Below, in pieces: positions 1 to 64,000 of a DNA stretch of 64,000 nt (the stretch's first letter is position 1; each line of letters opens with the position of its first letter). The notes beneath the pieces were generated by a model, which worked only from the letters and a program-made list of their open reading frames with translations, did not search any database and was not told the origin of the DNA. The stretch covers positions 930,001 through 994,000 of the forward strand of contig NZ_CAJGZP010000001.1 of NCBI RefSeq assembly GCF_904846155.1, given 5' to 3'. Position numbers and translations under genes: made by a program. Source of the DNA: Psychrobacter fulvigenes (GTDB lineage Bacteria > Pseudomonadota > Gammaproteobacteria > Pseudomonadales > Moraxellaceae).

Positions 1-229
1 GTTGGTGCACTGGCTAATGGCTGCTCCGTTCTGAGCATAGGCTTTATAGCGAAAATCAGGTAAACTGACGCGCGTCTGAATGGCTACGGCAGCGTTCAGT
101 GGGCATGTCAGGCTACAAAGATGTCAGTGATAAAGTGATTTTCAGGCACTTTTAAAGCATTTTTAAGACATTGGAACGATATCAATAGACCAAACATAGG
201 CGAGACAATACAGGGTAAGGGGCAAAAGT
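1..229. other. Left-edge region upstream of the antiporter gene
   Basis: Frame 1 is open from base 1 to a TAA at 61-63 and could be the last 20 codons of a gene cut by the window edge (it contains GALANGCSVL), but 20 codons are too few to identify it. The rest holds no convincing gene. A purine-rich AAGGGG at about 217-223 serves as ribosome binding site for the following gene. Confidence 0.25.
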
Positions 230-1591
230 ATGACAATCAATGCGGTGCTACTGGCGGTAGTCATCATGTTGGGGCTGTCGTTGGCACGAGTGCATGTGGT
301 GCTCAGCTTATTAATCGGTGCGTTGGCGGGCGGCTTAATCGCTGGTTTAGGCATTACGGCGACTTTAGAAGCCTTTCAAGAAGGCATCCAAAACGGCGCG
401 GGCATTGCGCTCTCTTATGCGCTGCTGGGTGCGTTTGCCGTTGCGATTGCGCATTCAGGTCTGCCGCAATCCTTGGCAGGAGCAGTGATCAAGCGTATCG
501 ATGCGGGTGGCACGAGTGGCATGATTAAGTACATGCTATTTGCAGGCTTGGTAGTGATGAGCTGCTTTAGCCAAAACCTAATTCCGATTCACATCGCTTT
601 TATTCCGCTACTCGTACCGCCATTATTATTAGCGTTTAACCGTATGCAGATTGATAGACGCCTCATCGCTTGTTTGATTACTTTTGGTCTCGTCACCACT
701 TATATGTTTATACCATATGGCTTTGGTGATATTTATCTCAATCAAATCATGCTCAAAAACGTCGGTGAAGCAGGCATTGATGTCAGTGATATTTCTGTCG
801 TCAAGGCAATGGCTATTCCAGCTTTGGGGATGTTTATAGGCTTGTTAACAGCAATATTTATCAGCTATCGTAAGCCGCGTCAGTATCAACAGTTGACCAT
901 CAATAAAGAAGAGCGTGATGCTGTCGTAGAAGGCAACGACTTGAGCAAAAAGGCCGCTGGTGCGCAAACGCAAAGTAAGATGAAAACGCTAGTCGCTGTC
1001 GCTGCGATTGTCACCGCCTTTGTGGTACAGCTTTATACGGATTCGTTGTTGCTCGGGTCGATGTTTGGCTTTGCCGTCTTTATGGCAACAGGTGTGGTCA
1101 AGTGGCGCGAGGCCGATACGGTGTTTAATGACGGTATCAAGTTAATGGCGATGATTGGATTTATCATGATTACCGCGCAAGGTTTCGCCGAGGTCATGAA
1201 GACGACGGGTGAGATTGCGCCACTTATTGACGGCGCGACCAATTTATTTGCTGGCAATAAAGCCATTGCGGCCTTAGTCATGCTGGGTATTGGTTTGGTG
1301 GTGACCATGGGCATTGGCTCGTCATTCTCTACCATTCCCATTATTGCTGCTATTTATGTGCCTTTGTGTATGTCTTTAGGGTTTTCGCCACTCGCTACGG
1401 TGGCTATTATTGGTACCGCTGGCGCGCTTGGTGATGCAGGTTCTCCTGCTTCTGACTCAACCCTTGGGCCTACTTCTGGTCTCAACGTGGATGGGCAGCA
1501 TGACCATATCAAGGACAGTGTGGTGCCGACCTTTATTCATTACAATATTCCATTGTTGGCGTTTGGTTGGATTGCCGCGATGGTGCTTTAA
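230..1591 (+). CDS. Na+/H+ antiporter, NhaC-like family membrane protein
   Basis: A 453-residue, highly hydrophobic polytopic inner-membrane protein with roughly ten or more predicted transmembrane segments and a charged cytoplasmic loop at about residues 215-245 (rich in K, E and D). The overall pattern, including small-residue-rich helices and a C-terminal GDAGSPASDSTLGPTSG stretch, matches the Na+/H+ antiporter (NhaC/ion-transporter superfamily) group. The likely role is cation/proton exchange, but some relatives are annotated as amino-acid permeases, so the substrate is not settled. ATG at 230 follows AAGGGG by about seven bases. It stands alone and is followed by a strong bidirectional terminator. 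Confidence 0.75.
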   Translation: MTINAVLLAVVIMLGLSLARVHVVLSLLIGALAGGLIAGLGITATLEAFQEGIQNGAGIALSYALLGAFAVAIAHSGLPQSLAGAVIKRIDAGGTSGMIKYMLFAGLVVMSCFSQNLIPIHIAFIPLLVPPLLLAFNRMQIDRRLIACLITFGLVTTYMFIPYGFGDIYLNQIMLKNVGEAGIDVSDISVVKAMAIPALGMFIGLLTAIFISYRKPRQYQQLTINKEERDAVVEGNDLSKKAAGAQTQSKMKTLVAVAAIVTAFVVQLYTDSLLLGSMFGFAVFMATGVVKWREADTVFNDGIKLMAMIGFIMITAQGFAEVMKTTGEIAPLIDGATNLFAGNKAIAALVMLGIGLVVTMGIGSSFSTIPIIAAIYVPLCMSLGFSPLATVAIIGTAGALGDAGSPASDSTLGPTSGLNVDGQHDHIKDSVVPTFIHYNIPLLAFGWIAAMVL

Positions 1592-1617
1592 TGGGTCTTA
1601 TAGACTCTTAGAGATGT

Positions 1618-1655
1618 AAAAAAGGCGAGTGATTTTATAATCATTCGCCTTTTTA
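1618..1655. terminator. Bidirectional intrinsic terminator
   Basis: AAAAAGGCGA pairs with TCGCCTTTTT, and the stem extends inward through TGATT/AATCA around a short loop. A-run and T-run flanks let it serve the antiporter gene on + and the convergent cyclo-ligase gene on -. Confidence 0.85.
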
Positions 1656-1691
1656 GTTTGGCTGTTAGATGTTTTTGGCTCAAAGCTACTA

Positions 1692-2564
1692 TTAGTCAAA
1701 GTTATCTATTTCACCTGATAAATGACTCAAAAACTCGTCACTTTGTGCCAGCAACTCATTTAAACGCGCTTCATTGATTACGCTCGATAGCTCATTAGAA
1801 CTAAAGGCTTGTTCTTGACTATAGTAGAGCATCTCCCTAGCGTCATCGTTTCCTAATGTTTGTAAGTAGGTATCAACCGTATCGGCGCTAGAGGCTTTTC
1901 CCTCAGCGCTATCATGAGCGGTTACATTATTATCAAACCATATTATACCGCTTGGGGTTATTACACCATCTAAGGGCACATCCCACGGTTGCCGAGTTAA
2001 TTCTTCAACCACTTGAAAATCATAGCACCAGCCGATTTTGAGCGGCTTGGCAGCACCTGATCGATGGCTTTTACCCAGAGTTGTATCATAAAAGCCGCCA
2101 CCCATGCCCATACGGTTGCCGTTCAAATCTACTGCCACGAGCGGACAGATAATGACGTCTAACTCTTGCGCCCATAGCAATCTACGACTGTGATTCTGCT
2201 TCATACCTAAGCGATGGATGCGAGACGGTATGTTTAATAGTTTAGAGTGATAAACCGGCACAAAGCGCAGACGCTTATCGTCATTTCCCTTATCATCACG
2301 ACCGAGCGAGCCAACGACTGGCAAATAAGCCTGATAGCCTAAACGCAGACACCAATCGAGCAAGGGCTGCGTGGGCAGCTCACCAAACCCATCATAATAC
2401 AGACCAATACGAGCGTTCGGTGGTAGGCGCTGTTGCAACTTAATTAACTGTAGACTTGCCGCCCGACTACGCTGTCTGCGCTCGCTCGCCGTCAGCTGAC
2501 GACGCTGGCGAGTGAACTGGCGTCTGGGTGGATTAGTAGTGGGCATTATTTGGTTTTTTGACAT
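1692..2564 (-). CDS. fau: 5-formyltetrahydrofolate cyclo-ligase
   Basis: Converts 5-formyl-THF plus ATP to 5,10-methenyl-THF in one-carbon metabolism (cytoplasmic). The family signature is clear: a basic N-terminus (RRQFTRQRRQLT) for phosphate binding, PLVAVDLNGNRMGMGGGFYD containing the glycine-rich GMGGGFYD loop, then PWDVPLDGVITPSG near residue 210. The family is usually near 180-200 residues. This 290-residue product carries about 65 extra C-terminal residues, acidic and low in conserved motifs (QSDEFLSHLSGEIDNFD at the end). It is convergent with the antiporter gene and divergent from fumC. Confidence 0.9.
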   Translation of the reverse strand: MSKNQIMPTTNPPRRQFTRQRRQLTASERRQRSRAASLQLIKLQQRLPPNARIGLYYDGFGELPTQPLLDWCLRLGYQAYLPVVGSLGRDDKGNDDKRLRFVPVYHSKLLNIPSRIHRLGMKQNHSRRLLWAQELDVIICPLVAVDLNGNRMGMGGGFYDTTLGKSHRSGAAKPLKIGWCYDFQVVEELTRQPWDVPLDGVITPSGIIWFDNNVTAHDSAEGKASSADTVDTYLQTLGNDDAREMLYYSQEQAFSSNELSSVINEARLNELLAQSDEFLSHLSGEIDNFD

Positions 2565-2695
2565 CGGTTTCTCTCGCAGTCGTTGAGAAATTTTTGATAA
2601 GTCATGCTATCATAATGACGCTTTACATCCTATTCTCCTTTATGTGCAGCATGCGTTGCACTTTCTATGGATAAATAAAACCAAAGAGGACCGTT

Positions 2696-4096
2696 ATGTC
2701 ACAGAATCAGGCAACTCGTACCGAAAAAGACACCATGGGCAACGTGGAAGTCCCAGCTGATGCTTATTGGGGCGCGCAAACTCAGCGTAGCCGTGAGAAC
2801 TTTAAAATTGGTGGCGAGACCTTGCCACGTCCGATGATTGAAGCGATGGCGCTGGTCAAAAAAGCCGCTGCCATCACCAATGCGAGCCTTGAGCGCATCG
2901 AAGCTGACAAGCGCGACTTGATCGTACAAGCCGCTGATGAAGTGATTAACGGTGGTCTCACCGATCAGTTCCCACTCGTCGTCTGGCAGACCGGTTCTGG
3001 TACCCAGTCAAACATGAACATGAACGAAGTGCTGGCCAACCGTGCCAACGAAATCGCTGGTTCTGAGCGTGGTAGTTATACACCAGTCCACCCGAACGAT
3101 CACGTCAACCATGCACAGTCGACCAACGACAGCTTCCCAACCGCCATTCGTGTGGCGGCTGCTCGTCAGATTAACAGCTTGCTTATCCCAGCAGTAAAAG
3201 CGCTACGTGATACGCTAGACGCCAAGGCCAAAGAATTCGATAGCATCGTAAAAATCGGCCGTACGCATCTACAAGACGCCACGCCATTGACCTTAGGCCA
3301 AGAGTTTAGCGGCTATGTCAGCCAGCTTGATCATTCGCTCATTCGTATTGATAATGCGCTACAAGGGCTATATGAATTGCCACTGGGCGGTACTGCGGTC
3401 GGTACAGGTCTTAACTCACACCCAGATTATGCGGTAAAAGCCGCTGAGCAGTTGGCTGAGTTAACTGGCTTGCCGTTTGTGACCTCTCCAAACAAATTCG
3501 AAGCCCTAGCGGCGCGTGATGCGGAAGTATTTGCTTCTGGCGCCCTAAAAACGCTGGCAGCAAGCTTAAACAAAATCGCTAATGACGTACGTTGGCTCGC
3601 GTCAGGTCCTCGTTGTGGTTTGGGCGAGCTGACGATTCCTGAAAATGAGCCAGGCTCATCTATCATGCCAGGTAAAGTTAACCCAACTCAGTCAGAAGCC
3701 ATGACCATGGCTGTGGCGCAAGTGATGGGTAACGACGCTGCCATTAGCTTTGCTGGTGCCGCAGGTAACTTTGAGCTCAACGTTTATAAGCCGGTCATCG
3801 CTTATAACTTATTGCAGTCAATCAAGCTACTTGGCGATTCTTGCAACAGCTTTAATGACAACTGTGCGGTAGGTATTGAACCAGTCAAAGAAAAAATCGA
3901 CGGCTTCTTACACAACTCACTGATGCTAGTGACTGCGCTTAATCGTCATGTTGGTTATGAAAACGCTGCGAAAATCGCCAAGACCGCTTATAAAGAAGAC
4001 AAAACGCTTAAGCAAGTGGCGGTTGAGATGGAGCTGATGACTGAAGCTCAGTTCGATGAGTGGGTCATTCCTGCTGATATGGTACATCCTAAGTAA
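2696..4096 (+). CDS. fumC: Fumarate hydratase class II
   Basis: Iron-independent, homotetrameric fumarase of the TCA cycle (fumarate + water to L-malate). Length 466 is standard. The superfamily signature [16 protein letters not shown] lies at about residues 318-334, [19 protein letters not shown] near residue 100 forms the active site, and [19 protein letters not shown] near 187 contains the catalytic His region. The ATG is preceded by AGAGGA at good spacing. Monocistronic, closed by a terminator. Confidence 0.97.
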
Positions 4097-4213
4097 GTCG
4101 TAGACCAAATAGTGACCTGCTACGGTGTCAGACTTGCTTAAGGTACGATAGGTACAATTTGCGTGCGTCTTGTAGCAGTGTCATATTTGTTGCACTAAGA
4201 AGTAAGTTATTTG

Positions 4214-4249
4214 AAAAACCTTGTCATGTCATGTGGCAAGGTTTTTTTT
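4214..4249 (+). terminator. Intrinsic terminator of fumC
   Basis: AAAAACCTTG pairs with CAAGGTTTTT across a loop of about 13 bases, followed by a run of T. Confidence 0.85.
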
Positions 4250-4522
4250 ATCTATTGAATGAACCACATACATAGCGCGAAACAATGTCTTACGCTCAGA
4301 CGACAAGCCAACTAATATTTATAACAGCACCAACAAAAATTTTGGTTAAAATGGTCGCATAGGTAAGAGCTGATGAATAACAATTCTCAAATAACAGCCA
4401 TAAATAACAACAAGGACAATAAGAGCGAGCAATTAGCACAACTATAAATAGTTCGCCGATACAGTCCGTGTTTATATTTTTCTTATCTATAACCCTTCTA
4501 ATAATTTAATTGAGGTCATATT
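4250..4522. other. Intergenic, fumC to ACP-like gene
   Basis: AT-rich leader DNA. A 24-codon Asn/Lys-rich frame (4373-4447, starting MNNNSQITAI) is open but lacks a clear ribosome binding site, so I do not call it a gene. A plausible SD (TTGAGG) lies just before the ATG at 4523. Confidence 0.4.
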
Positions 4523-4954
4523 ATGAGTAAATTAACTGCTGCACTTTCATCTGCTGGTATTATGCTGGCTGCGCTTAGTTCTGGTTCAGCGCTCGCTTAT
4601 TCAGATCAAGTAATGGAACCGAGTGAGAGCTATGACACTGCTGTCAAGCACAGACAGGTGAACTATACCTGCCAAAACAACAAGAAAATCAGCGTGACTT
4701 ATGGCTTTAATAAGCAGTATTTACCGACGTTTGCAGAAGCCAATCTTAATGGCAAAAAGAGATTTTTACCCATTAACCTCGCTCGTAGTGACAATACGAT
4801 GACGGTATTTGGTGAAGAAGATAATTTCAGTATTATGACTGGTGAGCTGCGTTTAAATAACTATCATAAATCATCGGCTAATATTCAAAATGCTAGCAGT
4901 GAGATTCTTTATAAAGGCTGCAATGTCGCCTCTATTGTGAAAACTAAAGGCTAG
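4523..4954 (+). CDS. Adhesin complex protein (ACP)/lysozyme-inhibitor-like secreted protein
   Basis: A 143-residue exported protein with a typical signal peptide (hydrophobic core around residues 9-24, likely cleavage after ALA). The mature part closely follows the Neisseria adhesin complex protein pattern: VNYTCQNNKKISVTYGFNKQ, a central NGKKRFLPINLARSDN, and a C-terminal KGC. Two cysteines (C50, C133) would form the disulfide that ties this MliC-like beta-barrel. Neisserial ACP inhibits C-type lysozyme and contributes to adhesion. That function here is inferred from family resemblance. Single gene with its own terminator; the neighbouring genes give no functional hint. Confidence 0.75.
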   Translation: MSKLTAALSSAGIMLAALSSGSALAYSDQVMEPSESYDTAVKHRQVNYTCQNNKKISVTYGFNKQYLPTFAEANLNGKKRFLPINLARSDNTMTVFGEEDNFSIMTGELRLNNYHKSSANIQNASSEILYKGCNVASIVKTKG

Positions 4955-4984
4955 TTTGTAGTAGTCTGATAAATTTAGAGAATT

Positions 4985-5032
4985 AAAAAGACCTTGTCGT
5001 CCTTTATTTTAGGGGTGGCAAGATCTTTTTTT
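4985..5032 (+). terminator. Intrinsic terminator after ACP-like gene
   Basis: AAAAAGACCTTG pairs imperfectly with CAAGATCTTTTTTT. A-run and T-run on both sides, so it may also serve the convergent gene ending at 5044. Confidence 0.75.
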
Positions 5033-5043
5033 AACTGCGTTCT

Positions 5044-5844
5044 TTATATAAGTTTTTGATTATAAAGCTCATAACATTTTTTGCCATAATCTTCCATGAT
5101 AGCACCTGTTAAACCCTGCTGAGCAAAGGAGTGAGCAATACCTGCCTGAATCTGATGTCCTTTATGATTCAAAACCAAACGCGAAAACCTTGCTTTGTTT
5201 TTTGATAAAGAGCCATCAGTTTTTACCAAATTAAATTCATAATCCTTTTTTTCTTGTGTATAGTTTTCTAATAGCTTCTCAAAAACTTTACCGCAAAAAA
5301 TCACATAATCACGATCAGCTTTAGTAATGGTATCTAATAAGAGTTCTACGTAAGGTTGCAACGCCTTATGAGTCATCAAGTCAGTCTTAAATGAGCTTGA
5401 ACCAAACGGAACCAGCTCAAGCTGTAGTTTGTCATCTATGACGCGCTGTAAGTTTATAAACTCATCTTCATGGTCTAAATCAAGTACATTAAAAGGCTTG
5501 ATAAAGTGAACCTGCTTAGTATCAAACTTTGATTTGCGTCTGTTTTTTAGAGGTTTGCCGTAGTGGTTTTCGCCAAACTGCTGATGATAATCAACGTAAT
5601 TTTTAAAATCTTGAAATTTAAACTTACCTTGATAGGTTGTATCTAAGTTATTGTCTTGTTTGGGATTTAAGTGAATCAAAACAAACTTAGCATCAAGGTC
5701 ACCGAAAAAATACTCAGGGTATTCGTTATGATTTACATGCATGCCAGTCTTTCGTGTTAACGCTTTAGCGCGCTCAACTTTTCCAGTACTATGAAACTCA
5801 TCAAAGTCGCGTTTCATTACACTTAATAAATCAGTCATATTCAC
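5044..5844 (-). CDS. Hypothetical protein, possibly uracil-DNA-glycosylase-like fold
   Basis: A 266-residue soluble protein rich in Lys, Asp and aromatics, with no signal peptide or membrane segment. I do not recognise a specific family. A hydrophobic strand followed by HLNPKQDN (about residues 54-64), LVPFGSSSF near 150, YVIFCGKVFEKLLENY near 193 and a C-terminal GIAHSFAQQGLTG loop resemble the strand-plus-polar-loop layout of the uracil-DNA glycosylase superfamily, but that is a fold-level guess. It is AT-richer than the neighbouring core genes and sits next to a toxin-antitoxin pair, which suggests acquired DNA. The ATG at 5844 is chosen as the longest plausible start; the internal Met at residue 10 is an alternative. 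Confidence 0.6.
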   Translation of the reverse strand: MNMTDLLSVMKRDFDEFHSTGKVERAKALTRKTGMHVNHNEYPEYFFGDLDAKFVLIHLNPKQDNNLDTTYQGKFKFQDFKNYVDYHQQFGENHYGKPLKNRRKSKFDTKQVHFIKPFNVLDLDHEDEFINLQRVIDDKLQLELVPFGSSSFKTDLMTHKALQPYVELLLDTITKADRDYVIFCGKVFEKLLENYTQEKKDYEFNLVKTDGSLSKNKARFSRLVLNHKGHQIQAGIAHSFAQQGLTGAIMEDYGKKCYELYNQKLI

Positions 5845-6027
5845 TCCGTATTATTTACAACAAAAAGTAAGTAGGGAGGGTTAGCAATACATAGGCCGCC
5901 AATCCAAAAAAACAAATCGGTGGGTTACGTCTAGTCTTTACTCTCTACGAGGACTTGAAGAAACTAACCTACCATACAAATCCAGTTAGTGCAGAGGGCG
6001 CTATTATATATTTTTTACATATCATTA

Positions 6028-6056
6028 TTGATATTTATCGGTTATCGATATACAAT
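6028..6056 (+). promoter_or_regulatory. Candidate higBA promoter/operator
   Basis: TTGATA (6028-6033), a 17-base spacer, then TACAAT (6051-6056) make a near-consensus sigma-70 promoter. The spacer contains the perfect palindrome TATCGATA (6043-6050), preceded by a second TATCG half-site, a plausible autoregulatory HigA operator. Prediction only. Confidence 0.5.
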
Positions 6057-6107
6057 AAGTACCATAATAATGTATTTTAAAAATAAATAAAGGGTATCGA
6101 GACTTGT

Positions 6108-6386
6108 ATGATCATCAACTTTAAATGCAGCGATACTCAAACTCTTTTTTCTACTGGAAAAACAAAGCGCTGGTCAGCCATTAAAAATGTTGCAGAACGT
6201 AAATTACTACTGCTGGATAATGCAACTATGCTAGAAGACTTGAAAGCTCCACCTGGCAACCGATTAGAAGCTTTACGCGGTGATAGGGGAGGTCAACACA
6301 GTATTCGCATCAATGCGCAATGGCGACTTTGTTTTACTTGGACAGATCAAGGCGCTATACATGTAGAAATTGTCGACTATCATTAA
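6108..6386 (+). CDS. higB: HigB-type toxin, RelE/ParE superfamily
   Basis: A 92-residue ribosome-dependent mRNA interferase of a host-inhibition-of-growth module (inferred function). The sequence follows the HigB plasmid-maintenance killer pattern: a basic KTKRWSAIKNVAERKL helix, LEDLKAPPGNRLEALRGDRGGQHSIRINAQWRLCFTW with the conserved R-x-N-x-Q-W-R-x-x-F core, and a C-terminal VEIVDYH with a terminal His-containing strand. Toxin precedes antitoxin, the usual order for higBA. Weak SD. Full length with no disruption. Confidence 0.9.
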   Translation: MIINFKCSDTQTLFSTGKTKRWSAIKNVAERKLLLLDNATMLEDLKAPPGNRLEALRGDRGGQHSIRINAQWRLCFTWTDQGAIHVEIVDYH

Positions 6387-6408
6387 TTTCATAAGAAATG
6401 GTATCTGA

Positions 6409-6429
6409 AATATAGAATATAGAATATAG
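6409..6429. repeat. Three tandem AATATAG heptamers between higB and higA
   Basis: Three exact 7-bp units lie in the 58-bp gap between toxin and antitoxin, just before the higA ribosome binding site. Slippage here would change the spacing between the genes. Confidence 0.8.
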
Positions 6430-6444
6430 AAGAGAGAAAGCACT

Positions 6445-6744
6445 ATGACTAAAAACGGTATGCGCCCCATTCACCCGGGCGAGGTGTTGCGAGAAGATTT
6501 TTTAGAGCCGCTCGATATGAGCGCCAATGCATTGGCGATAAAGCTTGCTGTCACTCCTGCACGTATCAATGAAATCATACGTGAGAAGCGTGGCATTACA
6601 GCAGATACTGCCCTGCGTTTAGCCAAGTATTTTGGTGGTAGCGCTCAGTTTTGGCTAAATCTGCAATCCACTTATGAGTTGCGTCTGGCTGAAACCGATG
6701 ATTTGCAGTTCTTAGACGACATCGAGCCTATTGAATACGCTTAA
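6445..6744 (+). CDS. higA: HigA family antitoxin, XRE-type HTH
   Basis: A 99-residue cytoplasmic DNA-binding antitoxin that would neutralise HigB and repress the operon. MRPIHPGEVLREDFLEPL is the HigA hallmark, followed by a helix-turn-helix (about residues 25-60: NALAIKLAVTPARINEIIREK) and GITADTALRLAKYFGGSAQFWLNLQ. Translated 58 bases after higB from its own AGAGAG-like SD. Its TAA stop overlaps, base for base, the stop of the convergent DMT gene (TTAA at 6741-6744). Confidence 0.93.
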   Translation: MTKNGMRPIHPGEVLREDFLEPLDMSANALAIKLAVTPARINEIIREKRGITADTALRLAKYFGGSAQFWLNLQSTYELRLAETDDLQFLDDIEPIEYA

Positions 6745-7610
6745 CTTCCCAATCGAGCAATACCATTTTTATCTACTTTTCTAGAGTAGATATTTACCGA
6801 ATTACCAGCGACTATCAGCAGCATGCCAAGTACCAAAGCCACGCTAAAATGCTCAGCATATAAGAGTACGCCAATGAGTGAGATAAGCGGTAATCTAAAC
6901 ATATCCATAGTCACCACGAATGTCACTTCTGCGTATTGCATGGCTTTGGTCATACAGTAATGTGCTGACAATGCTGTCAATCCTATAATGGTAAGCCATA
7001 GCCACTCTACGCCTACTGGCGTTGTCCATCCTTCTATAAATAAAAGCAGTCCCAAAGGCGCTTGTATCAGACACATCATAAAAATAATGGTTAAGGGATG
7101 TTCCGTATTAGAGAGTGACTTTGTCGCCACATGGGAGAAAGCATAACAAATGGCGGCACCCAAAACGATTAGTGACCCATAATGGGCTACCTCTAAGCTT
7201 GGCTGTACGATGACTATTACGCCCAGAATACCTAACAATACCGCGATAATCTTTTTCACGGTTATCGATTCTTTTAAAAACAGGTATGAGATGATGATGG
7301 TCCAAAAGGGGACGGTAAACTCAATAGCAAAAACGGTTGCCAAAGGCAGCAGCCCTATGCCCAAGAACCAGCCGTATTGTCCTGCGAAATGAAATAAATT
7401 TCTGACTATGTGTAAGTTAAGACGCTTGGGAAATAAAAAACCACGTTTCTTGGATAAAAGTATGATTGGGAGTAATACTAGCAAGCCTACGATACTGCGG
7501 AAGAATAAAATCTGAAACACACTGATTTGGCCATTCAGCTCACGTGCACCCACTGCCATCAAACAAAATGAAGTCAGCGCTCCAATCATCCAAAGGGTAG
7601 AACGAATCAT
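6741..7610 (-). CDS. DMT superfamily (EamA) permease
   Basis: A 289-residue inner-membrane protein with about ten hydrophobic helices in two homologous EamA halves (residues about 1-140 and 145-280), typical of drug/metabolite transporters. GLLPLATVFAIEFTVPFWTIIISYLFLKE closes the first repeat and AEVTFVVTMDMFRLPLISLIGVLLYAE is its counterpart in the second. The substrate cannot be told from sequence. ATG at 7610 has AAAGGA upstream at a slightly long spacing. Immediately upstream is a repetitive leader ORF (7628-7717). The 3' end overlaps the higA stop. Confidence 0.88.
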   Translation of the reverse strand: MIRSTLWMIGALTSFCLMAVGARELNGQISVFQILFFRSIVGLLVLLPIILLSKKRGFLFPKRLNLHIVRNLFHFAGQYGWFLGIGLLPLATVFAIEFTVPFWTIIISYLFLKESITVKKIIAVLLGILGVIVIVQPSLEVAHYGSLIVLGAAICYAFSHVATKSLSNTEHPLTIIFMMCLIQAPLGLLLFIEGWTTPVGVEWLWLTIIGLTALSAHYCMTKAMQYAEVTFVVTMDMFRLPLISLIGVLLYAEHFSVALVLGMLLIVAGNSVNIYSRKVDKNGIARLGS

Positions 7611-7627
7611 AATGAGAGTAGTCCTTT

Positions 7628-7717
7628 TTATAAAGCCCTAGACCTTGTGTCCATGTTATTAGACCTTGTGTCCATGTTATTAGACCTTGTGTCCATGTTA
7701 TTAGACCTTGTGTCCAT
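7628..7717 (-). CDS. Putative repetitive leader peptide upstream of the DMT permease
   Basis: The 21-bp repeat is an exact multiple of three, so on the - strand it reads as four consecutive seven-codon units, MDTRSNN three times and then MDTRS, ending RAL and TAA. This gives 29 residues, stopping 17 bases before the permease ATG. No good Shine-Dalgarno precedes the first ATG, and a second frame through the same repeats is also open, so this may simply be a repeat. A translated leader that tunes the permease is possible but unproven. Confidence 0.3.
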   Translation of the reverse strand: MDTRSNNMDTRSNNMDTRSNNMDTRSRAL

Positions 7718-7722
7718 GTTAT
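7639..7722. repeat. Four perfect tandem copies of a 21-bp unit
   Basis: The unit TAGACCTTGTGTCCATGTTAT occurs at 7639-7659, 7660-7680, 7681-7701 and 7702-7722 with no mismatch, indicating recent slippage expansion. It lies in the 5' region of the DMT gene. Confidence 0.97.
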
Positions 7723-7751
7723 AGAGTAGGGTCTGTCAAAAAACGGATAAA

Positions 7752-7783
7752 CAAAAATAAAAAGCTGGACAAAATGCCCAGCC
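7752..7783 (-). terminator. Intrinsic terminator of the MipA-like gene
   Basis: On the - strand GCTGG pairs with CCAGC (7764-7782), followed by TTTTTATTTTT. It lies just downstream of the gene ending at 7822. Confidence 0.75.
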
Positions 7784-7821
7784 TTTCTATATTTCAGATT
7801 AAAAATCACAATTTAAAAACT

Positions 7822-8631
7822 CTAAAACTTATACAATAAACCTAGCGTCGTTGTCGCATCAGTACGCGAGTCAACCATAGGGCTATCGTATTGCTCATTC
7901 GGCAAGTAGCTCAAGCTTTGATTGAAGAATCCTGCCCAGTTTTCACTGAAGTCGTAGTTAGCGCTGATATTTATATAAGGGTTCAAGCTTGCATTAGAGG
8001 AATAAGCGTCAATGCCCGTGTTCGCAGATTCTTGATCACTGACCCCGTAATAATATTGGTTGTAGTCCTCATCATGATACTCAAAGCCAAAGCTAGGATA
8101 GACTGTTAGCTTGCCTTTAGTAACTTTTGCCAGATACGTCAAGCGAGCAGTATTCCCACCACTATGATCTAAGATATCAGTAGCCGCTTGAAGACGGAAA
8201 CCACCAATAGGGGTACGACGTAGATAAGTCAAACCAGCAGCGGCTGATGATTTGCGTTTATCAAGACCTTGAAGCGCACCATTCGCATCTTCAGGATCAA
8301 ACTCTGAACCTGACAATTGAGCATAAGCAGACAGCTGATTGGTGCCATCATTATGAAGGTACACGCCGGCTTGAGCACCACGCGCATAGACTCTATTATT
8401 ATCATAAAAAACGCCCGGTAATACCCGAATCTCAGTGTTGTCTTCTAAATCATAGGCTGACTTAACTGCCATGACATTGACACCAACGCTTAGTTCAGCA
8501 TCTTGGTCAGTAGGTAGGTTGTTAAAAAGTGCTGCACTGGATACGCTGGCTACGCTGAATAGTGCAGTAGCCGTTAAAGTACTAAGCAAGGCGCGCTTAG
8601 AGTTAATAGAGAGCGCTGCAAGTTTGAACAT
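7822..8631 (-). CDS. MipA/OmpV family outer-membrane protein
   Basis: A 269-residue exported beta-barrel protein. Residues 1-33 form a long signal peptide ending in SSAA. The mature part shows alternating aromatic/hydrophobic beta strands, a central RTPIGGFRLQAATDILDHSGGNTARLTY motif typical of MipA/OmpV, and a C-terminal LGLLYKF ending in Phe, the BAM-recognition signature. MipA proteins scaffold peptidoglycan synthases or act as small porins; the specific role here is unknown. Monocistronic with a terminator. Confidence 0.85.
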   Translation of the reverse strand: MFKLAALSINSKRALLSTLTATALFSVASVSSAALFNNLPTDQDAELSVGVNVMAVKSAYDLEDNTEIRVLPGVFYDNNRVYARGAQAGVYLHNDGTNQLSAYAQLSGSEFDPEDANGALQGLDKRKSSAAAGLTYLRRTPIGGFRLQAATDILDHSGGNTARLTYLAKVTKGKLTVYPSFGFEYHDEDYNQYYYGVSDQESANTGIDAYSSNASLNPYINISANYDFSENWAGFFNQSLSYLPNEQYDSPMVDSRTDATTTLGLLYKF

Positions 8632-8743
8632 AATTGAATCTCATAAGTGAGTGGGAATGATTGGGTAGAAAATCGAGTAGGGAAGAATAAACGACTATGC
8701 TGTTTACATAATCTATTTATCAATAATAAATAAGTATGACGGT

Positions 8744-9667
8744 TTACTCAATGATTTTTAGTACTTCTAATATTTGCAGGTGAATATCTTGCCACCACCA
8801 GCCAAAGCCAAAGGTGATGAGTAACATCATCATCCATGGTAGCAGTCGCCAGATCATTGCAGGCTTGGCAGGTATGTTTGACTGGGCAGAGATAGTACGA
8901 ACATCGTAGGGGTTTATAGTTGAGTCAACGGGAATGTCGCTGCCAATATTGCTGCTAGTTGGCGAATCAATATAGTCGGTTTGCTCGGTCGGGTAATGGT
9001 TTTGATAGACAGGCATGCTAGGGATATTCTGCTGCATGGCTGCCATGCGTTGACGATAGGCGACTGCGAAAGCCAGTGCAATCAGCAGTCCTGTGATAGC
9101 CCCGCCTATATGACCCGCATTATCAATACCCGGTACGGCAAAGCCATAAACCAAGTTGATGCCCATGATAAATACCAAGCTTCTAAGATTGAGCACCAAG
9201 CCATTCACTGATATCTTGAACAATGCTGCTATCAATAATGCCGCGCCGATACCCATGATGCCACCAGACGCACCCGCTGAAAGCCCAGGTTGTCCAGTAC
9301 CATCCAAAATGCCTAGCCACGTGATATGATTATTTAGTAAGTTACCACCGATCGCTGCTAGTAAAAACAATGCCAAAAACTTATCTGAGCCAAACATGGG
9401 CTCAGCGACTTGCCCAAAGAAGTACATGGCAAAGCCGTTAAACAATAAGTGCATCAAGCCAATGTGCAAAAACGCACTACTCACCAGTCGCCATGGCTGA
9501 TCGCCCATGGTAAAGGGCAATGCATTAGCGCCCCAGTGGATGAGCGCTTCAGTCGAGGGGTTGTTAACATCGACGCCTGTCAGCACTTGCATGACAAACA
9601 GCCCAATGAAGCTGACTAAGAGCAGCGCAGTGACAGGCGCAGTTTTTAACAGTTGTTGGAGGGTCAT
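8744..9667 (-). CDS. Rhomboid family intramembrane serine protease
   Basis: An inner-membrane protease that cleaves transmembrane substrates within the bilayer. Numbering from the ATG at 9667, the conserved HLLFNG (His73, Asn77), catalytic GASGGIMG (Ser134) and AGHIGGAITG (His186) are all present, giving a complete Ser-His dyad with oxyanion residues. Six helices form the core, followed by a soluble Pro/Asn/Ser-rich linker (about 210-265) and a seventh hydrophobic segment near the C-terminus. An in-frame TTG five codons upstream (9682) is less likely as start. Monocistronic. Confidence 0.9.
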   Translation of the reverse strand: MTLQQLLKTAPVTALLLVSFIGLFVMQVLTGVDVNNPSTEALIHWGANALPFTMGDQPWRLVSSAFLHIGLMHLLFNGFAMYFFGQVAEPMFGSDKFLALFLLAAIGGNLLNNHITWLGILDGTGQPGLSAGASGGIMGIGAALLIAALFKISVNGLVLNLRSLVFIMGINLVYGFAVPGIDNAGHIGGAITGLLIALAFAVAYRQRMAAMQQNIPSMPVYQNHYPTEQTDYIDSPTSSNIGSDIPVDSTINPYDVRTISAQSNIPAKPAMIWRLLPWMMMLLITFGFGWWWQDIHLQILEVLKIIE

Positions 9668-9787
9668 AAATCCGCATATCAATTAAAGGTTATAAGGAGA
9701 GTATAAAGGTGTCGCCAGTATAAAGAAAACTTCAGCGTCTAAATCTTGTATGATAAGTATCAGCCTATATATCAAAAATATGGGAGG

Positions 9788-10978
9788 TTAAAAAGGTGAA
9801 GCGAGCTTGAGCTGCTGATAGGTACCGTTGACCAAGATATCTTCTGTTACCTTTTGAATATCGGTATGGCCACAGAACGCCATCGATAGATCACATTCTC
9901 TATAGATGATTTCAAGCGCACGGCGTACACCGTCTTCGCCATAAGCACCAAGTCCGTACAAGAATGAGCGACCAATCATCGTACCTTTTGCTCCAAGCGC
10001 CATAGCTTTGAGGACATCTTGACCAGAGCGAATACCACTGTCTAACCAGATCTCAATATCGCTATTTTCTGCCTGTACCGCTTGTACGATGTCGCTCAAA
10101 GCAGCAATGGAAGAGGGCGCACCGTCTAATTGACGGCCGCCATGGTTTGATACCACCATGGCATCTGCACCGCTGCGGGCAGCCATTATCGCATCTTCTG
10201 GCTCCATGATACCTTTGATGATTAGCTTGCCGCCCCACATATCTTTGATACGTGCCACATCGTCCCAACTCAGACGTGGATCAAACTGCTCCTCTGTCCA
10301 AGCGGTTAGCGATGAGAGATCATCAACTCCTTTAGCATGACCGACGATGTTACCAAAGCTATGACGTTTGGTGCCGAGCATATTCATACACCATTGTGGC
10401 TTTGTCATCAGGTTCACGATATTGGCAAAGGTAGGTCGTGGTGGCGCAGAGAGACCGTTTTTGATGTCTTTATGACGTTGTCCCAATACTTGTAAATCAG
10501 CCGTTAAGATGAGCGCCGAGCACTTTGCATCTTTGGCACGCTGAATCAGATTGGCCACATAGTCCTGATCGCGCATGACATATAGCTGAAACCAAAAAGG
10601 CGCACTGGTGTGTGTCGCCACATCTTCAATAGAGCAAATACTCATGGTTGAGAGTGAAAACGGCACACCGAACTTCTCTGCTGCCCGTGCAGCATGAATC
10701 TCGCCGTCTGCCCACATCATCCCAGTAAAACCAGTCGGAGCGATGGCAACTGGCATTTTGACTTGTTCGCCAATCATCTGTGTTGCAAGGCTGCGATTGT
10801 CCATATTTACCAATACCCGCTGACGTAGCTTGATACGGTCAAAGTCGGTCTCGTTACTGCGATAGGTAGTCTCGGTCCATGAGCCTGAATCGACATAATC
10901 ATAGAACATACGTGGGACTTTGCGCTCAGCGACACGGCGCAAGTCTTCTATTTCTGTTATTTTTTTCAAATCTTTCAT
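9788..10978 (-). CDS. lldD: L-lactate dehydrogenase (FMN-dependent, quinone-linked)
   Basis: An FMN alpha-hydroxy-acid dehydrogenase, 396 residues, oxidising L-lactate to pyruvate with electrons passed to the respiratory quinone pool at the inner membrane. Conserved features: PRMFYDYVDSGSWTE at the N-terminus, PVAIAPTGFTGMMW, the FMN lysine in GGKLIIKGI, the catalytic SNHGGRQLDGAPSS and C-terminal DSGIRSGQDVLKAMALGAKG. The family also contains other hydroxy-acid oxidases; the fit to LldD is strong. No lactate permease or regulator lies beside it. Confidence 0.92.
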   Translation of the reverse strand: MKDLKKITEIEDLRRVAERKVPRMFYDYVDSGSWTETTYRSNETDFDRIKLRQRVLVNMDNRSLATQMIGEQVKMPVAIAPTGFTGMMWADGEIHAARAAEKFGVPFSLSTMSICSIEDVATHTSAPFWFQLYVMRDQDYVANLIQRAKDAKCSALILTADLQVLGQRHKDIKNGLSAPPRPTFANIVNLMTKPQWCMNMLGTKRHSFGNIVGHAKGVDDLSSLTAWTEEQFDPRLSWDDVARIKDMWGGKLIIKGIMEPEDAIMAARSGADAMVVSNHGGRQLDGAPSSIAALSDIVQAVQAENSDIEIWLDSGIRSGQDVLKAMALGAKGTMIGRSFLYGLGAYGEDGVRRALEIIYRECDLSMAFCGHTDIQKVTEDILVNGTYQQLKLASPF

Positions 10979-11058
10979 AAGTTTCTCATTATTACTATTT
11001 TATGATGAGGTCAATGCTACTGAGTTTACTATTATTATGACTACTATTATTATGATTA

Positions 11059-11373
11059 CTATGGAGCTAATAGCCGCTGCAAATCCATGACTGAAAACGG
11101 ATAGTTCACTCTTTTTGAGGGTGTCAAAATGACGGGGATAGTGGTGGCAAACTCCATCATCAGCGCCTCATCAAAGTCTGCAATATCGACATGCAGATAC
11201 TCAATAGGTTGTACGGCTTGGAAACGTGATAACAGCTGCTCCGCAACCTCACACAAATGGCAGTTTGAGGTGCCAAGTAACCACCATTTTTGAGTGTTAT
11301 CAGGCGTATCAAGGCTTGGGTTTGCCTTAATAATCTCTGCCCGCAATGCTTCTATATTATTATCATGAGACAT
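11059..11373 (-). CDS. Glutaredoxin-like (DUF836) thiol protein
   Basis: A 104-residue cytoplasmic protein with a thioredoxin fold of the DUF836/glutaredoxin-like group. WWLLGTSNCHLCEVAEQLL carries a CxxC pair (C38, C41), followed by HVDIADFDEALMMEFATTIPVILTP with the cis-Pro TIPV motif characteristic of the fold. Likely a small thiol-disulfide oxidoreductase. It lies 80 bases downstream of lldD in the opposite direction of reading order (the 5'-side gene on the - strand) and could be cotranscribed with it. Confidence 0.8.
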   Translation of the reverse strand: MSHDNNIEALRAEIIKANPSLDTPDNTQKWWLLGTSNCHLCEVAEQLLSRFQAVQPIEYLHVDIADFDEALMMEFATTIPVILTPSKRVNYPFSVMDLQRLLAP

Positions 11374-11416
11374 GCTGACTCTCTTTTCTTTATACTTGTC
11401 AAAAATTACTTCTTAT

Positions 11417-11465
11417 TAGGGCGTATCCTCTTTAAAAATGGTGATAAAAATGAGGACACGCCCTA
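11417..11465. repeat. Short MITE-like inverted repeat (TAGGGCGT... family)
   Basis: TAGGGCGTATCCTC (11417-11430) and GAGGACACGCCCTA (11452-11465) are inverted arms of 14 bp with one mismatch around a 21-bp AT-rich centre. The same arm sequence bounds a longer element at 26964-27135, so this looks like an internally deleted copy. It lies between divergent genes. Confidence 0.7.
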
Positions 11466-11667
11466 GAAGTTTAATTGAAAATATCAATATAAACGTGACT
11501 TTAATACATAATAAAGAAGTGGAGTAAATAATGACAGCGATTGTGAGATTAGGTAAGATGACCTGCTATTTATAAATACCCACTTAACTTATTTATACTC
11601 ACCTAGTTTTATAGTTATCCTATCTACTTTATCTTATTATCTTTTTAACCACTTGGATATCGCACGC

Positions 11668-12345
11668 ATGACAAGCTTTGGCAAATTTATCAAACGGTTT
11701 TTATTGGCGTTCATGCTATTGGTGGTCGCTTTTCATGTGTTGGTTGCAGGCTTGCTGCTGATTTGGAAGACGCAACCGATTAATAATAGCATGTTTATGC
11801 TGACGCATCGTTTAACGGGCGGTACTGTCACCCAGACATGGGCAGAATATGATGCCATTGCAAAATCTGCCAAACAAGCCGCGATTGTAAGTGAAGACTC
11901 AACGTTTAGTCAGCACAATGGCTTTGATCTCAAGGGTATTGAAGCGGCGCGTAAGAAAAACGAAGAGACAGGCAAGATGTCTGCTGGCGGCTCCACGATT
12001 ACTCAGCAGCTGGCCAAAAACCTGTTTTTGACCTCGCATCGCTCGTATATCCGTAAAGGCGAGGAAGCCATCATCACCGTAATGATCGAAGCCTTATGGG
12101 ATAAGCAGCGCATCTTGACTGCCTATCTTAATGTGGCAGAGTTTGGCAATGGTATTTATGGGGTTGAGGCGGCAGCTCAGCATTATTTTAATAAATCGGC
12201 TGCCAAGCTAAATCGCGATGAATCGGCGTTATTAATCAGTATGCTGACCAATCCAAAATATTATCAAGACAACCAAGGTGATAGACGCTTGCGTAATAAG
12301 CAGCGTATTGTCAAAAAACGCATGAATAACGCAGTACTGCCATAA
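11668..12345 (+). CDS. mtgA: Monofunctional biosynthetic peptidoglycan transglycosylase
   Basis: A GT51 glycosyltransferase that polymerises lipid II into glycan strands at the periplasmic face. One N-terminal transmembrane anchor (about residues 10-32) precedes the catalytic domain: SEDSTFSQHNGFD contains the catalytic Glu, GGSTITQQLAKNLFL the substrate loop, then RKGEEAIITVMIEALWDKQRILTAYLN. No transpeptidase domain, so it is monofunctional; about 225 residues, usual for MtgA. ATG at 11668 is preferred, with GGA upstream. An in-frame TTG at 11653 would add five residues. Confidence 0.93.
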   Translation: MTSFGKFIKRFLLAFMLLVVAFHVLVAGLLLIWKTQPINNSMFMLTHRLTGGTVTQTWAEYDAIAKSAKQAAIVSEDSTFSQHNGFDLKGIEAARKKNEETGKMSAGGSTITQQLAKNLFLTSHRSYIRKGEEAIITVMIEALWDKQRILTAYLNVAEFGNGIYGVEAAAQHYFNKSAAKLNRDESALLISMLTNPKYYQDNQGDRRLRNKQRIVKKRMNNAVLP

Positions 12346-12491
12346 GCGCATGAGTTATTTTGTCAATGAGGTTAGTGGTAGTAGAGTAGATATAGGGTTG
12401 CAGCGCTGCGTAGTTACGGTAATATGGATATGAACCATTGCTAGCGACCAATAGCGATTGGCAGTGATGCATTATAATAAGGAGCAGTGGC

Positions 12492-14741
12492 ATGGCACGG
12501 GCAAAAACCAACCAAAACAATGACACTCAAATGAATGAGAAGCGCATGCAAAATAGCAACGTTCAGTCAACCCAGACAGAGATCAACGCCAGTCGTACAG
12601 CAGACAGCATAGCAAGTAGCAGCCAGACCCAGATTGCTTGGCAACGTTCAGAGGATGGCAGTTATTCGCCCAGCAGCTATATCCATCGTGAGTTGTCTTT
12701 ATTAGACTTTAATAAGAGGGTTTTAGCGCAAGCTGCCAGTCCCTTGCATCCACTACTTGAGCGCTTGTTCTTTTTGATTATATTTTCATCCAATATGGAT
12801 GAGTTCTTTGAGATTCGAGTGGCAGGTCTCATGCAAAAGCTCAGTTTGGGCGACGTCGCCAGCAGTCCGCATGGGATGCGCCCGAGTGAGATTTTAAAGG
12901 AGATATCAAAGGTTGCTCGCGAAGCCATTGATGAGCAGTATCGCATTTTGAATGAAGAGGTGTTGCCTGCGCTCGCTGAGGTAGATATCCGCTATCTCAA
13001 GCGTGACGAGCTAAACGCTGAGCAGTCAGAATGGATGCATCGCTACTTTACCGAGCAGGTTTCACCAGTACTGACGCCGATCAGTATTGACCCCTCACAC
13101 CCGTTCCCGCGTCTGGTCAATAAAAGCCTGAACTTTATCGCAAGTTTAGAGGGCAAAGACGCCTTCGGTCGCGATATCAATCTCGCCATTGTGCCGGCGC
13201 CGCGCAGTTTGCCACGAGTGATACGCCTGCCTGATGAGCTGACAGGTGGTAAAGAGCATCACGTCATGCTATCGGCGGTGATTCATGAGCATATCGGTGA
13301 GCTGTTTCCCGGGATGAATGTCACTGGCTGTCATCAGTTTCGGCTCACGCGTAATGCAGATTTAGATCTGTCCGATGACGTCGATGATCTTGCCAAGGCG
13401 CTGGAGGGTGAGCTTGAAAACCGCCGCTTTGGTGACAAAGTGCGTCTTGAGGTCACAACCGACTGTCCTACTGAAATCAGCGATTATTTGCTCAATGAGT
13501 TTGAGCTGCATGACAATCAGCTGTACCGCGTCAATGGGCCTGTCAATTTAACCCGCTTGTTGTTTGATTTTAATATTCCAGCTTTACGTTATCAGCCGTT
13601 TAGCCATGTAATACCCAAAGCCTTTCGCCGCGATGTCGACAAGATTGATACCGCTACCAGTATGTTTGCCGCTATGCGTGAGGGTGACGTCCTTGTGCAT
13701 CATCCTTTCCACTCTTTTTTACCCGTTATCAATCTGTTGTGGCAAGCTGCCAATGACCCCAAAGTATTGGCCATTAAGCAGACGCTATATCGCTCTGGCA
13801 CCAATTCAGAAGTGGTCAAAGCCCTTGCTGCTGCCGCACGCAATGGCAAAGAGGTCACAGCCATTATCGAGCTGCGCGCGCGTTTTGATGAGGCGTCCAA
13901 TATTGCCGTTGCCAACTTTCTACAAGAGGCGGGCGCAGTTGTCGTGTATGGTATCGTAGGCTATAAAACCCACGCCAAGCTGATGCTCATTGTGCGCCGC
14001 GAGAACGACCGCATCCGTCGCTATGTGCATATGGGTACGGGCAACTATCATGCTGGTAATGCCAAGTCATACACCGATTACGGGCTATTTACGGCAGACC
14101 CTGATATTTCGGAAGATGTACACAAAATCTTCCAACAGCTTACTGGTATGGGCAAGCCTGCTCAACTCAAAAAACTACTGAATGCGCCATTTACCTTGCA
14201 TGAAAAGCTCATGAGCTTTATTGATGATGAAATCGCTCATGCCAAGGCTGGCAAGCGTGCCCATATCATTGTCAAAGTGAATGCCCTAACGGAACGTCGA
14301 TTGATTGATAAGCTTTATGACGCCTCACAGGCTGGGGTTAAGATTGAGCTGATACTGCGCTCTATCTGCTGCTTGCGTCCACAGGTAAAAGGACTGTCTG
14401 AGAACATCACTGTCCGCTCTGTGGTTGGCCGCTTTTTAGAGCATACGCGTGTTTATTATTTCTATAACGATGGTGATGAGCGCATGTATTGTGGCAGTGC
14501 TGATTGGATGGATCGCAACTTATTTCACCGAGTGGAGGCTGCGTTTCCTATTGAAGACAAAAAGCTGTTTAAGCAGATTTATGAAGATGGTCTACAAAAC
14601 TATCTACGAGATAATGTGCAAGCATGGACACTCGATGGTGCTGGAGTTTGGACGCCAGTTCAGCCCGCAGCAGATGAACCAGTGCATATCGCACAAGAAC
14701 ACTTATTAAAAACCATTAACCGTGTGGGTGAAACCTCGTAA
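12492..14741 (+). CDS. ppk1: Polyphosphate kinase 1
   Basis: Reversibly polymerises the gamma-phosphate of ATP into inorganic polyphosphate. At 749 residues it is about 60 longer than the E. coli enzyme, mostly from an N-terminal Gln/Asn/Ser/Thr-rich extension (residues about 1-55) before the conserved [16 protein letters not shown]. The autophosphorylated histidine is in KTHAKL (about H494), and the second conserved His is in LEHTRVYYF (about H651). [19 protein letters not shown] and GSADWMDRN are phospholipase-D-like catalytic motifs. AAGGAG precedes the ATG. Downstream terminator at 14794. Confidence 0.95.
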
Positions 14742-14793
14742 TGGGCAACAGACCCTAATTAACTCACGCTTTCACATCATTTGATTACGAATT

Positions 14794-14828
14794 GCCAAGC
14801 ATAGAATCTATCTGTGCTTGGTTTTTTG
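14794..14828 (+). terminator. Intrinsic terminator of ppk1
   Basis: CCAAGCA pairs with TGCTTGG, then TTTTTTGTTT. Confidence 0.85.
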
Positions 14829-15049
14829 TTTATTGAGTTTCGAAATTGAGTGTCGAATAAGTTACAAACTTTGTTTTATCCTCACATTTATTCACATATT
14901 GATACGGCCGTACACTGGTCTAGGCATAAAAAAGCTCCCTATAATAGAAGGCATCTTACGCAAGTATAAGCATTTAATAAAATATGGCTGATTGATAGAA
15001 AATAAATATAAGCGATTGATTAGCAAACATAATACATAGGAGTAATCTG
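14829..15049 (+). promoter_or_regulatory. Upstream region of the small-acidic-protein operon
   Basis: Holds CCTATAAT at 14938-14945 without a recognisable TTGACA-type -35. That layout would suit a stress-sigma (RpoS-like) promoter, but this is weak evidence. The palindrome ACGGCCGT lies at about 14904-14911. The SD before the first gene is ATAGGAG. Confidence 0.3.
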
Positions 15050-15235
15050 ATGAGCGATACCCAAAAAGACACCTCAGACATCAAAGCCGCAGCAGAGCAG
15101 GCGGATAGTCAGCAAATTGAAAAAAACCTAGAGAATAATAAAGCAGAGGACAGTAAAAAGGTTCATACACCCAAAAAGCTGACAGAAGAAGAGCAGACCT
15201 CTTTTATTAACGATGACTTGCGCACTGATAAGTAG
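15050..15235 (+). CDS. Small acidic disordered protein, first of a four-gene run
   Basis: A 61-residue, Asp/Glu/Lys/Gln-rich protein with almost no hydrophobic residues: one Phe, no Cys, Trp or Tyr, 15 acidic against about 10 basic side chains. No signal peptide or membrane segment. An SD (TAGGAG) six bases before the ATG supports translation. I recognise no family. Composition predicts an intrinsically disordered, hydrophilin-like product. It is followed at gaps of about 114, 86 and 44 bases by three more proteins of the same kind, with no terminator between them, suggesting one transcript ending at 16311-16357. Confidence 0.6.
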   Translation: MSDTQKDTSDIKAAAEQADSQQIEKNLENNKAEDSKKVHTPKKLTEEEQTSFINDDLRTDK

Positions 15236-15349
15236 ATATTGCTCTGAGACTAACACTAATATAGACATCAAAAAAACGTAAAAATTTACCAAAGCACTTT
15301 TATATACTTTTATATAAACTTGACTTAACACCAATGCGAGGGACACGCC

Positions 15350-15601
15350 ATGACAGACAACAAGCAACCAGATAATGAAGAAAAAGTAGTTGTTAATGAT
15401 CCAGCAGCATCTCATCCACCAAATCCAGAAGGCAGCTACGAGGGACGCAAGCATCAGCCAAACATTGATGGTCCTCAGCAAGCTTCTCAAGAGACAGATG
15501 AGATATATGCTGACCCACGCAAAGAAGAAGATCTGCCTGCAGGTGGTAAGAATGTTGGTGATCTGAATGCGCATGATCTCAGCAAAGAAGGCAATAAGTA
15601 G
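15350..15601 (+). CDS. Small acidic disordered protein, second of run
   Basis: An 83-residue polar protein rich in Asp, Glu, Asn, Pro and Gly, with no Cys, Trp or Phe. Motif-like pieces are HPPNPEGSYEGRKHQPN in the middle and KNVGDLNAHDLSKEGNK at the C-terminus. The Pro/Gly content and charge indicate disorder. GAGGG lies before the ATG. Function unknown. Context with three similar neighbours suggests a shared role, possibly protection during desiccation, cold or osmotic stress, which is inference only. Confidence 0.6.
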   Translation: MTDNKQPDNEEKVVVNDPAASHPPNPEGSYEGRKHQPNIDGPQQASQETDEIYADPRKEEDLPAGGKNVGDLNAHDLSKEGNK

Positions 15602-15687
15602 CTGTTATTACCACTGCTAGGATTAGGGCTAACACCTTCTATACTCTGAAAAATATAAGAAATGCATAATATTAAAAGGACAAGATA

Positions 15688-16017
15688 ATGCAAAACAAAG
15701 ACCCAGCGCTTACCAAAACATTGATTACTGATCATGACAAGACTGATCACGACAAGATAGAAGACAGTACCACCGTCAATAAGGGTACCGATACTTTTGA
15801 AGAGGGTGTGGTTGATACTGAGCATGTCAATGAAAAGGACAACCCAGCACGTCAGCCAGACCGCCGCGATCAAGAAGGTGGTGCGTTTGATGGAGGCATC
15901 AATGAAACTACTGTCGTCAGTGAAACGCCCAATAGTGAAGATTTAACAGATGAAAACCGTTATGCCAATGTCGATAATGCGCAGAAGCGTGTGTTAAATC
16001 CTGATGAAAAAGATTAA
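15688..16017 (+). CDS. Small acidic disordered protein, third of run
   Basis: 109 residues, strongly acidic (many Asp and Glu), Asn- and Thr-rich. It has a short internal repeat at the N-terminus (DHDKTDHDK), a basic spot ARQPDRRDQEG in the centre, and a C-terminal NVDNAQKRVLNPDEKD. No signal sequence, Cys or Trp. AAAAGGA gives a good ribosome binding site. Not assignable to a known family by eye. The largest member of the four-gene run, and its DNA has normal local composition. Confidence 0.6.
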   Translation: MQNKDPALTKTLITDHDKTDHDKIEDSTTVNKGTDTFEEGVVDTEHVNEKDNPARQPDRRDQEGGAFDGGINETTVVSETPNSEDLTDENRYANVDNAQKRVLNPDEKD

Positions 16018-16061
16018 CTTTTCATCATAGTTAGATAATATACAGCAGATAAGGAATGCCA

Positions 16062-16262
16062 ATGAGTACATCAAAGGACAATGATGCGAACAAGGATTAT
16101 GAGCTAAAGGATGCAGACGATAACAACGGCATTGTGCCTGATGATGCATTACAAAAGGTCAATCCTGCGGCTGCTGAGCAAAAAACCAATGATCATGATC
16201 CACATAACGTCGCAAAAGGCAGTAAAGAGTATGACAGCACTTTGACGCAAGACAAAAGCTAA
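16062..16262 (+). CDS. Small acidic disordered protein, fourth of run
   Basis: 66 residues from the ATG at 16062. The ATG at 16056 is too close to the AAGGA at 16051-16055 to be used, while 16062 has a seven-base spacing. Composition is like the three preceding genes (Asp, Asn, Lys-rich; no Cys, Trp or Phe). The C-terminal HDPHNVAKGSKEYDSTLTQDK loosely recalls the end of the second protein. A strong terminator follows 49 bases after the stop, closing the presumed operon. Confidence 0.6.
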   Translation: MSTSKDNDANKDYELKDADDNNGIVPDDALQKVNPAAAEQKTNDHDPHNVAKGSKEYDSTLTQDKS

Positions 16263-16310
16263 TGCTGTTATAATTCCAATCTATGGATTAGTAGGCACAA
16301 ATTAATAAGC

Positions 16311-16357
16311 AAAAAAGCGATCATCGGCTATATTATGGCTGATGCTCGCTTTTTTTA
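16311..16357 (+). terminator. Intrinsic terminator of the small-protein operon
   Basis: AAAAAAGCGA pairs with TCGCTTTTTT, and an inner CATC-GGC/GCT-GATG stem extends it. Flanked by A- and T-runs, it could also act on the convergent miaE transcript. Confidence 0.85.
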
Positions 16358-16441
16358 GTTTTGTAATTATGTTTTTAAATAGGTTTTTAGATAAGTTTTT
16401 AGATAAGTTTTATTGAGCTCACGCTTAAATTGAATTCAAGC

Positions 16442-17152
16442 TCAGGCAGGCACACCGCTATGAAAGCGCAGCTCAGTATCTGGACTAGAGATAAGCTCAG
16501 CTTCCACTGCTTTAAAGAACGCCACGCGCTCATCGATGTTATCTTCAGAGAGCGACTGCGCGAGTGCCAGATAATCTTCAAAATGTCGGCTCTCTGACTT
16601 GAGCAGGTAGCGATAATATTTTGCCAAACGTTCATCATCGATGACCGCTGCCAGCGCCGCAAAGCGCTCACAAGAACGTGCCTCAATGAATGCGCCAATG
16701 ATCAGCACATCTACCATCGCAGCCGGCTCATAAGTGCGTTTGTGCTTCAGCATGCCTTTGGCATAACGCCCCGCGCTGAGGTATTCCCACTCCTGACCAC
16801 GCTCGTGCATGATGCCCAGTACTTGCTCATAATGCAGCATTTCTTCACGTATCAGCTGGGCTAATTTACACTGTAAGTCGTAAGAAAATTCATAGCGAAA
16901 GATAAGGTTCATCGCCGTGCCTGCTGCTTTTTTTTCGCAGTTGGCATGGTCTTGAATGATAAGAGGCAAGTTCGCAAGAGCAGCATCGACCCAAGCTTGA
17001 GTGGTGCGACTGCCCAAAAACTCATAAACAGCAGACAGGTCTACTTTGAGCGGTGTGCGTAATTGGTTGATATCGACGCTGTCTTCTGTCGTATCTTTTG
17101 CCTTGAACTCTGAGGGCGCTTGTTGATCTGAGAGGTGTTGATTGTTAGTCAT
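16442..17152 (-). CDS. miaE: tRNA-(ms2io6A37)-hydroxylase
   Basis: A non-haem di-iron monooxygenase that hydroxylates ms2i6A37 in tRNAs reading UNN codons. The 236-residue ferritin-like helical bundle shows carboxylate/His ligands in NCEKKAAGTAMNL, REEMLHYEQVL, FIEARSCERFAAL and SESRHFEDYL. The N-terminal ~35 residues are polar and poorly conserved. Standard family length apart from that extension. It sits alone, between the small-protein operon terminator and a long intergenic region. Confidence 0.92.
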   Translation of the reverse strand: MTNNQHLSDQQAPSEFKAKDTTEDSVDINQLRTPLKVDLSAVYEFLGSRTTQAWVDAALANLPLIIQDHANCEKKAAGTAMNLIFRYEFSYDLQCKLAQLIREEMLHYEQVLGIMHERGQEWEYLSAGRYAKGMLKHKRTYEPAAMVDVLIIGAFIEARSCERFAALAAVIDDERLAKYYRYLLKSESRHFEDYLALAQSLSEDNIDERVAFFKAVEAELISSPDTELRFHSGVPA

Positions 17153-17995
17153 AGTGTTATTTGGCTTTCTATTGTGAGTGTTTATAAGAGTGGCATTATG
17201 GTAGTTGTCGTTTGATGTTTTTTTTCTGACGTCATGGTCATATGGGCATATTATATAATGGTTAAGACTTTTAAATCACCAAGCTTGCAAACCCGCAAGC
17301 TTTTAGCCTAGTACGGTATTGATAAGCCATAGATAACCATTATGCATTCATTTGTCTTGTAATGATTACTTACAGTTTTCAGATGGTTGAGAGTTTCATC
17401 AGTTACTCATTGCCAATACAACCTCTAAGGCAGATGCTACATAGAGTATCATTAATATACAGCCCCAACATTTAGTATCTAAATGGTATTTTCTTGTTTA
17501 TTTTATTATTTGATAGTAGGATGATATTTTGCTTTTGAGACATTTTGTCTTATATTGATTGTCAGTTGAGCAATCTATGGTTGGTCATTAGCGGATATGG
17601 CTTCTTAATTGCTTATAGTTAGTTAGCTATTAGCTACTATTAATGAGTATTAATATATTAACCGCAAACGCTGTCTCAAAATATAAGAATATAGAATTAA
17701 GAATATAGATAATGACTTTGCACAGTGGATCAGTCACAACAACTAGCCAGATAGGTAGCATGTAGTCAGTCCTAGCAGTATGAAGCGCTACGTTATGACC
17801 ATTCAAATAGTTGTCTAATGACAATTTATACTGTGCATTATCTTATATTGTGCATTGTCACATTTGCTTGGCGCTGTATTCAAATTTGGAATGAATAGTC
17901 AGCACTAAGCAATTAATCGTTGAACATCTACTCGTTCAAACAGTTACCGTAGTAAACCAGTATCAACCCTCTCACGAACAGATAAGGACACCACT
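17153..17995. other. Long AT-rich intergenic region, miaE to glcB
   Basis: 843 bases with no credible ORF. A hairpin at 17281-17302 (AAGCTTGC, loop AAACCC, GCAAGCTT, then TT) stands apart from any gene end. TATAAT at 17254-17259 lies just upstream of it on +. The remainder is AT-rich with short AT microrepeats around 17680-17715. The SD AAGGA for glcB is at 17982-17986. The region is long enough to hold regulatory sites for glcB or a small RNA, but nothing decisive is visible. Confidence 0.4.
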
Positions 17996-20206
17996 ATGAG
18001 TCAGGCTTCTCACGCCAATCGTATCCAAAAAGGCATTCTTGCAATTGACCAACAGCTGTATGACTTTATTGAAAATGAAGTGCTAGCCAAAGTTGGCGTT
18101 GATTCGGATAGTTATTGGTCAGGTTTTGAAAAGGTCGTCAAAGATTTTACGCCACGTAATAAAGAGCTGCTGGCCACCCGTGCCAAGATCCAAGAGCAGA
18201 TCGATCAGTGGCATCTAGACAACCCTGCCAAAGACGGCGAGATTGATTATCCTGCCTATAAGGAGTTTTTGAAAGAGATCGGCTATCTGTTACCAGAAGG
18301 CGATGACTTCAAAGTAAGCACCCAAAACGTCGATGACGAGATTGCTCACATTGCAGGCCCGCAGTTGGTCGTACCAGTACGTAACGCCCGCTATGCATTG
18401 AACGCTACCAATGCACGTTGGGGCAGCCTATATGATGCACTATATGGTACGGACGTCATCAGCGAAGAAAACGGTCAAGAAGTCACCCGCGAATACAATC
18501 CTACTCGCGGTGCAGCGGTCGTCGCTTATGCCAAACAGTTCCTAGATGATAACTTTGCCTTGGCTTCAGGTTCGTACAATGATGCGACTGGCTTTAAAAT
18601 AGTCGATGGTACTCTTGAGATTGTGCAAGGTGATAGCAGCACTCAGCTGCAAGACCCAGCCAAGTTCGCGGGTTTTGTTGGCTCAGCAGACAGCCCAACA
18701 GGCATCCTACTAAAAAATAATGGCTTACATGCTGAGATTCAAATCGACGGCAGCCATCCAGTAGGTAAGGATGATCCAGCAGGCATCAAAGACGTGCTAC
18801 TTGAGTCAGCAGTTACTGCTATTCGAGACTGTGAAGACTCTATCGCTGCTGTAGATGCAGAAGAAAAAGTCGAAGTATACCGCAACTGGTTTGGCCTAAT
18901 GAATGGCGACCTAGAAGAAACCTTCGAAAAAGGCGGCAAAACCCGTACCCGTAAACAAAACCCAGACCGTGAATACACTACTCCTGATGGCGGTAAGCTG
19001 GTATTACCAGGCCGTTCACTTTTGTTGATTCGTAACGTCGGTCACTTGATGCAAAACCCTGCCATCCTAGTCGATTTGGGTAATGGTCAGGAAGAAATCT
19101 TTGAAGGGTTGATGGATGGTTTGATTACGCCGCTATTGTCGCTCAATGATCTAAAAGGCAAAACCGAGCTATCAAACTCACGCAAAGGCTCTATGTATAT
19201 CGTTAAGCCAAAAATGCACGGCCCTGACGAAGTCAAAATGGCCAATGACTTATTTAACGCCTCAGAAGACCTATTGGGTCTAGAGCGTAATACGCTAAAG
19301 ATCGGCATCATGGACGAAGAGCGCCGCATGACGGTCAACCTAAAAGAAGCCATTCGCCAAGCACAAGAGCGCGTTATCTTCATTAATACTGGTTTCTTAG
19401 ACCGTACTGGTGATGAGATGCATACCAGTATGAATGCAGGTGCATTCGTACCAAAAGGCGAGATGAAGTCGCAAGCATGGCAGCCAGCCTACGAGCAGTG
19501 GAACGTAGACATCGGTCTAGAGACTGGTCTGCAAGGCCACGCGCAGATTGGTAAAGGCATGTGGGCGAAGCCTGATGAGATGAAAGAGATGATGGATACT
19601 AAGGCAGCACATCCAAAAGCGGGCGCTAATACCGCATGGGTACCCTCACCGACAGGCGCAACCTTGCACAGCATGCACTATCATGAAGTGAGCGTTGCTG
19701 ATGTCCAAGACAGCCTAAAGTCACGTGAGCGTGCCAGTCTCGATGATATCTTGACCATTCCACTTGCCAAAAACACCAACTGGAGCGAAGAAGAGAAGCA
19801 GCAAGAGCTAGAAAACAACGCTCAGGGCATCTTAGGATATGTCGTACGCTGGGTGAACCAAGGCGTCGGTTGCTCTAAAGTACCTGATATCAATGATGTC
19901 GGCCTGATGGAAGACCGTGCGACTTTGCGTATCTCAAGTCAGCATATCACCAACTGGCTACATCACAATGTGGTCAGCGAGCAAGAAGTGATGGATGCTA
20001 TGAAGCGTATGGCAAAAGTCGTTGATGAGCAAAACGCTGGCGATGCTGACTATCAGCCGATGTCTACTGACTTTGAGAACTCTCATGCGTTCAAAGCAGC
20101 CTGTGATTTGGTATTCAAAGGCCGCGAGCAGCCAAGTGGCTACACTGAGCCTTTATTGCATCAGGCCCGCTTAGATCTAAAAGCACAGCTACCTTGCAGA
20201 GCTTAA
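17996..20206 (+). CDS. glcB: Malate synthase G
   Basis: Condenses glyoxylate and acetyl-CoA to malate, the second step of the glyoxylate shunt (partner of aceA at 44822-46408). Length 736 fits the monomeric G form. Recognisable segments: [18 protein letters not shown], the [15 protein letters not shown] insert, [41 protein letters not shown] with the catalytic Arg region, [18 protein letters not shown] and [19 protein letters not shown]. Located about 24 kb from aceA and followed by a terminator. Confidence 0.97.
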
Positions 20207-20404
20207 TAGGCTAAACAGAGTAGGGTGGAATCAGGCCTTGTTAGGCTAATAATTGAGCGCAAATCAGGGAATGACTCATGAGTAGCGCTCAATATAAAGC
20301 GATTAAAATATATTTATTCATATATTTATGGCCAGTTATGAGTAATAATTGGTTTAAATAAGTTGGCTTGAATAAATAGTTTTGAAACGTATCTTTATTA
20401 GTAG

Positions 20405-20440
20405 CACCTCTATCTGCAATGGCGGGTAGCGGTGTTTTTT
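20405..20440 (+). terminator. Probable intrinsic terminator of glcB
   Basis: CACCTCTATC pairs with GGGTAGCGGTG (one mismatch and a wobble), followed by six T. Confidence 0.65.
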
Positions 20441-20533
20441 ATGGCAGTTCGCCGAATGTTGCTAGATTCTCACTGAATATTAACGTTGAGTTCACTAAGT
20501 ATTAAGCGGGCTGCAAAGAAATAAAAAAATATG

Positions 20534-20561
20534 TTGCAAATTATGTCAAAGTTGTTATGAT
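20534..20561 (+). promoter_or_regulatory. Candidate promoter for the first porin gene
   Basis: TTGCAA (20534-20539), 16-base spacer, TATGAT (20556-20561). This implies a leader of about 260 nt before the porin ATG. The leader holds GTTACA-type words near 20593, 20631 and 20727. Those could be regulator half-sites or chance. Confidence 0.4.
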
Positions 20562-20826
20562 TATAGCCGAAGTATGAGTTTGGTAACGGATGTTACATAC
20601 TAGAGCGTTAAAGACCTACGTTTACATGATGGTTACATCGGTAGTCCCAGTTATGTAAGTCATGGTTTTTTTCATCTTACGGTAATAGAACTTCGCCACA
20701 CTTGTTTCTGACTAATCTCGGTAGCCAGTTACACATTATATCTTTGAGGATTTGTGACGATACCATTTTGGGCACTAGCTAATAATAGCGCGCTCATTAT
20801 TAAAATTGTAAAGTGGAGATACCCCC

Positions 20827-21861
20827 ATGAAAAAACTACTTTTAGCTACAGCAGTTGCTGCTCTATCTGTATCTGCAGCCCAAGCCGCTCCTACTGTTTA
20901 TGGTAAAGCATTTGTGGCTGTCGACTATGAAGATATCGATAAAAACATTGGTGAGGATGAAGATTCACTTCAGATTAACTCTCATGCTTCACGTATCGGT
21001 TTTAAAGGCTCTGAAGCCATGACTGCTAACACTGATGTAATCTATCAGTTAGAGTATGGCATTGATATCGATGGTGGCGGGGACAAAACCTTTAAAAGCC
21101 GTGATACCTATCTTGGTTTGAATAACAATACCTTTGGTGAGTTCCGTTTTGGTCGTAACCAGTCATCACTTGATCGCATTAATAATGCTATCACTGCTGA
21201 TGGCGGTTATTGGGACAACCTAGGTGATGATAACAATATGGTCGATAGTGGCCGTATTGATAACTCAATGATCTGGACTGCACCTAAATATCAAGATCTT
21301 CCATTAGAGTTCTCAGCCATGTATGCGGCTTCTGAAGATAATGATAGTGACGGTTGGGGTGCGGCATTGATGTTTGACCAAGGCACTGGCTTCACTGCGG
21401 GTGTTGCATATGACAAAGACTTAAATATCGGTAATGGTGCTTATAATAACACTACAGGTGACATTATTCGTGGTACGGCTACTGTAGATCTTTCTAAGTT
21501 TACTACTGTACCTGTAACGCTTGGTGCTTTGTATCAACAAGCTGACTTTGACGTTGCTGGTAGTAAGAAAGAGAAAGGTTATATTTTAAGTGCTGCGATG
21601 GGTCTGCAGAACTTCGCTAAGCCAGCCACTGTTTATGCTCAATATAACAACACTTCTAACCTACGTGGTTCCGATGGTTTAGACTCTGATCAGATCGTTG
21701 TTGGTGGTAAATACTTCTACCAGCCAAATATGATCATGCATGCGTATGCTGGTTGGAATGATAGTGATGCTGAAGTAACTAAACTGGATGATGCTAAAGT
21801 TTACACAGCCGGATCTACTGAGACTTTTGCTATCGGTACTGCTCTAGAATACAAATTCTAA
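20827..21861 (+). CDS. Gram-negative porin (general diffusion type)
   Basis: A 344-residue outer-membrane beta-barrel. A classical signal peptide (KKLLLATAVAALSVSAAQA, cleaved after AQA) is followed by PTVYGKAFVAVDYED, the porin start motif. SRIGFKGSEAM, RDTYLGLNNNTFGEFRFGR (the constriction-loop region) and a C-terminal LEYKF ending in Phe complete the pattern. Forms passive pores for small solutes, probably as a trimer. A paralogue lies 209 bases downstream in the same direction, separated by a terminator, so the two are independently expressed copies. Confidence 0.93.
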   Translation: MKKLLLATAVAALSVSAAQAAPTVYGKAFVAVDYEDIDKNIGEDEDSLQINSHASRIGFKGSEAMTANTDVIYQLEYGIDIDGGGDKTFKSRDTYLGLNNNTFGEFRFGRNQSSLDRINNAITADGGYWDNLGDDNNMVDSGRIDNSMIWTAPKYQDLPLEFSAMYAASEDNDSDGWGAALMFDQGTGFTAGVAYDKDLNIGNGAYNNTTGDIIRGTATVDLSKFTTVPVTLGALYQQADFDVAGSKKEKGYILSAAMGLQNFAKPATVYAQYNNTSNLRGSDGLDSDQIVVGGKYFYQPNMIMHAYAGWNDSDAEVTKLDDAKVYTAGSTETFAIGTALEYKF

Positions 21862-21884
21862 TCTAACCATTAGAATTCGATTAT

Positions 21885-21914
21885 AAAAACTCATCCTTCG
21901 GGGTGAGTTTTTTT
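21885..21914 (+). terminator. Terminator with UUCG tetraloop after first porin
   Basis: AAAAACTCATCC-TTCG-GGGTGAGTTTTTTT forms a compact, very stable hairpin with a T-run. Confidence 0.92.
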
Positions 21915-22070
21915 ATGCCTGTTGCAGTATTTTGCCAAGCGTATTTCAACCGTTATAAGAGAAACGCTAAGCAAGCTTATAGTGTTAATGATATAATGAT
22001 GGGCAGCAGCTGATCATATTTTGCTCCTTCGTATAACTGTAAAAACCATAAAGTAAAGGTAGATATATCT

Positions 22071-23261
22071 ATGAAAAAAATACTTTTAGTGACTGCAATG
22101 GCGGCTTTTTCACTACCTAGCGCACAGGCAGCCCCGAAGTTTTACGGAAAAGTGTTTTTGACCGCGGATTATATCAATGCCAAAGCAGATATGAACACGC
22201 GGCTTGGCGTCAATGAAACCACCAAAGTCTTAAGTGCTTATGATGAGGATGTCGTAGAGCTAACCTCGCACTCTTCACGTTTGGGAGTCAAAGGCTCTGA
22301 GGCCATGACGGATAATACGGATGTGGTCTATCAGCTAGAGTATCGCATCAGTGTGGACGGTGATGATAAAAGCTTTAAAAGCCGTGATACGTATTTAGGA
22401 CTGGCTAACAAACACTTTGGCGAGTTTCGCTTTGGGCGTAACTCATCAGTACTAGGAGAGGTGGACAAGGCCATCGTCACCGAAGGCTACTGGGATAACT
22501 TGGGCGACAGTAAGCTCAAAAGCAATAATAAGCCCAGAGCACTGAACATGCTTGATGATTCACGGCAGGATAACTCCATGGTATGGATTGCGCCTAAGTA
22601 CAAGGACTTACCTTTAGAGTTGCGAGTGCAATACGCCCTTGATGAGAGCAGCGCAGCTGACAGCAATGACAGCCAAGACGGCTTTGGGGCTTCTTTAATG
22701 TATAAGGCAAAAGCTGGTTATACGTTAGGTCTTGCCTATAGTAAGGATATGGATATAAGCGATGACATCAATATCTTAGACCTGACAGATCCAGATGAGC
22801 CACGTAGGAGTAAAGTTGATTACGGTGGTGACGTTATCCGCGCTGAGGTGACGGCTGATTTAGACAAGTATATGGCAGTGCCAGTCACTTTAGGGCTGCT
22901 GTACCAGCAAGCTGACTATGATTTTACAGGCTCCAAAAAAGAAAAAGGTCTGGTGGTTAGCGGTGAGATGGACTTAAAAAACTTTACCAAGCCAGCTTCT
23001 GTCTATCTGCAGTACAATAAGACAGACAATCTAAATGGTTATAATAATTCCAATTCAGAGCAAATGGTGCTTGGCGGTAAGTACAAATTTAAGAAAAACA
23101 TTACCGCTCATGCCTATATCGGTAAAAACTCAGCTGACTATGTAGCCGTTGGCAAAATTAAAGGCGTGGATGTGAATGATAAAAAATACGAGCGCTATGA
23201 CAATATTGAATCAGATATAGAGGTGTTTGCTTTTGGTGGCGGCTTAGAATACAAATTCTAA
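22071..23261 (+). CDS. Gram-negative porin, paralogue of the preceding gene
   Basis: 396 residues, signal peptide KKILLVTAMAAFSLPSAQA, then PKFYGKVFLTADY. It shares with the upstream porin the GSEAMTDNTDVVYQLEY, FKSRDTYLGLANKHFGEFRFGRN and LYQQADYDFTGSKKEKG segments and the C-terminal LEYKF. It is about 50 residues longer, mainly through inserted loops near residues 40-60, 165-185 and 250-275. Loop changes after tandem duplication usually alter surface exposure and pore selectivity (inference). It has its own terminator. Confidence 0.92.
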   Translation: MKKILLVTAMAAFSLPSAQAAPKFYGKVFLTADYINAKADMNTRLGVNETTKVLSAYDEDVVELTSHSSRLGVKGSEAMTDNTDVVYQLEYRISVDGDDKSFKSRDTYLGLANKHFGEFRFGRNSSVLGEVDKAIVTEGYWDNLGDSKLKSNNKPRALNMLDDSRQDNSMVWIAPKYKDLPLELRVQYALDESSAADSNDSQDGFGASLMYKAKAGYTLGLAYSKDMDISDDINILDLTDPDEPRRSKVDYGGDVIRAEVTADLDKYMAVPVTLGLLYQQADYDFTGSKKEKGLVVSGEMDLKNFTKPASVYLQYNKTDNLNGYNNSNSEQMVLGGKYKFKKNITAHAYIGKNSADYVAVGKIKGVDVNDKKYERYDNIESDIEVFAFGGGLEYKF

Positions 23262-23301
23262 ATTAGGGGCTATATAAATGCTATAATAGTAGAAGTACGA
23301 T

Positions 23302-23334
23302 AAAGGCTTATCTTTCGCTGATAAGTCTTTTTTT
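23302..23334 (+). terminator. Terminator after second porin
   Basis: AAAGGCTTATC pairs with GATAAGTCTTT around a seven-base loop, followed by T-rich DNA. Confidence 0.85.
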
Positions 23335-23413
23335 GTTGCTTAATGTTCAACAGATCCCAAAGTAAGACGAAATTCAAAAGCCAATGTTTTGAGCGGCTTT
23401 TCAGTAAGTTTAG

Positions 23414-25126
<1,713 letters not shown>

Positions 25127-25186
25127 GGTTTTTTAGCGTGCTATTTAGCATAATATTAAGCTGATTATTTTTTAACGCGCCATGAT

Positions 25187-25218
25187 AAAAAAGACTGATC
25201 TTCGGATTGGTCTTTTTT
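25187..25218 (+). terminator. Terminator with UUCG tetraloop after pyrG
   Basis: AAAAGACTGATC-TTCG-GATTGGTCTTTTTT. Confidence 0.92.
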
Positions 25219-25373
25219 GCTTTTAGTGGGTGGGTTCAACTTTCTGACGACCGCAAGTTTTGTGGTCTGTTACTTATGATGACAGCTAATTACGCTTGTA
25301 CACTTTTTTTTCTTAGCCTATCGGTTACAATGTCAGCTATCAGTATCAATGACGATAATATGAATAACAATAA

Positions 25374-26276
<903 letters not shown>

Positions 26277-26376
26277 TCAAAGCAGTCATGGTAAAAGCTT
26301 ATGCAGCCACTTAGCTAGATAAAGACAAATATAGGCGATAGACAAATAAGTGATTAGATAATAAGAGGGCAAGATA

Positions 26377-26622
26377 ATGGCGATTCAAGTAGCACAAGTG
26401 AGTATCGAAAATATCGATGATGCTGAGGGTCTAGAAAGCGTAATGGTCGCCCTACAGAACATCACAGGCGTGATCGCTATTGAGCTTGATCCTGCTAGTA
26501 ACGTCGCCACAGTACGTTACGAGGATACTGATACCAGTATCCATGCTCTGACTGCTGCGATTAGTATGGTGGATTATGTCACTCAGCCGTTTCCTGTTGA
26601 TGCACCGCAAAACCCAGATTAA
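26377..26622 (+). CDS. HMA-fold-like protein lacking the CXXC metal site
   Basis: An 81-residue cytoplasmic protein whose beta-alpha-beta-beta-alpha-beta order (QVAQVSIENI / LESVMVALQNI / GVIAIELD / VATVRYED / HALTAAISMVDY) matches heavy-metal-associated domains, but the position of the metal-binding CxxC holds IDDAEG and there is no cysteine at all. It may be a degenerate copper chaperone or a partner of CopZ/CopA. The AGAGGG-type SD is good. It lies directly upstream of copZ, 99 bases apart, so co-expression is likely. Confidence 0.7.
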   Translation: MAIQVAQVSIENIDDAEGLESVMVALQNITGVIAIELDPASNVATVRYEDTDTSIHALTAAISMVDYVTQPFPVDAPQNPD

Positions 26623-26721
26623 CTTTGGTTAGATTAACGTTAGTCAGTTACGAACCTGTATAATAGTAAAACGCTAACGACTTTTATAAATAACAAAATA
26701 CACAATAATAAGGAGCCTAAC

Positions 26722-26946
26722 ATGGCAAACCAAACTCGTATTATAAAAATTGATGGCATGACTTGCGGCGGCTGTGTCCAAAGTGTTCACAATGCCACTG
26801 CTGATATCGACGGCTTAGAGACCATGACGGTAGAGCTGGCTGATAATCAAGCCACGGTTACTTTTGATGATAGCCTGACAAGCGCGGAAAAAATCGCTGA
26901 AGCTATCGAAGACGCAGGCTTTGATGCGACAGTTGCAAACGCTTAA
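26722..26946 (+). CDS. copZ: Copper chaperone, HMA domain
   Basis: A 74-residue single HMA domain. GMTCGGCVQSVHNA carries the CxxC Cu(I) site, followed by TVELADNQATVTFDDSLTSAEKIAEAIEDAGFDA, the standard second half of the fold. It would carry Cu(I) to the exporter CopA encoded 338 bases downstream. AAGGAG precedes the ATG. A MITE-like element and a terminator sit between it and copA, so the two are probably transcribed separately. Confidence 0.92.
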   Translation: MANQTRIIKIDGMTCGGCVQSVHNATADIDGLETMTVELADNQATVTFDDSLTSAEKIAEAIEDAGFDATVANA

Positions 26947-26963
26947 ATTTATATCCTAGTTGC

Positions 26964-27135
26964 AGGGCGTGTCCTCAGTCTGAATGATGTACTCTAAATG
27001 GGCTAAAAACGGCTAAATCTTTGCCAAACCGCGTCAAATATCTTGCTAATATCCTGATACTACCTACGCTATTTTCCTAGTTTGGCTGCAATTTATCTCG
27101 TTTTTATCACTATTTCCAAAATAAGGACACGCCCT
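26964..27135. mobile_element. MITE-like element with 12-bp terminal inverted repeats
   Basis: AGGGCGTGTCCT at 26964-26975 and its exact reverse complement AGGACACGCCCT at 27124-27135 bound 172 bp of non-coding DNA. The arms match those of the short element at 11417-11465. No ORF is inside. This looks like a non-autonomous transposon, or a decayed IS, inserted between copZ and copA. Confidence 0.6.
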
Positions 27136-27138
27136 AGT

Positions 27139-27166
27139 AAAAACCAGCTGCTATGGCTGGTTTTTT
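27139..27166 (+). terminator. Intrinsic terminator between copZ and copA
   Basis: AAAACCAGC-TGCTATG-GCTGGTTTTTT. It lies directly beyond the right end of the MITE-like element. Confidence 0.85.
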
Positions 27167-27284
27167 ATATAGATCGTATCGATATGTAGGTAGGTATGAC
27201 AGACAGTCAGTAAGCCTATGCTGTCATCGCCACAATCTTTACATTCAATTTTCTCTTTTATCATCGCCATCATGAGCTTTATAT

Positions 27285-29633
27285 ATGAATGATTTCACCA
27301 AAAAATCGACACATCAGGCCAATGAAGTGGAAACTGAAATCACAGCTGCTAATCAGTCGCAGCCACAGCAGGCGCATTTGCAGCTAGCGATTGATGGGAT
27401 GACGTGTCAGGCGTGTGCCTCACGAATCGAAAAAGTGCTGAATAAAAAATCTGCCATCCATCAGGTCAACGTCAACTTCGCAGGCGAAACAGCCAACGTT
27501 GACTACGACTCTACGCAGACCACTCCCGAAGAGATTACCGAGTGGGTCAATAAAACGGGCTTTGTCGCCAACTTGCAGGCAGGTGATAGCTTGTTTGCGC
27601 AGACTGACAAGGATACAGCCACTGAGTACCCGTGGCGATTGATAGGCTTATGGATTTGCTTGGTGCCGTTCTTAGTCGGCATGGCAGGTATGCTTATCGG
27701 TCAAGGTATGGCATGGATGCCACCCGTGTGGATCCAGTTTATTTTGGCGACGATTGTACAGTTTGGCTTGGCATTGCCGTTTTATAAAAGCGCGTGGGCG
27801 TCGATCAAAGGCGGTCTTGCCAATATGGATGTCTTGGTGGTCATCGGTACGGTCACTATTTGGGCATACTCGACCTATCTATGGTTTGCGCATGGTGATG
27901 GCAGCTTCGGCAGTCTGTTCCAAAGCTCAGGCAGTCATGATGGCCCTCCTGTTTATTTCGAAGCAGGGGTAATGGTGATTGCCTTTGTGCGTACTGGCAA
28001 GTACTTGGAAGAGCGCACCAAAAAGCACAGTTTAAACAGTATAGATCTTTTATTGTCATTAACGCCAGACGAAGTCGAGCAGCAGCAGCCAAACGGTGAC
28101 TTCCATAATGTCGCACTCAAGGACGTACAGGTCGGTGATATCTTACGTGCCAAGCAAGGCAGTCGCGTGGCGACAGATGGTACTGTCACTGAGGGCAGTG
28201 GTTGGTGTGTAGAGAGCCACTTAACAGGCGAGTCCGTACCACTCAAAAAAGAACAAGGCGATGAGCTGTTAGCGGGGGCGTTAGTCGAGAATGGCAGCCT
28301 GTTATACCGTGTACGAGCCAAGGGCAGCGATACCAAGCTTGGAGATATGGTACAAGCGCTGAGCGATGCGCAAGGTTCAAAGTCTAACTTGGCACGTCTA
28401 GCAGACAGGGTGACGGCAGTATTCGTCCCTGTCGTCGTTGCTATCGCTATTGTCACCTTTATAGTGACATGGTGGATCACGGGTACAGTCAGTACTGCAT
28501 TGATGCACTCTGTCTCTGTGCTAGTGATTGCCTGTCCCTGTGCGCTTGGCTTGGCCACGCCTGCGGCAATTATGGCCGGTATGGGCGTAGCGGCGCGTCA
28601 TGGCGTCTGGTTTAAAGACGCTCAAAGCCTTGAGGCAGCAGGTGATATTGATACCGTGGTACTCGATAAAACCGGCACATTAACCATCGGTAGACCCACT
28701 ATCGTGGACGAGGTGATGGTTGATAAGTCGCTTGCGGCCGATGATGTACTGCAGATCGCTGCCAGTGTCGAAGTACATGCCAGTCATCCGCTTGCCACTG
28801 CTCTGATTAATGCGGCAAAAGATCGCGGCTTACCGCTACTGCCTGTTACTGATGTTAGCGTGGTCAAAGGTGCTGGTATTCAAGCGAATATCGAGGGACT
28901 TGGTACGGTAAAAGTCGGCACCGCAGAGTTTGCCAGCTTGACCCTACCAAAGCTAATGCCAAAAGTATGGCAGATCGCCAGTACTGTTGCGATTAGTATC
29001 AATGATGAGCCGTTGGGTGCTTTTGCTTTAGCGGATGACTTAAAGGCGGACACCCCGCAAGCTGTTACCGCACTACAAGATGCTGGTATCAAAGTCATCT
29101 TGATGAGTGGTGACAAACAATCAGTCGTCGACCATGTGGCAGGGCAACTGGGTATCGAAGCTGCTTATGGGGGAATGAGTCCACGTGACAAGGCCAGCCA
29201 AATCGCTGTATTGCAAACAGCTGGTCACAAAGTGGCAATGGCAGGTGACGGTGTCAATGATGCGCCAGCGATGGCCACAGCTGATGCTAGTTTTGCGATG
29301 TTTGAGGGAACGGATGTAGCACAGCATAGTGCCTCTGCACGCTTGATGGGTGAGTCGCTTATGCATATCGATGCCGCACAAAAAATCGCTCAAGCAACGC
29401 TACGCAACATCAAGCAAAACTTATTCTTTGCCTTCCTTTATAACACGCTGGGTATACCGCTTGCTGCATTTGGCTTTTTAAGCCCGATGATTGCAGCAGC
29501 AGCCATGGCGCTTAGCTCTATTTCGGTATTGATGAACGCCCTGCGCTTAACGCGATTCAAGACAGCGGTTGAGTTGGAAAATACAGTATCTAAACCTACC
29601 GCTGAGACTCAAAAATTAGCCGATGGTCAGTGA
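27285..29633 (+). CDS. copA: Cu(I)-exporting P1B-type ATPase
   Basis: An inner-membrane copper efflux pump, 782 residues. One N-terminal HMA domain (DGMTCQACASRIEKVL, CxxC at about residues 42-45), a pair of N-terminal membrane helices, the actuator loop (TGESVPL), the transmembrane CPCALGLATPAA motif for copper transfer, the phosphorylation site DKTGTLT, the nucleotide-domain SHPLA motif and the hinge GDGVNDAPAMATA. It works with CopZ upstream. No CueR-type regulator lies adjacent, and I see no clear CueR box. The SD is weak (GAG at 27273-27275), and the ATG at 27285 is the longest plausible start. Confidence 0.95.
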   Translation: MNDFTKKSTHQANEVETEITAANQSQPQQAHLQLAIDGMTCQACASRIEKVLNKKSAIHQVNVNFAGETANVDYDSTQTTPEEITEWVNKTGFVANLQAGDSLFAQTDKDTATEYPWRLIGLWICLVPFLVGMAGMLIGQGMAWMPPVWIQFILATIVQFGLALPFYKSAWASIKGGLANMDVLVVIGTVTIWAYSTYLWFAHGDGSFGSLFQSSGSHDGPPVYFEAGVMVIAFVRTGKYLEERTKKHSLNSIDLLLSLTPDEVEQQQPNGDFHNVALKDVQVGDILRAKQGSRVATDGTVTEGSGWCVESHLTGESVPLKKEQGDELLAGALVENGSLLYRVRAKGSDTKLGDMVQALSDAQGSKSNLARLADRVTAVFVPVVVAIAIVTFIVTWWITGTVSTALMHSVSVLVIACPCALGLATPAAIMAGMGVAARHGVWFKDAQSLEAAGDIDTVVLDKTGTLTIGRPTIVDEVMVDKSLAADDVLQIAASVEVHASHPLATALINAAKDRGLPLLPVTDVSVVKGAGIQANIEGLGTVKVGTAEFASLTLPKLMPKVWQIASTVAISINDEPLGAFALADDLKADTPQAVTALQDAGIKVILMSGDKQSVVDHVAGQLGIEAAYGGMSPRDKASQIAVLQTAGHKVAMAGDGVNDAPAMATADASFAMFEGTDVAQHSASARLMGESLMHIDAAQKIAQATLRNIKQNLFFAFLYNTLGIPLAAFGFLSPMIAAAAMALSSISVLMNALRLTRFKTAVELENTVSKPTAETQKLADGQ

Positions 29634-31284
<1,651 letters not shown>

Positions 31285-31429
31285 CCAGCTGAGCTGATAG
31301 CTAAAGCTAGGCAATATATCAACGATTGTATTATATAAATCATTGTATATTGTCTAGCAAGCTTTATCAGTATCTAACCCAATACCTCTATCTCATTTGG
31401 CATTTCTATCTTATGTATGTTGCGATCTT

Positions 31430-31738
31430 ATGAAATATCTTAGCCAGTTTATGCTACTTGCTCTAGCCGTTGCGGTGCTGTTGGGACTGCAATATCAGTA
31501 TTGGCTGGGTGAAAATGGACGTTTTGAGCATTATAACTTGCTAACCGAAATTGAAGAGCAGCAGCGCTTGAATGACAACCAAGTCGCCGCAAACAATCTG
31601 CTACGTGCTGATGTGCAAGATCTAAAAAATGGCCTTGAAGCAGTAGAAGAGCATGCTCGTCTAGACTTAGGTCTGATTAAACCCAATGAGACTTTTATAC
31701 AGGTATCAACCGCACCCACGACTCACAGTCGTAATTAA
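31430..31738 (+). CDS. ftsB: Cell division protein FtsB (septum formation initiator family)
   Basis: 102 residues from the ATG at 31430: one N-terminal transmembrane helix (FMLLALAVAVLLGLQYQYWLG), then a periplasmic coiled coil (LTEIEEQQRLNDNQVAANNLLRADVQDLKNGLEAVEEHARLDLGLIKPNETF). The ending LGLIKPNETF is the FtsB/DivIC signature. It forms a complex with FtsL and FtsQ at the division septum. A longer TTG-initiated reading from 31397 is possible but adds residues not seen in the family. Confidence 0.92.
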   Translation: MKYLSQFMLLALAVAVLLGLQYQYWLGENGRFEHYNLLTEIEEQQRLNDNQVAANNLLRADVQDLKNGLEAVEEHARLDLGLIKPNETFIQVSTAPTTHSRN

Positions 31739-31832
31739 TGCTTTTACTATACGCTTTTCTTTTATATGTCATTTCTAGTAATGATATAGCCCATTTTAAG
31801 TTTTACAAACCTCCCTTTTTACTCTTATTGCC

Positions 31833-31916
31833 ATGGACATCCAACCATGAGCACCAAGCTGTGAACCCTAATTTATGAACAACAAGTTATGAACAACAAG
31901 TTATGAACACTAAACC
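31833..31916 (+). repeat. Six 14-nt units forming overlapping mini-cistrons into ispD
   Basis: Start codons occur every 14 bases at 31833, 31847, 31861 (GTG), 31875, 31889 and 31903 (ispD). Each of the first five opens a five-codon frame whose TGA overlaps the next start (ATGA or GTGA). Units 4 and 5 are identical (ATGAACAACAAGTT), and units 2, 3 and 6 are diverged copies. Because 14 is not a multiple of three, successive starts move through all three frames. No Shine-Dalgarno is visible before ispD, so ribosomes may reach it by stepwise reinitiation. Confidence 0.85.
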
Positions 31917-32649
31917 TTGTGTACATGCCATGATCGTCGCTGCTGGGCGTGGTAGTCGTTTTGGTGCGTCTATAGCCAAGCAATATACAATGCTACAAGG
32001 GCAGACACTATTACAGCATAGTGTCGCAAGGTTAGCATCTAGTGGATATATCAACGAGTGTCTATTGGTCATTGCTGCAGATGATAGTATCGCGCAAGGG
32101 TTGGATTTTGCCTTACCGATTCATTATGCTGTTGGTGGCGCTGAGCGTTGGCAGTCAGTACAAGCAGGCGTAGAAGCGATCATGAAGGCAGGCGCTGATG
32201 ACTCAGATTTGGTTTTGATACATGATGCAGCGCGCTCTGCTGTGTTGAGCCATGATATTGATCAAGTCATCGAAGCCGCCATGCTAGAGCCCTATGGCGC
32301 TATTTTAGCAGCCCCTGTCGCTGATACACTCAAGCAGTCTCAGCCTATCACTCCTGATACCCAATCAAAATCTGCAACCACCAGTAGTTCAAACGATTAT
32401 ATCGCGCACACGGTTGACCGTAATGGGATGTGGCAGGCACAGACCCCACAAGTCTATCGGCTCGATCAACTGTATCAAGTACTGACCCATGTCGGTGAGC
32501 AGCAGCTTGCTATTACCGATGAAGCCAGTGCGTTCGAGCATATGAATCTGCCCATTCGTTTGGTGACAGGCAGTCGCCAAAATATCAAACTGACTTATCC
32601 TGATGATGCACTCTTGCTAGAGGCAATCTTAACTGCTCAGAATAAATGA
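31903..32649 (+). CDS. ispD: 2-C-methyl-D-erythritol 4-phosphate cytidylyltransferase
   Basis: MEP-pathway enzyme making CDP-methylerythritol for isoprenoids. 248 residues. AMIVAAGRGSRFGASIAKQYTML is the CTP-binding loop, followed by VLIHDAARSAVLSHDID, VADTLKQ, TVDRNGMWQAQTPQVYRLD and TDEASAFEH, all family signatures. A loop of about 15 residues rich in Ser/Thr near residues 145-165 looks inserted. The start is the last step of the 14-nt start/stop ladder described at 31833-31916, and no independent ribosome binding site is seen. Confidence 0.95.
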   Translation: MNTKPCVHAMIVAAGRGSRFGASIAKQYTMLQGQTLLQHSVARLASSGYINECLLVIAADDSIAQGLDFALPIHYAVGGAERWQSVQAGVEAIMKAGADDSDLVLIHDAARSAVLSHDIDQVIEAAMLEPYGAILAAPVADTLKQSQPITPDTQSKSATTSSSNDYIAHTVDRNGMWQAQTPQVYRLDQLYQVLTHVGEQQLAITDEASAFEHMNLPIRLVTGSRQNIKLTYPDDALLLEAILTAQNK

Positions 32650-33077
32650 ATTATGCTGAGGCATGCATAAACTGAGTTTCTATTTGACTCATTGCGTCTC
32701 TCCCTTATTCATTGTTTCAATAACCAGCACTTAGCTCAATTCTTGTGTCATTGCACCCTCATTAACATCTTTATTGAGACTGTTATTGTTGCTACAAATA
32801 TAGCGGCAGATTTTCTGCCGTCCTGCACTTACAAAATTCCGTTTTTTAGATATATGATTAGCGGCTACAGGCAGCTGATATAAAATAAAAGTCACCGTCA
32901 TATTCTAAAAAGTTGCTTTGTTGACGTAACTAACCTATGATGTAACCAAGTTTATACAATAAAAAATAAGTCTTATAATATCAGTCATATGCTGAGCCGA
33001 TTTTACATCGATAACTGTCTTGCTTTTATATTATTAGTAAAAATAAGTGTTTTTATTTCATCGTAAGGAGAAGTCGA
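32650..33077. other. Intergenic region, ispD to BLUF gene
   Basis: 428 bases without a credible gene. A hairpin CGGCAGA-TTT-TCTGCCG (32804-32820) lacks a T-run, so it is a weak terminator candidate for ispD or an RNA-stability element. The rest is AT-rich. AAGGAG at 33065-33070 is the BLUF gene ribosome binding site. Confidence 0.5.
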
Positions 33078-33698
33078 TTGCCAGAGGTTACTGATACAAG
33101 AGATGCAAAAGTAATGAATCTCTTCCAGTTCGTATATATTAGCCGTATCACTTCTACTGGAATGTCAGGCTCTAGTACGCTTAATGATATTGCTGAAGTC
33201 TCTATTAAAAATAATAAAGCCAATAATATCACTGGTATTCTTTGCTATGGCAATGGGTACTTTTTTCAGTGTGTGGAAGGGTCAGAACAAGCATTAACGA
33301 ATTTAAAAAATGGCTTGTTGATGGATGATAGGCACAAAGACTTACAAATCCTAAATTTTTCTCAAATTGTTTCACGCCGTTTTAGCATCTGGTCAATGCG
33401 TTCTATTGTGCTTGAGCGTTGGATGGTCAAGGATCCTAAGGCAAAAGCACTCATGCCATTCAAACCTTTTGATTGGACGGCTGATAAATGGCAAGGATTT
33501 CTAGAGATTTTACATGGCTACTATGAAGAGCAGAAGGACAGCGATGAGATCGATGCACAGCCTATCAAATACAATGCTCTGGGTGTAACGCTAGGTAAAG
33601 TGGTAGGAGAGCACCAAGCGTTCTTTTTGATTCAAACTGTCCTTGGTGCACTTATTTTATTGGCATTGCTATGGTTTATGCTATCCGATAAGTTTTAA
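33078..33698 (+). CDS. BLUF-domain blue-light photoreceptor with C-terminal membrane anchor
   Basis: 206 residues from a TTG start with an ideal AAGGAG seven bases upstream. Residues about 16-110 form a BLUF domain (flavin-binding): Tyr20 in FVYISR, Asn50 in NNITGIL and Gln64 in YFFQCVEGS are the canonical photocycle residues. Short BLUF proteins signal to partners (for example BlsA in Acinetobacter). Unlike those, this one ends in a single hydrophobic segment (FFLIQTVLGALILLALLWFML, described here as about residues 180-201) and a short charged tail, predicting a tail-anchored inner-membrane protein. No output domain is present and no partner gene is adjacent. An internal ATG at 33114 lacks an SD. 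Confidence 0.85.
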   Translation: MPEVTDTRDAKVMNLFQFVYISRITSTGMSGSSTLNDIAEVSIKNNKANNITGILCYGNGYFFQCVEGSEQALTNLKNGLLMDDRHKDLQILNFSQIVSRRFSIWSMRSIVLERWMVKDPKAKALMPFKPFDWTADKWQGFLEILHGYYEEQKDSDEIDAQPIKYNALGVTLGKVVGEHQAFFLIQTVLGALILLALLWFMLSDKF

Positions 33699-33850
33699 CG
33701 ACAGAACCAAAAAGTCTCGTTAGCAAAATATCGTTAGCTGTGTCAAAACTGCGGTGTCCACTAAATGTATTACTGCCACTCGTTACTCTTGCTACTCTCA
33801 TTTTTGTGCATAATATAAATACTCTAAGAGTAAAAAGAGAGCTTGAATAT

Positions 33851-33878
33851 AAAAGCCAGCAAATTGCTGGTTTTTTTA
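33851..33878 (+). terminator. Intrinsic terminator downstream of the BLUF gene
   Basis: GCCAGC-AAATT-GCTGG then seven T. It lies 150 bases after the stop codon. A 65-codon GTG frame running through the hairpin is rejected as a gene. Confidence 0.75.
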
Positions 33879-34000
33879 GTCTTATAACTTCTGATAATAA
33901 AGATAAACGAATACCGCTGCTCTACAGTCATTTGTAGGTTTAACAGATCTTTGAGAGTTAAACAGACCCTAGGAAGAAAAGCGTAGAGTATTATAGGCAT

Positions 34001-34039
34001 AAAAAAGACCCGTAAAACCTTATAGATTTTACGGGTCTC
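34001..34039 (-). terminator. Intrinsic terminator of tRNA-Glu
   Basis: On the - strand GAGACCCGTAAAA pairs with TTTTACGGGTCT, followed by TTTTTT, 41 bases past the tRNA 3' end. Confidence 0.88.
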
Positions 34040-34079
34040 ATAAATGCTAAAAATAACAACTGATTAGCACTTTAATATG

Positions 34080-34155
34080 TGGCGTCCCCAGGGGGATTCG
34101 AACCCCCGTTACCGCCGTGAAAGGGCGGTGTCCTAGGCCTCTAGACGATGGGGAC
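34080..34155 (-). tRNA. tRNA-Glu (anticodon UUC)
   Basis: The - strand gives a complete 76-nt cloverleaf: acceptor GTCCCCA/TGGGGAC with discriminator G and encoded CCA, D arm TCGTCTAGAGGCCTAGGA, anticodon arm CCGCCCTTTCACGGCGG with loop CTTTCAC (anticodon TTC), and T arm GGGGGTTCGAATCCCCC. Single tRNA gene with its own terminator. Confidence 0.97.
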
Positions 34156-34207
34156 TAGGTACTACGCCTTCAGCTGCTTTCACCATTTGTGCTGAAGTGG
34201 GCATATT

Positions 34208-34405
34208 CTAATGGCGTCTGCGTTTTCTGTCAAGTCTTTTTCTTCGTCTTTTCAAAATTAAGTATCTTTTTTTGATAGCACGTTTTGGATGTAGGTCTTT
34301 ACGCTTTAAATGATGGCGAATCCATAAAGAGGTACAGGCACTAATGGTCATCGCAAGCAGCATATAACCGATGATAGTACCCCATAATTTGAATTGTGGA
34401 TCCAT
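34208..34405 (-). CDS. Small membrane protein with highly basic C-terminus
   Basis: 65 residues: one transmembrane helix (about residues 8-27, WGTIIGYMLLAMTISACTSL), then a tail of about 35 residues that is nearly half Lys/Arg (HPKRAIKKRYL, KRRRKRLDRKRRR). On the - strand AGAGGG stands eight bases before the ATG, which supports translation. The basic tail would lie in the cytoplasm by the positive-inside rule and could bind nucleic acid or ribosomes (inference). It is between rnt and tRNA-Glu. No family recognised. Confidence 0.6.
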   Translation of the reverse strand: MDPQFKLWGTIIGYMLLAMTISACTSLWIRHHLKRKDLHPKRAIKKRYLILKRRRKRLDRKRRRH

Positions 34406-34638
34406 AGCAAAATCCCTCTGTAGTTCCCTAAATAGCGTATTGTATATGCTATTTGGGGTATGAGTAACTTAAGTCATCTCAGACAGACGGGAGCTATAAA
34501 AAGTAAGGGAACCATCTATTTTATTAAGATAATAAAATATACCAACTTTGGGTGACAGTTATCTTGCTTGTCATTTATCAGCCATATCCTTATTGATTAT
34601 AAAGTCAAGATGGCGAAGTCATTTTAAATGCTAACGGC

Positions 34639-35487
34639 CTAGGTGGCATCGTTCTCATTTAACTCTACATTGGTTGGCTCGTTATGTAAAGCATTGGGCA
34701 ACATAGGATAATGATTGAGGATATGACAAAACAATTCGGCTGTTTTTTGAGTGTCGTATAGGGCAGAGTGCGCATTATTACCATCAAAATCAAGTCCCGC
34801 TGCCTTACAAGCGCGTGCCAGTACAGTCTGACCAAATGCTAACGCTGATAAGGTCACCGTATCAAATACAGAAAACTGATGGAATGGGTTATGGTTTTTG
34901 CTATTGGTACGCAGTATGGCCGCATTTAAAAAACCTAGGTCAAAGTGAGCGTTATGACCGACCAGCACACATTGGCGACAGCCTTCGCTACGGCGTACTT
35001 CTTTGAGACCTTTAAAGATACGTCTGAGCGCAGTTTTTTCATCTTCTGCAATCGCCTTGCGCATGGGGTTGTTTGGATCGATACCTGTAAAGGCAAGGGC
35101 GCTTGCTTCTAAGTTAGCGCTTTCAAAGGGCTCGATATGAGCGTTTAGCGCCTCACCTGGATAGAACACCCCGTGTTCGTCTAGCAAGATAGGAATACAG
35201 GCAATCTCTAGTAAGGCGTCGGTATGCGAGTTAAAGCCAGCTGTCTCCACATCGACAATGACAGGCATAAACTTTCGAAAACGTTCTTTTAGCGTCATAG
35301 GTGCTGACGCTTCTTGTGCTGATTCCGTCTCATCGTTATTCACATTACTACTCACGTTTTCACTCATATTTTTAATGACGCTGTCACTCTTATTAATACT
35401 ATTGGTGTTGGTGTTGATATTAAGGTTAGTACAGATGTCACTGTGCTGTTTAGCGCTGATGTCTGTCGTATTGTATTCGGTGGTCAT
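34639..35487 (-). CDS. rnt: Ribonuclease T
   Basis: A DEDDh 3'-5' exoribonuclease that trims tRNA CCA ends and the 3' ends of other stable RNAs. PVIVDVETAGFN (first Asp/Glu), VGHNAHFDLGFLNAA (second Asp) and AHSALYDTQKTAELF (His and last Asp) give the full catalytic set. From the ATG at 35487 the product is 282 residues, with an N-terminal Asn/Ser/Thr-rich stretch of about 63 absent from typical RNase T (about 215-220). A start at 35298 (MTLKERFRKFMPVIVDVE) would give the usual 219 residues. Neither start has a strong SD, so the extension is uncertain. Next to tRNA-Glu on the same strand. Confidence 0.92.
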   Translation of the reverse strand: MTTEYNTTDISAKQHSDICTNLNINTNTNSINKSDSVIKNMSENVSSNVNNDETESAQEASAPMTLKERFRKFMPVIVDVETAGFNSHTDALLEIACIPILLDEHGVFYPGEALNAHIEPFESANLEASALAFTGIDPNNPMRKAIAEDEKTALRRIFKGLKEVRRSEGCRQCVLVGHNAHFDLGFLNAAILRTNSKNHNPFHQFSVFDTVTLSALAFGQTVLARACKAAGLDFDGNNAHSALYDTQKTAELFCHILNHYPMLPNALHNEPTNVELNENDAT

Positions 35488-35542
35488 AGCAGGTCAAATC
35501 ACTTCTATCGATCGTACAAGGATGTTGAGATTATGCAAATAT

Positions 35543-35575
35543 CCCGTGCTATCTACAATCTATAGATAGCACGGG
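35543..35575. other. Perfect 13-bp stem-loop between pyrC and rnt
   Basis: CCCGTGCTATCTA (35543-35555) and TAGATAGCACGGG (35563-35575) are exact inverted repeats around CAATCTA. There is no T-run on either side, so it is not an ordinary terminator. It could stabilise the pyrC 3' end or be a protein-binding site. Confidence 0.8.
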
Positions 35576-35592
35576 GTAATGTGGAATGTTGT

Positions 35593-36672
35593 CTATGCTT
35601 TGAGAGACCAAGGCAAGCTGTCACCAGCCAGCAGTGGGGTCAGGGTCTGTCCATCAAAGTATGGATAGCCAGTAGGTACTTGCAGAGGGGTTTTGATCAA
35701 GGTAATGGTGCTTTCATTAACCGGTAGTCCATAGAACTGGGCACCAAAGCGGCTAGCAAAGCCTTCTAACTTATCAATTTTGCCAACACTATCAAAGGCG
35801 GTGGCATATAAAGGCATGGCATGGGCGGCACTATAGCAGCCGGCACAGCCACAAGCGGCTTCCTTCTGATCTGTCGCATGCGGTGCTGAGTCAGTGCCCA
35901 AAAAGAATTTTGGGTTACCACTGGTCGCCACATCTAGCAGCACTTTTTGATGCTTTTCACGTTTTAGGATGGGTAAGCAGTAAAAATGCGGCTTGATACC
36001 ACCAAGAAGTAGGTGGTTGCGGTTGAACATCAAGTGCTGCGGGGTAATAGTAGCAGCAATCTGATTGCCCTGCGCCAACACAAAGTCCGCGGCATCACTG
36101 GTAGTAATGTGTTCCATGACGATCTTTAGCGTTGGGAATTTAGCAATTATCTGAGCGAGCACTTCTTCCAAAAAGCGCTTTTCACGATCAAAAATGTCGA
36201 CATGATCATGAGTCACTTCACCATGGAGTAATAGTGGTAGATCATATTTTTCCATCGCTTCAAACACATCGACACAGGCATTGATATTGGTCACGCCGTC
36301 AGCAGAGTTGGTGGTTGCACCAGCAGGATAAAGCTTCACTGCTTGAACGACACCTGATTTGGCCGCTATTTCAATGTCTTTTGCGGTTGTGTTATCCGTC
36401 AGATACAGTGTCATGCGCGGATCAAAAGCAGCTTTGCGCTCGTCGCTTAAGTCACTGTCTTGTAAGTGTTGGAGGATGCGCTGACGATAAGCCAGTGCTT
36501 CATCGGCATTTTTGACAGGCGGTACTAGGTTGGGCATACAAATAACCCGATTAAAACTGTTGGCGGCATGTGGTACAGTCGTTGCCAGTGCTTTATCGTC
36601 ACGAAGATGAATGTGCCAATCATCTGGCTGCAAGATGGTTAACTCTGGAATTGAATCAGTCATAGTTTTCAT
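35593..36672 (-). CDS. pyrC: Dihydroorotase (class II)
   Basis: A zinc enzyme of de novo pyrimidine synthesis (carbamoyl-aspartate to dihydroorotate). [11 protein letters not shown] carries the first metal His pair, [10 protein letters not shown] the carboxylated Lys region, LLLHGEVT and [10 protein letters not shown] the further His ligands, and [10 protein letters not shown] the catalytic Asp. ATG at 36672 is chosen (359 residues); ATG at 36663 is equally possible, while a TTG at 36693 would add unconserved residues. pyrC is separated from rnt by the 13-bp hairpin. Confidence 0.94.
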
Positions 36673-37167
36673 ATCTTCTAATAAGGAAGTCAAAGAAAGG
36701 GATAGTGCTTGTTTAAGTATTATCTGGAACTGTTTGAATGTTCAACAGACTCTAATCAGTAGCAGCTATATATAAATGTATAAAGCTTGTGAATGCAAAA
36801 TACGCCTGAATGATTGTTTAACATATAATTTATTTGAGTTTAATTTGTTATTGTTATGGCCTTGAAAGCGTTTTTATTATCGATGGATAAGCGACTGTTA
36901 ATGACAGTATTTACTCAAGCTATCATAACAGGTTTGTTGGCATGACTAAATATCTGGCGGGTGATAAGTGTGCAAATAGTCGCACGTGACAGTATATCTG
37001 ACGCTAACGACTCTAAAGTTTTGGCTAAAACTTAGCTTTGCACGGGCGTTGCACTTTTGCCGATAGTGAATATGATGTACACTGAGCAGGCAATCTATCT
37101 TTTGACTCATTATCTGTGTTTTACTTAACAATAAAATATCATACTATTTTCATACTAGGAGTTATCT
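36673..37167. other. Divergent intergenic region, pyrC and argG
   Basis: About 495 bases. The imperfect palindrome CTGTTTGAATGTTCAACAG (36731-36749) overlaps the recurring TTCAACAGACTCTA word. AT-rich DNA with several possible promoters follows. AGGAG (37157-37161) is the argG ribosome binding site. I see no gene. Confidence 0.45.
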
Positions 37168-38406
37168 ATGGCTCAGCTTGATCCAAAAAATATCAATAAA
37201 ATTGTGTTAGCGTATTCTGGTGGTCTTGATACGTCAATCATCGCTAGATGGCTACAAGAAACTTATGATGCAGAAGTGATTACTTTCACCGCCGACATCG
37301 GTCAAGGCGAAGAAGTCGAGCCGGCACGCGCTAAAGCTGAAGCAATGGGTATCAAACATATCCACATTGAAGACTTGCGTGAAGAGTTTGCTCGCGATTA
37401 TGTGTTCCCAATGTTCCGTGCCAATGCTATCTATGAAGGCGAGTACTTACTTGGTACTTCTATTGCGCGTCCACTGATTGCCAAGCGTTTGGTTGAAATT
37501 GCAAAAGAGCATGGTGCTGATGCCATCAGTCATGGTGCCACTGGTAAAGGTAATGATCAAGTACGTTTTGAGCTGGGCGCTGTGGCATTGTCGCCAGATG
37601 TGGTCACTATTGCTCCTTGGCGTGAATGGGACTTATCAAGCCGTGAAAGCTTGATGCAATATGCCGAAGAGCATGACATTGCTATCGATTATGCCAACAA
37701 AAAGACCAAGTCACCTTATTCGATGGACGCCAACTTACTGCACATCTCGTATGAAGGTGGCATTCTAGAAGATCCGTATGCTGAAGCAGAAGACGATATG
37801 TGGCGCTGGTCAGTCAGTCCAGAAGAAGCGCCTGATGAGGCTCAGTATTTGGAATTAGAGTATGAAAAAGGTGATATCGTCGCCATTGACGGTGAGCGTT
37901 TGAAGCCTTATGAGATAATGATCAAGCTCAATGAGATTGGTGGTCAGCATGGTATCGGACGTTTAGACATCGTAGAAAACCGTTATGTCGGTATGAAGTC
38001 ACGTGGCTGTTATGAGACACCAGCTGGCACGATTATGCTAAAAGCCCATCGTGGTATCGAGTCGCTCACGCTTGATCGTGAAGCCGCGCATCTAAAAGAT
38101 GAGCTCATGCCGCGCTATGCAAAGATTATCTACAACGGCTACTGGTTCAGCCCTGAGCGTATGATGCTACAGGCTTTGATTGACAAGTCGCAAGAGTATG
38201 TCAATGGTACGGTCCGTGTAAAGCTGTACAAAGGTAGCGTCAGTGTGGTCGGACGTAAGTCAGATGACTCATTGTTTGATGAAAAAATCGCCACCTTTGA
38301 AGATGATGCTGGTGCCTATGATCAAAAAGACGCAGAAGGCTTTATCCGTCTAAATGGTCTACGTCTGGCTATCGAAGCCAGTCGCGGTCGTGATTTATCA
38401 AAATAA
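37168..38406 (+). CDS. argG: Argininosuccinate synthase
   Basis: ATP-dependent ligation of citrulline and aspartate, the penultimate arginine step. 412 residues. The N-type ATP pyrophosphatase loop [51 protein letters not shown] and [17 protein letters not shown] are family signatures. Monocistronic, strong terminator 45 bases downstream. Confidence 0.97.
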
Positions 38407-38450
38407 GATTTTTGATCGTTTTTAATTAAGTAGTTATTTGAATGCAAGAC

Positions 38451-38487
38451 AAAAACAGAGACCTATCTATAGTGTCTCTGTTTTTTT
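38451..38487 (+). terminator. Intrinsic terminator of argG
   Basis: AAAAACAGAGAC pairs with GTCTCTGTTTTT around a nine-base loop. The symmetric A and T runs also suit the convergent gene at 38537-39868. Confidence 0.93.
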
Positions 38488-38536
38488 ATGGCTAGTTTTT
38501 ATGAGTGCTAAAGACTGTCTTTCGTCAGTCACTCTG

Positions 38537-39868
38537 TTATTCAGCTGCGGTTGACTCTAGGCTATCATCCTCATCGACTTTGACGATGGCCACATCTTGC
38601 TGCTGGCGTTCTTCGGCCGAAACCTGTTTCACTATTGGTTCTGCTTGAGAAGCGTTGTCAGACTTTTGCATTTGATATTTCAAAGTGGCAAGTGCGCCAA
38701 GTCCACCGATGACTAAGATGATCAATAGAATGACAGGATTCCTCCAGAGAGGCTTTGGTGCGTCGTATTCAATCGGTGTCTCACTAGTAGTCACTGGCGT
38801 ATTGTCACTATTACCCCCGAGTAACCCTAAGCTCACAAAAGGTGGCGTGGGCGGAGTCGCAGGTTCAGAGGTAATGCGTAAACGGTTGCGACTGAGATAG
38901 ATATCAGAGATTTTTGCGAGCTGTAATAACCAACGTTGATGTGGCAGGGCGATAGCATGCATTTGTGCAAATACCAGCATGTCATTATGACGGCCTTGCT
39001 GCAAGTTATCAGATGAGCGCCCGATTGCTTTGAGATAGTTGGAAGTGGCTTGCTGCATATCTTGTACCGCAAGATCATGCTTTGGTTCAAAGCCAGTGAG
39101 CTCAAACCAGTAAGTATCAAAGGAAGGCGGAGTTAGAGTCAGCGCTGCAGCTTCTGTGGCAGTTTCTGAAGTTATATCTTCTAAGTGCTCATTCTCTGAT
39201 GCGATTTCTTGATGTTGATGCTGCTGTTTATTGATATCGTCTGCATGAGCCGTATTTTTATTGTTGGCACTATTTTGGCTCGCTTCATTGGTATCATTGG
39301 TATCATTGGTATTTTCGATTAATGCAGGCGTGGTTGTTGGCACTTTTTCATCAAAGCGCTGAGCGGACAAAAACTGCGGCTGTAAGGTAAACCATTTATC
39401 CAGCTCCTCATTGTCGAGCTTGCTATAGTCGGCTAAGATGGCAAGCTCTCGGAGCACGATGACGCACAGACAGGTAAGTAAGGTTTGTACTTGTGCCGTA
39501 GTTGCATCAACCTGCGTGGCAATATACTCACTGGCCTTGACAACGCGTGCGTTATCACCAAATATGGCGTCGGCCACATCATGACGATGGTACAAGGTTG
39601 CATTGATAGTCGCAAAGTTCATGGAGTTGTGTTGACGTAGTTCTTTGACTGCTCCACGATTGAACAGCTTTTTATTGACTGTTTGACCTTGATGGCGCTG
39701 TTGATAAGCAAGTAAAGCGCTTACGATAGCCTGTAAGCTGGCACTAAGGGCAAGACGGGTCTGTGGTAGTGACAGCTGAGCTGCATCAGCCAATAACGAC
39801 ACCATGGGCTGGGTATCTTGGTACAAAAAGTCATACATCGACACACGTGTCGGTGAAATAGTCGTCAT
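38537..39868 (-). CDS. Unknown protein with C-terminal membrane anchor
   Basis: 443 residues, not assignable by eye. An N-terminal helical domain (about 1-170: FLYQDTQPMVSLLADAAQLSLPQ, then HRHDVADAIFGDNARVVKASEYIA) resembles the DUF937/bacterial-dynamin-neighbour style of helical repeats only loosely. A disordered Asn/Thr/Glu/His-rich linker spans about 190-250, a second helical part follows, and then a Pro-rich PPTPPF region. One transmembrane helix sits near residues 378-398 (NPVILLIILVIGGLGALATL), with a short acidic tail after it. Orientation would leave the large domain in the cytoplasm. Related Moraxellaceae loci would need comparison. Between argG and an L,D-transpeptidase gene. Confidence 0.7.
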   Translation of the reverse strand: MTTISPTRVSMYDFLYQDTQPMVSLLADAAQLSLPQTRLALSASLQAIVSALLAYQQRHQGQTVNKKLFNRGAVKELRQHNSMNFATINATLYHRHDVADAIFGDNARVVKASEYIATQVDATTAQVQTLLTCLCVIVLRELAILADYSKLDNEELDKWFTLQPQFLSAQRFDEKVPTTTPALIENTNDTNDTNEASQNSANNKNTAHADDINKQQHQHQEIASENEHLEDITSETATEAAALTLTPPSFDTYWFELTGFEPKHDLAVQDMQQATSNYLKAIGRSSDNLQQGRHNDMLVFAQMHAIALPHQRWLLQLAKISDIYLSRNRLRITSEPATPPTPPFVSLGLLGGNSDNTPVTTSETPIEYDAPKPLWRNPVILLIILVIGGLGALATLKYQMQKSDNASQAEPIVKQVSAEERQQQDVAIVKVDEDDSLESTAAE

Positions 39869-40003
39869 AATCTGCTAGCATCAAAAAAGTGTGCCTATAT
39901 ATTACGGTGCCAACTGCCTTGATACAATCCCCTAACATTAGAATTTTTATTATTTCTTAAATTGCGCCACAGATACTCAATAAGTAACAGCTGGGAAAAT
40001 AAA

Positions 40004-40519
40004 ATGACCAAAAATGAAGCCGCTGCCACGCAGATAGTGATCAATATCGCTCAGCAAACACTAGCGGTATATCAGCAAAATAAAAAAACAGTTCACTATA
40101 CAGTGTCTACTGCCAAAAACGGCAGCGGCAGTCAGCAAGATAGTGGCTGTACGCCGCTTGGTAAGCATGTCATTGCCAAAAAGATAGGTGGCAACGCGCC
40201 CATCAATGCCGTGTTTGTCGGGCGCGTGCCCACAGGAGAGGTATATGATGCTGAGCTTGGAGCGTTACACCCTGAGCGCGATTGGATATTGAGCCGTATT
40301 TTATGGCTAAGTGGTCTTGAGGAAGGAAATAATAAAGGTAGCAATAGCCAAGGCGGCTGTGATACTTATCAGCGTTATATTTATATTCATGGCACGCCAG
40401 ATACCGAACCAATGGGCATACCACTCTCACATGGCTGCGTGCGTATGCGTAATGACGATATAGCTGAGCTATTTGAGCAAGTTGTAGAGGGTACAAGGGT
40501 AACTATAGTTGCTGATTAA
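40004..40519 (+). CDS. L,D-transpeptidase (YkuD domain)
   Basis: A peptidoglycan 3-3 cross-linking or Lpp-anchoring-type catalytic domain. QIVINIAQQTLAVYQ opens the YkuD fold, and YIYIHGTPDTEPMGIPLSHGCVRM contains the HGT and the catalytic SHGCVRM cysteine motif. The 171-residue product from the ATG at 40004 has no recognisable signal peptide, which is unusual for a periplasmic enzyme and resembles the ErfK/YbiS-like cytoplasmic-looking proteins in some Moraxellaceae. A TTG at 39962 would add 14 residues (MRHRYSISNSWENK), also not a signal. Confidence 0.87.
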   Translation: MTKNEAAATQIVINIAQQTLAVYQQNKKTVHYTVSTAKNGSGSQQDSGCTPLGKHVIAKKIGGNAPINAVFVGRVPTGEVYDAELGALHPERDWILSRILWLSGLEEGNNKGSNSQGGCDTYQRYIYIHGTPDTEPMGIPLSHGCVRMRNDDIAELFEQVVEGTRVTIVAD

Positions 40520-40702
40520 ATAATAGGTCACTAAAAAACCTGAGTAAAACAGAATAACTTTATAGAGTTATTGATAAAATCAACTTAATATGGACTGGTT
40601 ATTTTTAAGTATATTGCTATAATGACGTCCTTATAAGCGGATGAAAATTTAACGCTAAAATTGCTCACTTAATATTTAATGGTATTAACAAGGATAATTA
40701 TA

Positions 40703-41323
40703 ATGTCTAAAACGACTCTTGCAACTGTGCAACAAGCCTTTAATGATCGTCGCTCTATCTATGCTTTGGGCAGCGATTTGCCAGTAAAGCCACAGGAAAT
40801 TCTTGATGTTATTGAAAGTGTGATATTGCATACGCCTTCAGCTTTTAACTCACAGTCATCACGTATGGTGGTGGTGTTTGGTGAGAAGCATCAGCAGCTG
40901 TGGGATATCACAGAGGCCAAAGTACGTGAAGCAGTTGGTGATGGCGACTTTACTGCCAGCAAGCAAAAGATTGATGGCTTTCGTGCTGCCGCTGGTACGG
41001 TTTTGTTTTATGAAGACCACAAAGTTGTCCAATCGCTGCAAGAGCAGTTTGCGCTATATGCAGACAGATTTCCTATCTGGGCGCAGCAAACGTCAGGCAT
41101 GCATCAACACGCCGCATGGACAGAGCTAAGCGCGCTAGGTGTTGGGGCAAACCTGCAGCATTATAATCCATTGATTGATGAAGAGGTGGCTGCGGCTTTT
41201 TCAGTGGAAGACAGTTGGGAGCTGGTTGCGCAAATGCCGTTTGGTAATATTGTCCAACCTGCGGGCGAGAAGAGCTATCAGTCTGTCGATGAGCGTGTGA
41301 AGGTAATCGGACTAGACAGCTAG
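40703..41323 (+). CDS. Nitroreductase family protein (Frm2/Hbn1-like)
   Basis: A 206-residue flavin-dependent oxidoreductase. FNDRRSIYALGSDLP is the N-terminal FMN-binding arginine region, HTPSAFNSQSSRMVVVFGE the second FMN contact, and WTELSALGVGANLQHYNP the third; MPFGNIVQPAGEK ends the domain. The substrate is unknown (nitroaromatics, quinones or fatty-acid-related signals in yeast homologues). The ATG at 40703 has AAGGA at 40690-40694. Transcription would run into the terminator at 41474, now split by the IS3 element. Confidence 0.9.
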   Translation: MSKTTLATVQQAFNDRRSIYALGSDLPVKPQEILDVIESVILHTPSAFNSQSSRMVVVFGEKHQQLWDITEAKVREAVGDGDFTASKQKIDGFRAAAGTVLFYEDHKVVQSLQEQFALYADRFPIWAQQTSGMHQHAAWTELSALGVGANLQHYNPLIDEEVAAAFSVEDSWELVAQMPFGNIVQPAGEKSYQSVDERVKVIGLDS

Positions 41324-41520
41324 TACCAAACCCAAAAAGTGCGATTAACTTTGTCAAACTTGCTAAGCCTACTAGGAGTAGTACTTGCGCAAATTTTCCG
41401 CGCTACTCTAATTTTTGGAAATGGTATAAGATCCATAGTCTAAAACAGTTTAAATGCTAATAGTTTAAACAATAAAAAAGACAGCCGTTATTATGAACTG
41501 ACCCCCTAAACTTGGACTGT

Positions 41521-42396
41521 TTAAGTTTGTATCAAGGACTGAGTTCTGTATTTCACAGGGCTCAGTCCTTTTAGTTTCATCTGAATTCTCTCATGATTAT
41601 AGTAGTGAATATACTCATGAATCTGTTGCTCTAAGTCCTCAATAGTTTCTGGTTTCTCAATATAAATCGTCTCACACTTCAGCGTACCGAAGAACCCTTC
41701 CATCAATGCATTGTCTAAGCAATTCCCCTTACGGCTCATACTTTGCTTAATATGATTCGCTTTAAGCGACTTTGCAAACGGCTTCATCTGATAATGCCAG
41801 CCTTGATCTGAATGTAGTGTTAGCTGCTCCTTGCGCTTTTTAGGTATGCCTTTAAGTGCACTATCTAGCATCTGTTTCACTAAGTCATATACCGGTCGTC
41901 TTGAGAGCGTATAGCTGATGATCTCATTGTTATAGCAATCTAGTATAGGAGACAGATACAACTTATCCTCGCCCACTTTAAACTCAGTAATGTCAGTAAA
42001 CCACCTGCGATTAGGCGCACCCGCCCTGAACTTGCGCTTGACTCTATTCTTAGCTATGACGCCGCACTGTCCTTTGTAGGATCGATACTTCTGTTGTCTG
42101 ATTCTAGCAGTCAGCTTAAGCTCACTCATAAGCCGTGCGATGAGCTTATGGTTATACCTTAACCCTTCACTCTTAAGTGTTTGAGTGATTCTACGATAGC
42201 CATACCGACCTTTGTGCTGATGATAGATATCCCTGATGCGCTGTTTGAGATCGGCGTATTTATCTTCACTCCAAAGCTGTGCTCTATGATAGTAGAAACT
42301 ACTCCTTGCAAGCTTTGCTATGGTGAGTAAGTCAGATAACGCGTGCTTTAGTCTTAATCCTTCGATGAGCCTTGCTTTGTCGCGGCTTGTTCCTTT
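41521..42396 (-). CDS. IS3-family transposase OrfB (DDE integrase core), reached by frameshift
   Basis: The OrfB frame is open from the frameshift site to the stop at 41521, about 291 codons. It begins RDKARLIEGLRLKHALSDLL, continues through KHRGRYGYRRI-like HTH_21 sequence, and carries the DDE catalytic triad: Asp in RWFTDITEF, Asp in TLHSDQGWHYQ and Glu in DNALMEGFFGTLK, with NHERIQMKLKGLSPVKYR at the end. An ATG-initiated shorter form from 42129 would lack the N-terminal part. Expected product is the OrfAB fusion. Confidence 0.9.
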   Translation of the reverse strand, partial: KGTSRDKARLIEGLRLKHALSDLLTIAKLARSSFYYHRAQLWSEDKYADLKQRIRDIYHQHKGRYGYRRITQTLKSEGLRYNHKLIARLMSELKLTARIRQQKYRSYKGQCGVIAKNRVKRKFRAGAPNRRWFTDITEFKVGEDKLYLSPILDCYNNEIISYTLSRRPVYDLVKQMLDSALKGIPKKRKEQLTLHSDQGWHYQMKPFAKSLKANHIKQSMSRKGNCLDNALMEGFFGTLKCETIYIEKPETIEDLEQQIHEYIHYYNHERIQMKLKGLSPVKYRTQSLIQT

Positions 42397-42869
42397 TCCC
42401 GAAGCAAGGCATCGAGCTTTTTTAGATAGGCGTTCTCCGCACGCAGATATTGCAGTTCACGCTTGAGCTCTGCTAGGGTCTTTTCATTATCAGGTTTGTC
42501 TGTGATAGGAGATGCCATAGAGTGACTACCTTTATATTTGGATGTGAGTCCAGACATACCGTAGAAGCGATAAGCTTTGTGCCAGTGGCTAATAAGCGCA
42601 GGTGAGCTGATGTGGAATTTAAGGGCGGTTTCAGATTGGGTTAATCCTTCTATCAACATCGCTTCAATCACTTTGTACTTAAACTCGCTACTGTATTTAG
42701 CTTTACTGGTCTTAGGTTTAATGGCGCCTATACCACCGCTTTGATATTGTTCAATCCATTTGCGTACAAACCTTGGATTTACACCAAACTTTTCACCTGT
42801 CGCACTGCTACTATGTCCTTCTTTGTAGTATGCAATGACTTTGATCTTAAAGTCTAGATCGTAACGCAT
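42354..42869 (-). CDS. IS3-family OrfA (helix-turn-helix protein)
   Basis: 171 residues from the ATG at 42869 (GGGGGT just upstream; a TTG at 42896 inside the inverted repeat would add nine). Two helix-turn-helix units (FKIKVIAYYKEGHSSSATGEKFGVN and SEFKYKVIEAMLIEGLTQSETALKF), then a leucine-zipper-like coiled coil (LAELKRELQYLRAENAYLKKL) for multimerisation. The end overlaps orfB; GGGAAAAGG near the end of the coil is the likely -1 slip site. Confidence 0.9.
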   Translation of the reverse strand: MRYDLDFKIKVIAYYKEGHSSSATGEKFGVNPRFVRKWIEQYQSGGIGAIKPKTSKAKYSSEFKYKVIEAMLIEGLTQSETALKFHISSPALISHWHKAYRFYGMSGLTSKYKGSHSMASPITDKPDNEKTLAELKRELQYLRAENAYLKKLDALLREKEQAATKQGSSKD

Positions 42870-43001
42870 AAAAACACCCCCAAAAGTTGTGTCCAACTTA
42901 TGGGGGTCAGTTCATTAAAGCGGCTGTCTTTTTTTATCTTTACTCATCTGTTCGCTCATTCAGAACTTATCGTTCAGATTGAGGATACGCTCTAGCCATT
43001 A

Positions 43002-44576
43002 TTACCAAAAGGTAGTGCTGCTGCGGGCTTTTTCTAAGCGTTTTTGATAGCGTTTTTCACGCTTGACCAAAGTTGCAGAAAACCAACCAGCACCATACAA
43101 GGCATTGGGTTCAGTAGCTGATTTTTGCAAATAATAATCTTTATGATTTAGGTTGTCGAGATATTGCCCCAGTGCTTTTTGGGCTTTGGCTAAGCGCTTT
43201 ATCCAGCGCTTGCTTTGTTTTTTAGAGTATAGAGGCGCAGCAAACTCACTGATATAGCGTAAGCTCTTTAGATGACTATTTAGATGATTGTGCAGCTTAT
43301 GCTGAGCCTTTTGCTCATCATTACTATTTGAGCTGACATCGCCTGCGTTATCGATGTCTAAATCATCGAGATTGTGCTCGGCTTCGAGCAGCTTGGTATG
43401 ATGTTTGGATAATATTTTTGCCAATTTATCTATGGCAAGCTTGTCCGCTTGCGCTTCAGTACTAGGATCACTCATACTAAAGGCGATCAGCTCAAGTAAG
43501 GTCAGTTGGAAGTCGTTGGCCTGCACCGCATCAATAGGGGATACCTTAATGTTTTTTAGCTCTGCACTCCAATCTACAGTGGGAGCACCTTGCTGCTTAA
43601 GCTTGGGCTGTACGGTATGCGCTAAATAAGCCACTTCACGGTATTCATCCAATAAAGTAGCAGTTTGCTTAAGAATAACTGACCATTCAGGATTGAGCTG
43701 ATCTGAGAAATTATTGAAAGCCTTTAAGGCAGATTGAAGCCGCTGAATACCGATACGCAGTTGCAAGATATGACCATCATCTTCGCTGCCTTCGGCGATA
43801 GCGCTACTATTTGGTAGTATTTGCAATAAGCAGTTATTTACTACTGCGCGGACAAAAGCAGGTCTACTACTGTCTTTATGAACCTCAAGTTGGCTAAGAT
43901 TGGCACTGACCGCTGGACTATACGCTTGCTCTGTAATCAGCAAACCACCACGCTCTGCCTTAGTGACTGTAGACAGGCAGAGCTTATAGCGCTTGCACCA
44001 AGTCTTGGCAGTGGCGAATAAAAAGTCCAAATCTCCCGATACCAACTCGAACTCAATTTCTTCAATGGCTTGGCGCTGAGCATCGTCCTTACCATGGATG
44101 ATCTTACCATGGTCATATGCCACTTCTATACTGCTTTCATTTTTATAGTTTTTATCATCTACTAGCAGGCGAGTAGTGCGCTCTACATCAGTAACATATT
44201 GACGAGTTAAATTTTTGGCAAGTTTCTTTAGTTTAAATTTAGCCAAAGCTGGGGCGATAGCTGTGTCTTTATAAATGGTTAAATCTGGCATTAAGGCATT
44301 ATCGTTTAGCATGGCTTGGACATGCTCATGATCCAAGGTGGTATTGTGCTCTAGATGTGCAGCAATGCCGTCACCACGGGCTTTGATGGTCTGTACCCAG
44401 TTATTGCCTTCTTTACGAATACGTAAGCCAATACCTGCCTGAGCCAGCTGCTGATCTGGTGTATCGTAATAGTGGGCTGCTAATTGAGTCACTTGTGAGG
44501 ATTTTACTTTTGCTTGACGCATCAGACCTTTTAGACGTGCTGGTGGTATCAAAAACCTCAGTTCTATCTCTTGCAC
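43002..44576 (-). CDS. CYTH and CHAD domain protein (inorganic triphosphatase type)
   Basis: 524 residues in two parts. The N-terminal CYTH domain (about 1-205) starts QEIELRFLI with the ExExR tunnel motif, and continues with YYDTPDQQLAQAGIGLRIRKEG and IEEIEFELVSGD. The C-terminal CHAD domain (about 235-515) is helical and rich in conserved His/Arg/Lys for polyanion binding (LQLRIGIQRLQSALKAF, HLNSHLKSLRYISEFA). CYTH-CHAD proteins hydrolyse triphosphate and CHAD binds polyphosphate, so a link to ppk1 elsewhere in the window is reasonable. Its terminator is the one split by the IS3 element. Confidence 0.92.
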   Translation of the reverse strand: MQEIELRFLIPPARLKGLMRQAKVKSSQVTQLAAHYYDTPDQQLAQAGIGLRIRKEGNNWVQTIKARGDGIAAHLEHNTTLDHEHVQAMLNDNALMPDLTIYKDTAIAPALAKFKLKKLAKNLTRQYVTDVERTTRLLVDDKNYKNESSIEVAYDHGKIIHGKDDAQRQAIEEIEFELVSGDLDFLFATAKTWCKRYKLCLSTVTKAERGGLLITEQAYSPAVSANLSQLEVHKDSSRPAFVRAVVNNCLLQILPNSSAIAEGSEDDGHILQLRIGIQRLQSALKAFNNFSDQLNPEWSVILKQTATLLDEYREVAYLAHTVQPKLKQQGAPTVDWSAELKNIKVSPIDAVQANDFQLTLLELIAFSMSDPSTEAQADKLAIDKLAKILSKHHTKLLEAEHNLDDLDIDNAGDVSSNSNDEQKAQHKLHNHLNSHLKSLRYISEFAAPLYSKKQSKRWIKRLAKAQKALGQYLDNLNHKDYYLQKSATEPNALYGAGWFSATLVKREKRYQKRLEKARSSTTFW

Positions 44577-44757
44577 GGTCGAATCCTCCTTTGCAATTCT
44601 ATTAATTTGTTACTGGTTATAGACCTACTATGTCTTAAATCAATGCATGTGACAAGGGTATCTTTTATAAAATCGCATGCAGTTAGATTGTTTGCAGCGA
44701 TGGTTAAAGGGTTTTTTTAATGTTTTTTCACAAGCATGCGCCCTTTTATATAAACGT

Positions 44758-44794
44758 AAAAAAGCCGCCCTATATTATAGGACGGCTTTTCTTG
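44758..44794 (-). terminator. Intrinsic terminator of aceA
   Basis: AAAAAAGCCGCCCTAT pairs with ATAGGACGGCTTTTCTT around ATT, so on the - strand a stem with a T-run lies 28 bases past the aceA stop. Confidence 0.9.
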
Positions 44795-44821
44795 TAACGT
44801 GCAGTTATAGATTGTCGGTGA

Positions 44822-46408
44822 TTAGAACTGGTTCATCGTGTTCTTGCCGCCGCCAGCTTTAAGTGCGTTGTCACCAGAGAAGATTTCTTTGTGGTCATCG
44901 CCAAGGTCAGAGCCAGCCATTGCTTGGTGCTTAACACAGTCGATGCCTTCACGGATTTCTTTACGTTGTACGCCAGCAGCATAAGCAAGCATACCGTCTT
45001 CACCGAAATAGCCTTTAGCAAGCTCATGCACGCTAAGCGCTGTAGTGTGGTAAGTAGGTAGCGTGATCAAGTGATGGAATACACCCGCTTCACGTGACGC
45101 ATCACGCTGGAAGTTCTTAGCAGCGATATCAGCAGCTTCATCAAGCTCAGTACCGTCGTAATCAGCACTCATCAAGTCATCCTTATTGTACGCTGAGATG
45201 TCTTTGCCTTCTTCTTCCCACTGAGCGATGATTTGCTTACGGAAGTTAAGCGTCCAGTTGAACGATGGGCTGTTGTTATAAACAAGCTTCGCTTTTGGCT
45301 CTTGCTCTTTAATACGATCAACCATCATTTTGATGTGTTCAACGTCTGGAGTCGGTGTTTCGATCCATAGTAGGTCAGCGCCGTTTTGCAAGGCAGTTAC
45401 ACAGTCAAGTACAACACGGTCGATGTTCGTTTCTTCACGGAACTGATATAGACCGTTTGGCAGACGAACTGGGCGTACTAGTTTGCCGTTGTGCTTAAGC
45501 AAGCTGTCGTTTTCTTTTGCATCTTCAAGAGTCACTTCTTCCATTTCGATGAAGTCAATGTACTGAGAAGCAAGGTCGCCTGGCTCTTCTGATACTGGAA
45601 TTTTTTGCGTGAGTGATGCGCCTTCAGAGTCAGTACGTGCAACGATAATACCGTCTTCAACGCCAAGCTCTAGGAATGCATAACGAATCGCGTTGATTTT
45701 TGCGATGTAATCTTCATGTGGAACCGTTACTTTACCAGCTTGGTGACCACACTGCTTAGCGTCAGATACTTGGTTTTCAACCTGGATAGCACAAGCACCT
45801 GCTTCGATCATTTGCTTGGTTAACAAGTAAGTCGCTTCTTCGTTACCGAAACCAGCGTCGATGTCAGCAATGATTGGCACAACGTGTGTTTCAAAGTTTT
45901 CGATTTTTTCTAGGATAGCTGAAGTATCTTGACCAGCTTCTTCTGCAGCGTTTAGCTCACGGAAGTAGTCGTTTAGTACTTTAGCATCGGCTTGACGTAA
46001 GAAAGTGTAGATCTCTTCGATTAGCTTAGGTACTGAGGTTTTTTCGTGCATAGATTGGTCAGGTAGAGGACCGAACTCAGAACGAAGGGCCGCAACCATC
46101 CAACCTGATAGGTAGATGTAAGTTTTAGACGTCGTACCGAAGTATTTTTTCTTAGCGTACATGGTTTGCTGGGCAACAAAACCATGCCATGCACCTAAAG
46201 ACTGCGTGTACTGAGACGTATCATTGTCATAGTCTTCCATATCTTGACGCATGACTTTTGCAGTATATTTTGCGATATCCAAACCAGTTTTAAAACGGTT
46301 TTGTGACATCATACGTGCCGCATCAGTCTCGCTGATATTCTGCCAGTTACCGTGCTTTTGCTTAAGTTCACGTACTAAATCGATCGCTGATTTATATGCA
46401 GTTGACAT
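44822..46408 (-). CDS. aceA: Isocitrate lyase
   Basis: Splits isocitrate to glyoxylate and succinate, the first step of the glyoxylate bypass, feeding glcB. At 528 residues it belongs to the longer form seen in Pseudomonas and Acinetobacter. VVPIIADIDAGFGNEEATYLL (Mg-binding), the catalytic-loop cysteine in QVSDAKQCGHQAGKVTVPHEDY (KKCGH equivalent), VARTDSEGA and LLWIETPTPDVEH are conserved. AAGGAG precedes the ATG. A LysR regulator is divergently encoded 620 bases upstream. Confidence 0.97.
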   Translation of the reverse strand: MSTAYKSAIDLVRELKQKHGNWQNISETDAARMMSQNRFKTGLDIAKYTAKVMRQDMEDYDNDTSQYTQSLGAWHGFVAQQTMYAKKKYFGTTSKTYIYLSGWMVAALRSEFGPLPDQSMHEKTSVPKLIEEIYTFLRQADAKVLNDYFRELNAAEEAGQDTSAILEKIENFETHVVPIIADIDAGFGNEEATYLLTKQMIEAGACAIQVENQVSDAKQCGHQAGKVTVPHEDYIAKINAIRYAFLELGVEDGIIVARTDSEGASLTQKIPVSEEPGDLASQYIDFIEMEEVTLEDAKENDSLLKHNGKLVRPVRLPNGLYQFREETNIDRVVLDCVTALQNGADLLWIETPTPDVEHIKMMVDRIKEQEPKAKLVYNNSPSFNWTLNFRKQIIAQWEEEGKDISAYNKDDLMSADYDGTELDEAADIAAKNFQRDASREAGVFHHLITLPTYHTTALSVHELAKGYFGEDGMLAYAAGVQRKEIREGIDCVKHQAMAGSDLGDDHKEIFSGDNALKAGGGKNTMNQF

Positions 46409-47028
46409 CTATAGTCTCCTTGGTGGGGTGTGAAAAATTAACGAACAAAATCAATTGGTAAAATGATCATAACTATATTTGCGTGGGATTCGCAGGGATT
46501 ACAATATGGTGGCATTGATTATATCGAAGCGTCATTGCTGGTAGCATGACTAAAAATGTAGTGAGATTAGAGTAATAAACAATAATCCGTCATAAGCCTC
46601 AGCTTCATTACACTAAACAAACTTACGGATAAACACAAGGATATACTCAATAGTGCTATCATTACTTCTCGATAAGAAGTGATACAATAACCTAGTATGA
46701 GCTCAAAAACGTGTCACCAAAGTTAGGTGTGGTAGTCAGTTGATATGAGCTTTATAATCTGACCTTCGATTTGCCTACACAGGTCACTATAGCGGTCTTA
46801 CTAGGATTTATCTAATTTATGATAGTTATCTTTAGTATTTTTTAAATGTATAGTGTAATAAAAACAAGTACTTAACCAAGTTGTTTTGTAGCGTGGCAGG
46901 GATGGGTTTGGTAGATCGTCAGTAAAAATCAGGGTTTGATTATACAGTTTTAACGTATATAGATCACAATAGCGGGTAAAGTCGCCAATTTTGATAGGGC
47001 GTTTATTTTAAAGCAAAGAGAAATATGT
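46409..47028. other. Divergent intergenic region, aceA and lysR-type gene
   Basis: 620 bases, AT-rich, no credible ORF. An inverted repeat ACTTCT-CGATA-AGAAGT (46664-46680), inside the wider ATCATTACTTCT...AGAAGTGAT, is a candidate regulator site, though it is not a textbook T-N11-A LysR box. The LysR gene has GAGAAA shortly before its ATG. Confidence 0.4.
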
Positions 47029-48018
47029 ATGAATTTGCAGCGGGTTGATTTGAATTTATTGGTACATTTAGATGTATTGTTACGAGAAAAAAACGTCACA
47101 CGAGCTGCTGAGCAATTAGGCATCACCCAGCCTGCGATGAGTAATATTTTGCGGCGTCTGCGTAAGCTATTCAACGATCCGCTATTGGTACGATCTTCTG
47201 AAGGTATGACGCCGACTGAGCGTGCCTTAGAGCTGCAGCCGCGGATTCGCGAGATACTCGCGGACTTAACCCAAGTACTCGAACCACGTACTGAGTTTCG
47301 CCCTTATACCACCTCGCGTGTCTTTCGTATCATGACCTCAGACTATGCTGAGGCAACCTTGGTGCCAAAGTTAGTTAAAGCATTACGCTCTGAAGCGCCC
47401 AATGTTATCTTAGACTTTTTGACCCCATCTGATGTCTCTTATCGTGACATGGAGCAAGGCCGAGTTGATTTGGCGATCAACCGTTTTAATGAGATACCGC
47501 AAAGCTTTCATCAAGTATTGGTCTGGCGAGATACTTTTAGTTGTTTATTGTCAGCTGATAGCCCTATTGCCAATCGCTTTAACTTAAAAAACTATCTCAA
47601 AGCGCAACACGTTTGGGTGTCAAAGACGGGTATGGGTGTGGGTTTTGGTGTCAACCCAGAGAAATCTGGCGGTCTTGGCTCTATCGATCAAGCGCTGCAA
47701 CGTCTGGGACAAAAGCGCCAAATCAGTGTCTTTACCCGTCATTACCAAATGCCGGCCATGCTCGCTGCTAATAAAGATTTGATAGCGACGCTGCCCACAC
47801 GTGTGGCGAGAATGCAGGCAAATAACGATAGTATAGTTATGAAAGAGCCACCATTTTTTATCCCTGAGTTTGAGCTAACGATGGCGTGGTCACCATTACT
47901 GCAACATCATCCAGCCCATCGCTGGTTAAGACAGCTGATCATGCATGTCGCAAGGCAAGTGGTTGCGGATGAAGAGCATCAACCGCAGGAAATTCCAGTG
48001 ATCAACCATTTGTTTTGA
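47029..48018 (+). CDS. LysR-family transcriptional regulator
   Basis: 329 residues. The N-terminal winged helix-turn-helix (about 1-65) reads VDLNLLVHLDVLLREKNVTRAAEQLGITQPAMSNILRRLRKLFNDPLLVR, and the rest is a periplasmic-binding-protein-like effector domain (from about residue 90). The LNLLVHLDVLL and PLLVRSSEGMTPTERA features place it in the NodD/PcpR-like branch. It is divergent from aceA and upstream of the aldehyde dehydrogenase gene; control of either is possible but not shown. Confidence 0.9.
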   Translation: MNLQRVDLNLLVHLDVLLREKNVTRAAEQLGITQPAMSNILRRLRKLFNDPLLVRSSEGMTPTERALELQPRIREILADLTQVLEPRTEFRPYTTSRVFRIMTSDYAEATLVPKLVKALRSEAPNVILDFLTPSDVSYRDMEQGRVDLAINRFNEIPQSFHQVLVWRDTFSCLLSADSPIANRFNLKNYLKAQHVWVSKTGMGVGFGVNPEKSGGLGSIDQALQRLGQKRQISVFTRHYQMPAMLAANKDLIATLPTRVARMQANNDSIVMKEPPFFIPEFELTMAWSPLLQHHPAHRWLRQLIMHVARQVVADEEHQPQEIPVINHLF

Positions 48019-48076
48019 TGCGTTGTTATTTGCTTAAGCGATATGCTTAACTGTCAGATATATAAATGAGATAAAT

Positions 48077-48108
48077 AAAAAGGACCAGCCGATGCGTTGG
48101 TCTTTTTA
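48077..48108 (+). terminator. Intrinsic terminator of the LysR gene
   Basis: AAAAGGACCA pairs with TGGTCTTTTT (one G-T wobble) around GCCGATGCGT. Confidence 0.82.
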
Positions 48109-48299
48109 TTGTCTTGATTCTGAGTTCAAGGGCACAGTCACATTCTTAACATCTTACGCACACTTCTTTATAACTTGTAAACCTACTCAGTGCGCATTTT
48201 GTTATGCTTAAAGGACATAGAGAAACAATGAACATCAAGAAGAAGACACGTCCTAATCAAACCAATTCAAAAATACTCTAATAAATAAGGATAATAATC

Positions 48300-49688
48300 A
48301 TGGCAGATATTACTACTGTGAACCCAGCGACGGGTAAAGACATTAAAGATTATAGCTATATGAGTGATGATGAGGTCAACAAAATCATTGACGCATCGCA
48401 TAAAGCGTTTTCGGAGTGGCGTTTGGTCAGTTCAGAAGAACGCGCTAAAGTCATCAATTCTATCGGCGATACGCTGATGAAATACAAAGATGAGCTCGCA
48501 AAGCTAATGACTGAGGAGCGTGGTAAAACGCTAGAGGCAAGTTTAGAAGAAGTTGACTTGTGTAAAGCCATTTGTGATTTCACCGCTGGTGAAGGCGTTG
48601 CAGCACTGGCGCAAGATGAGCGCGATATTGAAGGCATCAAAAAAGGGTTAGTACGCTATGACCCCATTGGTATCATCTATGGTATCCAGCCATGGAACTT
48701 CCCAGCTTATCAAGTGTTCCGCTATACCATTGCAAACTTGATGGCAGGTAACAGTATTTTACTTAAGCACGCCTCGAACGTCACAGGCTCAGGCTTGCTG
48801 ATTGAAAAAATCATGCATGAGTCTGACTTACCGAACGATTTATTCCGTGCTCTAATCATCAGTCATGCTCAGTCTGAGCAGGTGATTGAACATGAAAAAG
48901 TACGCGGTGTAACGCTGACAGGTAGTGATGTGGCCGGTAGAGTAGTGGCACAGCAAGCAGCCAAAGTGCTGAAAAAGACGGTCATGGAGCTTGGCTCTAA
49001 CGATGCTTTTATCGTATTAGAAGACGCAGACCTAGACTTAGCAGCCACAACTTGTGCGCATGCTCGCCTATACAATAACGGTGAGACTTGTATCGCTGCC
49101 AAACGCTTCGTGGTAGTAGATAGTGTCTATGATAAGTTCCGTGATTTAGTAATTGAGAAGTTCAAAGAATATAAAGTAGGCGATCCGATGGATGACTCTA
49201 CTGATGTAGGCCCTATGTCGAGTAGTAAGCAGCGTGATAACTTGCATGAGCAAGTTCAAGAGAGTGTGAGCAAAGGCGCAACGATTACGCTCGGTGGTGA
49301 AATCCCTGATAAGGCTGGTGCTTTTTATCCACCAACCATCTTGGAGAATATCAAGCCAGATCAGCCAGCGTATAAAGATGAGTTATTTGGTCCAGTTGCT
49401 TCTTTAATTCGTGCCAAAGATCAAGAAGATGCATTCCGTATCGCCAATGACAGCCGTTATGGACTGGGCGGTGCTATCTTCTCCAAAGACGAAGACAAAG
49501 CCATCAGTTTGGCTCAAGAGCACTTCGATACAGGGATGGTCTACATTAATGGTTATAACTTAGTTCATCCAGCATTGCCATTTGGTGGTGTCAAAGATTC
49601 GGGTTATGGCCGTGAACATGGCGGCTTTGGTATCAAGGAGTTTGTTAATATCAAAGCAGTACACGTCGTAGGTAAAAAACCTGCTTAA
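48300..49688 (+). CDS. NAD(P)-dependent succinate-semialdehyde/aldehyde dehydrogenase
   Basis: 462 residues of the aldehyde dehydrogenase superfamily, closest in pattern to succinate-semialdehyde dehydrogenases. GIIYGIQPWNFPAYQVFRY is the Asn-containing catalytic motif, the general-base Glu lies in VMELGSNDAFIVLEDADLD, and the nucleophilic Cys in NNGETCIAAKRFVV. The usual ELGG is ELGS here, a mild change. LPFGGVKDSGYGREHGGFG ends the domain. The substrate cannot be fixed without data. Monocistronic with a very strong terminator. Confidence 0.9.
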   Translation: MADITTVNPATGKDIKDYSYMSDDEVNKIIDASHKAFSEWRLVSSEERAKVINSIGDTLMKYKDELAKLMTEERGKTLEASLEEVDLCKAICDFTAGEGVAALAQDERDIEGIKKGLVRYDPIGIIYGIQPWNFPAYQVFRYTIANLMAGNSILLKHASNVTGSGLLIEKIMHESDLPNDLFRALIISHAQSEQVIEHEKVRGVTLTGSDVAGRVVAQQAAKVLKKTVMELGSNDAFIVLEDADLDLAATTCAHARLYNNGETCIAAKRFVVVDSVYDKFRDLVIEKFKEYKVGDPMDDSTDVGPMSSSKQRDNLHEQVQESVSKGATITLGGEIPDKAGAFYPPTILENIKPDQPAYKDELFGPVASLIRAKDQEDAFRIANDSRYGLGGAIFSKDEDKAISLAQEHFDTGMVYINGYNLVHPALPFGGVKDSGYGREHGGFGIKEFVNIKAVHVVGKKPA

Positions 49689-49730
49689 CTTCTACAACTA
49701 TCTGTAACGTTTATAGTCATCTATAAATGC

Positions 49731-49766
49731 AAAAACACCCCGTTGCTAAGCAGCGGGGTGTTTTTA
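49731..49766 (+). terminator. Strong intrinsic terminator after aldehyde dehydrogenase
   Basis: AAAAACACCCCG pairs perfectly with CGGGGTGTTTTT. Confidence 0.95.
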
Positions 49767-49782
49767 TTGGTAGGTCATTATA

Positions 49783-49818
49783 AAAAACATACCCTTTAAC
49801 AAAAACATACCCTTTAAC
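49783..49818. repeat. Tandem duplication of an 18-bp unit
   Basis: AAAAACATACCCTTTAAC occurs twice back to back (49783-49800, 49801-49818), between the terminator and the REP pair. Confidence 0.95.
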
Positions 49819-49832
49819 TTAGTATAAACCGT

Positions 49833-49906
49833 CGTAGGTTGGTGCTTTTAGCCCAACATTTTGCTGTCGCAAATATTTAAGCTGGACTAAAAGTATCAGC
49901 CTACAA
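49833..49906. repeat. Inverted pair of REP-like palindromes (BIME-like)
   Basis: GTAGGTTGGTGCTTTTAGCC-type palindrome at 49833-49858, and a second, diverged copy in reverse orientation at 49881-49906 (read on -, TTGTAGGCTGATACTTTTAG). Each can fold as a small hairpin (GTTGG/CCAAC). A third copy lies at 60883-60910. Placed between convergent genes, as REP elements usually are. Confidence 0.7.
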
Positions 49907-49926
49907 TAAGCTTTCACTCAATCACA

Positions 49927-50640
49927 TCAGTCATTTAACCAAAGCTTTAAAGGAAGGGCGGGTAAGTTGGCAGACTTGGTGTCATCATTTTGAGTGGTTA
50001 GCTGATTGATATTCAATATACCCTTTGCGATAAGCATAATAGTCCATGGTAGCAGTTGATGCTCACCCTTTTGTACACGTACTTGCAGGCTGTCCGCTGT
50101 ATCTTTATGGTTGATTTCTAATAAAGCTTGGGTCAAAACAGCACCCGCATCGAGCTCAGCTGTGACCACATGAATGCTACAGCCATGGTGACGCTCACCT
50201 GCTTGGATGGCACGCTGATGAGTATCCAGACCTTTATAGACAGGTAGTAATGAAGGGTGCAGGTTAATCATCGGTGCTGGCGCATTGTCGATGAATCCAG
50301 CGCTGAGTACACGCATAAAACCAGCGAGCACAATTAGATCAGGCTGCCATACCGTCAATTGGTCATTAGCGTGGCTTTCGAAGGTTTTGATACCCATGCG
50401 TTTGCCATTAGCAACGTGTGACAACACCGCTATTGGAATATTGGCATCTTGCGCACGTGTGATGGCATAAGCATCCTCACGATTACTAATGACGCCGACT
50501 ATCTCAATCGGTAGCGAACCTGCTTGCATCGCATCTATCAGTACTTGTAGATTACTACCACTACCTGACACCAATACCGCAATGCGTAAAGGTTTATTGG
50601 CTTGGCGCATAGTATCATCTGATAGTGTTGATACGGACAT
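49927..50640 (-). CDS. purN: Phosphoribosylglycinamide formyltransferase
   Basis: Transfers formyl from 10-formyl-THF to GAR, the third step of purine synthesis. 237 residues, slightly longer than usual (about 210) at both ends. IAVLVSGSGSNLQVLIDA is the GAR-phosphate loop, LAGFMRVL and the catalytic INLHPSLLPVYKGLDTHQRA with Asn and His, and HVVTAELDAGAVLTQ with the catalytic Asp are all present. Its ATG overlaps the purM stop by one base (TAATG), giving translational coupling. Confidence 0.95.
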   Translation of the reverse strand: MSVSTLSDDTMRQANKPLRIAVLVSGSGSNLQVLIDAMQAGSLPIEIVGVISNREDAYAITRAQDANIPIAVLSHVANGKRMGIKTFESHANDQLTVWQPDLIVLAGFMRVLSAGFIDNAPAPMINLHPSLLPVYKGLDTHQRAIQAGERHHGCSIHVVTAELDAGAVLTQALLEINHKDTADSLQVRVQKGEHQLLPWTIMLIAKGILNINQLTTQNDDTKSANLPALPLKLWLND

Positions 50641-51701
50641 TAACGGTACACCACAGCATCCGCCTGGTCATCAGTGCTGCGCTTGACCATCTCACCCAGT
50701 TGCCATGCTGTCTCGCCAGCATCGTTCAAAGTGTTGATGGCTGCTTCAGCTTTGTCTTTTGGCACAACGATGACAAAACCAACGCCACAGTTAAAGGTAC
50801 GGTACATCTCGCTTTGGCTGATATTACCTTGGGTTTGTAGCCAAGTGAATAGCTCTGAGAACTGCCAGCTGTTGGTATCGATGCTAGCAGCTAGATTATC
50901 TGGTAATACACGTGGTAAGTTATCCGTTAAGCCACCACCAGTGATATGTGACATAGCATGCAGGGCGGAATTACCAAGGGTGTCTTGCAGGGCTTTGATA
51001 GCTTTTACATAGATACGAGTAGGCGCCATCAGCGCGTCTTGGATAGATTGCCCGTCTAGTTGCTCATCGCTATTAGTAACGTCAATACCGCTGACTTCGA
51101 TGACTTTACGTACTAGTGAATAGCCGTTTGAATGTGCACCACTTGAAGCAAGCGCAATGAGCACATCACCTTCTGCGACATTTTCACCAGTGATAACTTC
51201 CGCTTCTTCGACCACGCCCACACAAAATCCAGCTAGATCATAATCATCGTCTTGATACATGCCTGGCATTTCAGCAGTTTCACCGCCGATAAGTGCACAA
51301 TTGGCTTGTTTACAGCCTTCGCCAATACCAGTCACGACAGTCGCCGCCACATCAACATCAAGCTTGCCCGTTGCATAATAATCTAAAAAGAATAATGGCT
51401 CGGCACCGCAAACCAATAAATCGTTGACACACATGGCGACCAAATCAATACCGATAGTATCATGACGATTCAGCTGCAAGGCCAGTTTGAGCTTGGTGCC
51501 CACGCCGTCAGTGCCAGAGACAAGTAGAGGAGAGGTGTAACCTGTTGGAATGCGGCATAATGCGCCAAACCCACCAAGCCCACCCACAACTTCAGGACGA
51601 GTAGTGGCTTTTGCTACGGATTTTATCCGCTGAACCAGCGCGTCGCCTGCATCAATATCAACACCGGCATCTTTGTAGCTTAAAGAAGGCTTATCACTCA
51701 T
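50640..51701 (-). CDS. purM: Phosphoribosylformylglycinamidine cyclo-ligase (AIR synthetase)
   Basis: ATP-dependent closure of the imidazole ring, the fifth step of purine synthesis. 353 residues from the ATG at 51701 ([20 protein letters not shown], the family start). A longer GTG-type reading to 51803 has no conserved residues. [55 protein letters not shown] and [17 protein letters not shown] are signatures. purM-purN form an operon, divergent from the AI-2E permease as in Acinetobacter and Pseudomonas. Confidence 0.96.
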
Positions 51702-52094
51702 GGTTATCTCACAATTGGGGTTAAATAATTCGAACGAACAGTCGAAATCGATAAATAGAATCAGAGAAGTAAGGTTTGAAGACAGTGGGCGCATTATACC
51801 CAAAAATAGCCCTTACTCGCAAAGCAACTTGCCAATAATCAGTGAATATTAATCATAAGCGCCAAATAAAGAGCTAAGAAACAAAAAATGACGGATTTTT
51901 CATCTTACTCTGCGATAATAAAGAGCTTAAATCACAGCTTCTAAAGTTACAGTTATTTAAGCTATGGTCTATAGGCAGTTGTTATGTCATAGTTTACGAT
52001 AAGGCTATCGTATAAATAGCTATGGTAAATTGCTTATTATATAAAAATAAAACCAATCATCATCTAAATCAGTTTACTAGTAGGAATCCACTTA
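51702..52094. other. Divergent intergenic region, purM and AI-2E permease
   Basis: 393 bases, AT-rich. TTCGAACGAACAGTCGAA (about 51730-51747) near the purM start is dyad-symmetric and could be an operator. It does not clearly match the E. coli PurR box. TAGTAGGAA supplies the SD for the permease. No gene. Confidence 0.4.
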
Positions 52095-53201
52095 ATGATT
52101 AACCAACCGATAGATCCTTTTTTTCGGCGTTTGTTTTTCGTCACTGTTCTTATAGTGTCTCTAGTTTTGCTGCATTTGATGATGCCAGTTATCATTCCGT
52201 TTGTTATTGCTTTCGTATTGGCTTACCTGTTTAATCCATTGGTGAAGCGTTTATCAAAATATATCAAACGTTGGATGGCGATTATCGTTGTTTATGCAAC
52301 GCTAACGCTCGGTATGGTATTGCTGCTATGGTGGTTGGTACCTACGTTGTGGCATCAGTTGCAAGCAGCTTGGGAATATCTACCGAAGATTTTGAACTGG
52401 TATAATCAGGTGGTACGTGAGTGGTTTGTAAACAATAGCCGTATTCGTTTGCCAGAATTGGAGGCTAAAGGGTTTTCAGAAACGCTGGTAGAATATATGC
52501 AGACGCATTACAAATTTGCTGATGCGAGCAGTCTAATGAGTCAAATACTTGCCTCAAGTATGAAGTTCATCAACAATGCGGGATTAATCGTGTTGGTACC
52601 GATTTTGACTTTTTATTTTTTATTCAACTGGGACAGTCGCTTGCAAACATGGGAGAAGGCACTTCCAGCTGCTTATTCTAAAAAAATTATACGCATTGCT
52701 AAAGACAGCGATCAAGCACTGATGGCCTTTATCAAAGGTCAATTATTGGTGATGGTGTTATTAGGAGCGATTTATGCAGTACAGCTGCAGCTCATCGGTC
52801 TCGAGCTTGGGCTTATCATTGGTATGGTGGCAGGGATTGCCAGCTTCGTGCCTTATCTGGGCTTTGGTATCGGCTTTGTCGCAGCGATTATTGCATGTCT
52901 CTTCCAGTTTGGTTTGAACTGGACATATTTATCATTAATCGTTGGGGCATTTTTGGTTGGACAAGCCGCAGAGGGTTATATCCTGCAGCCACTGTTATTA
53001 GGTGATAAGATTGGGTTGTCACCGCTGTGGGTAATCTTTGCAGTATTGGCAGGTGCCAGCTTATTAGGTTTCGTTGGCATGCTCATTGCGCTGCCTGTGG
53101 CTGCAGTACTGAATGTATTATTCCATCATTTGTATGACTACTATATTAGTACCGACTTTTATCAAGGCCGCAAACAGTTTGATTTATTTGAAAAAAAATA
53201 A
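52095..53201 (+). CDS. AI-2E family transporter (PerM-like permease)
   Basis: A 368-residue inner-membrane protein with about eight helices and a large loop between helices 3 and 4 (about residues 95-160). The family features are MPVIIPFVIAFVLAYLFNPLVKRL at the N-terminus, ILTFYFLFNWD, FIKGQLLVMVLLGAIYA, GLIIGMVAGIASFVPYLGFGIG, and GDKIGLSPLWVIFAVLAGASLLGFVGMLIALPVAAVL at the C-terminus. Members include TqsA and Na+/H+ antiporters, so the substrate is open. The order purNM-AI-2E-hda is a conserved neighbourhood. Confidence 0.92.
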   Translation: MINQPIDPFFRRLFFVTVLIVSLVLLHLMMPVIIPFVIAFVLAYLFNPLVKRLSKYIKRWMAIIVVYATLTLGMVLLLWWLVPTLWHQLQAAWEYLPKILNWYNQVVREWFVNNSRIRLPELEAKGFSETLVEYMQTHYKFADASSLMSQILASSMKFINNAGLIVLVPILTFYFLFNWDSRLQTWEKALPAAYSKKIIRIAKDSDQALMAFIKGQLLVMVLLGAIYAVQLQLIGLELGLIIGMVAGIASFVPYLGFGIGFVAAIIACLFQFGLNWTYLSLIVGAFLVGQAAEGYILQPLLLGDKIGLSPLWVIFAVLAGASLLGFVGMLIALPVAAVLNVLFHHLYDYYISTDFYQGRKQFDLFEKK

Positions 53202-53505
53202 ATATTTAGTGAATAGTGCAGCGAGTAAAGGAAGAATACAGCAAGTAAAGATAAGCTAAATGGTGTCAATATTTGCCCTGTACGATAGTGAGCAGTCACT
53301 TATGATAAGATATTAACGGTAAAAGACTTGTCAGTCATTTTGCAAGTATGGTATATATAGGCGCAGTGTTTGTTATGCTAGCAACCATAGTTAAAGAAGT
53401 TTTAATTTACAGGATGCAAGCTTTAAGCGTACCAAAAAACAGTTTGGCTTTTTTATTTCATTGTATTACTTATCTATTGTATTACGCGAACCGAGTTGAT
53501 GATTC
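53202..53505. other. Intergenic region, AI-2E permease to hda
   Basis: 304 bases. A short CCAAA...TTTGG stem followed by CTTTTTT (53432-53454) looks like a weak terminator or attenuator about 50 bases before hda. Otherwise AT-rich with nothing clear. Confidence 0.4.
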
Positions 53506-54309
53506 ATGGCAGAAGCGCAGCTAAGTCTCAATCTGGACATCAAGCATGATGCGAGTCTCAGTGACTTTTCTGGTCCAGGTTGGATGTCGATTATTGATGC
53601 AGTGCGGCAATTACATGTCGGCCTGATTCGTCAACTGTACCTATTTGGTAGCCCTGCTACTGGCAAATCTCACCTTTTATCTGCTATTTGCGAATCGTTT
53701 CTGGATATGGATAAGTCGGCGATTTGTCTGTCACTCAACGAGCTTATACATACTGATGTCAATGTATTGTCTTCTTTAGAGAACTTCGATGTCATTGCTA
53801 TTGATGATATAGAAGTTCTCGAGCATAGTACCGAGTGGCAAGTAGCTTTGTTTCACCTGATTAATCGTAGCCGTGAAGGTCAGCGTCAATTGATATTTGC
53901 AGCCAATAAGCCTGCTGGTGAGCTGCCGTTTCAGCTAACAGATTTACTGAGCCGTTTGTCACAAGCACCTGCTTTTAAAGTGCCCAATGGTCATGATTTG
54001 GCTGACCGCCAAGCATTACTGCAGTCTATATTACGTCGGCGTGGTTGGCAGTTTGATGAACGTATTATCGATCATTTACTCAATGATGGTCCGCATCGTA
54101 TAGGGGCAATGATGGAAGTGCTGAATTATATCCAGCCAATGTTTTCTAACCTTGGACGTAGTAATATATCTAAGGCTGTTATCAGTGATGCACTGCGTAC
54201 TATCGATGAGCAGACACTTGTCGCTGAACTTGCTGATATCAATCAGGAAACACAAAATGATAATAAAATAGACAGTCAGGATAATCACACGATGTCGTTA
54301 GATTTTTAA
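53506..54309 (+). CDS. hda: DnaA regulatory inactivator Hda
   Basis: An AAA+ protein, homologous to DnaA domain III, that works with the sliding clamp to hydrolyse DnaA-bound ATP. The N-terminal AEAQLSLNLD contains the QLSLNL clamp-binding motif. LYLFGSPATGKSHLL is the Walker A, FDVIAIDDIEVLE the Walker B, and FQLTDLLSRLSQA the arginine-finger/sensor region. 267 residues, about 25-30 longer than E. coli Hda, with an Asn/Gln/Asp-rich C-terminal tail after residue 240. The SD is poor. Confidence 0.93.
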   Translation: MAEAQLSLNLDIKHDASLSDFSGPGWMSIIDAVRQLHVGLIRQLYLFGSPATGKSHLLSAICESFLDMDKSAICLSLNELIHTDVNVLSSLENFDVIAIDDIEVLEHSTEWQVALFHLINRSREGQRQLIFAANKPAGELPFQLTDLLSRLSQAPAFKVPNGHDLADRQALLQSILRRRGWQFDERIIDHLLNDGPHRIGAMMEVLNYIQPMFSNLGRSNISKAVISDALRTIDEQTLVAELADINQETQNDNKIDSQDNHTMSLDF

Positions 54310-54435
54310 GCGCTTTGTGCGTCAGCACAAAAGCTTTAGAGGCAGCATCTAAAATTTTTCTCGCCAAACTTTCTTAATATAGAGCCATCAATACAAAGAC
54401 ATAGACTCTTAACATATACATAGATAGGATATCTT

Positions 54436-55116
54436 ATGAAAACATCTGCCTCTTTGCTCAAAAAGCTAACCATTAGTACGCTATTAATTGGCGCAAGCTC
54501 AGTATCCATGCTCTCTCATGCAGCAGTCACGCTGCTAGTGGATGACAATATTAAAGTGACCGCGATTAATGGTCAGGAGCTCAAGCAAAGCGTCTTTCAG
54601 CCATTGACCAAAGAGTTTACTTTGCAGCCAGGTAAGCATGTCATTACTGCTAAATACGACCGTCTATATAACTTGCGCCGTGATGAACATGATTATCTGC
54701 GCTCAGGAAATGTTAGTGTCGCGGCAGAAATGATGGACAATCAAACATATCGCTTAACGATGCCTAACCAACCAGAAGACTATGCGGCAGCGAAAGAGTA
54801 TGCAGAAAAGCCAACTCTAGCTGTACAGCAAGGTAATACAGTTATTGCAAGCCAGCAAAGTGTCTCTAGCGGTGGCGGACTGTTTTCAGGATTAGGTAAT
54901 GCGCTCGGCGGTGTGTTCAGTGGCGGCGGTGATGCTCAGCTCCAAAACCAACGTGCTATCGCTGCCTTAGATCAGCCATCTACCACCAATCAGACAGTGG
55001 TGACACAGACTTCTAGTACAGTAACTTCTGCGAGCACATTGGATCAGTTTATGCAGCTATGGCTCAAAGCGACTCCTACCGAACGCGAAAAAATTCGTCA
55101 GTGGATTCAACAGTAA
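54436..55116 (+). CDS. DUF2057-family periplasmic protein
   Basis: 226 residues with a signal peptide (hydrophobic core TISTLLIGASSVSMLSHA, likely cleaved before AVTLLVDD). The mature start VTLLVDDNIKVTAINGQELK and GKHVITAKYDRLY follow the DUF2057 (YccT-like) pattern. Then comes a Gly/Ser linker (SSGGGLFSGLGNALGGVFSGGG, abbreviated) around residue 150-175, and a C-terminal helical piece LDQFMQLWLKATPTEREKIRQWIQ. YccT in enterobacteria modulates curli; function here is unknown. Single gene, strong terminator. Confidence 0.8.
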   Translation: MKTSASLLKKLTISTLLIGASSVSMLSHAAVTLLVDDNIKVTAINGQELKQSVFQPLTKEFTLQPGKHVITAKYDRLYNLRRDEHDYLRSGNVSVAAEMMDNQTYRLTMPNQPEDYAAAKEYAEKPTLAVQQGNTVIASQQSVSSGGGLFSGLGNALGGVFSGGGDAQLQNQRAIAALDQPSTTNQTVVTQTSSTVTSASTLDQFMQLWLKATPTEREKIRQWIQQ

Positions 55117-55137
55117 GCGATAAAACGATTAAGCAAT

Positions 55138-55166
55138 AAAAAAGCACCTTAAAGGTGCTTTTTTAT
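55138..55166. terminator. Bidirectional terminator between DUF2057 gene and dps
   Basis: AAAAAAGCACC-TTAA-AGGTGCTTTTTT, a perfect stem with runs on both sides. Confidence 0.95.
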
Positions 55167-55199
55167 TTGATAGAGATAAATTTGTTAGTCTAGAGACTA

Positions 55200-55685
55200 T
55201 TAACCCAAAAAGGCATTGTACATCCAAACCAGCTTTTCTTGCTGCTGTACATAATCGTCAACTAGGTCAGCAGTACCTTGGTCTTCTGCTTTTTCTGCCA
55301 ACGCTGACACTTCACGCTGCTCTTCAATCAGAGCTTGCAGGCCGCTAACCGCACCTTTCATACAAGCGTTGCCATCTTTGACATTTTTATCTTCTTTAAT
55401 ACTGGCATGTTGTGCAAAGTCACTGTAAGCATGTAAAGGAGTGCCACCTAACGTCAAGATACGCTCAGCGATTTCATCAATCTCTACTTGTAGATTGGTA
55501 TATAGCTCTTCAAACTGTTGATGTAGTGAGAAGAAGTGCTCACCTTTTACGTTCCAGTGATAACCACGTACGTTGATATAGAATATGTGATAGCTTGATA
55601 ATAGGCTATTCAATTTAGTGATTACTTCACCCATATCTGCTTTTTCTAGTCCGATTTGATTAGTAGCATTATCAGTATTACTCAT
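55200..55685 (-). CDS. dps: Dps family DNA-protection/ferritin-like protein
   Basis: 161 residues, a four-helix bundle expected to assemble as a dodecamer that oxidises and stores iron with peroxide. The inter-subunit ferroxidase residues are in NVRGYHWNVKGEHFFSLHQQFEELYTNLQVEIDEIAERI (His, Asp, Glu). LHAYSDFAQHASIKE and the C-terminal DDYVQQQEKLVWMYNAFLG complete the pattern. The N-terminus is short and not strongly basic, so DNA binding may be weak. AAGGAT precedes the ATG. Single gene. Confidence 0.94.
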   Translation of the reverse strand: MSNTDNATNQIGLEKADMGEVITKLNSLLSSYHIFYINVRGYHWNVKGEHFFSLHQQFEELYTNLQVEIDEIAERILTLGGTPLHAYSDFAQHASIKEDKNVKDGNACMKGAVSGLQALIEEQREVSALAEKAEDQGTADLVDDYVQQQEKLVWMYNAFLG

Positions 55686-56071
55686 AAAATTATCCTTATA
55701 GTTTGAGTGTTGTTATAAAGTATTAAATAATTGAGGCTAGAAGTGTAGCAAGTGAAAAACCTCATTGCTATGCTCGTTAATATATTGCAGCTTTTGAACA
55801 TTATAAAGTAACAATGTAAATAAATAACAAGGTAGACAAGAGCTGGTTTCTGAGTTAACAAAAACAATTATTAAGTCGAGCTTTATTCGATCAGGATTTA
55901 CTTACCTGAGTTGAATCTTCTTAAGCCTCTTTTCCAATACTTAGTAGTATAGTAAAGCACCATGTATAAGTTAATTTTGATAAATATAAGAGTATGATTT
56001 GTTTTTTTAACTAACACTCATCGGGCTACTTCTTTTGTGCTCACTGGACTATAAAAAGCACTCACCACGTT
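55686..56071. other. Intergenic region upstream of dps
   Basis: 386 bases, AT-rich with many T/A runs, holding the dps promoter and the 3' end of the YcxB-like gene. I could not pick out a clear OxyR or Fur box. No ORF of interest. Confidence 0.4.
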
Positions 56072-56731
56072 TTATGCAGGTGGCTGCAACTTCTCAGGGT
56101 TTAGACCTTTAACAGGAATGACTTCCAGTAAGTGCTGACGAACGGTATCAAGCGGAAATTTTTGTGCTTTTAAGCGCTTAGGTATGATCTGGCTGCCTTG
56201 TTGACCCTTCATTTCAAACATCATAAAGATATAATCGTCAGTTTCATCCCAGCTCTTGATGGCACTCCATGGAACGACCGCTTGTTGTGTCGAGCCTGCG
56301 CGCATCTGCATACCGCGCATTTGCGGGTTTTGCATAAGATCTGGTTGGTTGACGGGCATTGCCATGACCAAGCCGTGCTTTTGTACACCAAGTTTCATCT
56401 GACGCATCTCGTCTGGCATTTGTTGCTCAGCGACTTGCTTATCAAACTCTCTTTTGACATACCATTTAAAGCCAAGAGTACGAACTAAAAGGTAAATCAC
56501 GACTGCTGCTAGCATCACCCAAAAAATAATTGTTGAGTAGCCTGAGACAAAGACCAGTCCTGCAATCGCGAGCGCCACGACTACAGCCATAATGATCCAC
56601 TCTTTCATCTTGATGCCAGATAGACCAAAAGAGGGGCTAGCACTGGCAAATAGCTCATATTGTGCTTGGTGAAATTCGGCCTCGGTTAGATTTAAGGCAA
56701 TCGGTTGTAAGGTATAAGGGTACAAGGCCAT
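56072..56731 (-). CDS. YcxB-like membrane protein
   Basis: 219 residues. Two adjacent transmembrane helices (about 46-66 and 69-88), then a soluble beta-rich domain with AVVPWSAIKSWDETDDYIFMMFE and IIPKRLK, the YcxB/YcxB-C motif pattern (W-x-x-I-x-x-W/Y-x-E then I-P-x-R). A Met-rich stretch (about residues 130-145, QMRGMQMRAG) is notable. The function of the family is unknown. Monocistronic. Confidence 0.75.
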   Translation of the reverse strand: MALYPYTLQPIALNLTEAEFHQAQYELFASASPSFGLSGIKMKEWIIMAVVVALAIAGLVFVSGYSTIIFWVMLAAVVIYLLVRTLGFKWYVKREFDKQVAEQQMPDEMRQMKLGVQKHGLVMAMPVNQPDLMQNPQMRGMQMRAGSTQQAVVPWSAIKSWDETDDYIFMMFEMKGQQGSQIIPKRLKAQKFPLDTVRQHLLEVIPVKGLNPEKLQPPA

Positions 56732-57176
56732 AAAGGTTTCTCAGATACTCAGTTAAAAAGCGCCAGACGTGATGAGTGATGTCACGTCTAACTAGAAGTG
56801 GATTAAAAGATATGCGCTTATCTTACCGAAAAGTGCTCCTAAATGAAACACATAACCATCGTTGTTGGTTTATTCGTTTTTTATTTGCAGCAGTCGCAAA
56901 TATAATGAAACTAAAGCGTATCAGCACGCGACCAACTATGTGAGCAATAAGGTATTAAAAGCCAGAGTCTCAAAAACTGTGCCATCAACGCGTGAAAACC
57001 CATTCAAAACATGGTCAAAACGGCTGGGTCTTGGTATCATAGCAGCTAAAATATCCTTGTATGATCAGCCTAAAATCAAGACCCAGCTGTACAATTGAAC
57101 TGTGCACGATTGTCTTGTTACATTGCTATTGTCTTTTTAACCTTCTTATTCACTTTCAGCCCTACAGGCCAATACT
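56732..57176. other. Intergenic region with a possible decayed small gene upstream of serS
   Basis: An ATG at 56843 opens MKHITIVVGLFVFYLQQSQI and stops at once. A different frame then runs on to 57098 (ENPFKTWSKRLGLGIIAAKI near its end). Joined by a frameshift these could be the remains of a small membrane-associated protein, but nothing is recognisable. Arms CTGGGTCTTG (57024-57033) and CAAGACCCAG (57078-57087) are inverted repeats within the same stretch. Confidence 0.3.
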
Positions 57177-58463
57177 ATGATCGATCCAAAACTATTACGT
57201 GGTGACTTAAGCGAATTACAGCAGCAATTGGCCACTCGTGGCTACGAGCTTGATATGAGTTTTTGGCAAACCATCGAAAATGAGCGTAAATCGTTACAAG
57301 TGAAAACGGAAGAGCTGCAAGCGCGTCGTAATGCTGGCGCAAAACAAGTGGGCGCGCTAAAAAAATCGGGCGAAGATGCAAGTGCGCTGCTCAGCGAGAT
57401 GCAAAGCGTCAGCGGTGAGATAAAAGCGGCTGAAGACGAGCTGCGCACCTTACAAGAGCGGATTACCCAAGCCGCCTTACAAATTCCGAATTTACCAGCA
57501 GCAGGTACACCAGTCGGTAATTCTGAGGACGATAACTTAGAAGTACGCAAATGGGGCACATTGCGTGAGTTTGATTTTGAGATCAAAGACCATACTCATA
57601 TTGGTGAGACTTTGGGTATGCTTGATTTTGAAGCAGCCGCGAAGATTACGGGTAGTCGTTTCAATGTTTTAAAAGGCCAGCTTGCGCAGCTGCATCGTGC
57701 ATTGATTCAATTTATGCTAAATACTCATACCATCAAGTACGGTTATACCGAAACTTATGTGCCTTATATTGTTAATAGTGAAAGCCTAAAAGGCACCGGT
57801 CAGTTACCTAAGTTTGAAGATGATTTGTTTAAACTCACCAACCACACTCATAATGATGGCACCGACTTTTATTTGATTCCAACGGCGGAAGTGCCAATGA
57901 CCAACTTGGTACGCGGCGAGCGTTTGGATATCAAAGAGCTGCCACTAAAGTTCACCGCGCATACGCCATGCTTCCGTAGTGAGGCAGGCTCGCACGGTCG
58001 TGATACTCGTGGTCTGATCCGTCAGCATCAATTCGAAAAAGTTGAGATGGTCAATATTGCCAGTGCTGAGCAATCAGATGAGCTGCTTGAGGCGATGACT
58101 GGACAAGCAGAAGACATCTTGCAGCAGCTAAATCTGCCGTACCGTGTGGTACAGCTCTGCACGGGTGATATGGGCTTTAGCGCGCAAAAAACCTATGACA
58201 TCGAAGTTTGGTTACCGAGCCAAGATACCTATCGTGAAATCTCAAGCTGCTCTAACTGTGGCGACTTCCAAGCACGCCGTATGGGTACGCGAGTCAAAGA
58301 CGGCAAGCAAACCAGTCTGGCACATACGTTAAATGGTTCAGGTCTAGCGGTAGGGCGTACCTTACTTGCGGTGATGGAAAACCATCAAAACGCTGATGGT
58401 AGTATCACCATTCCAGAAGTATTGCGTCCGTTTATGGGCGGTGTTAAAACTATTTTAGCTTAA
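57177..58463 (+). CDS. serS: Seryl-tRNA synthetase
   Basis: Class II aminoacyl-tRNA synthetase charging tRNA-Ser. 428 residues. The N-terminal long antiparallel coiled coil (about 30-105) grips the tRNA variable arm. The catalytic domain has motif 1, motif 2 ([28 protein letters not shown], abbreviated pieces FRSEAG and [12 protein letters not shown]) and motif 3 ([19 protein letters not shown]). [15 protein letters not shown] is characteristic. Starts with ATGATCGATCC as in many orthologues; no strong SD. Confidence 0.97.
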
Positions 58464-58878
58464 TATAGTCGATGCATTCTAAAAAGAACATAGCGCTACT
58501 GGGATGCTTTCTTTTAAAATACAGTTGCGCAGCCTCTGGGAACGCAGCACGCAAGTAAAATTTATACCAGTAGCGCGTTTAAATATATATAACAGTTTTA
58601 TTGTCAATTGAATGATAAGCAAGCTGTTAATTTTGTCGCATTGCTTGGCACATAGTTTGTCGATGGGTTGTCGTTTGACAAAACCGATATGAGTCATTAT
58701 TAAATGCAAACAGTCATTACAATGCATTTTTGGCTTGATTCATGGCAAATATGTTAATATTGCACTTTAATTTTATAGCCTATCCATTAAGAGTGTTTAT
58801 CGCGCTTTTAATGGATTATCCTCTGAGTAAACTCTCCTCTTATCAGCCAAACCTCTCATTTGAATATTAGGACACTCT
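58464..58878. other. Intergenic region, serS to transketolase
   Basis: 415 bases, no credible ORF. AT-rich near 58740-58800 with possible promoter words (TTGATT...TATTGC). TAGGA at 58868-58872 is the transketolase ribosome binding site. No clear serS terminator. Confidence 0.4.
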
Positions 58879-60876
58879 ATGTCAGCTCCAATTAGTGAAC
58901 GTAAATTAGCCAATGCCATCCGTGTACTGTCGTTTGATGCGGTACAAAAAGCCAACTCTGGACATCCAGGTGCGCCGATGGGAATGGCCGATATTGCCGA
59001 AGTTTTGTGGCGTAAGTTTTTGAAGCACAATCCAGCTGACCCTAACTGGCACAACCGTGACCGCTTTGTGTTATCGAACGGTCATGGCTCGATGCTTATC
59101 TATTCATTACTCCATTTATCTGGCTATGATGTCAGCATCGATGATTTAAAAGGCTTCCGTCAACTGCATTCAAAGACCCCAGGCCATCCAGAGCTTGGCT
59201 ATACGCCAGGTGTTGAGACGACCACCGGGCCACTAGGTCAAGGTATCGCCAATGCGGTTGGTTTTGCTATCGCTGAGAAGACCTTAGCCGCACAGTTCAA
59301 CCGTGACGGACATAACATCGTCGACCACCATACTTATGCGTTTTTGGGTGACGGTTGTCTGATGGAAGGTATCAGCCATGAAGTTTGCTCACTGGCTGGC
59401 ACGCTAGAGCTTGGTAAATTAGTATTCTTCTATGATGATAACGGTATCTCCATCGATGGTGATGTCGAAGGTTGGTTCACTGATGACACTGGGGCACGCT
59501 TTGAAGCTTATGGCTGGCAAGTCATCAAAGTCGATGGCCATGACGCTGATGCTATCACGCAAGCCACTGAGCAAGCGCTCAAAGAGACCACTAAGCCAAG
59601 CTTAATCATCTGCAAAACTATCATCGGTGTCGGTAGCCCAAATAAGCAAGGCTTAGCGGCTAGCCATGGTGCCCCGTTAGGTGATGATGAAATCGCTCTG
59701 ACTCGTGATGCCTTATCTTGGAAGCATGCACCGTTTGAATTAGATGATGAAATCTATGAAGCGTGGGATGCTAAAGCCAAAGGCGATGTACAACAAAAGA
59801 ACTGGGATGCCGACTTTGAAGCTTATAAAAATGCCTATCCAGAATTGGCAAGTGAGCTACTACGCCGCTTAAATGGCGAATTGCCAGCGGATTTTGACAA
59901 GCAAGCAAAGGACTATATCCAACAAACTCAAGAGCAGGGTGGTGATGTTGCCAGCCGTAAAGCCAGTCAAAACGCGATTAACACGCTACAGCCATTATTG
60001 CCTGAATTATTGGGCGGTTCAGCAGATCTCGCTGGCTCCAACCTCACACTATTTAAAGATGCGAAAGGCATTGAGACTGATAGCGATGGCAACTATATCT
60101 ATTACGGAGTGCGCGAGTTCGGCATGACGGCGATTGCCAATGGTATCGCGCTACATGGCGGCTTTATCCCTTACGTGGCGACGTTCCTGATGTTTATGGA
60201 ATACGCGCGTAACGCCGTGCGTATGGGCGCCTTGATGAAGCAGCGCATCATCCACGTCTACACCCATGACTCTATCGGTCTGGGTGAAGATGGCCCAACG
60301 CATCAGCCAGTTGAGCAATTGACTAGCCTGCGTACCACGCCAAATCTACGTACATGGCGTCCTTGTGACGCGACCGAATCTGCTACTGCTTGGGTAGAAG
60401 CGATTAAGTCAGAAAATAATCCATCCGCGCTCATCTTTAGCCGTCAAAGCTTGCCACACCAGCAGCGTGACAGCGAGCAAGTCGCTAATATCACCAAAGG
60501 TGGTTATGTACTAGCCAATGAGCAAGGCGAGCTAAAAGCCATCATCATTGCGACCGGTTCAGAAGTTGGCTTAGCTATGGAAGCGTATGCAACGTTGAGC
60601 GAAAATGGCGTTGGCGTCCGTGTGGTATCTATGCCCTGTGCCGAGATTTTCATGGAGCAAGACGCCAGCTATCGTGAAACGGTATTGCCGGCCAATACCC
60701 GTGCTCGCGTCGCTGTCGAAGCCGCGCATGTGGACTACTGGTATAAGTTCGTTGGTCTCGATGGCAAAGTCATCGGCATGACCACTTATGGCGAGTCCGC
60801 GCCTGCAAGCGACTTGTATAAAGAGTTTGGTATTACTACTGAGGCTGTGGTTGATGCGGTAAATAGCTTGGTTTAA
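58879..60876 (+). CDS. tkt: Transketolase
   Basis: Thiamine-diphosphate enzyme of the non-oxidative pentose phosphate pathway. 665 residues. [28 protein letters not shown], the ThDP motif [53 protein letters not shown] with the catalytic Glu, and [19 protein letters not shown] are intact (each quoted in part). The C-terminal domain starts near residue 540. Monocistronic, with a REP-like element and a terminator downstream. Confidence 0.97.
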
Positions 60877-60882
60877 AAAGTG

Positions 60883-60910
60883 TTGTAGGCTGCGGCTTTA
60901 GCCCAGCGCT
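60883..60910. repeat. Third REP-like palindrome copy
   Basis: TTGTAGGCTGCGGCTTTAGC followed by CCAGCGCT. Same family as the pair at 49833-49906, seven bases after the transketolase stop. Confidence 0.65.
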
Positions 60911-60950
60911 TAGCTATAATTTATAGTTGAGTTAATCATATTGTACTAAG

Positions 60951-60985
60951 AAGAGCTGCTGGAGTAATCTGGCAGCTCTTTTTTT
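60951..60985 (+). terminator. Intrinsic terminator of transketolase
   Basis: AAGAGCTGC pairs with GCAGCTCTT around a 12-base loop, followed by seven T. Confidence 0.92.
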
Positions 60986-61833
60986 GATCTGCAAAAGGAC
61001 TAAACCAAGCAACCTGTAGATTGGCAAAGTAGTCTTATTGGTGCAATGGGCGCACCTTACAACTCTTTCATATTATGTACATATACGCCCAATTAGGTGT
61101 AATGGACAAAATTCATGCTGGTGTAGGGTCTAACGCTATATACTGTCTATATTTGCAAGGAATCAACGCTATGAATCAAAAAACTGCCCTTTTTGTAGTA
61201 ATAAACACACTAAAAAGAATGGACGCAAACTAGGCAAACAACAGTACCAATGCCTATCTTGCAAACGGCAGTTTTTAGGGGGCACAAGACTCAATAACCA
61301 AATGCTTTGGACTGAATATACGCAAGGGAAACAGACGTATAAACAACTGGCTGACAAGTACCACTGTAGTCTTAAAACCATTCAAAGACGCTTAGACAAA
61401 GTGAGTATTGAGTACCAAATCAAACGACCTAAGCGTGCTAATATCATCATGGACACGACCTATTTTGGCCGTGGGTTTGGTCTCATGGTATTTATGGACA
61501 ACGCCACTAGAATGGTTCTCCATTACGCTATAGTCAGTCATGAAACCAATAGTGCCTATAAGCAAGGGGTTGATTACTTAAAGGTGCTAGGCATTGATAT
61601 ACAAAGCATCACCTGTGATGCTAGACGAGGACTTAGAACGCTATTTACCAGTACTCCTTGTCAGATGTGCCAGTTTCATCAGATACAAATAGTGACTCGC
61701 TACCTGACTCGTCGCCCTAAGAATATCGCTAGCATTGAGCTTAGGCAGCTTACTTTGACCCTAACACAGCTTGATAAAGCCGCGTTCATAAAGTGCTTAG
61801 ATCACTGGTACCTGACTTACGAAGCCTATCTCA

Positions 61834-62859
61834 ACCCCAGTTCGGGATAAGCCACATTGTAACTCATTGATACTATTTACAATGTTGCTACCTGTCCCTG
61901 CTGAGGCATATTTTTGATGGTGGGTTTATAGGGAAACCAGCAATAAGCAATTAAACCTGACAGCAAGTTTGTGATAAACCCCGTGACACTACGATGGCGT
62001 GAGTGTTCGATTTGGCACAAGTTTTTAAGCTCTCCAAACACCGTTTCAACCAAAGAGCGATGATTGAGTAGTGCCTCATCCATAGGCTCAAGTAATTGGG
62101 GTTTCATATTACGCCGAAGTTTGGTTATCAACGTGGTATCACTGTGTTTTGTGAGCCACTCGTTTAGGGCTTTACTGATATAGCCTCTATCCCCAAACAC
62201 CTTGCCAAACACAGGCGTTGCCATATCCTTAACAGGCACTCTGTCATCCGTATTACCCGCAGTGACTTTAACAGATACAAGCTCGCCCTTATGATTGATA
62301 ATGGCGTGCAGCTTAAAGCCATAGAACCAGCCCATGCTGCTTTTGCCTCGGGTTGCAAGTCCCTTAAAGACTTTATGACGGTAGATACGCTTGTTATGAC
62401 AAACTGCTATCTTGGTTGAATCAATATAGCTGATACCCGTACAGTCGCCCATCATGCTTTGCAAGTAGCTGCACAGTGGCATGATACTGCGCGGCACAAG
62501 CTCTATAAATCGCGAGTAGCTCGGCAGATTTGGAAACTCCCGTTTCATCATGCCAAGCATATGGTGGTAGTAAAACGCCTTAAACTGTCGATACCGCAGT
62601 TGATGAAACAGTACCAAGATGGTCATAATCTCTGCTACACTTATCTGGCATGCTCTTAACCTTTGGTGTCCCGTTGCGATTAAATGAGCGTCAAACTCAG
62701 GTTTGAATTGCTGATAAAAGTCGTCAATATGGCAGTATAGTTCGGTTAGGTTGTCCATGTAAGAAGTCCTTTTTGCTTAAGTGGTCTTGGTAAACTTACT
62801 TTAGCAACTTCGGACTTCTTTTTTTATCTTTTTTTTGAGCCCTTATCCCGAACTGGGGT
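61834..62859 (-). mobile_element. IS982-family insertion sequence nested in the IS256-like element
   Basis: 1026 bp bounded by perfect 18-bp inverted repeats, ACCCCAGTTCGGGATAAG at 61834 and its complement ending at 62859. The 7-bp target duplication TATCTCA is at 61827-61833 and 62860-62866. It contains one intact transposase gene on the - strand. The unbroken repeats, duplication and ORF suggest a recent insertion. Confidence 0.95.
61877..62758 (-). CDS. IS982-family transposase
   Basis: 293 residues, DDE transposase. DAHLIATGHQRLRACQISVAEIMTILVLFHQLRYRQFKAFY is the N-terminal IS982 pattern (quoted as family feature in short: RYRQFKAFYYHH). Catalytic residues lie in SYIDSTKIAVCHN (Asp), FGDRGYIS (Asp) and SLVETVFGELKN (Glu), and KVFKGLATRGKSSMGWFYG is highly conserved in IS982. 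It is opposite in orientation to the host element's transposase. Probably functional. Confidence 0.95.
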   Translation of the reverse strand: MDNLTELYCHIDDFYQQFKPEFDAHLIATGHQRLRACQISVAEIMTILVLFHQLRYRQFKAFYYHHMLGMMKREFPNLPSYSRFIELVPRSIMPLCSYLQSMMGDCTGISYIDSTKIAVCHNKRIYRHKVFKGLATRGKSSMGWFYGFKLHAIINHKGELVSVKVTAGNTDDRVPVKDMATPVFGKVFGDRGYISKALNEWLTKHSDTTLITKLRRNMKPQLLEPMDEALLNHRSLVETVFGELKNLCQIEHSRHRSVTGFITNLLSGLIAYCWFPYKPTIKNMPQQGQVATL

Positions 62860-63191
62860 TATCTCAGTGAACGTAGTACCAATGAGGATACGGGTAGAAC
62901 TTGGTACACGCATAAGCGTCTTAGAAGTGCTTATCGTAGCCTGCGAACCAACAGTGATTGGTTGTTTACTTATCAAGAATATGAGCACTTAGATATACCA
63001 AATACAACCAATACGCTTGAAGGTTTATTTAGTAAGCTCAAGCGGCAATTACACAGTCATCATGGCTTAAATGAGCACCGTAAGTTACGGTTTATTAAAG
63101 ACTTTTTACTCTCAAAGTCACGCAAATAGCATGAATTATGTCCATTAGCGACTACCTTCTACTTTTTAGCATGAATTTTGTCCATTACACC

Positions 63192-63380
63192 CCCAATTAG
63201 GTGTTTAAAGTATCAGTTAGCGTTGCATTTTGTGTACTAATCTAAAGAAAGCGTTCTTTGAGGTGTATATTTGTATTGACACATTGACTAAGTAAATTTG
63301 GATTGATATGTTATCTGTACAAGGATACTAATTTAGTATCACGACATTCCACACAATAATAGGATATAGGGTCATATAAT
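63192..63380. other. Spacer between the nested IS and the repeat protein
   Basis: Contains the right CCCAATTA duplication (63192-63199) and AT-rich promoter-like DNA (TTGACA at 63277-63282). ATAGGATATAGG (about 63359-63371) could act as a weak SD for the next gene. Confidence 0.5.
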
Positions 63381-63770
63381 ATGTCAAATAAGCCTTTGAA
63401 TAACGATGAGATAGATAACATTCCATTGAGCAAGAAGGAACAAAAAAAGCAAGACAAGATAGATGCTGAGCGTAAAAAAGAACAAGATAAGATAGAGAAA
63501 GAGCGTCAAAAAGAGCAAGATAAAATAGATAAGAAGATTCAGAAAGAGCAAGACAAGATAGATAAGAAGCATCAAAAAGAGCTAGACAAGGTAGAGAAAA
63601 AACGTCAGAAAGAGCTGGATAAAATAGACAAAAAGATGCAAAAAATGCTGGATCAGATAAATCAAAAAGCTCAGAACAAGCAAGATAAAATAGATACTAT
63701 GGTTCAGAAAAGAAGATATAAGAAAAAAGGTAAGGTTGATAAACAACAAGATAAGAAATGGCAGTTCTAA
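63381..63770 (+). CDS. Lys/Gln/Asp-rich 11-residue-repeat coiled-coil protein
   Basis: 129 residues. Residues 24-111 are eight consecutive 11-residue units of the form [Q/L]-D-K-[I/V]-[D/E]-K-K-x-Q-K-E, for example QDKIDKKIQKE and LDKIDKKMQKM. The first four start with Gln and the next three with Leu. The last two are more diverged. An N-terminal polar segment and a basic C-terminal tail (KKKGKVDKQQDKKWQF) flank them. The hendecad spacing with Ile/Val at a fixed place predicts a long single helix or right-handed coiled coil. No Cys, signal peptide or membrane segment. Net charge is strongly positive. Function unknown; it sits among insertion sequences. Confidence 0.65.
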   Translation: MSNKPLNNDEIDNIPLSKKEQKKQDKIDAERKKEQDKIEKERQKEQDKIDKKIQKEQDKIDKKHQKELDKVEKKRQKELDKIDKKMQKMLDQINQKAQNKQDKIDTMVQKRRYKKKGKVDKQQDKKWQF

Positions 63771-63805
63771 AACCTCTAACAAATAACAAACTGTGAGCCA
63801 AAAAA

Positions 63806-64000
63806 GGAGCCCATCCCAGATTCTGTGTAACTGCCCTTTAGATTAAATGCTTACTAATACGGTCATCAAACATAATCATAAAGCGATTCAAAGCAGACGT
63901 CCAGTTACGGATTGGCATCGACCACTTTTTGGATGCCTGCTGAGTTGCTAAGTACACCACCTTGAATGCTGCCTGATCGGAGGGAAACACCTTACGCTTA
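63806..64000 (-). mobile_element. IS256-family element, left part only (cut by window edge)
   Basis: A terminal-repeat-like GGAGCCCATCCCAGATTCTG begins at 63806 and is followed at 63838 by the C-terminal end of a transposase on the - strand. The other end lies outside the window. Confidence 0.75.
63838..64000 (-). CDS. IS256-family transposase, C-terminal fragment
   Basis: The last 53 codons are visible: KRKVFPSDQAAFKVVYLATQ then QASKKWSMPIRNWTSALNRF and MIMFDDRISKHLI, then TAA. The KVVYLATQ...KKW..PIRNW..ALN.F.I.F..R pattern is the standard IS256 (Mutator-like) transposase terminus. The gene continues beyond the window, so whether it is intact is unknown. Different from the zinc-ribbon variant at 61096-63191. 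Confidence 0.9.
   Translation of the reverse strand, partial: KRKVFPSDQAAFKVVYLATQQASKKWSMPIRNWTSALNRFMIMFDDRISKHLI

Follow-up and report, generated by a model that had tools for sequence, protein, structure and literature searches.

Ladders of overlapping short reading frames at 14-nt spacing before ispD and holC in Psychrobacter

Immediately upstream of ispD in Psychrobacter fulvigenes, start and stop codons overlap at every step of a series with a 14-nt period, and the locus raises the question of whether ribosomes may be handed along the series into the gene or whether a product of repeat slippage is merely tolerated there. The window (the whole stretch of DNA analyzed, 64,000 nt of contig NZ_CAJGZP010000001.1) carries on its plus strand ftsB (septum formation initiator; 31430..31738, ATG at 31430 read from the sequence; Pfam DivIC, E = 8.5e-19 on 31421-31735), 164 nt of intergenic DNA containing the ladder (31739..31902) and ispD (2-C-methyl-D-erythritol 4-phosphate cytidylyltransferase; 248 amino acids, 31903..32649; Pfam IspD, E = 1e-54). 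Start codons stand 14 nt apart at 31833 (ATG), 31847 (ATG), 31861 (GTG), 31875 (ATG) and 31889 (ATG), and the next is the ispD ATG at 31903. Each mini-ORF before ispD is five codons long and ends in a TGA that overlaps the following start by 4 nt; the start-stop overlap expected of termination-reinitiation coupling is present at 5 of 5 steps. The mini-ORFs, all on the plus strand, occupy 31833..31850 (ATGG to TGA), 31847..31864 (rung 1 of the repeat proper, ATGAGCACCAAGCT), 31861..31878 (rung 2, GTGAACCCTAATTT), 31875..31892 (rung 3, ATGAACAACAAGTT) and 31889..31906 (rung 4, again ATGAACAACAAGTT, its stop overlapping the ispD ATG). The initial annotation had described an exact 14-nt series of five five-codon mini-ORFs running into ispD, the fourth and fifth units being identical, and both statements agree with our reading of the sequence. 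The GTG of rung 2, which lies in the ispD frame, meets a TGA at 31876. ftsB itself is preceded by one coupled mini-ORF of six codons (31413-31433), which starts 17 nt upstream and whose TGA overlaps the ftsB ATG at 31430.

Because 14 = 3n + 2, duplicating 14 bp that begin with ATGA and contain no inner stop makes the start-stop overlap automatic. Tandem Repeats Finder reported a 14-bp array at 31873-31909. When the 164-nt intergenic DNA was shuffled with dinucleotide composition kept, and ATG, GTG or TTG starts, steps of 8-40 nt and overlaps of 4 or 1 nt were allowed, a coupled chain of at least five was obtained in 1 of 20,000 shuffles and no chain at all in 13,850. The leader folded no better than shuffled sequence (z = 0.58, calculated for the window only), a value that lends no support to a hairpin switch. 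Neither a terminator-like site nor a plus-strand promoter-like site was found by consensus scan between 31280 and 32000. Tandem repeats elsewhere in the window comprise a perfect fourfold 21-bp repeat (7639-7722) and a 33/99-bp array of A-rich units (63441-63694), possibly, at a guess, a lysine-rich coding repeat.

The first mini-ORF probably has an origin other than duplication. Relatives carry a block of about ATACTGTCATGGG.TC.AACC, the ATGG of which mostly stands 13 nt, in some 12 nt, before the first ATGA; in the window the ATGG at 31833 stands 14 nt before the ATGA of the first rung. This ATGG is probably the window's form of the conserved block, shifted into phase, and not another copy of the repeat, in which case the repeat proper would consist of four rungs (31847-31902) and the ispD start. 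Expansion of a 14-bp unit out of the 5′ end of ispD, as proposed earlier, is supported for the rungs and probably fails for the first unit. Directly 5′ of the first ATGA, many relatives have a block close to ATACTGTCATGGGnTCnAACC, regardless of rung number. It resembles a -10 promoter element, and a transcript starting from it would begin close to the first rung; the consensus scan of the window returned no plus-strand promoter at the block.

The ladder is not a quirk of one genome. With one genome per species sampled, 104 of 105 Psychrobacter genomes yielded an ispD locus, and the upstream DNA was read at all 104; counts across these related genomes are not phylogenetically independent. A coupled start (ATG, GTG or TTG) stands at exactly -14 in 61 of the 104; the remaining loci have another coupled ATG (4), an in-frame upstream ATG (7), none of these (10) or no ATG at the homologous ispD start (22). 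At least two consecutive 14-nt rungs with 4-nt overlaps precede ispD at 17/104 loci (two in 14, three in 2 and five in the window), and the leading rung number differs between species (0, 1, 2, 3 and 5). On an ispD gene tree of 101 loci (L120, L133 and L142 were excluded for short frames), rung number changed at least 14 times, a figure resting on a chain count that takes 4-nt overlaps and the shortest step only and so undercounts 14-nt rungs in L021, L089, L097, L101, L106 and L118, and on a single-gene tree built by a quick method with 28 of 98 inner branches drawn open. One tight clade contains a clear recent change, L004 having two rungs and L006 three. Three deep lineages (L108, L113 and L118) have a coupled start at -14 despite quite different spacers. 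Counting units across Psychrobacter had been proposed initially as a check that might refute the ladder; it did not do so, revealed varying copy number and led to the holC ladder described below.

Rung starts have been lost in single lineages. In the window's nearest relative on the ispD tree (L005, genome G012), the 14-nt rung start is ACG; an ATGG frame at -38 reaches a stop on the ispD start, and coupling may persist there by this other route. At L085 (G033) the usual ispD start is ACG, the ATG at -14 overruns the ispD start out of frame, and an in-frame ATG remains 24 nt upstream, so that a distal site seems usable. Family controls were loci from 30 of 57 genomes with a match, 23 of them from other genera (at one of the 23, L246, no start codon was located). 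No ATG rung was seen within 40 nt of ispD at the 23 loci from other genera; at three of these a coupled ATG or GTG start stands at a distance of 44-56 nt. At G028:C1:239830-240516, G040:C25:52176-52862 and G126:C3:212949-213623 a further IspD-like sequence, only distantly similar (29-33% identity), lies inside an open frame of 440-463 codons.

The start codon of the rung looks constrained. Fewest changes on the tree were counted for each column of the rung at -14 in 64 ungapped rows, which omit 37 of the 101 tree rows that have no NTG at the homologous start or were listed by hand for exclusion (deep lineages, and rows spaced at 17 or 24 nt). Within the rung start, A changed 5 times, T 3 times and G 3 times, and the next A changed twice; the spacer columns from -10 to -2 changed 8, 11, 4, 10, 13, 9, 14, 8 and 7 times (84 in total), column -1 changed 4 times, and each of the 14 columns upstream changed 8 to 15 times. 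For the rung ATG against the nine spacer columns the binomial value is 0.0009, with columns treated as equal and independent and column -1 omitted. The scarcity of stops inside the units was not counted as evidence, as an A directly following the ATG is enough to rule out a stop at codon 2. A leader peptide conserved in sequence was rejected: there are 43 distinct 14-mers among 91 ispD units, and most spacer columns change often.

An ATG occupies the homologous ispD start at 82 loci. At 74 of these the nearest upstream ATG lies within 44 nt, and the frames opened by these ATGs end exactly on the ispD start in 64 cases, lie in frame with it in 7, end earlier in 2 and overrun it out of frame in 1. 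Ten of the 82 have neither a coupled nor an in-frame upstream ATG in the range scanned, which, together with the rung starts lost in single lineages, argues against a strict dependence on the ladder. The ispD start is weak in Shine-Dalgarno terms, as had been noted for the window at the outset: its duplex is -0.2 kcal/mol, whereas 322 first-ATG ORFs in that genome have a median of -4.0, and 13% of them are weaker than ispD. A Shine-Dalgarno motif of at least 4 nt is present in 2 of 58 laddered ispD orthologs, compared with 58% of the 322 ORFs from the window's genome. The poor Shine-Dalgarno sequence expected of a coupled downstream start, which not all definitions of coupling demand, is found at ispD.

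A search of the genus for ATGA occurring three times at 14-nt intervals led to a second ladder, at holC (DNA polymerase III chi subunit), downstream of a gene that we take to be pepA. The sample comprised 91 of the 105 genomes, and a start motif located holC in 80 of these and missed 11. At least one 14-nt rung precedes holC at 42 of the 80 located starts and at least two at 10, with a maximum of four; in sequence the rungs are similar to the beginning of holC itself. In the genome of the window holC lacks a ladder. Measured between the upstream stop and the holC ATG, the distance without rungs is 10 nt in 23 of 38 junctions, 9 nt in 3 and 24-113 nt in 12; with one rung it is 39 nt in 17 of 32, 24 nt in 3, 38 nt in 3 and 51-79 nt in 9; with two rungs 38, 38, 52, 67 and 67 nt; with three 52 nt (3/3); and with four 66 nt (2/2). 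Only 10 of the 42 laddered junctions measure exactly 10 + 14n nt for n rungs. The commonest one-rung distance, 39 nt, equals 10 + 15 + 14, two in-frame ATGs sharing one 29-nt mini-ORF.

A forward walk that begins at the upstream stop and moves each time to the nearest ATG (limit 12 nt, ATG only, both chosen by us) arrived at holC in 54 of 79 cases, 26 directly and 28 via mini-ORFs; in 20 cases the path broke off, and in 5 it read across the holC start. Fifteen of the 28 mini-ORF routes are of one related type, a 29-nt mini-ORF with its first ATG at +10 and not two 14-nt steps. The first ATG after the upstream stop is at +10 in 23 of the 26 direct routes, in 23 of the 28 mini-ORF routes and in 51 of the 79 overall. 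Since this position is shared by laddered and unladdered junctions, the entry distance at holC has often been kept while rungs were added behind it. In G066 an unbroken chain runs from the upstream stop itself to holC through 1- and 4-nt overlaps. Column counts for holC were set aside, the rows having been chosen for ATGA at -14. In 17 located holC loci from other genera, a coupled ATG at -14 occurs in one, and GTG or TTG only in two. The one with ATG (L471, G139) carries a 14-nt near-copy of the holC start with a TAATG overlap and is a possible independent case.

The 14-nt geometry is not a genome-wide rule, a candidate rejected on 371 first-ATG ORFs (464 kb of the window's genome), which show no ATG peak at -14; an ATG is there in 4 of the 371, coupled in 2, one of them ispD. 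As a bare pattern, three-rung ATGA arrays with 14-nt spacing are not rare either: the window's genome contains 2 matches, the same number as for the reversed control pattern. In samples that are small, drawn from longer lists and mostly one locus per genome, the third rung opened an ORF of at least 80 amino acids in 12/61 arrays of period 14, 8/30 of period 17, 0/30 of period 11 and 1/30 of period 13; when any rung was counted, period 13 led genes in 3 of the 30 sampled loci. The twelve gene-leading arrays of period 14 are five ispD, four holC and three others. GA-rich sequence resembling a Shine-Dalgarno occurs in several of the period-17 gene cases, and the eight include one gene twice. Among 20 more period-14 matches, mostly picked as repeat-like, four lead genes (L343, L344, L356 and L358). 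Arrays of 14-bp ATGA units with no gene directly downstream occur at L148, L161, L329 and L353. The last of these (G051:C1, near 2577250) has thirteen consecutive 14-bp rungs of type ATGATAAGAAAATT, with the same period and start-stop geometry and no gene starting at the last rung.

We consider it probable, from the sequence comparisons above, that gene-start duplications have been kept where the new start couples to the next by termination-reinitiation. A tandem duplication of 14 bp, comprising the start codon and the next 11 nt, would place a new start upstream, from which five codons lead to a stop on the old one. Ribosomes would load at the first rung and be handed from rung to rung by termination-reinitiation to ispD, the ladder being transcribed and its rungs translated. 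Entry at holC would be the end of the upstream gene, and at ispD probably a start near the transcript 5′ end or a transcript reading through from ftsB. The ladder would survive since every extra rung keeps the junction coupled; frames overrunning the start out of phase are hardly seen. In E. coli gene pairs tested in PMC10666635, coupling needs no more than the final 15 nt of the upstream gene and drops steeply with distance: at 38 nt, two pairs lost 80-90% of their reinitiation coupling and a third pair all of it. A systematic study in E. coli, as summarized in a review (PMC12548453), saw coupling undiminished up to +25 nt. With published data so mixed, the strength of the distance effect is disputed, and rungs would be less needed if coupling is undiminished that far. 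A 14-bp insertion at a coupled junction may weaken coupling if it lacks a start and a stop of its own; the rungs supply both.

The main competitor, which we regard as somewhat unlikely, is neutral replication slippage that is merely tolerated, the rungs perhaps being translated without benefit; at gene starts only arrays of 3n + 2 (with a stop at the next start) or 3n (in frame) would escape counter-selection. The arrays lacking a gene directly downstream, the lack of an array at holC in the window's genome and the difference in rung number between L004 and L006 speak for such tolerance, as does the occurrence of gene-leading arrays at periods 14 and 17, with period 13 at just 1/30 by the third rung or 3/30 by any. 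It is opposed by the rung ATG, which changed less often than the spacer and upstream columns, by the coupled -14 start of the deep lineages with their different spacers, and by the first ATG at +10 in most of the laddered holC junctions that the walk completed. On balance we prefer serial termination-reinitiation, with selection against uncoupling keeping the ladder, to tolerance without benefit. Tuning is another matter. A translational rheostat driven by slippage, in which the output of ispD or holC is scaled by the reinitiation efficiency once for every 14-bp rung gained, appears distinctly unlikely. If it were true, heritable, reversible changes in copy number would set enzyme dose with sequence and promoter unchanged, and Psychrobacter would have an evolvable expression dial at several genes through serial reinitiation. 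The initial reading is supported in part, namely in the expansion of the repeat, the varying number of rungs, the apparent constraint on the rung start and the want of a clear Shine-Dalgarno at ispD; initiation on the rungs, dependence of ispD on serial termination-reinitiation and tuning by copy number are hypothetical.

Initiation could instead be direct, a 30S subunit binding the leader and starting at the ispD ATG, with the extra ATGs acting as decoys or as a standby site. A leader that folds no better than shuffled sequence, the 13% of 322 ORFs with a Shine-Dalgarno weaker than that of ispD and the ten loci with neither a coupled nor an in-frame upstream ATG speak for it; left unexplained are the 64 of 74 nearest upstream ATGs ending exactly on the ispD start and, at holC, the first ATG keeping its position, and we judge direct initiation very unlikely. 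Hardly probable at all is a ladder outside the mRNA; the repeat would then be a promoter or DNA feature, and transcription would begin at the last rung or downstream of it. The consensus scan of the window did find no plus-strand promoter upstream of the ladder, yet many relatives of any rung number have the -10-like block directly 5′ of the first rung, read-through from ftsB would include the ladder as the scan found no terminator-like site between the two genes, and at holC the stop of the upstream gene is just upstream in many genomes.

Among known systems, the nearest precedent is the mycobacterial MIRU. A review (PMC12548453) describes it as an apparently mobile short repeat at the start codon; the ORF it carries is coupled to the gene at -4 nt, a coupling that likely limits its impact on the gene. 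The ispD and holC ladders are likewise repeats at a start codon with a coupled ORF, but in Psychrobacter the 14-bp unit of ispD is not that of holC, each is similar to the start of its own gene, and the units form chains; a single dispersed, apparently mobile family was rejected, as the units of the two genes differ by eye. The overlap types of the ladder (ATGA, TAATG and TGATG) are those of termination-reinitiation coupling in general. The coupling cases compared from PMC10666635 are gene pairs, whereas here up to five five-codon ORFs stand in series in a species-specific number. The same review (PMC12548453) also describes a coupled short upstream ORF whose sole role may be to drive the next gene, in the part compared here a single ORF and not a tandem array of near-copies. 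A leader-peptide attenuator was rejected, given variable spacers, no terminator-like site and the fold value obtained for the window.

Phase-variable simple repeats in 5′ regions shift copy number by tandem duplication or loss, and the ladder changes in the same way. It differs in that a 14-bp rung leaves the ispD frame unshifted because ispD keeps its own start, and a phase-variable frame switch was rejected for this reason. Our literature search, covering titles and abstract openings, found no description of a tandem mini-ORF ladder of this kind.

We know of no test of whether a terminating bacterial ribosome reinitiates several times running on five-codon ORFs. Psychrobacter offers a natural series in which the same two genes carry differing numbers of rungs (ispD 0 to 5, holC 0 to 4) across many species, with start-codon losses and both in-frame and coupled variants among them, and this makes serial reinitiation testable. 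The ladder bears on the annotation of ispD and holC start sites in the genus, and it suggests how a gene start can absorb tandem duplications while keeping expression.
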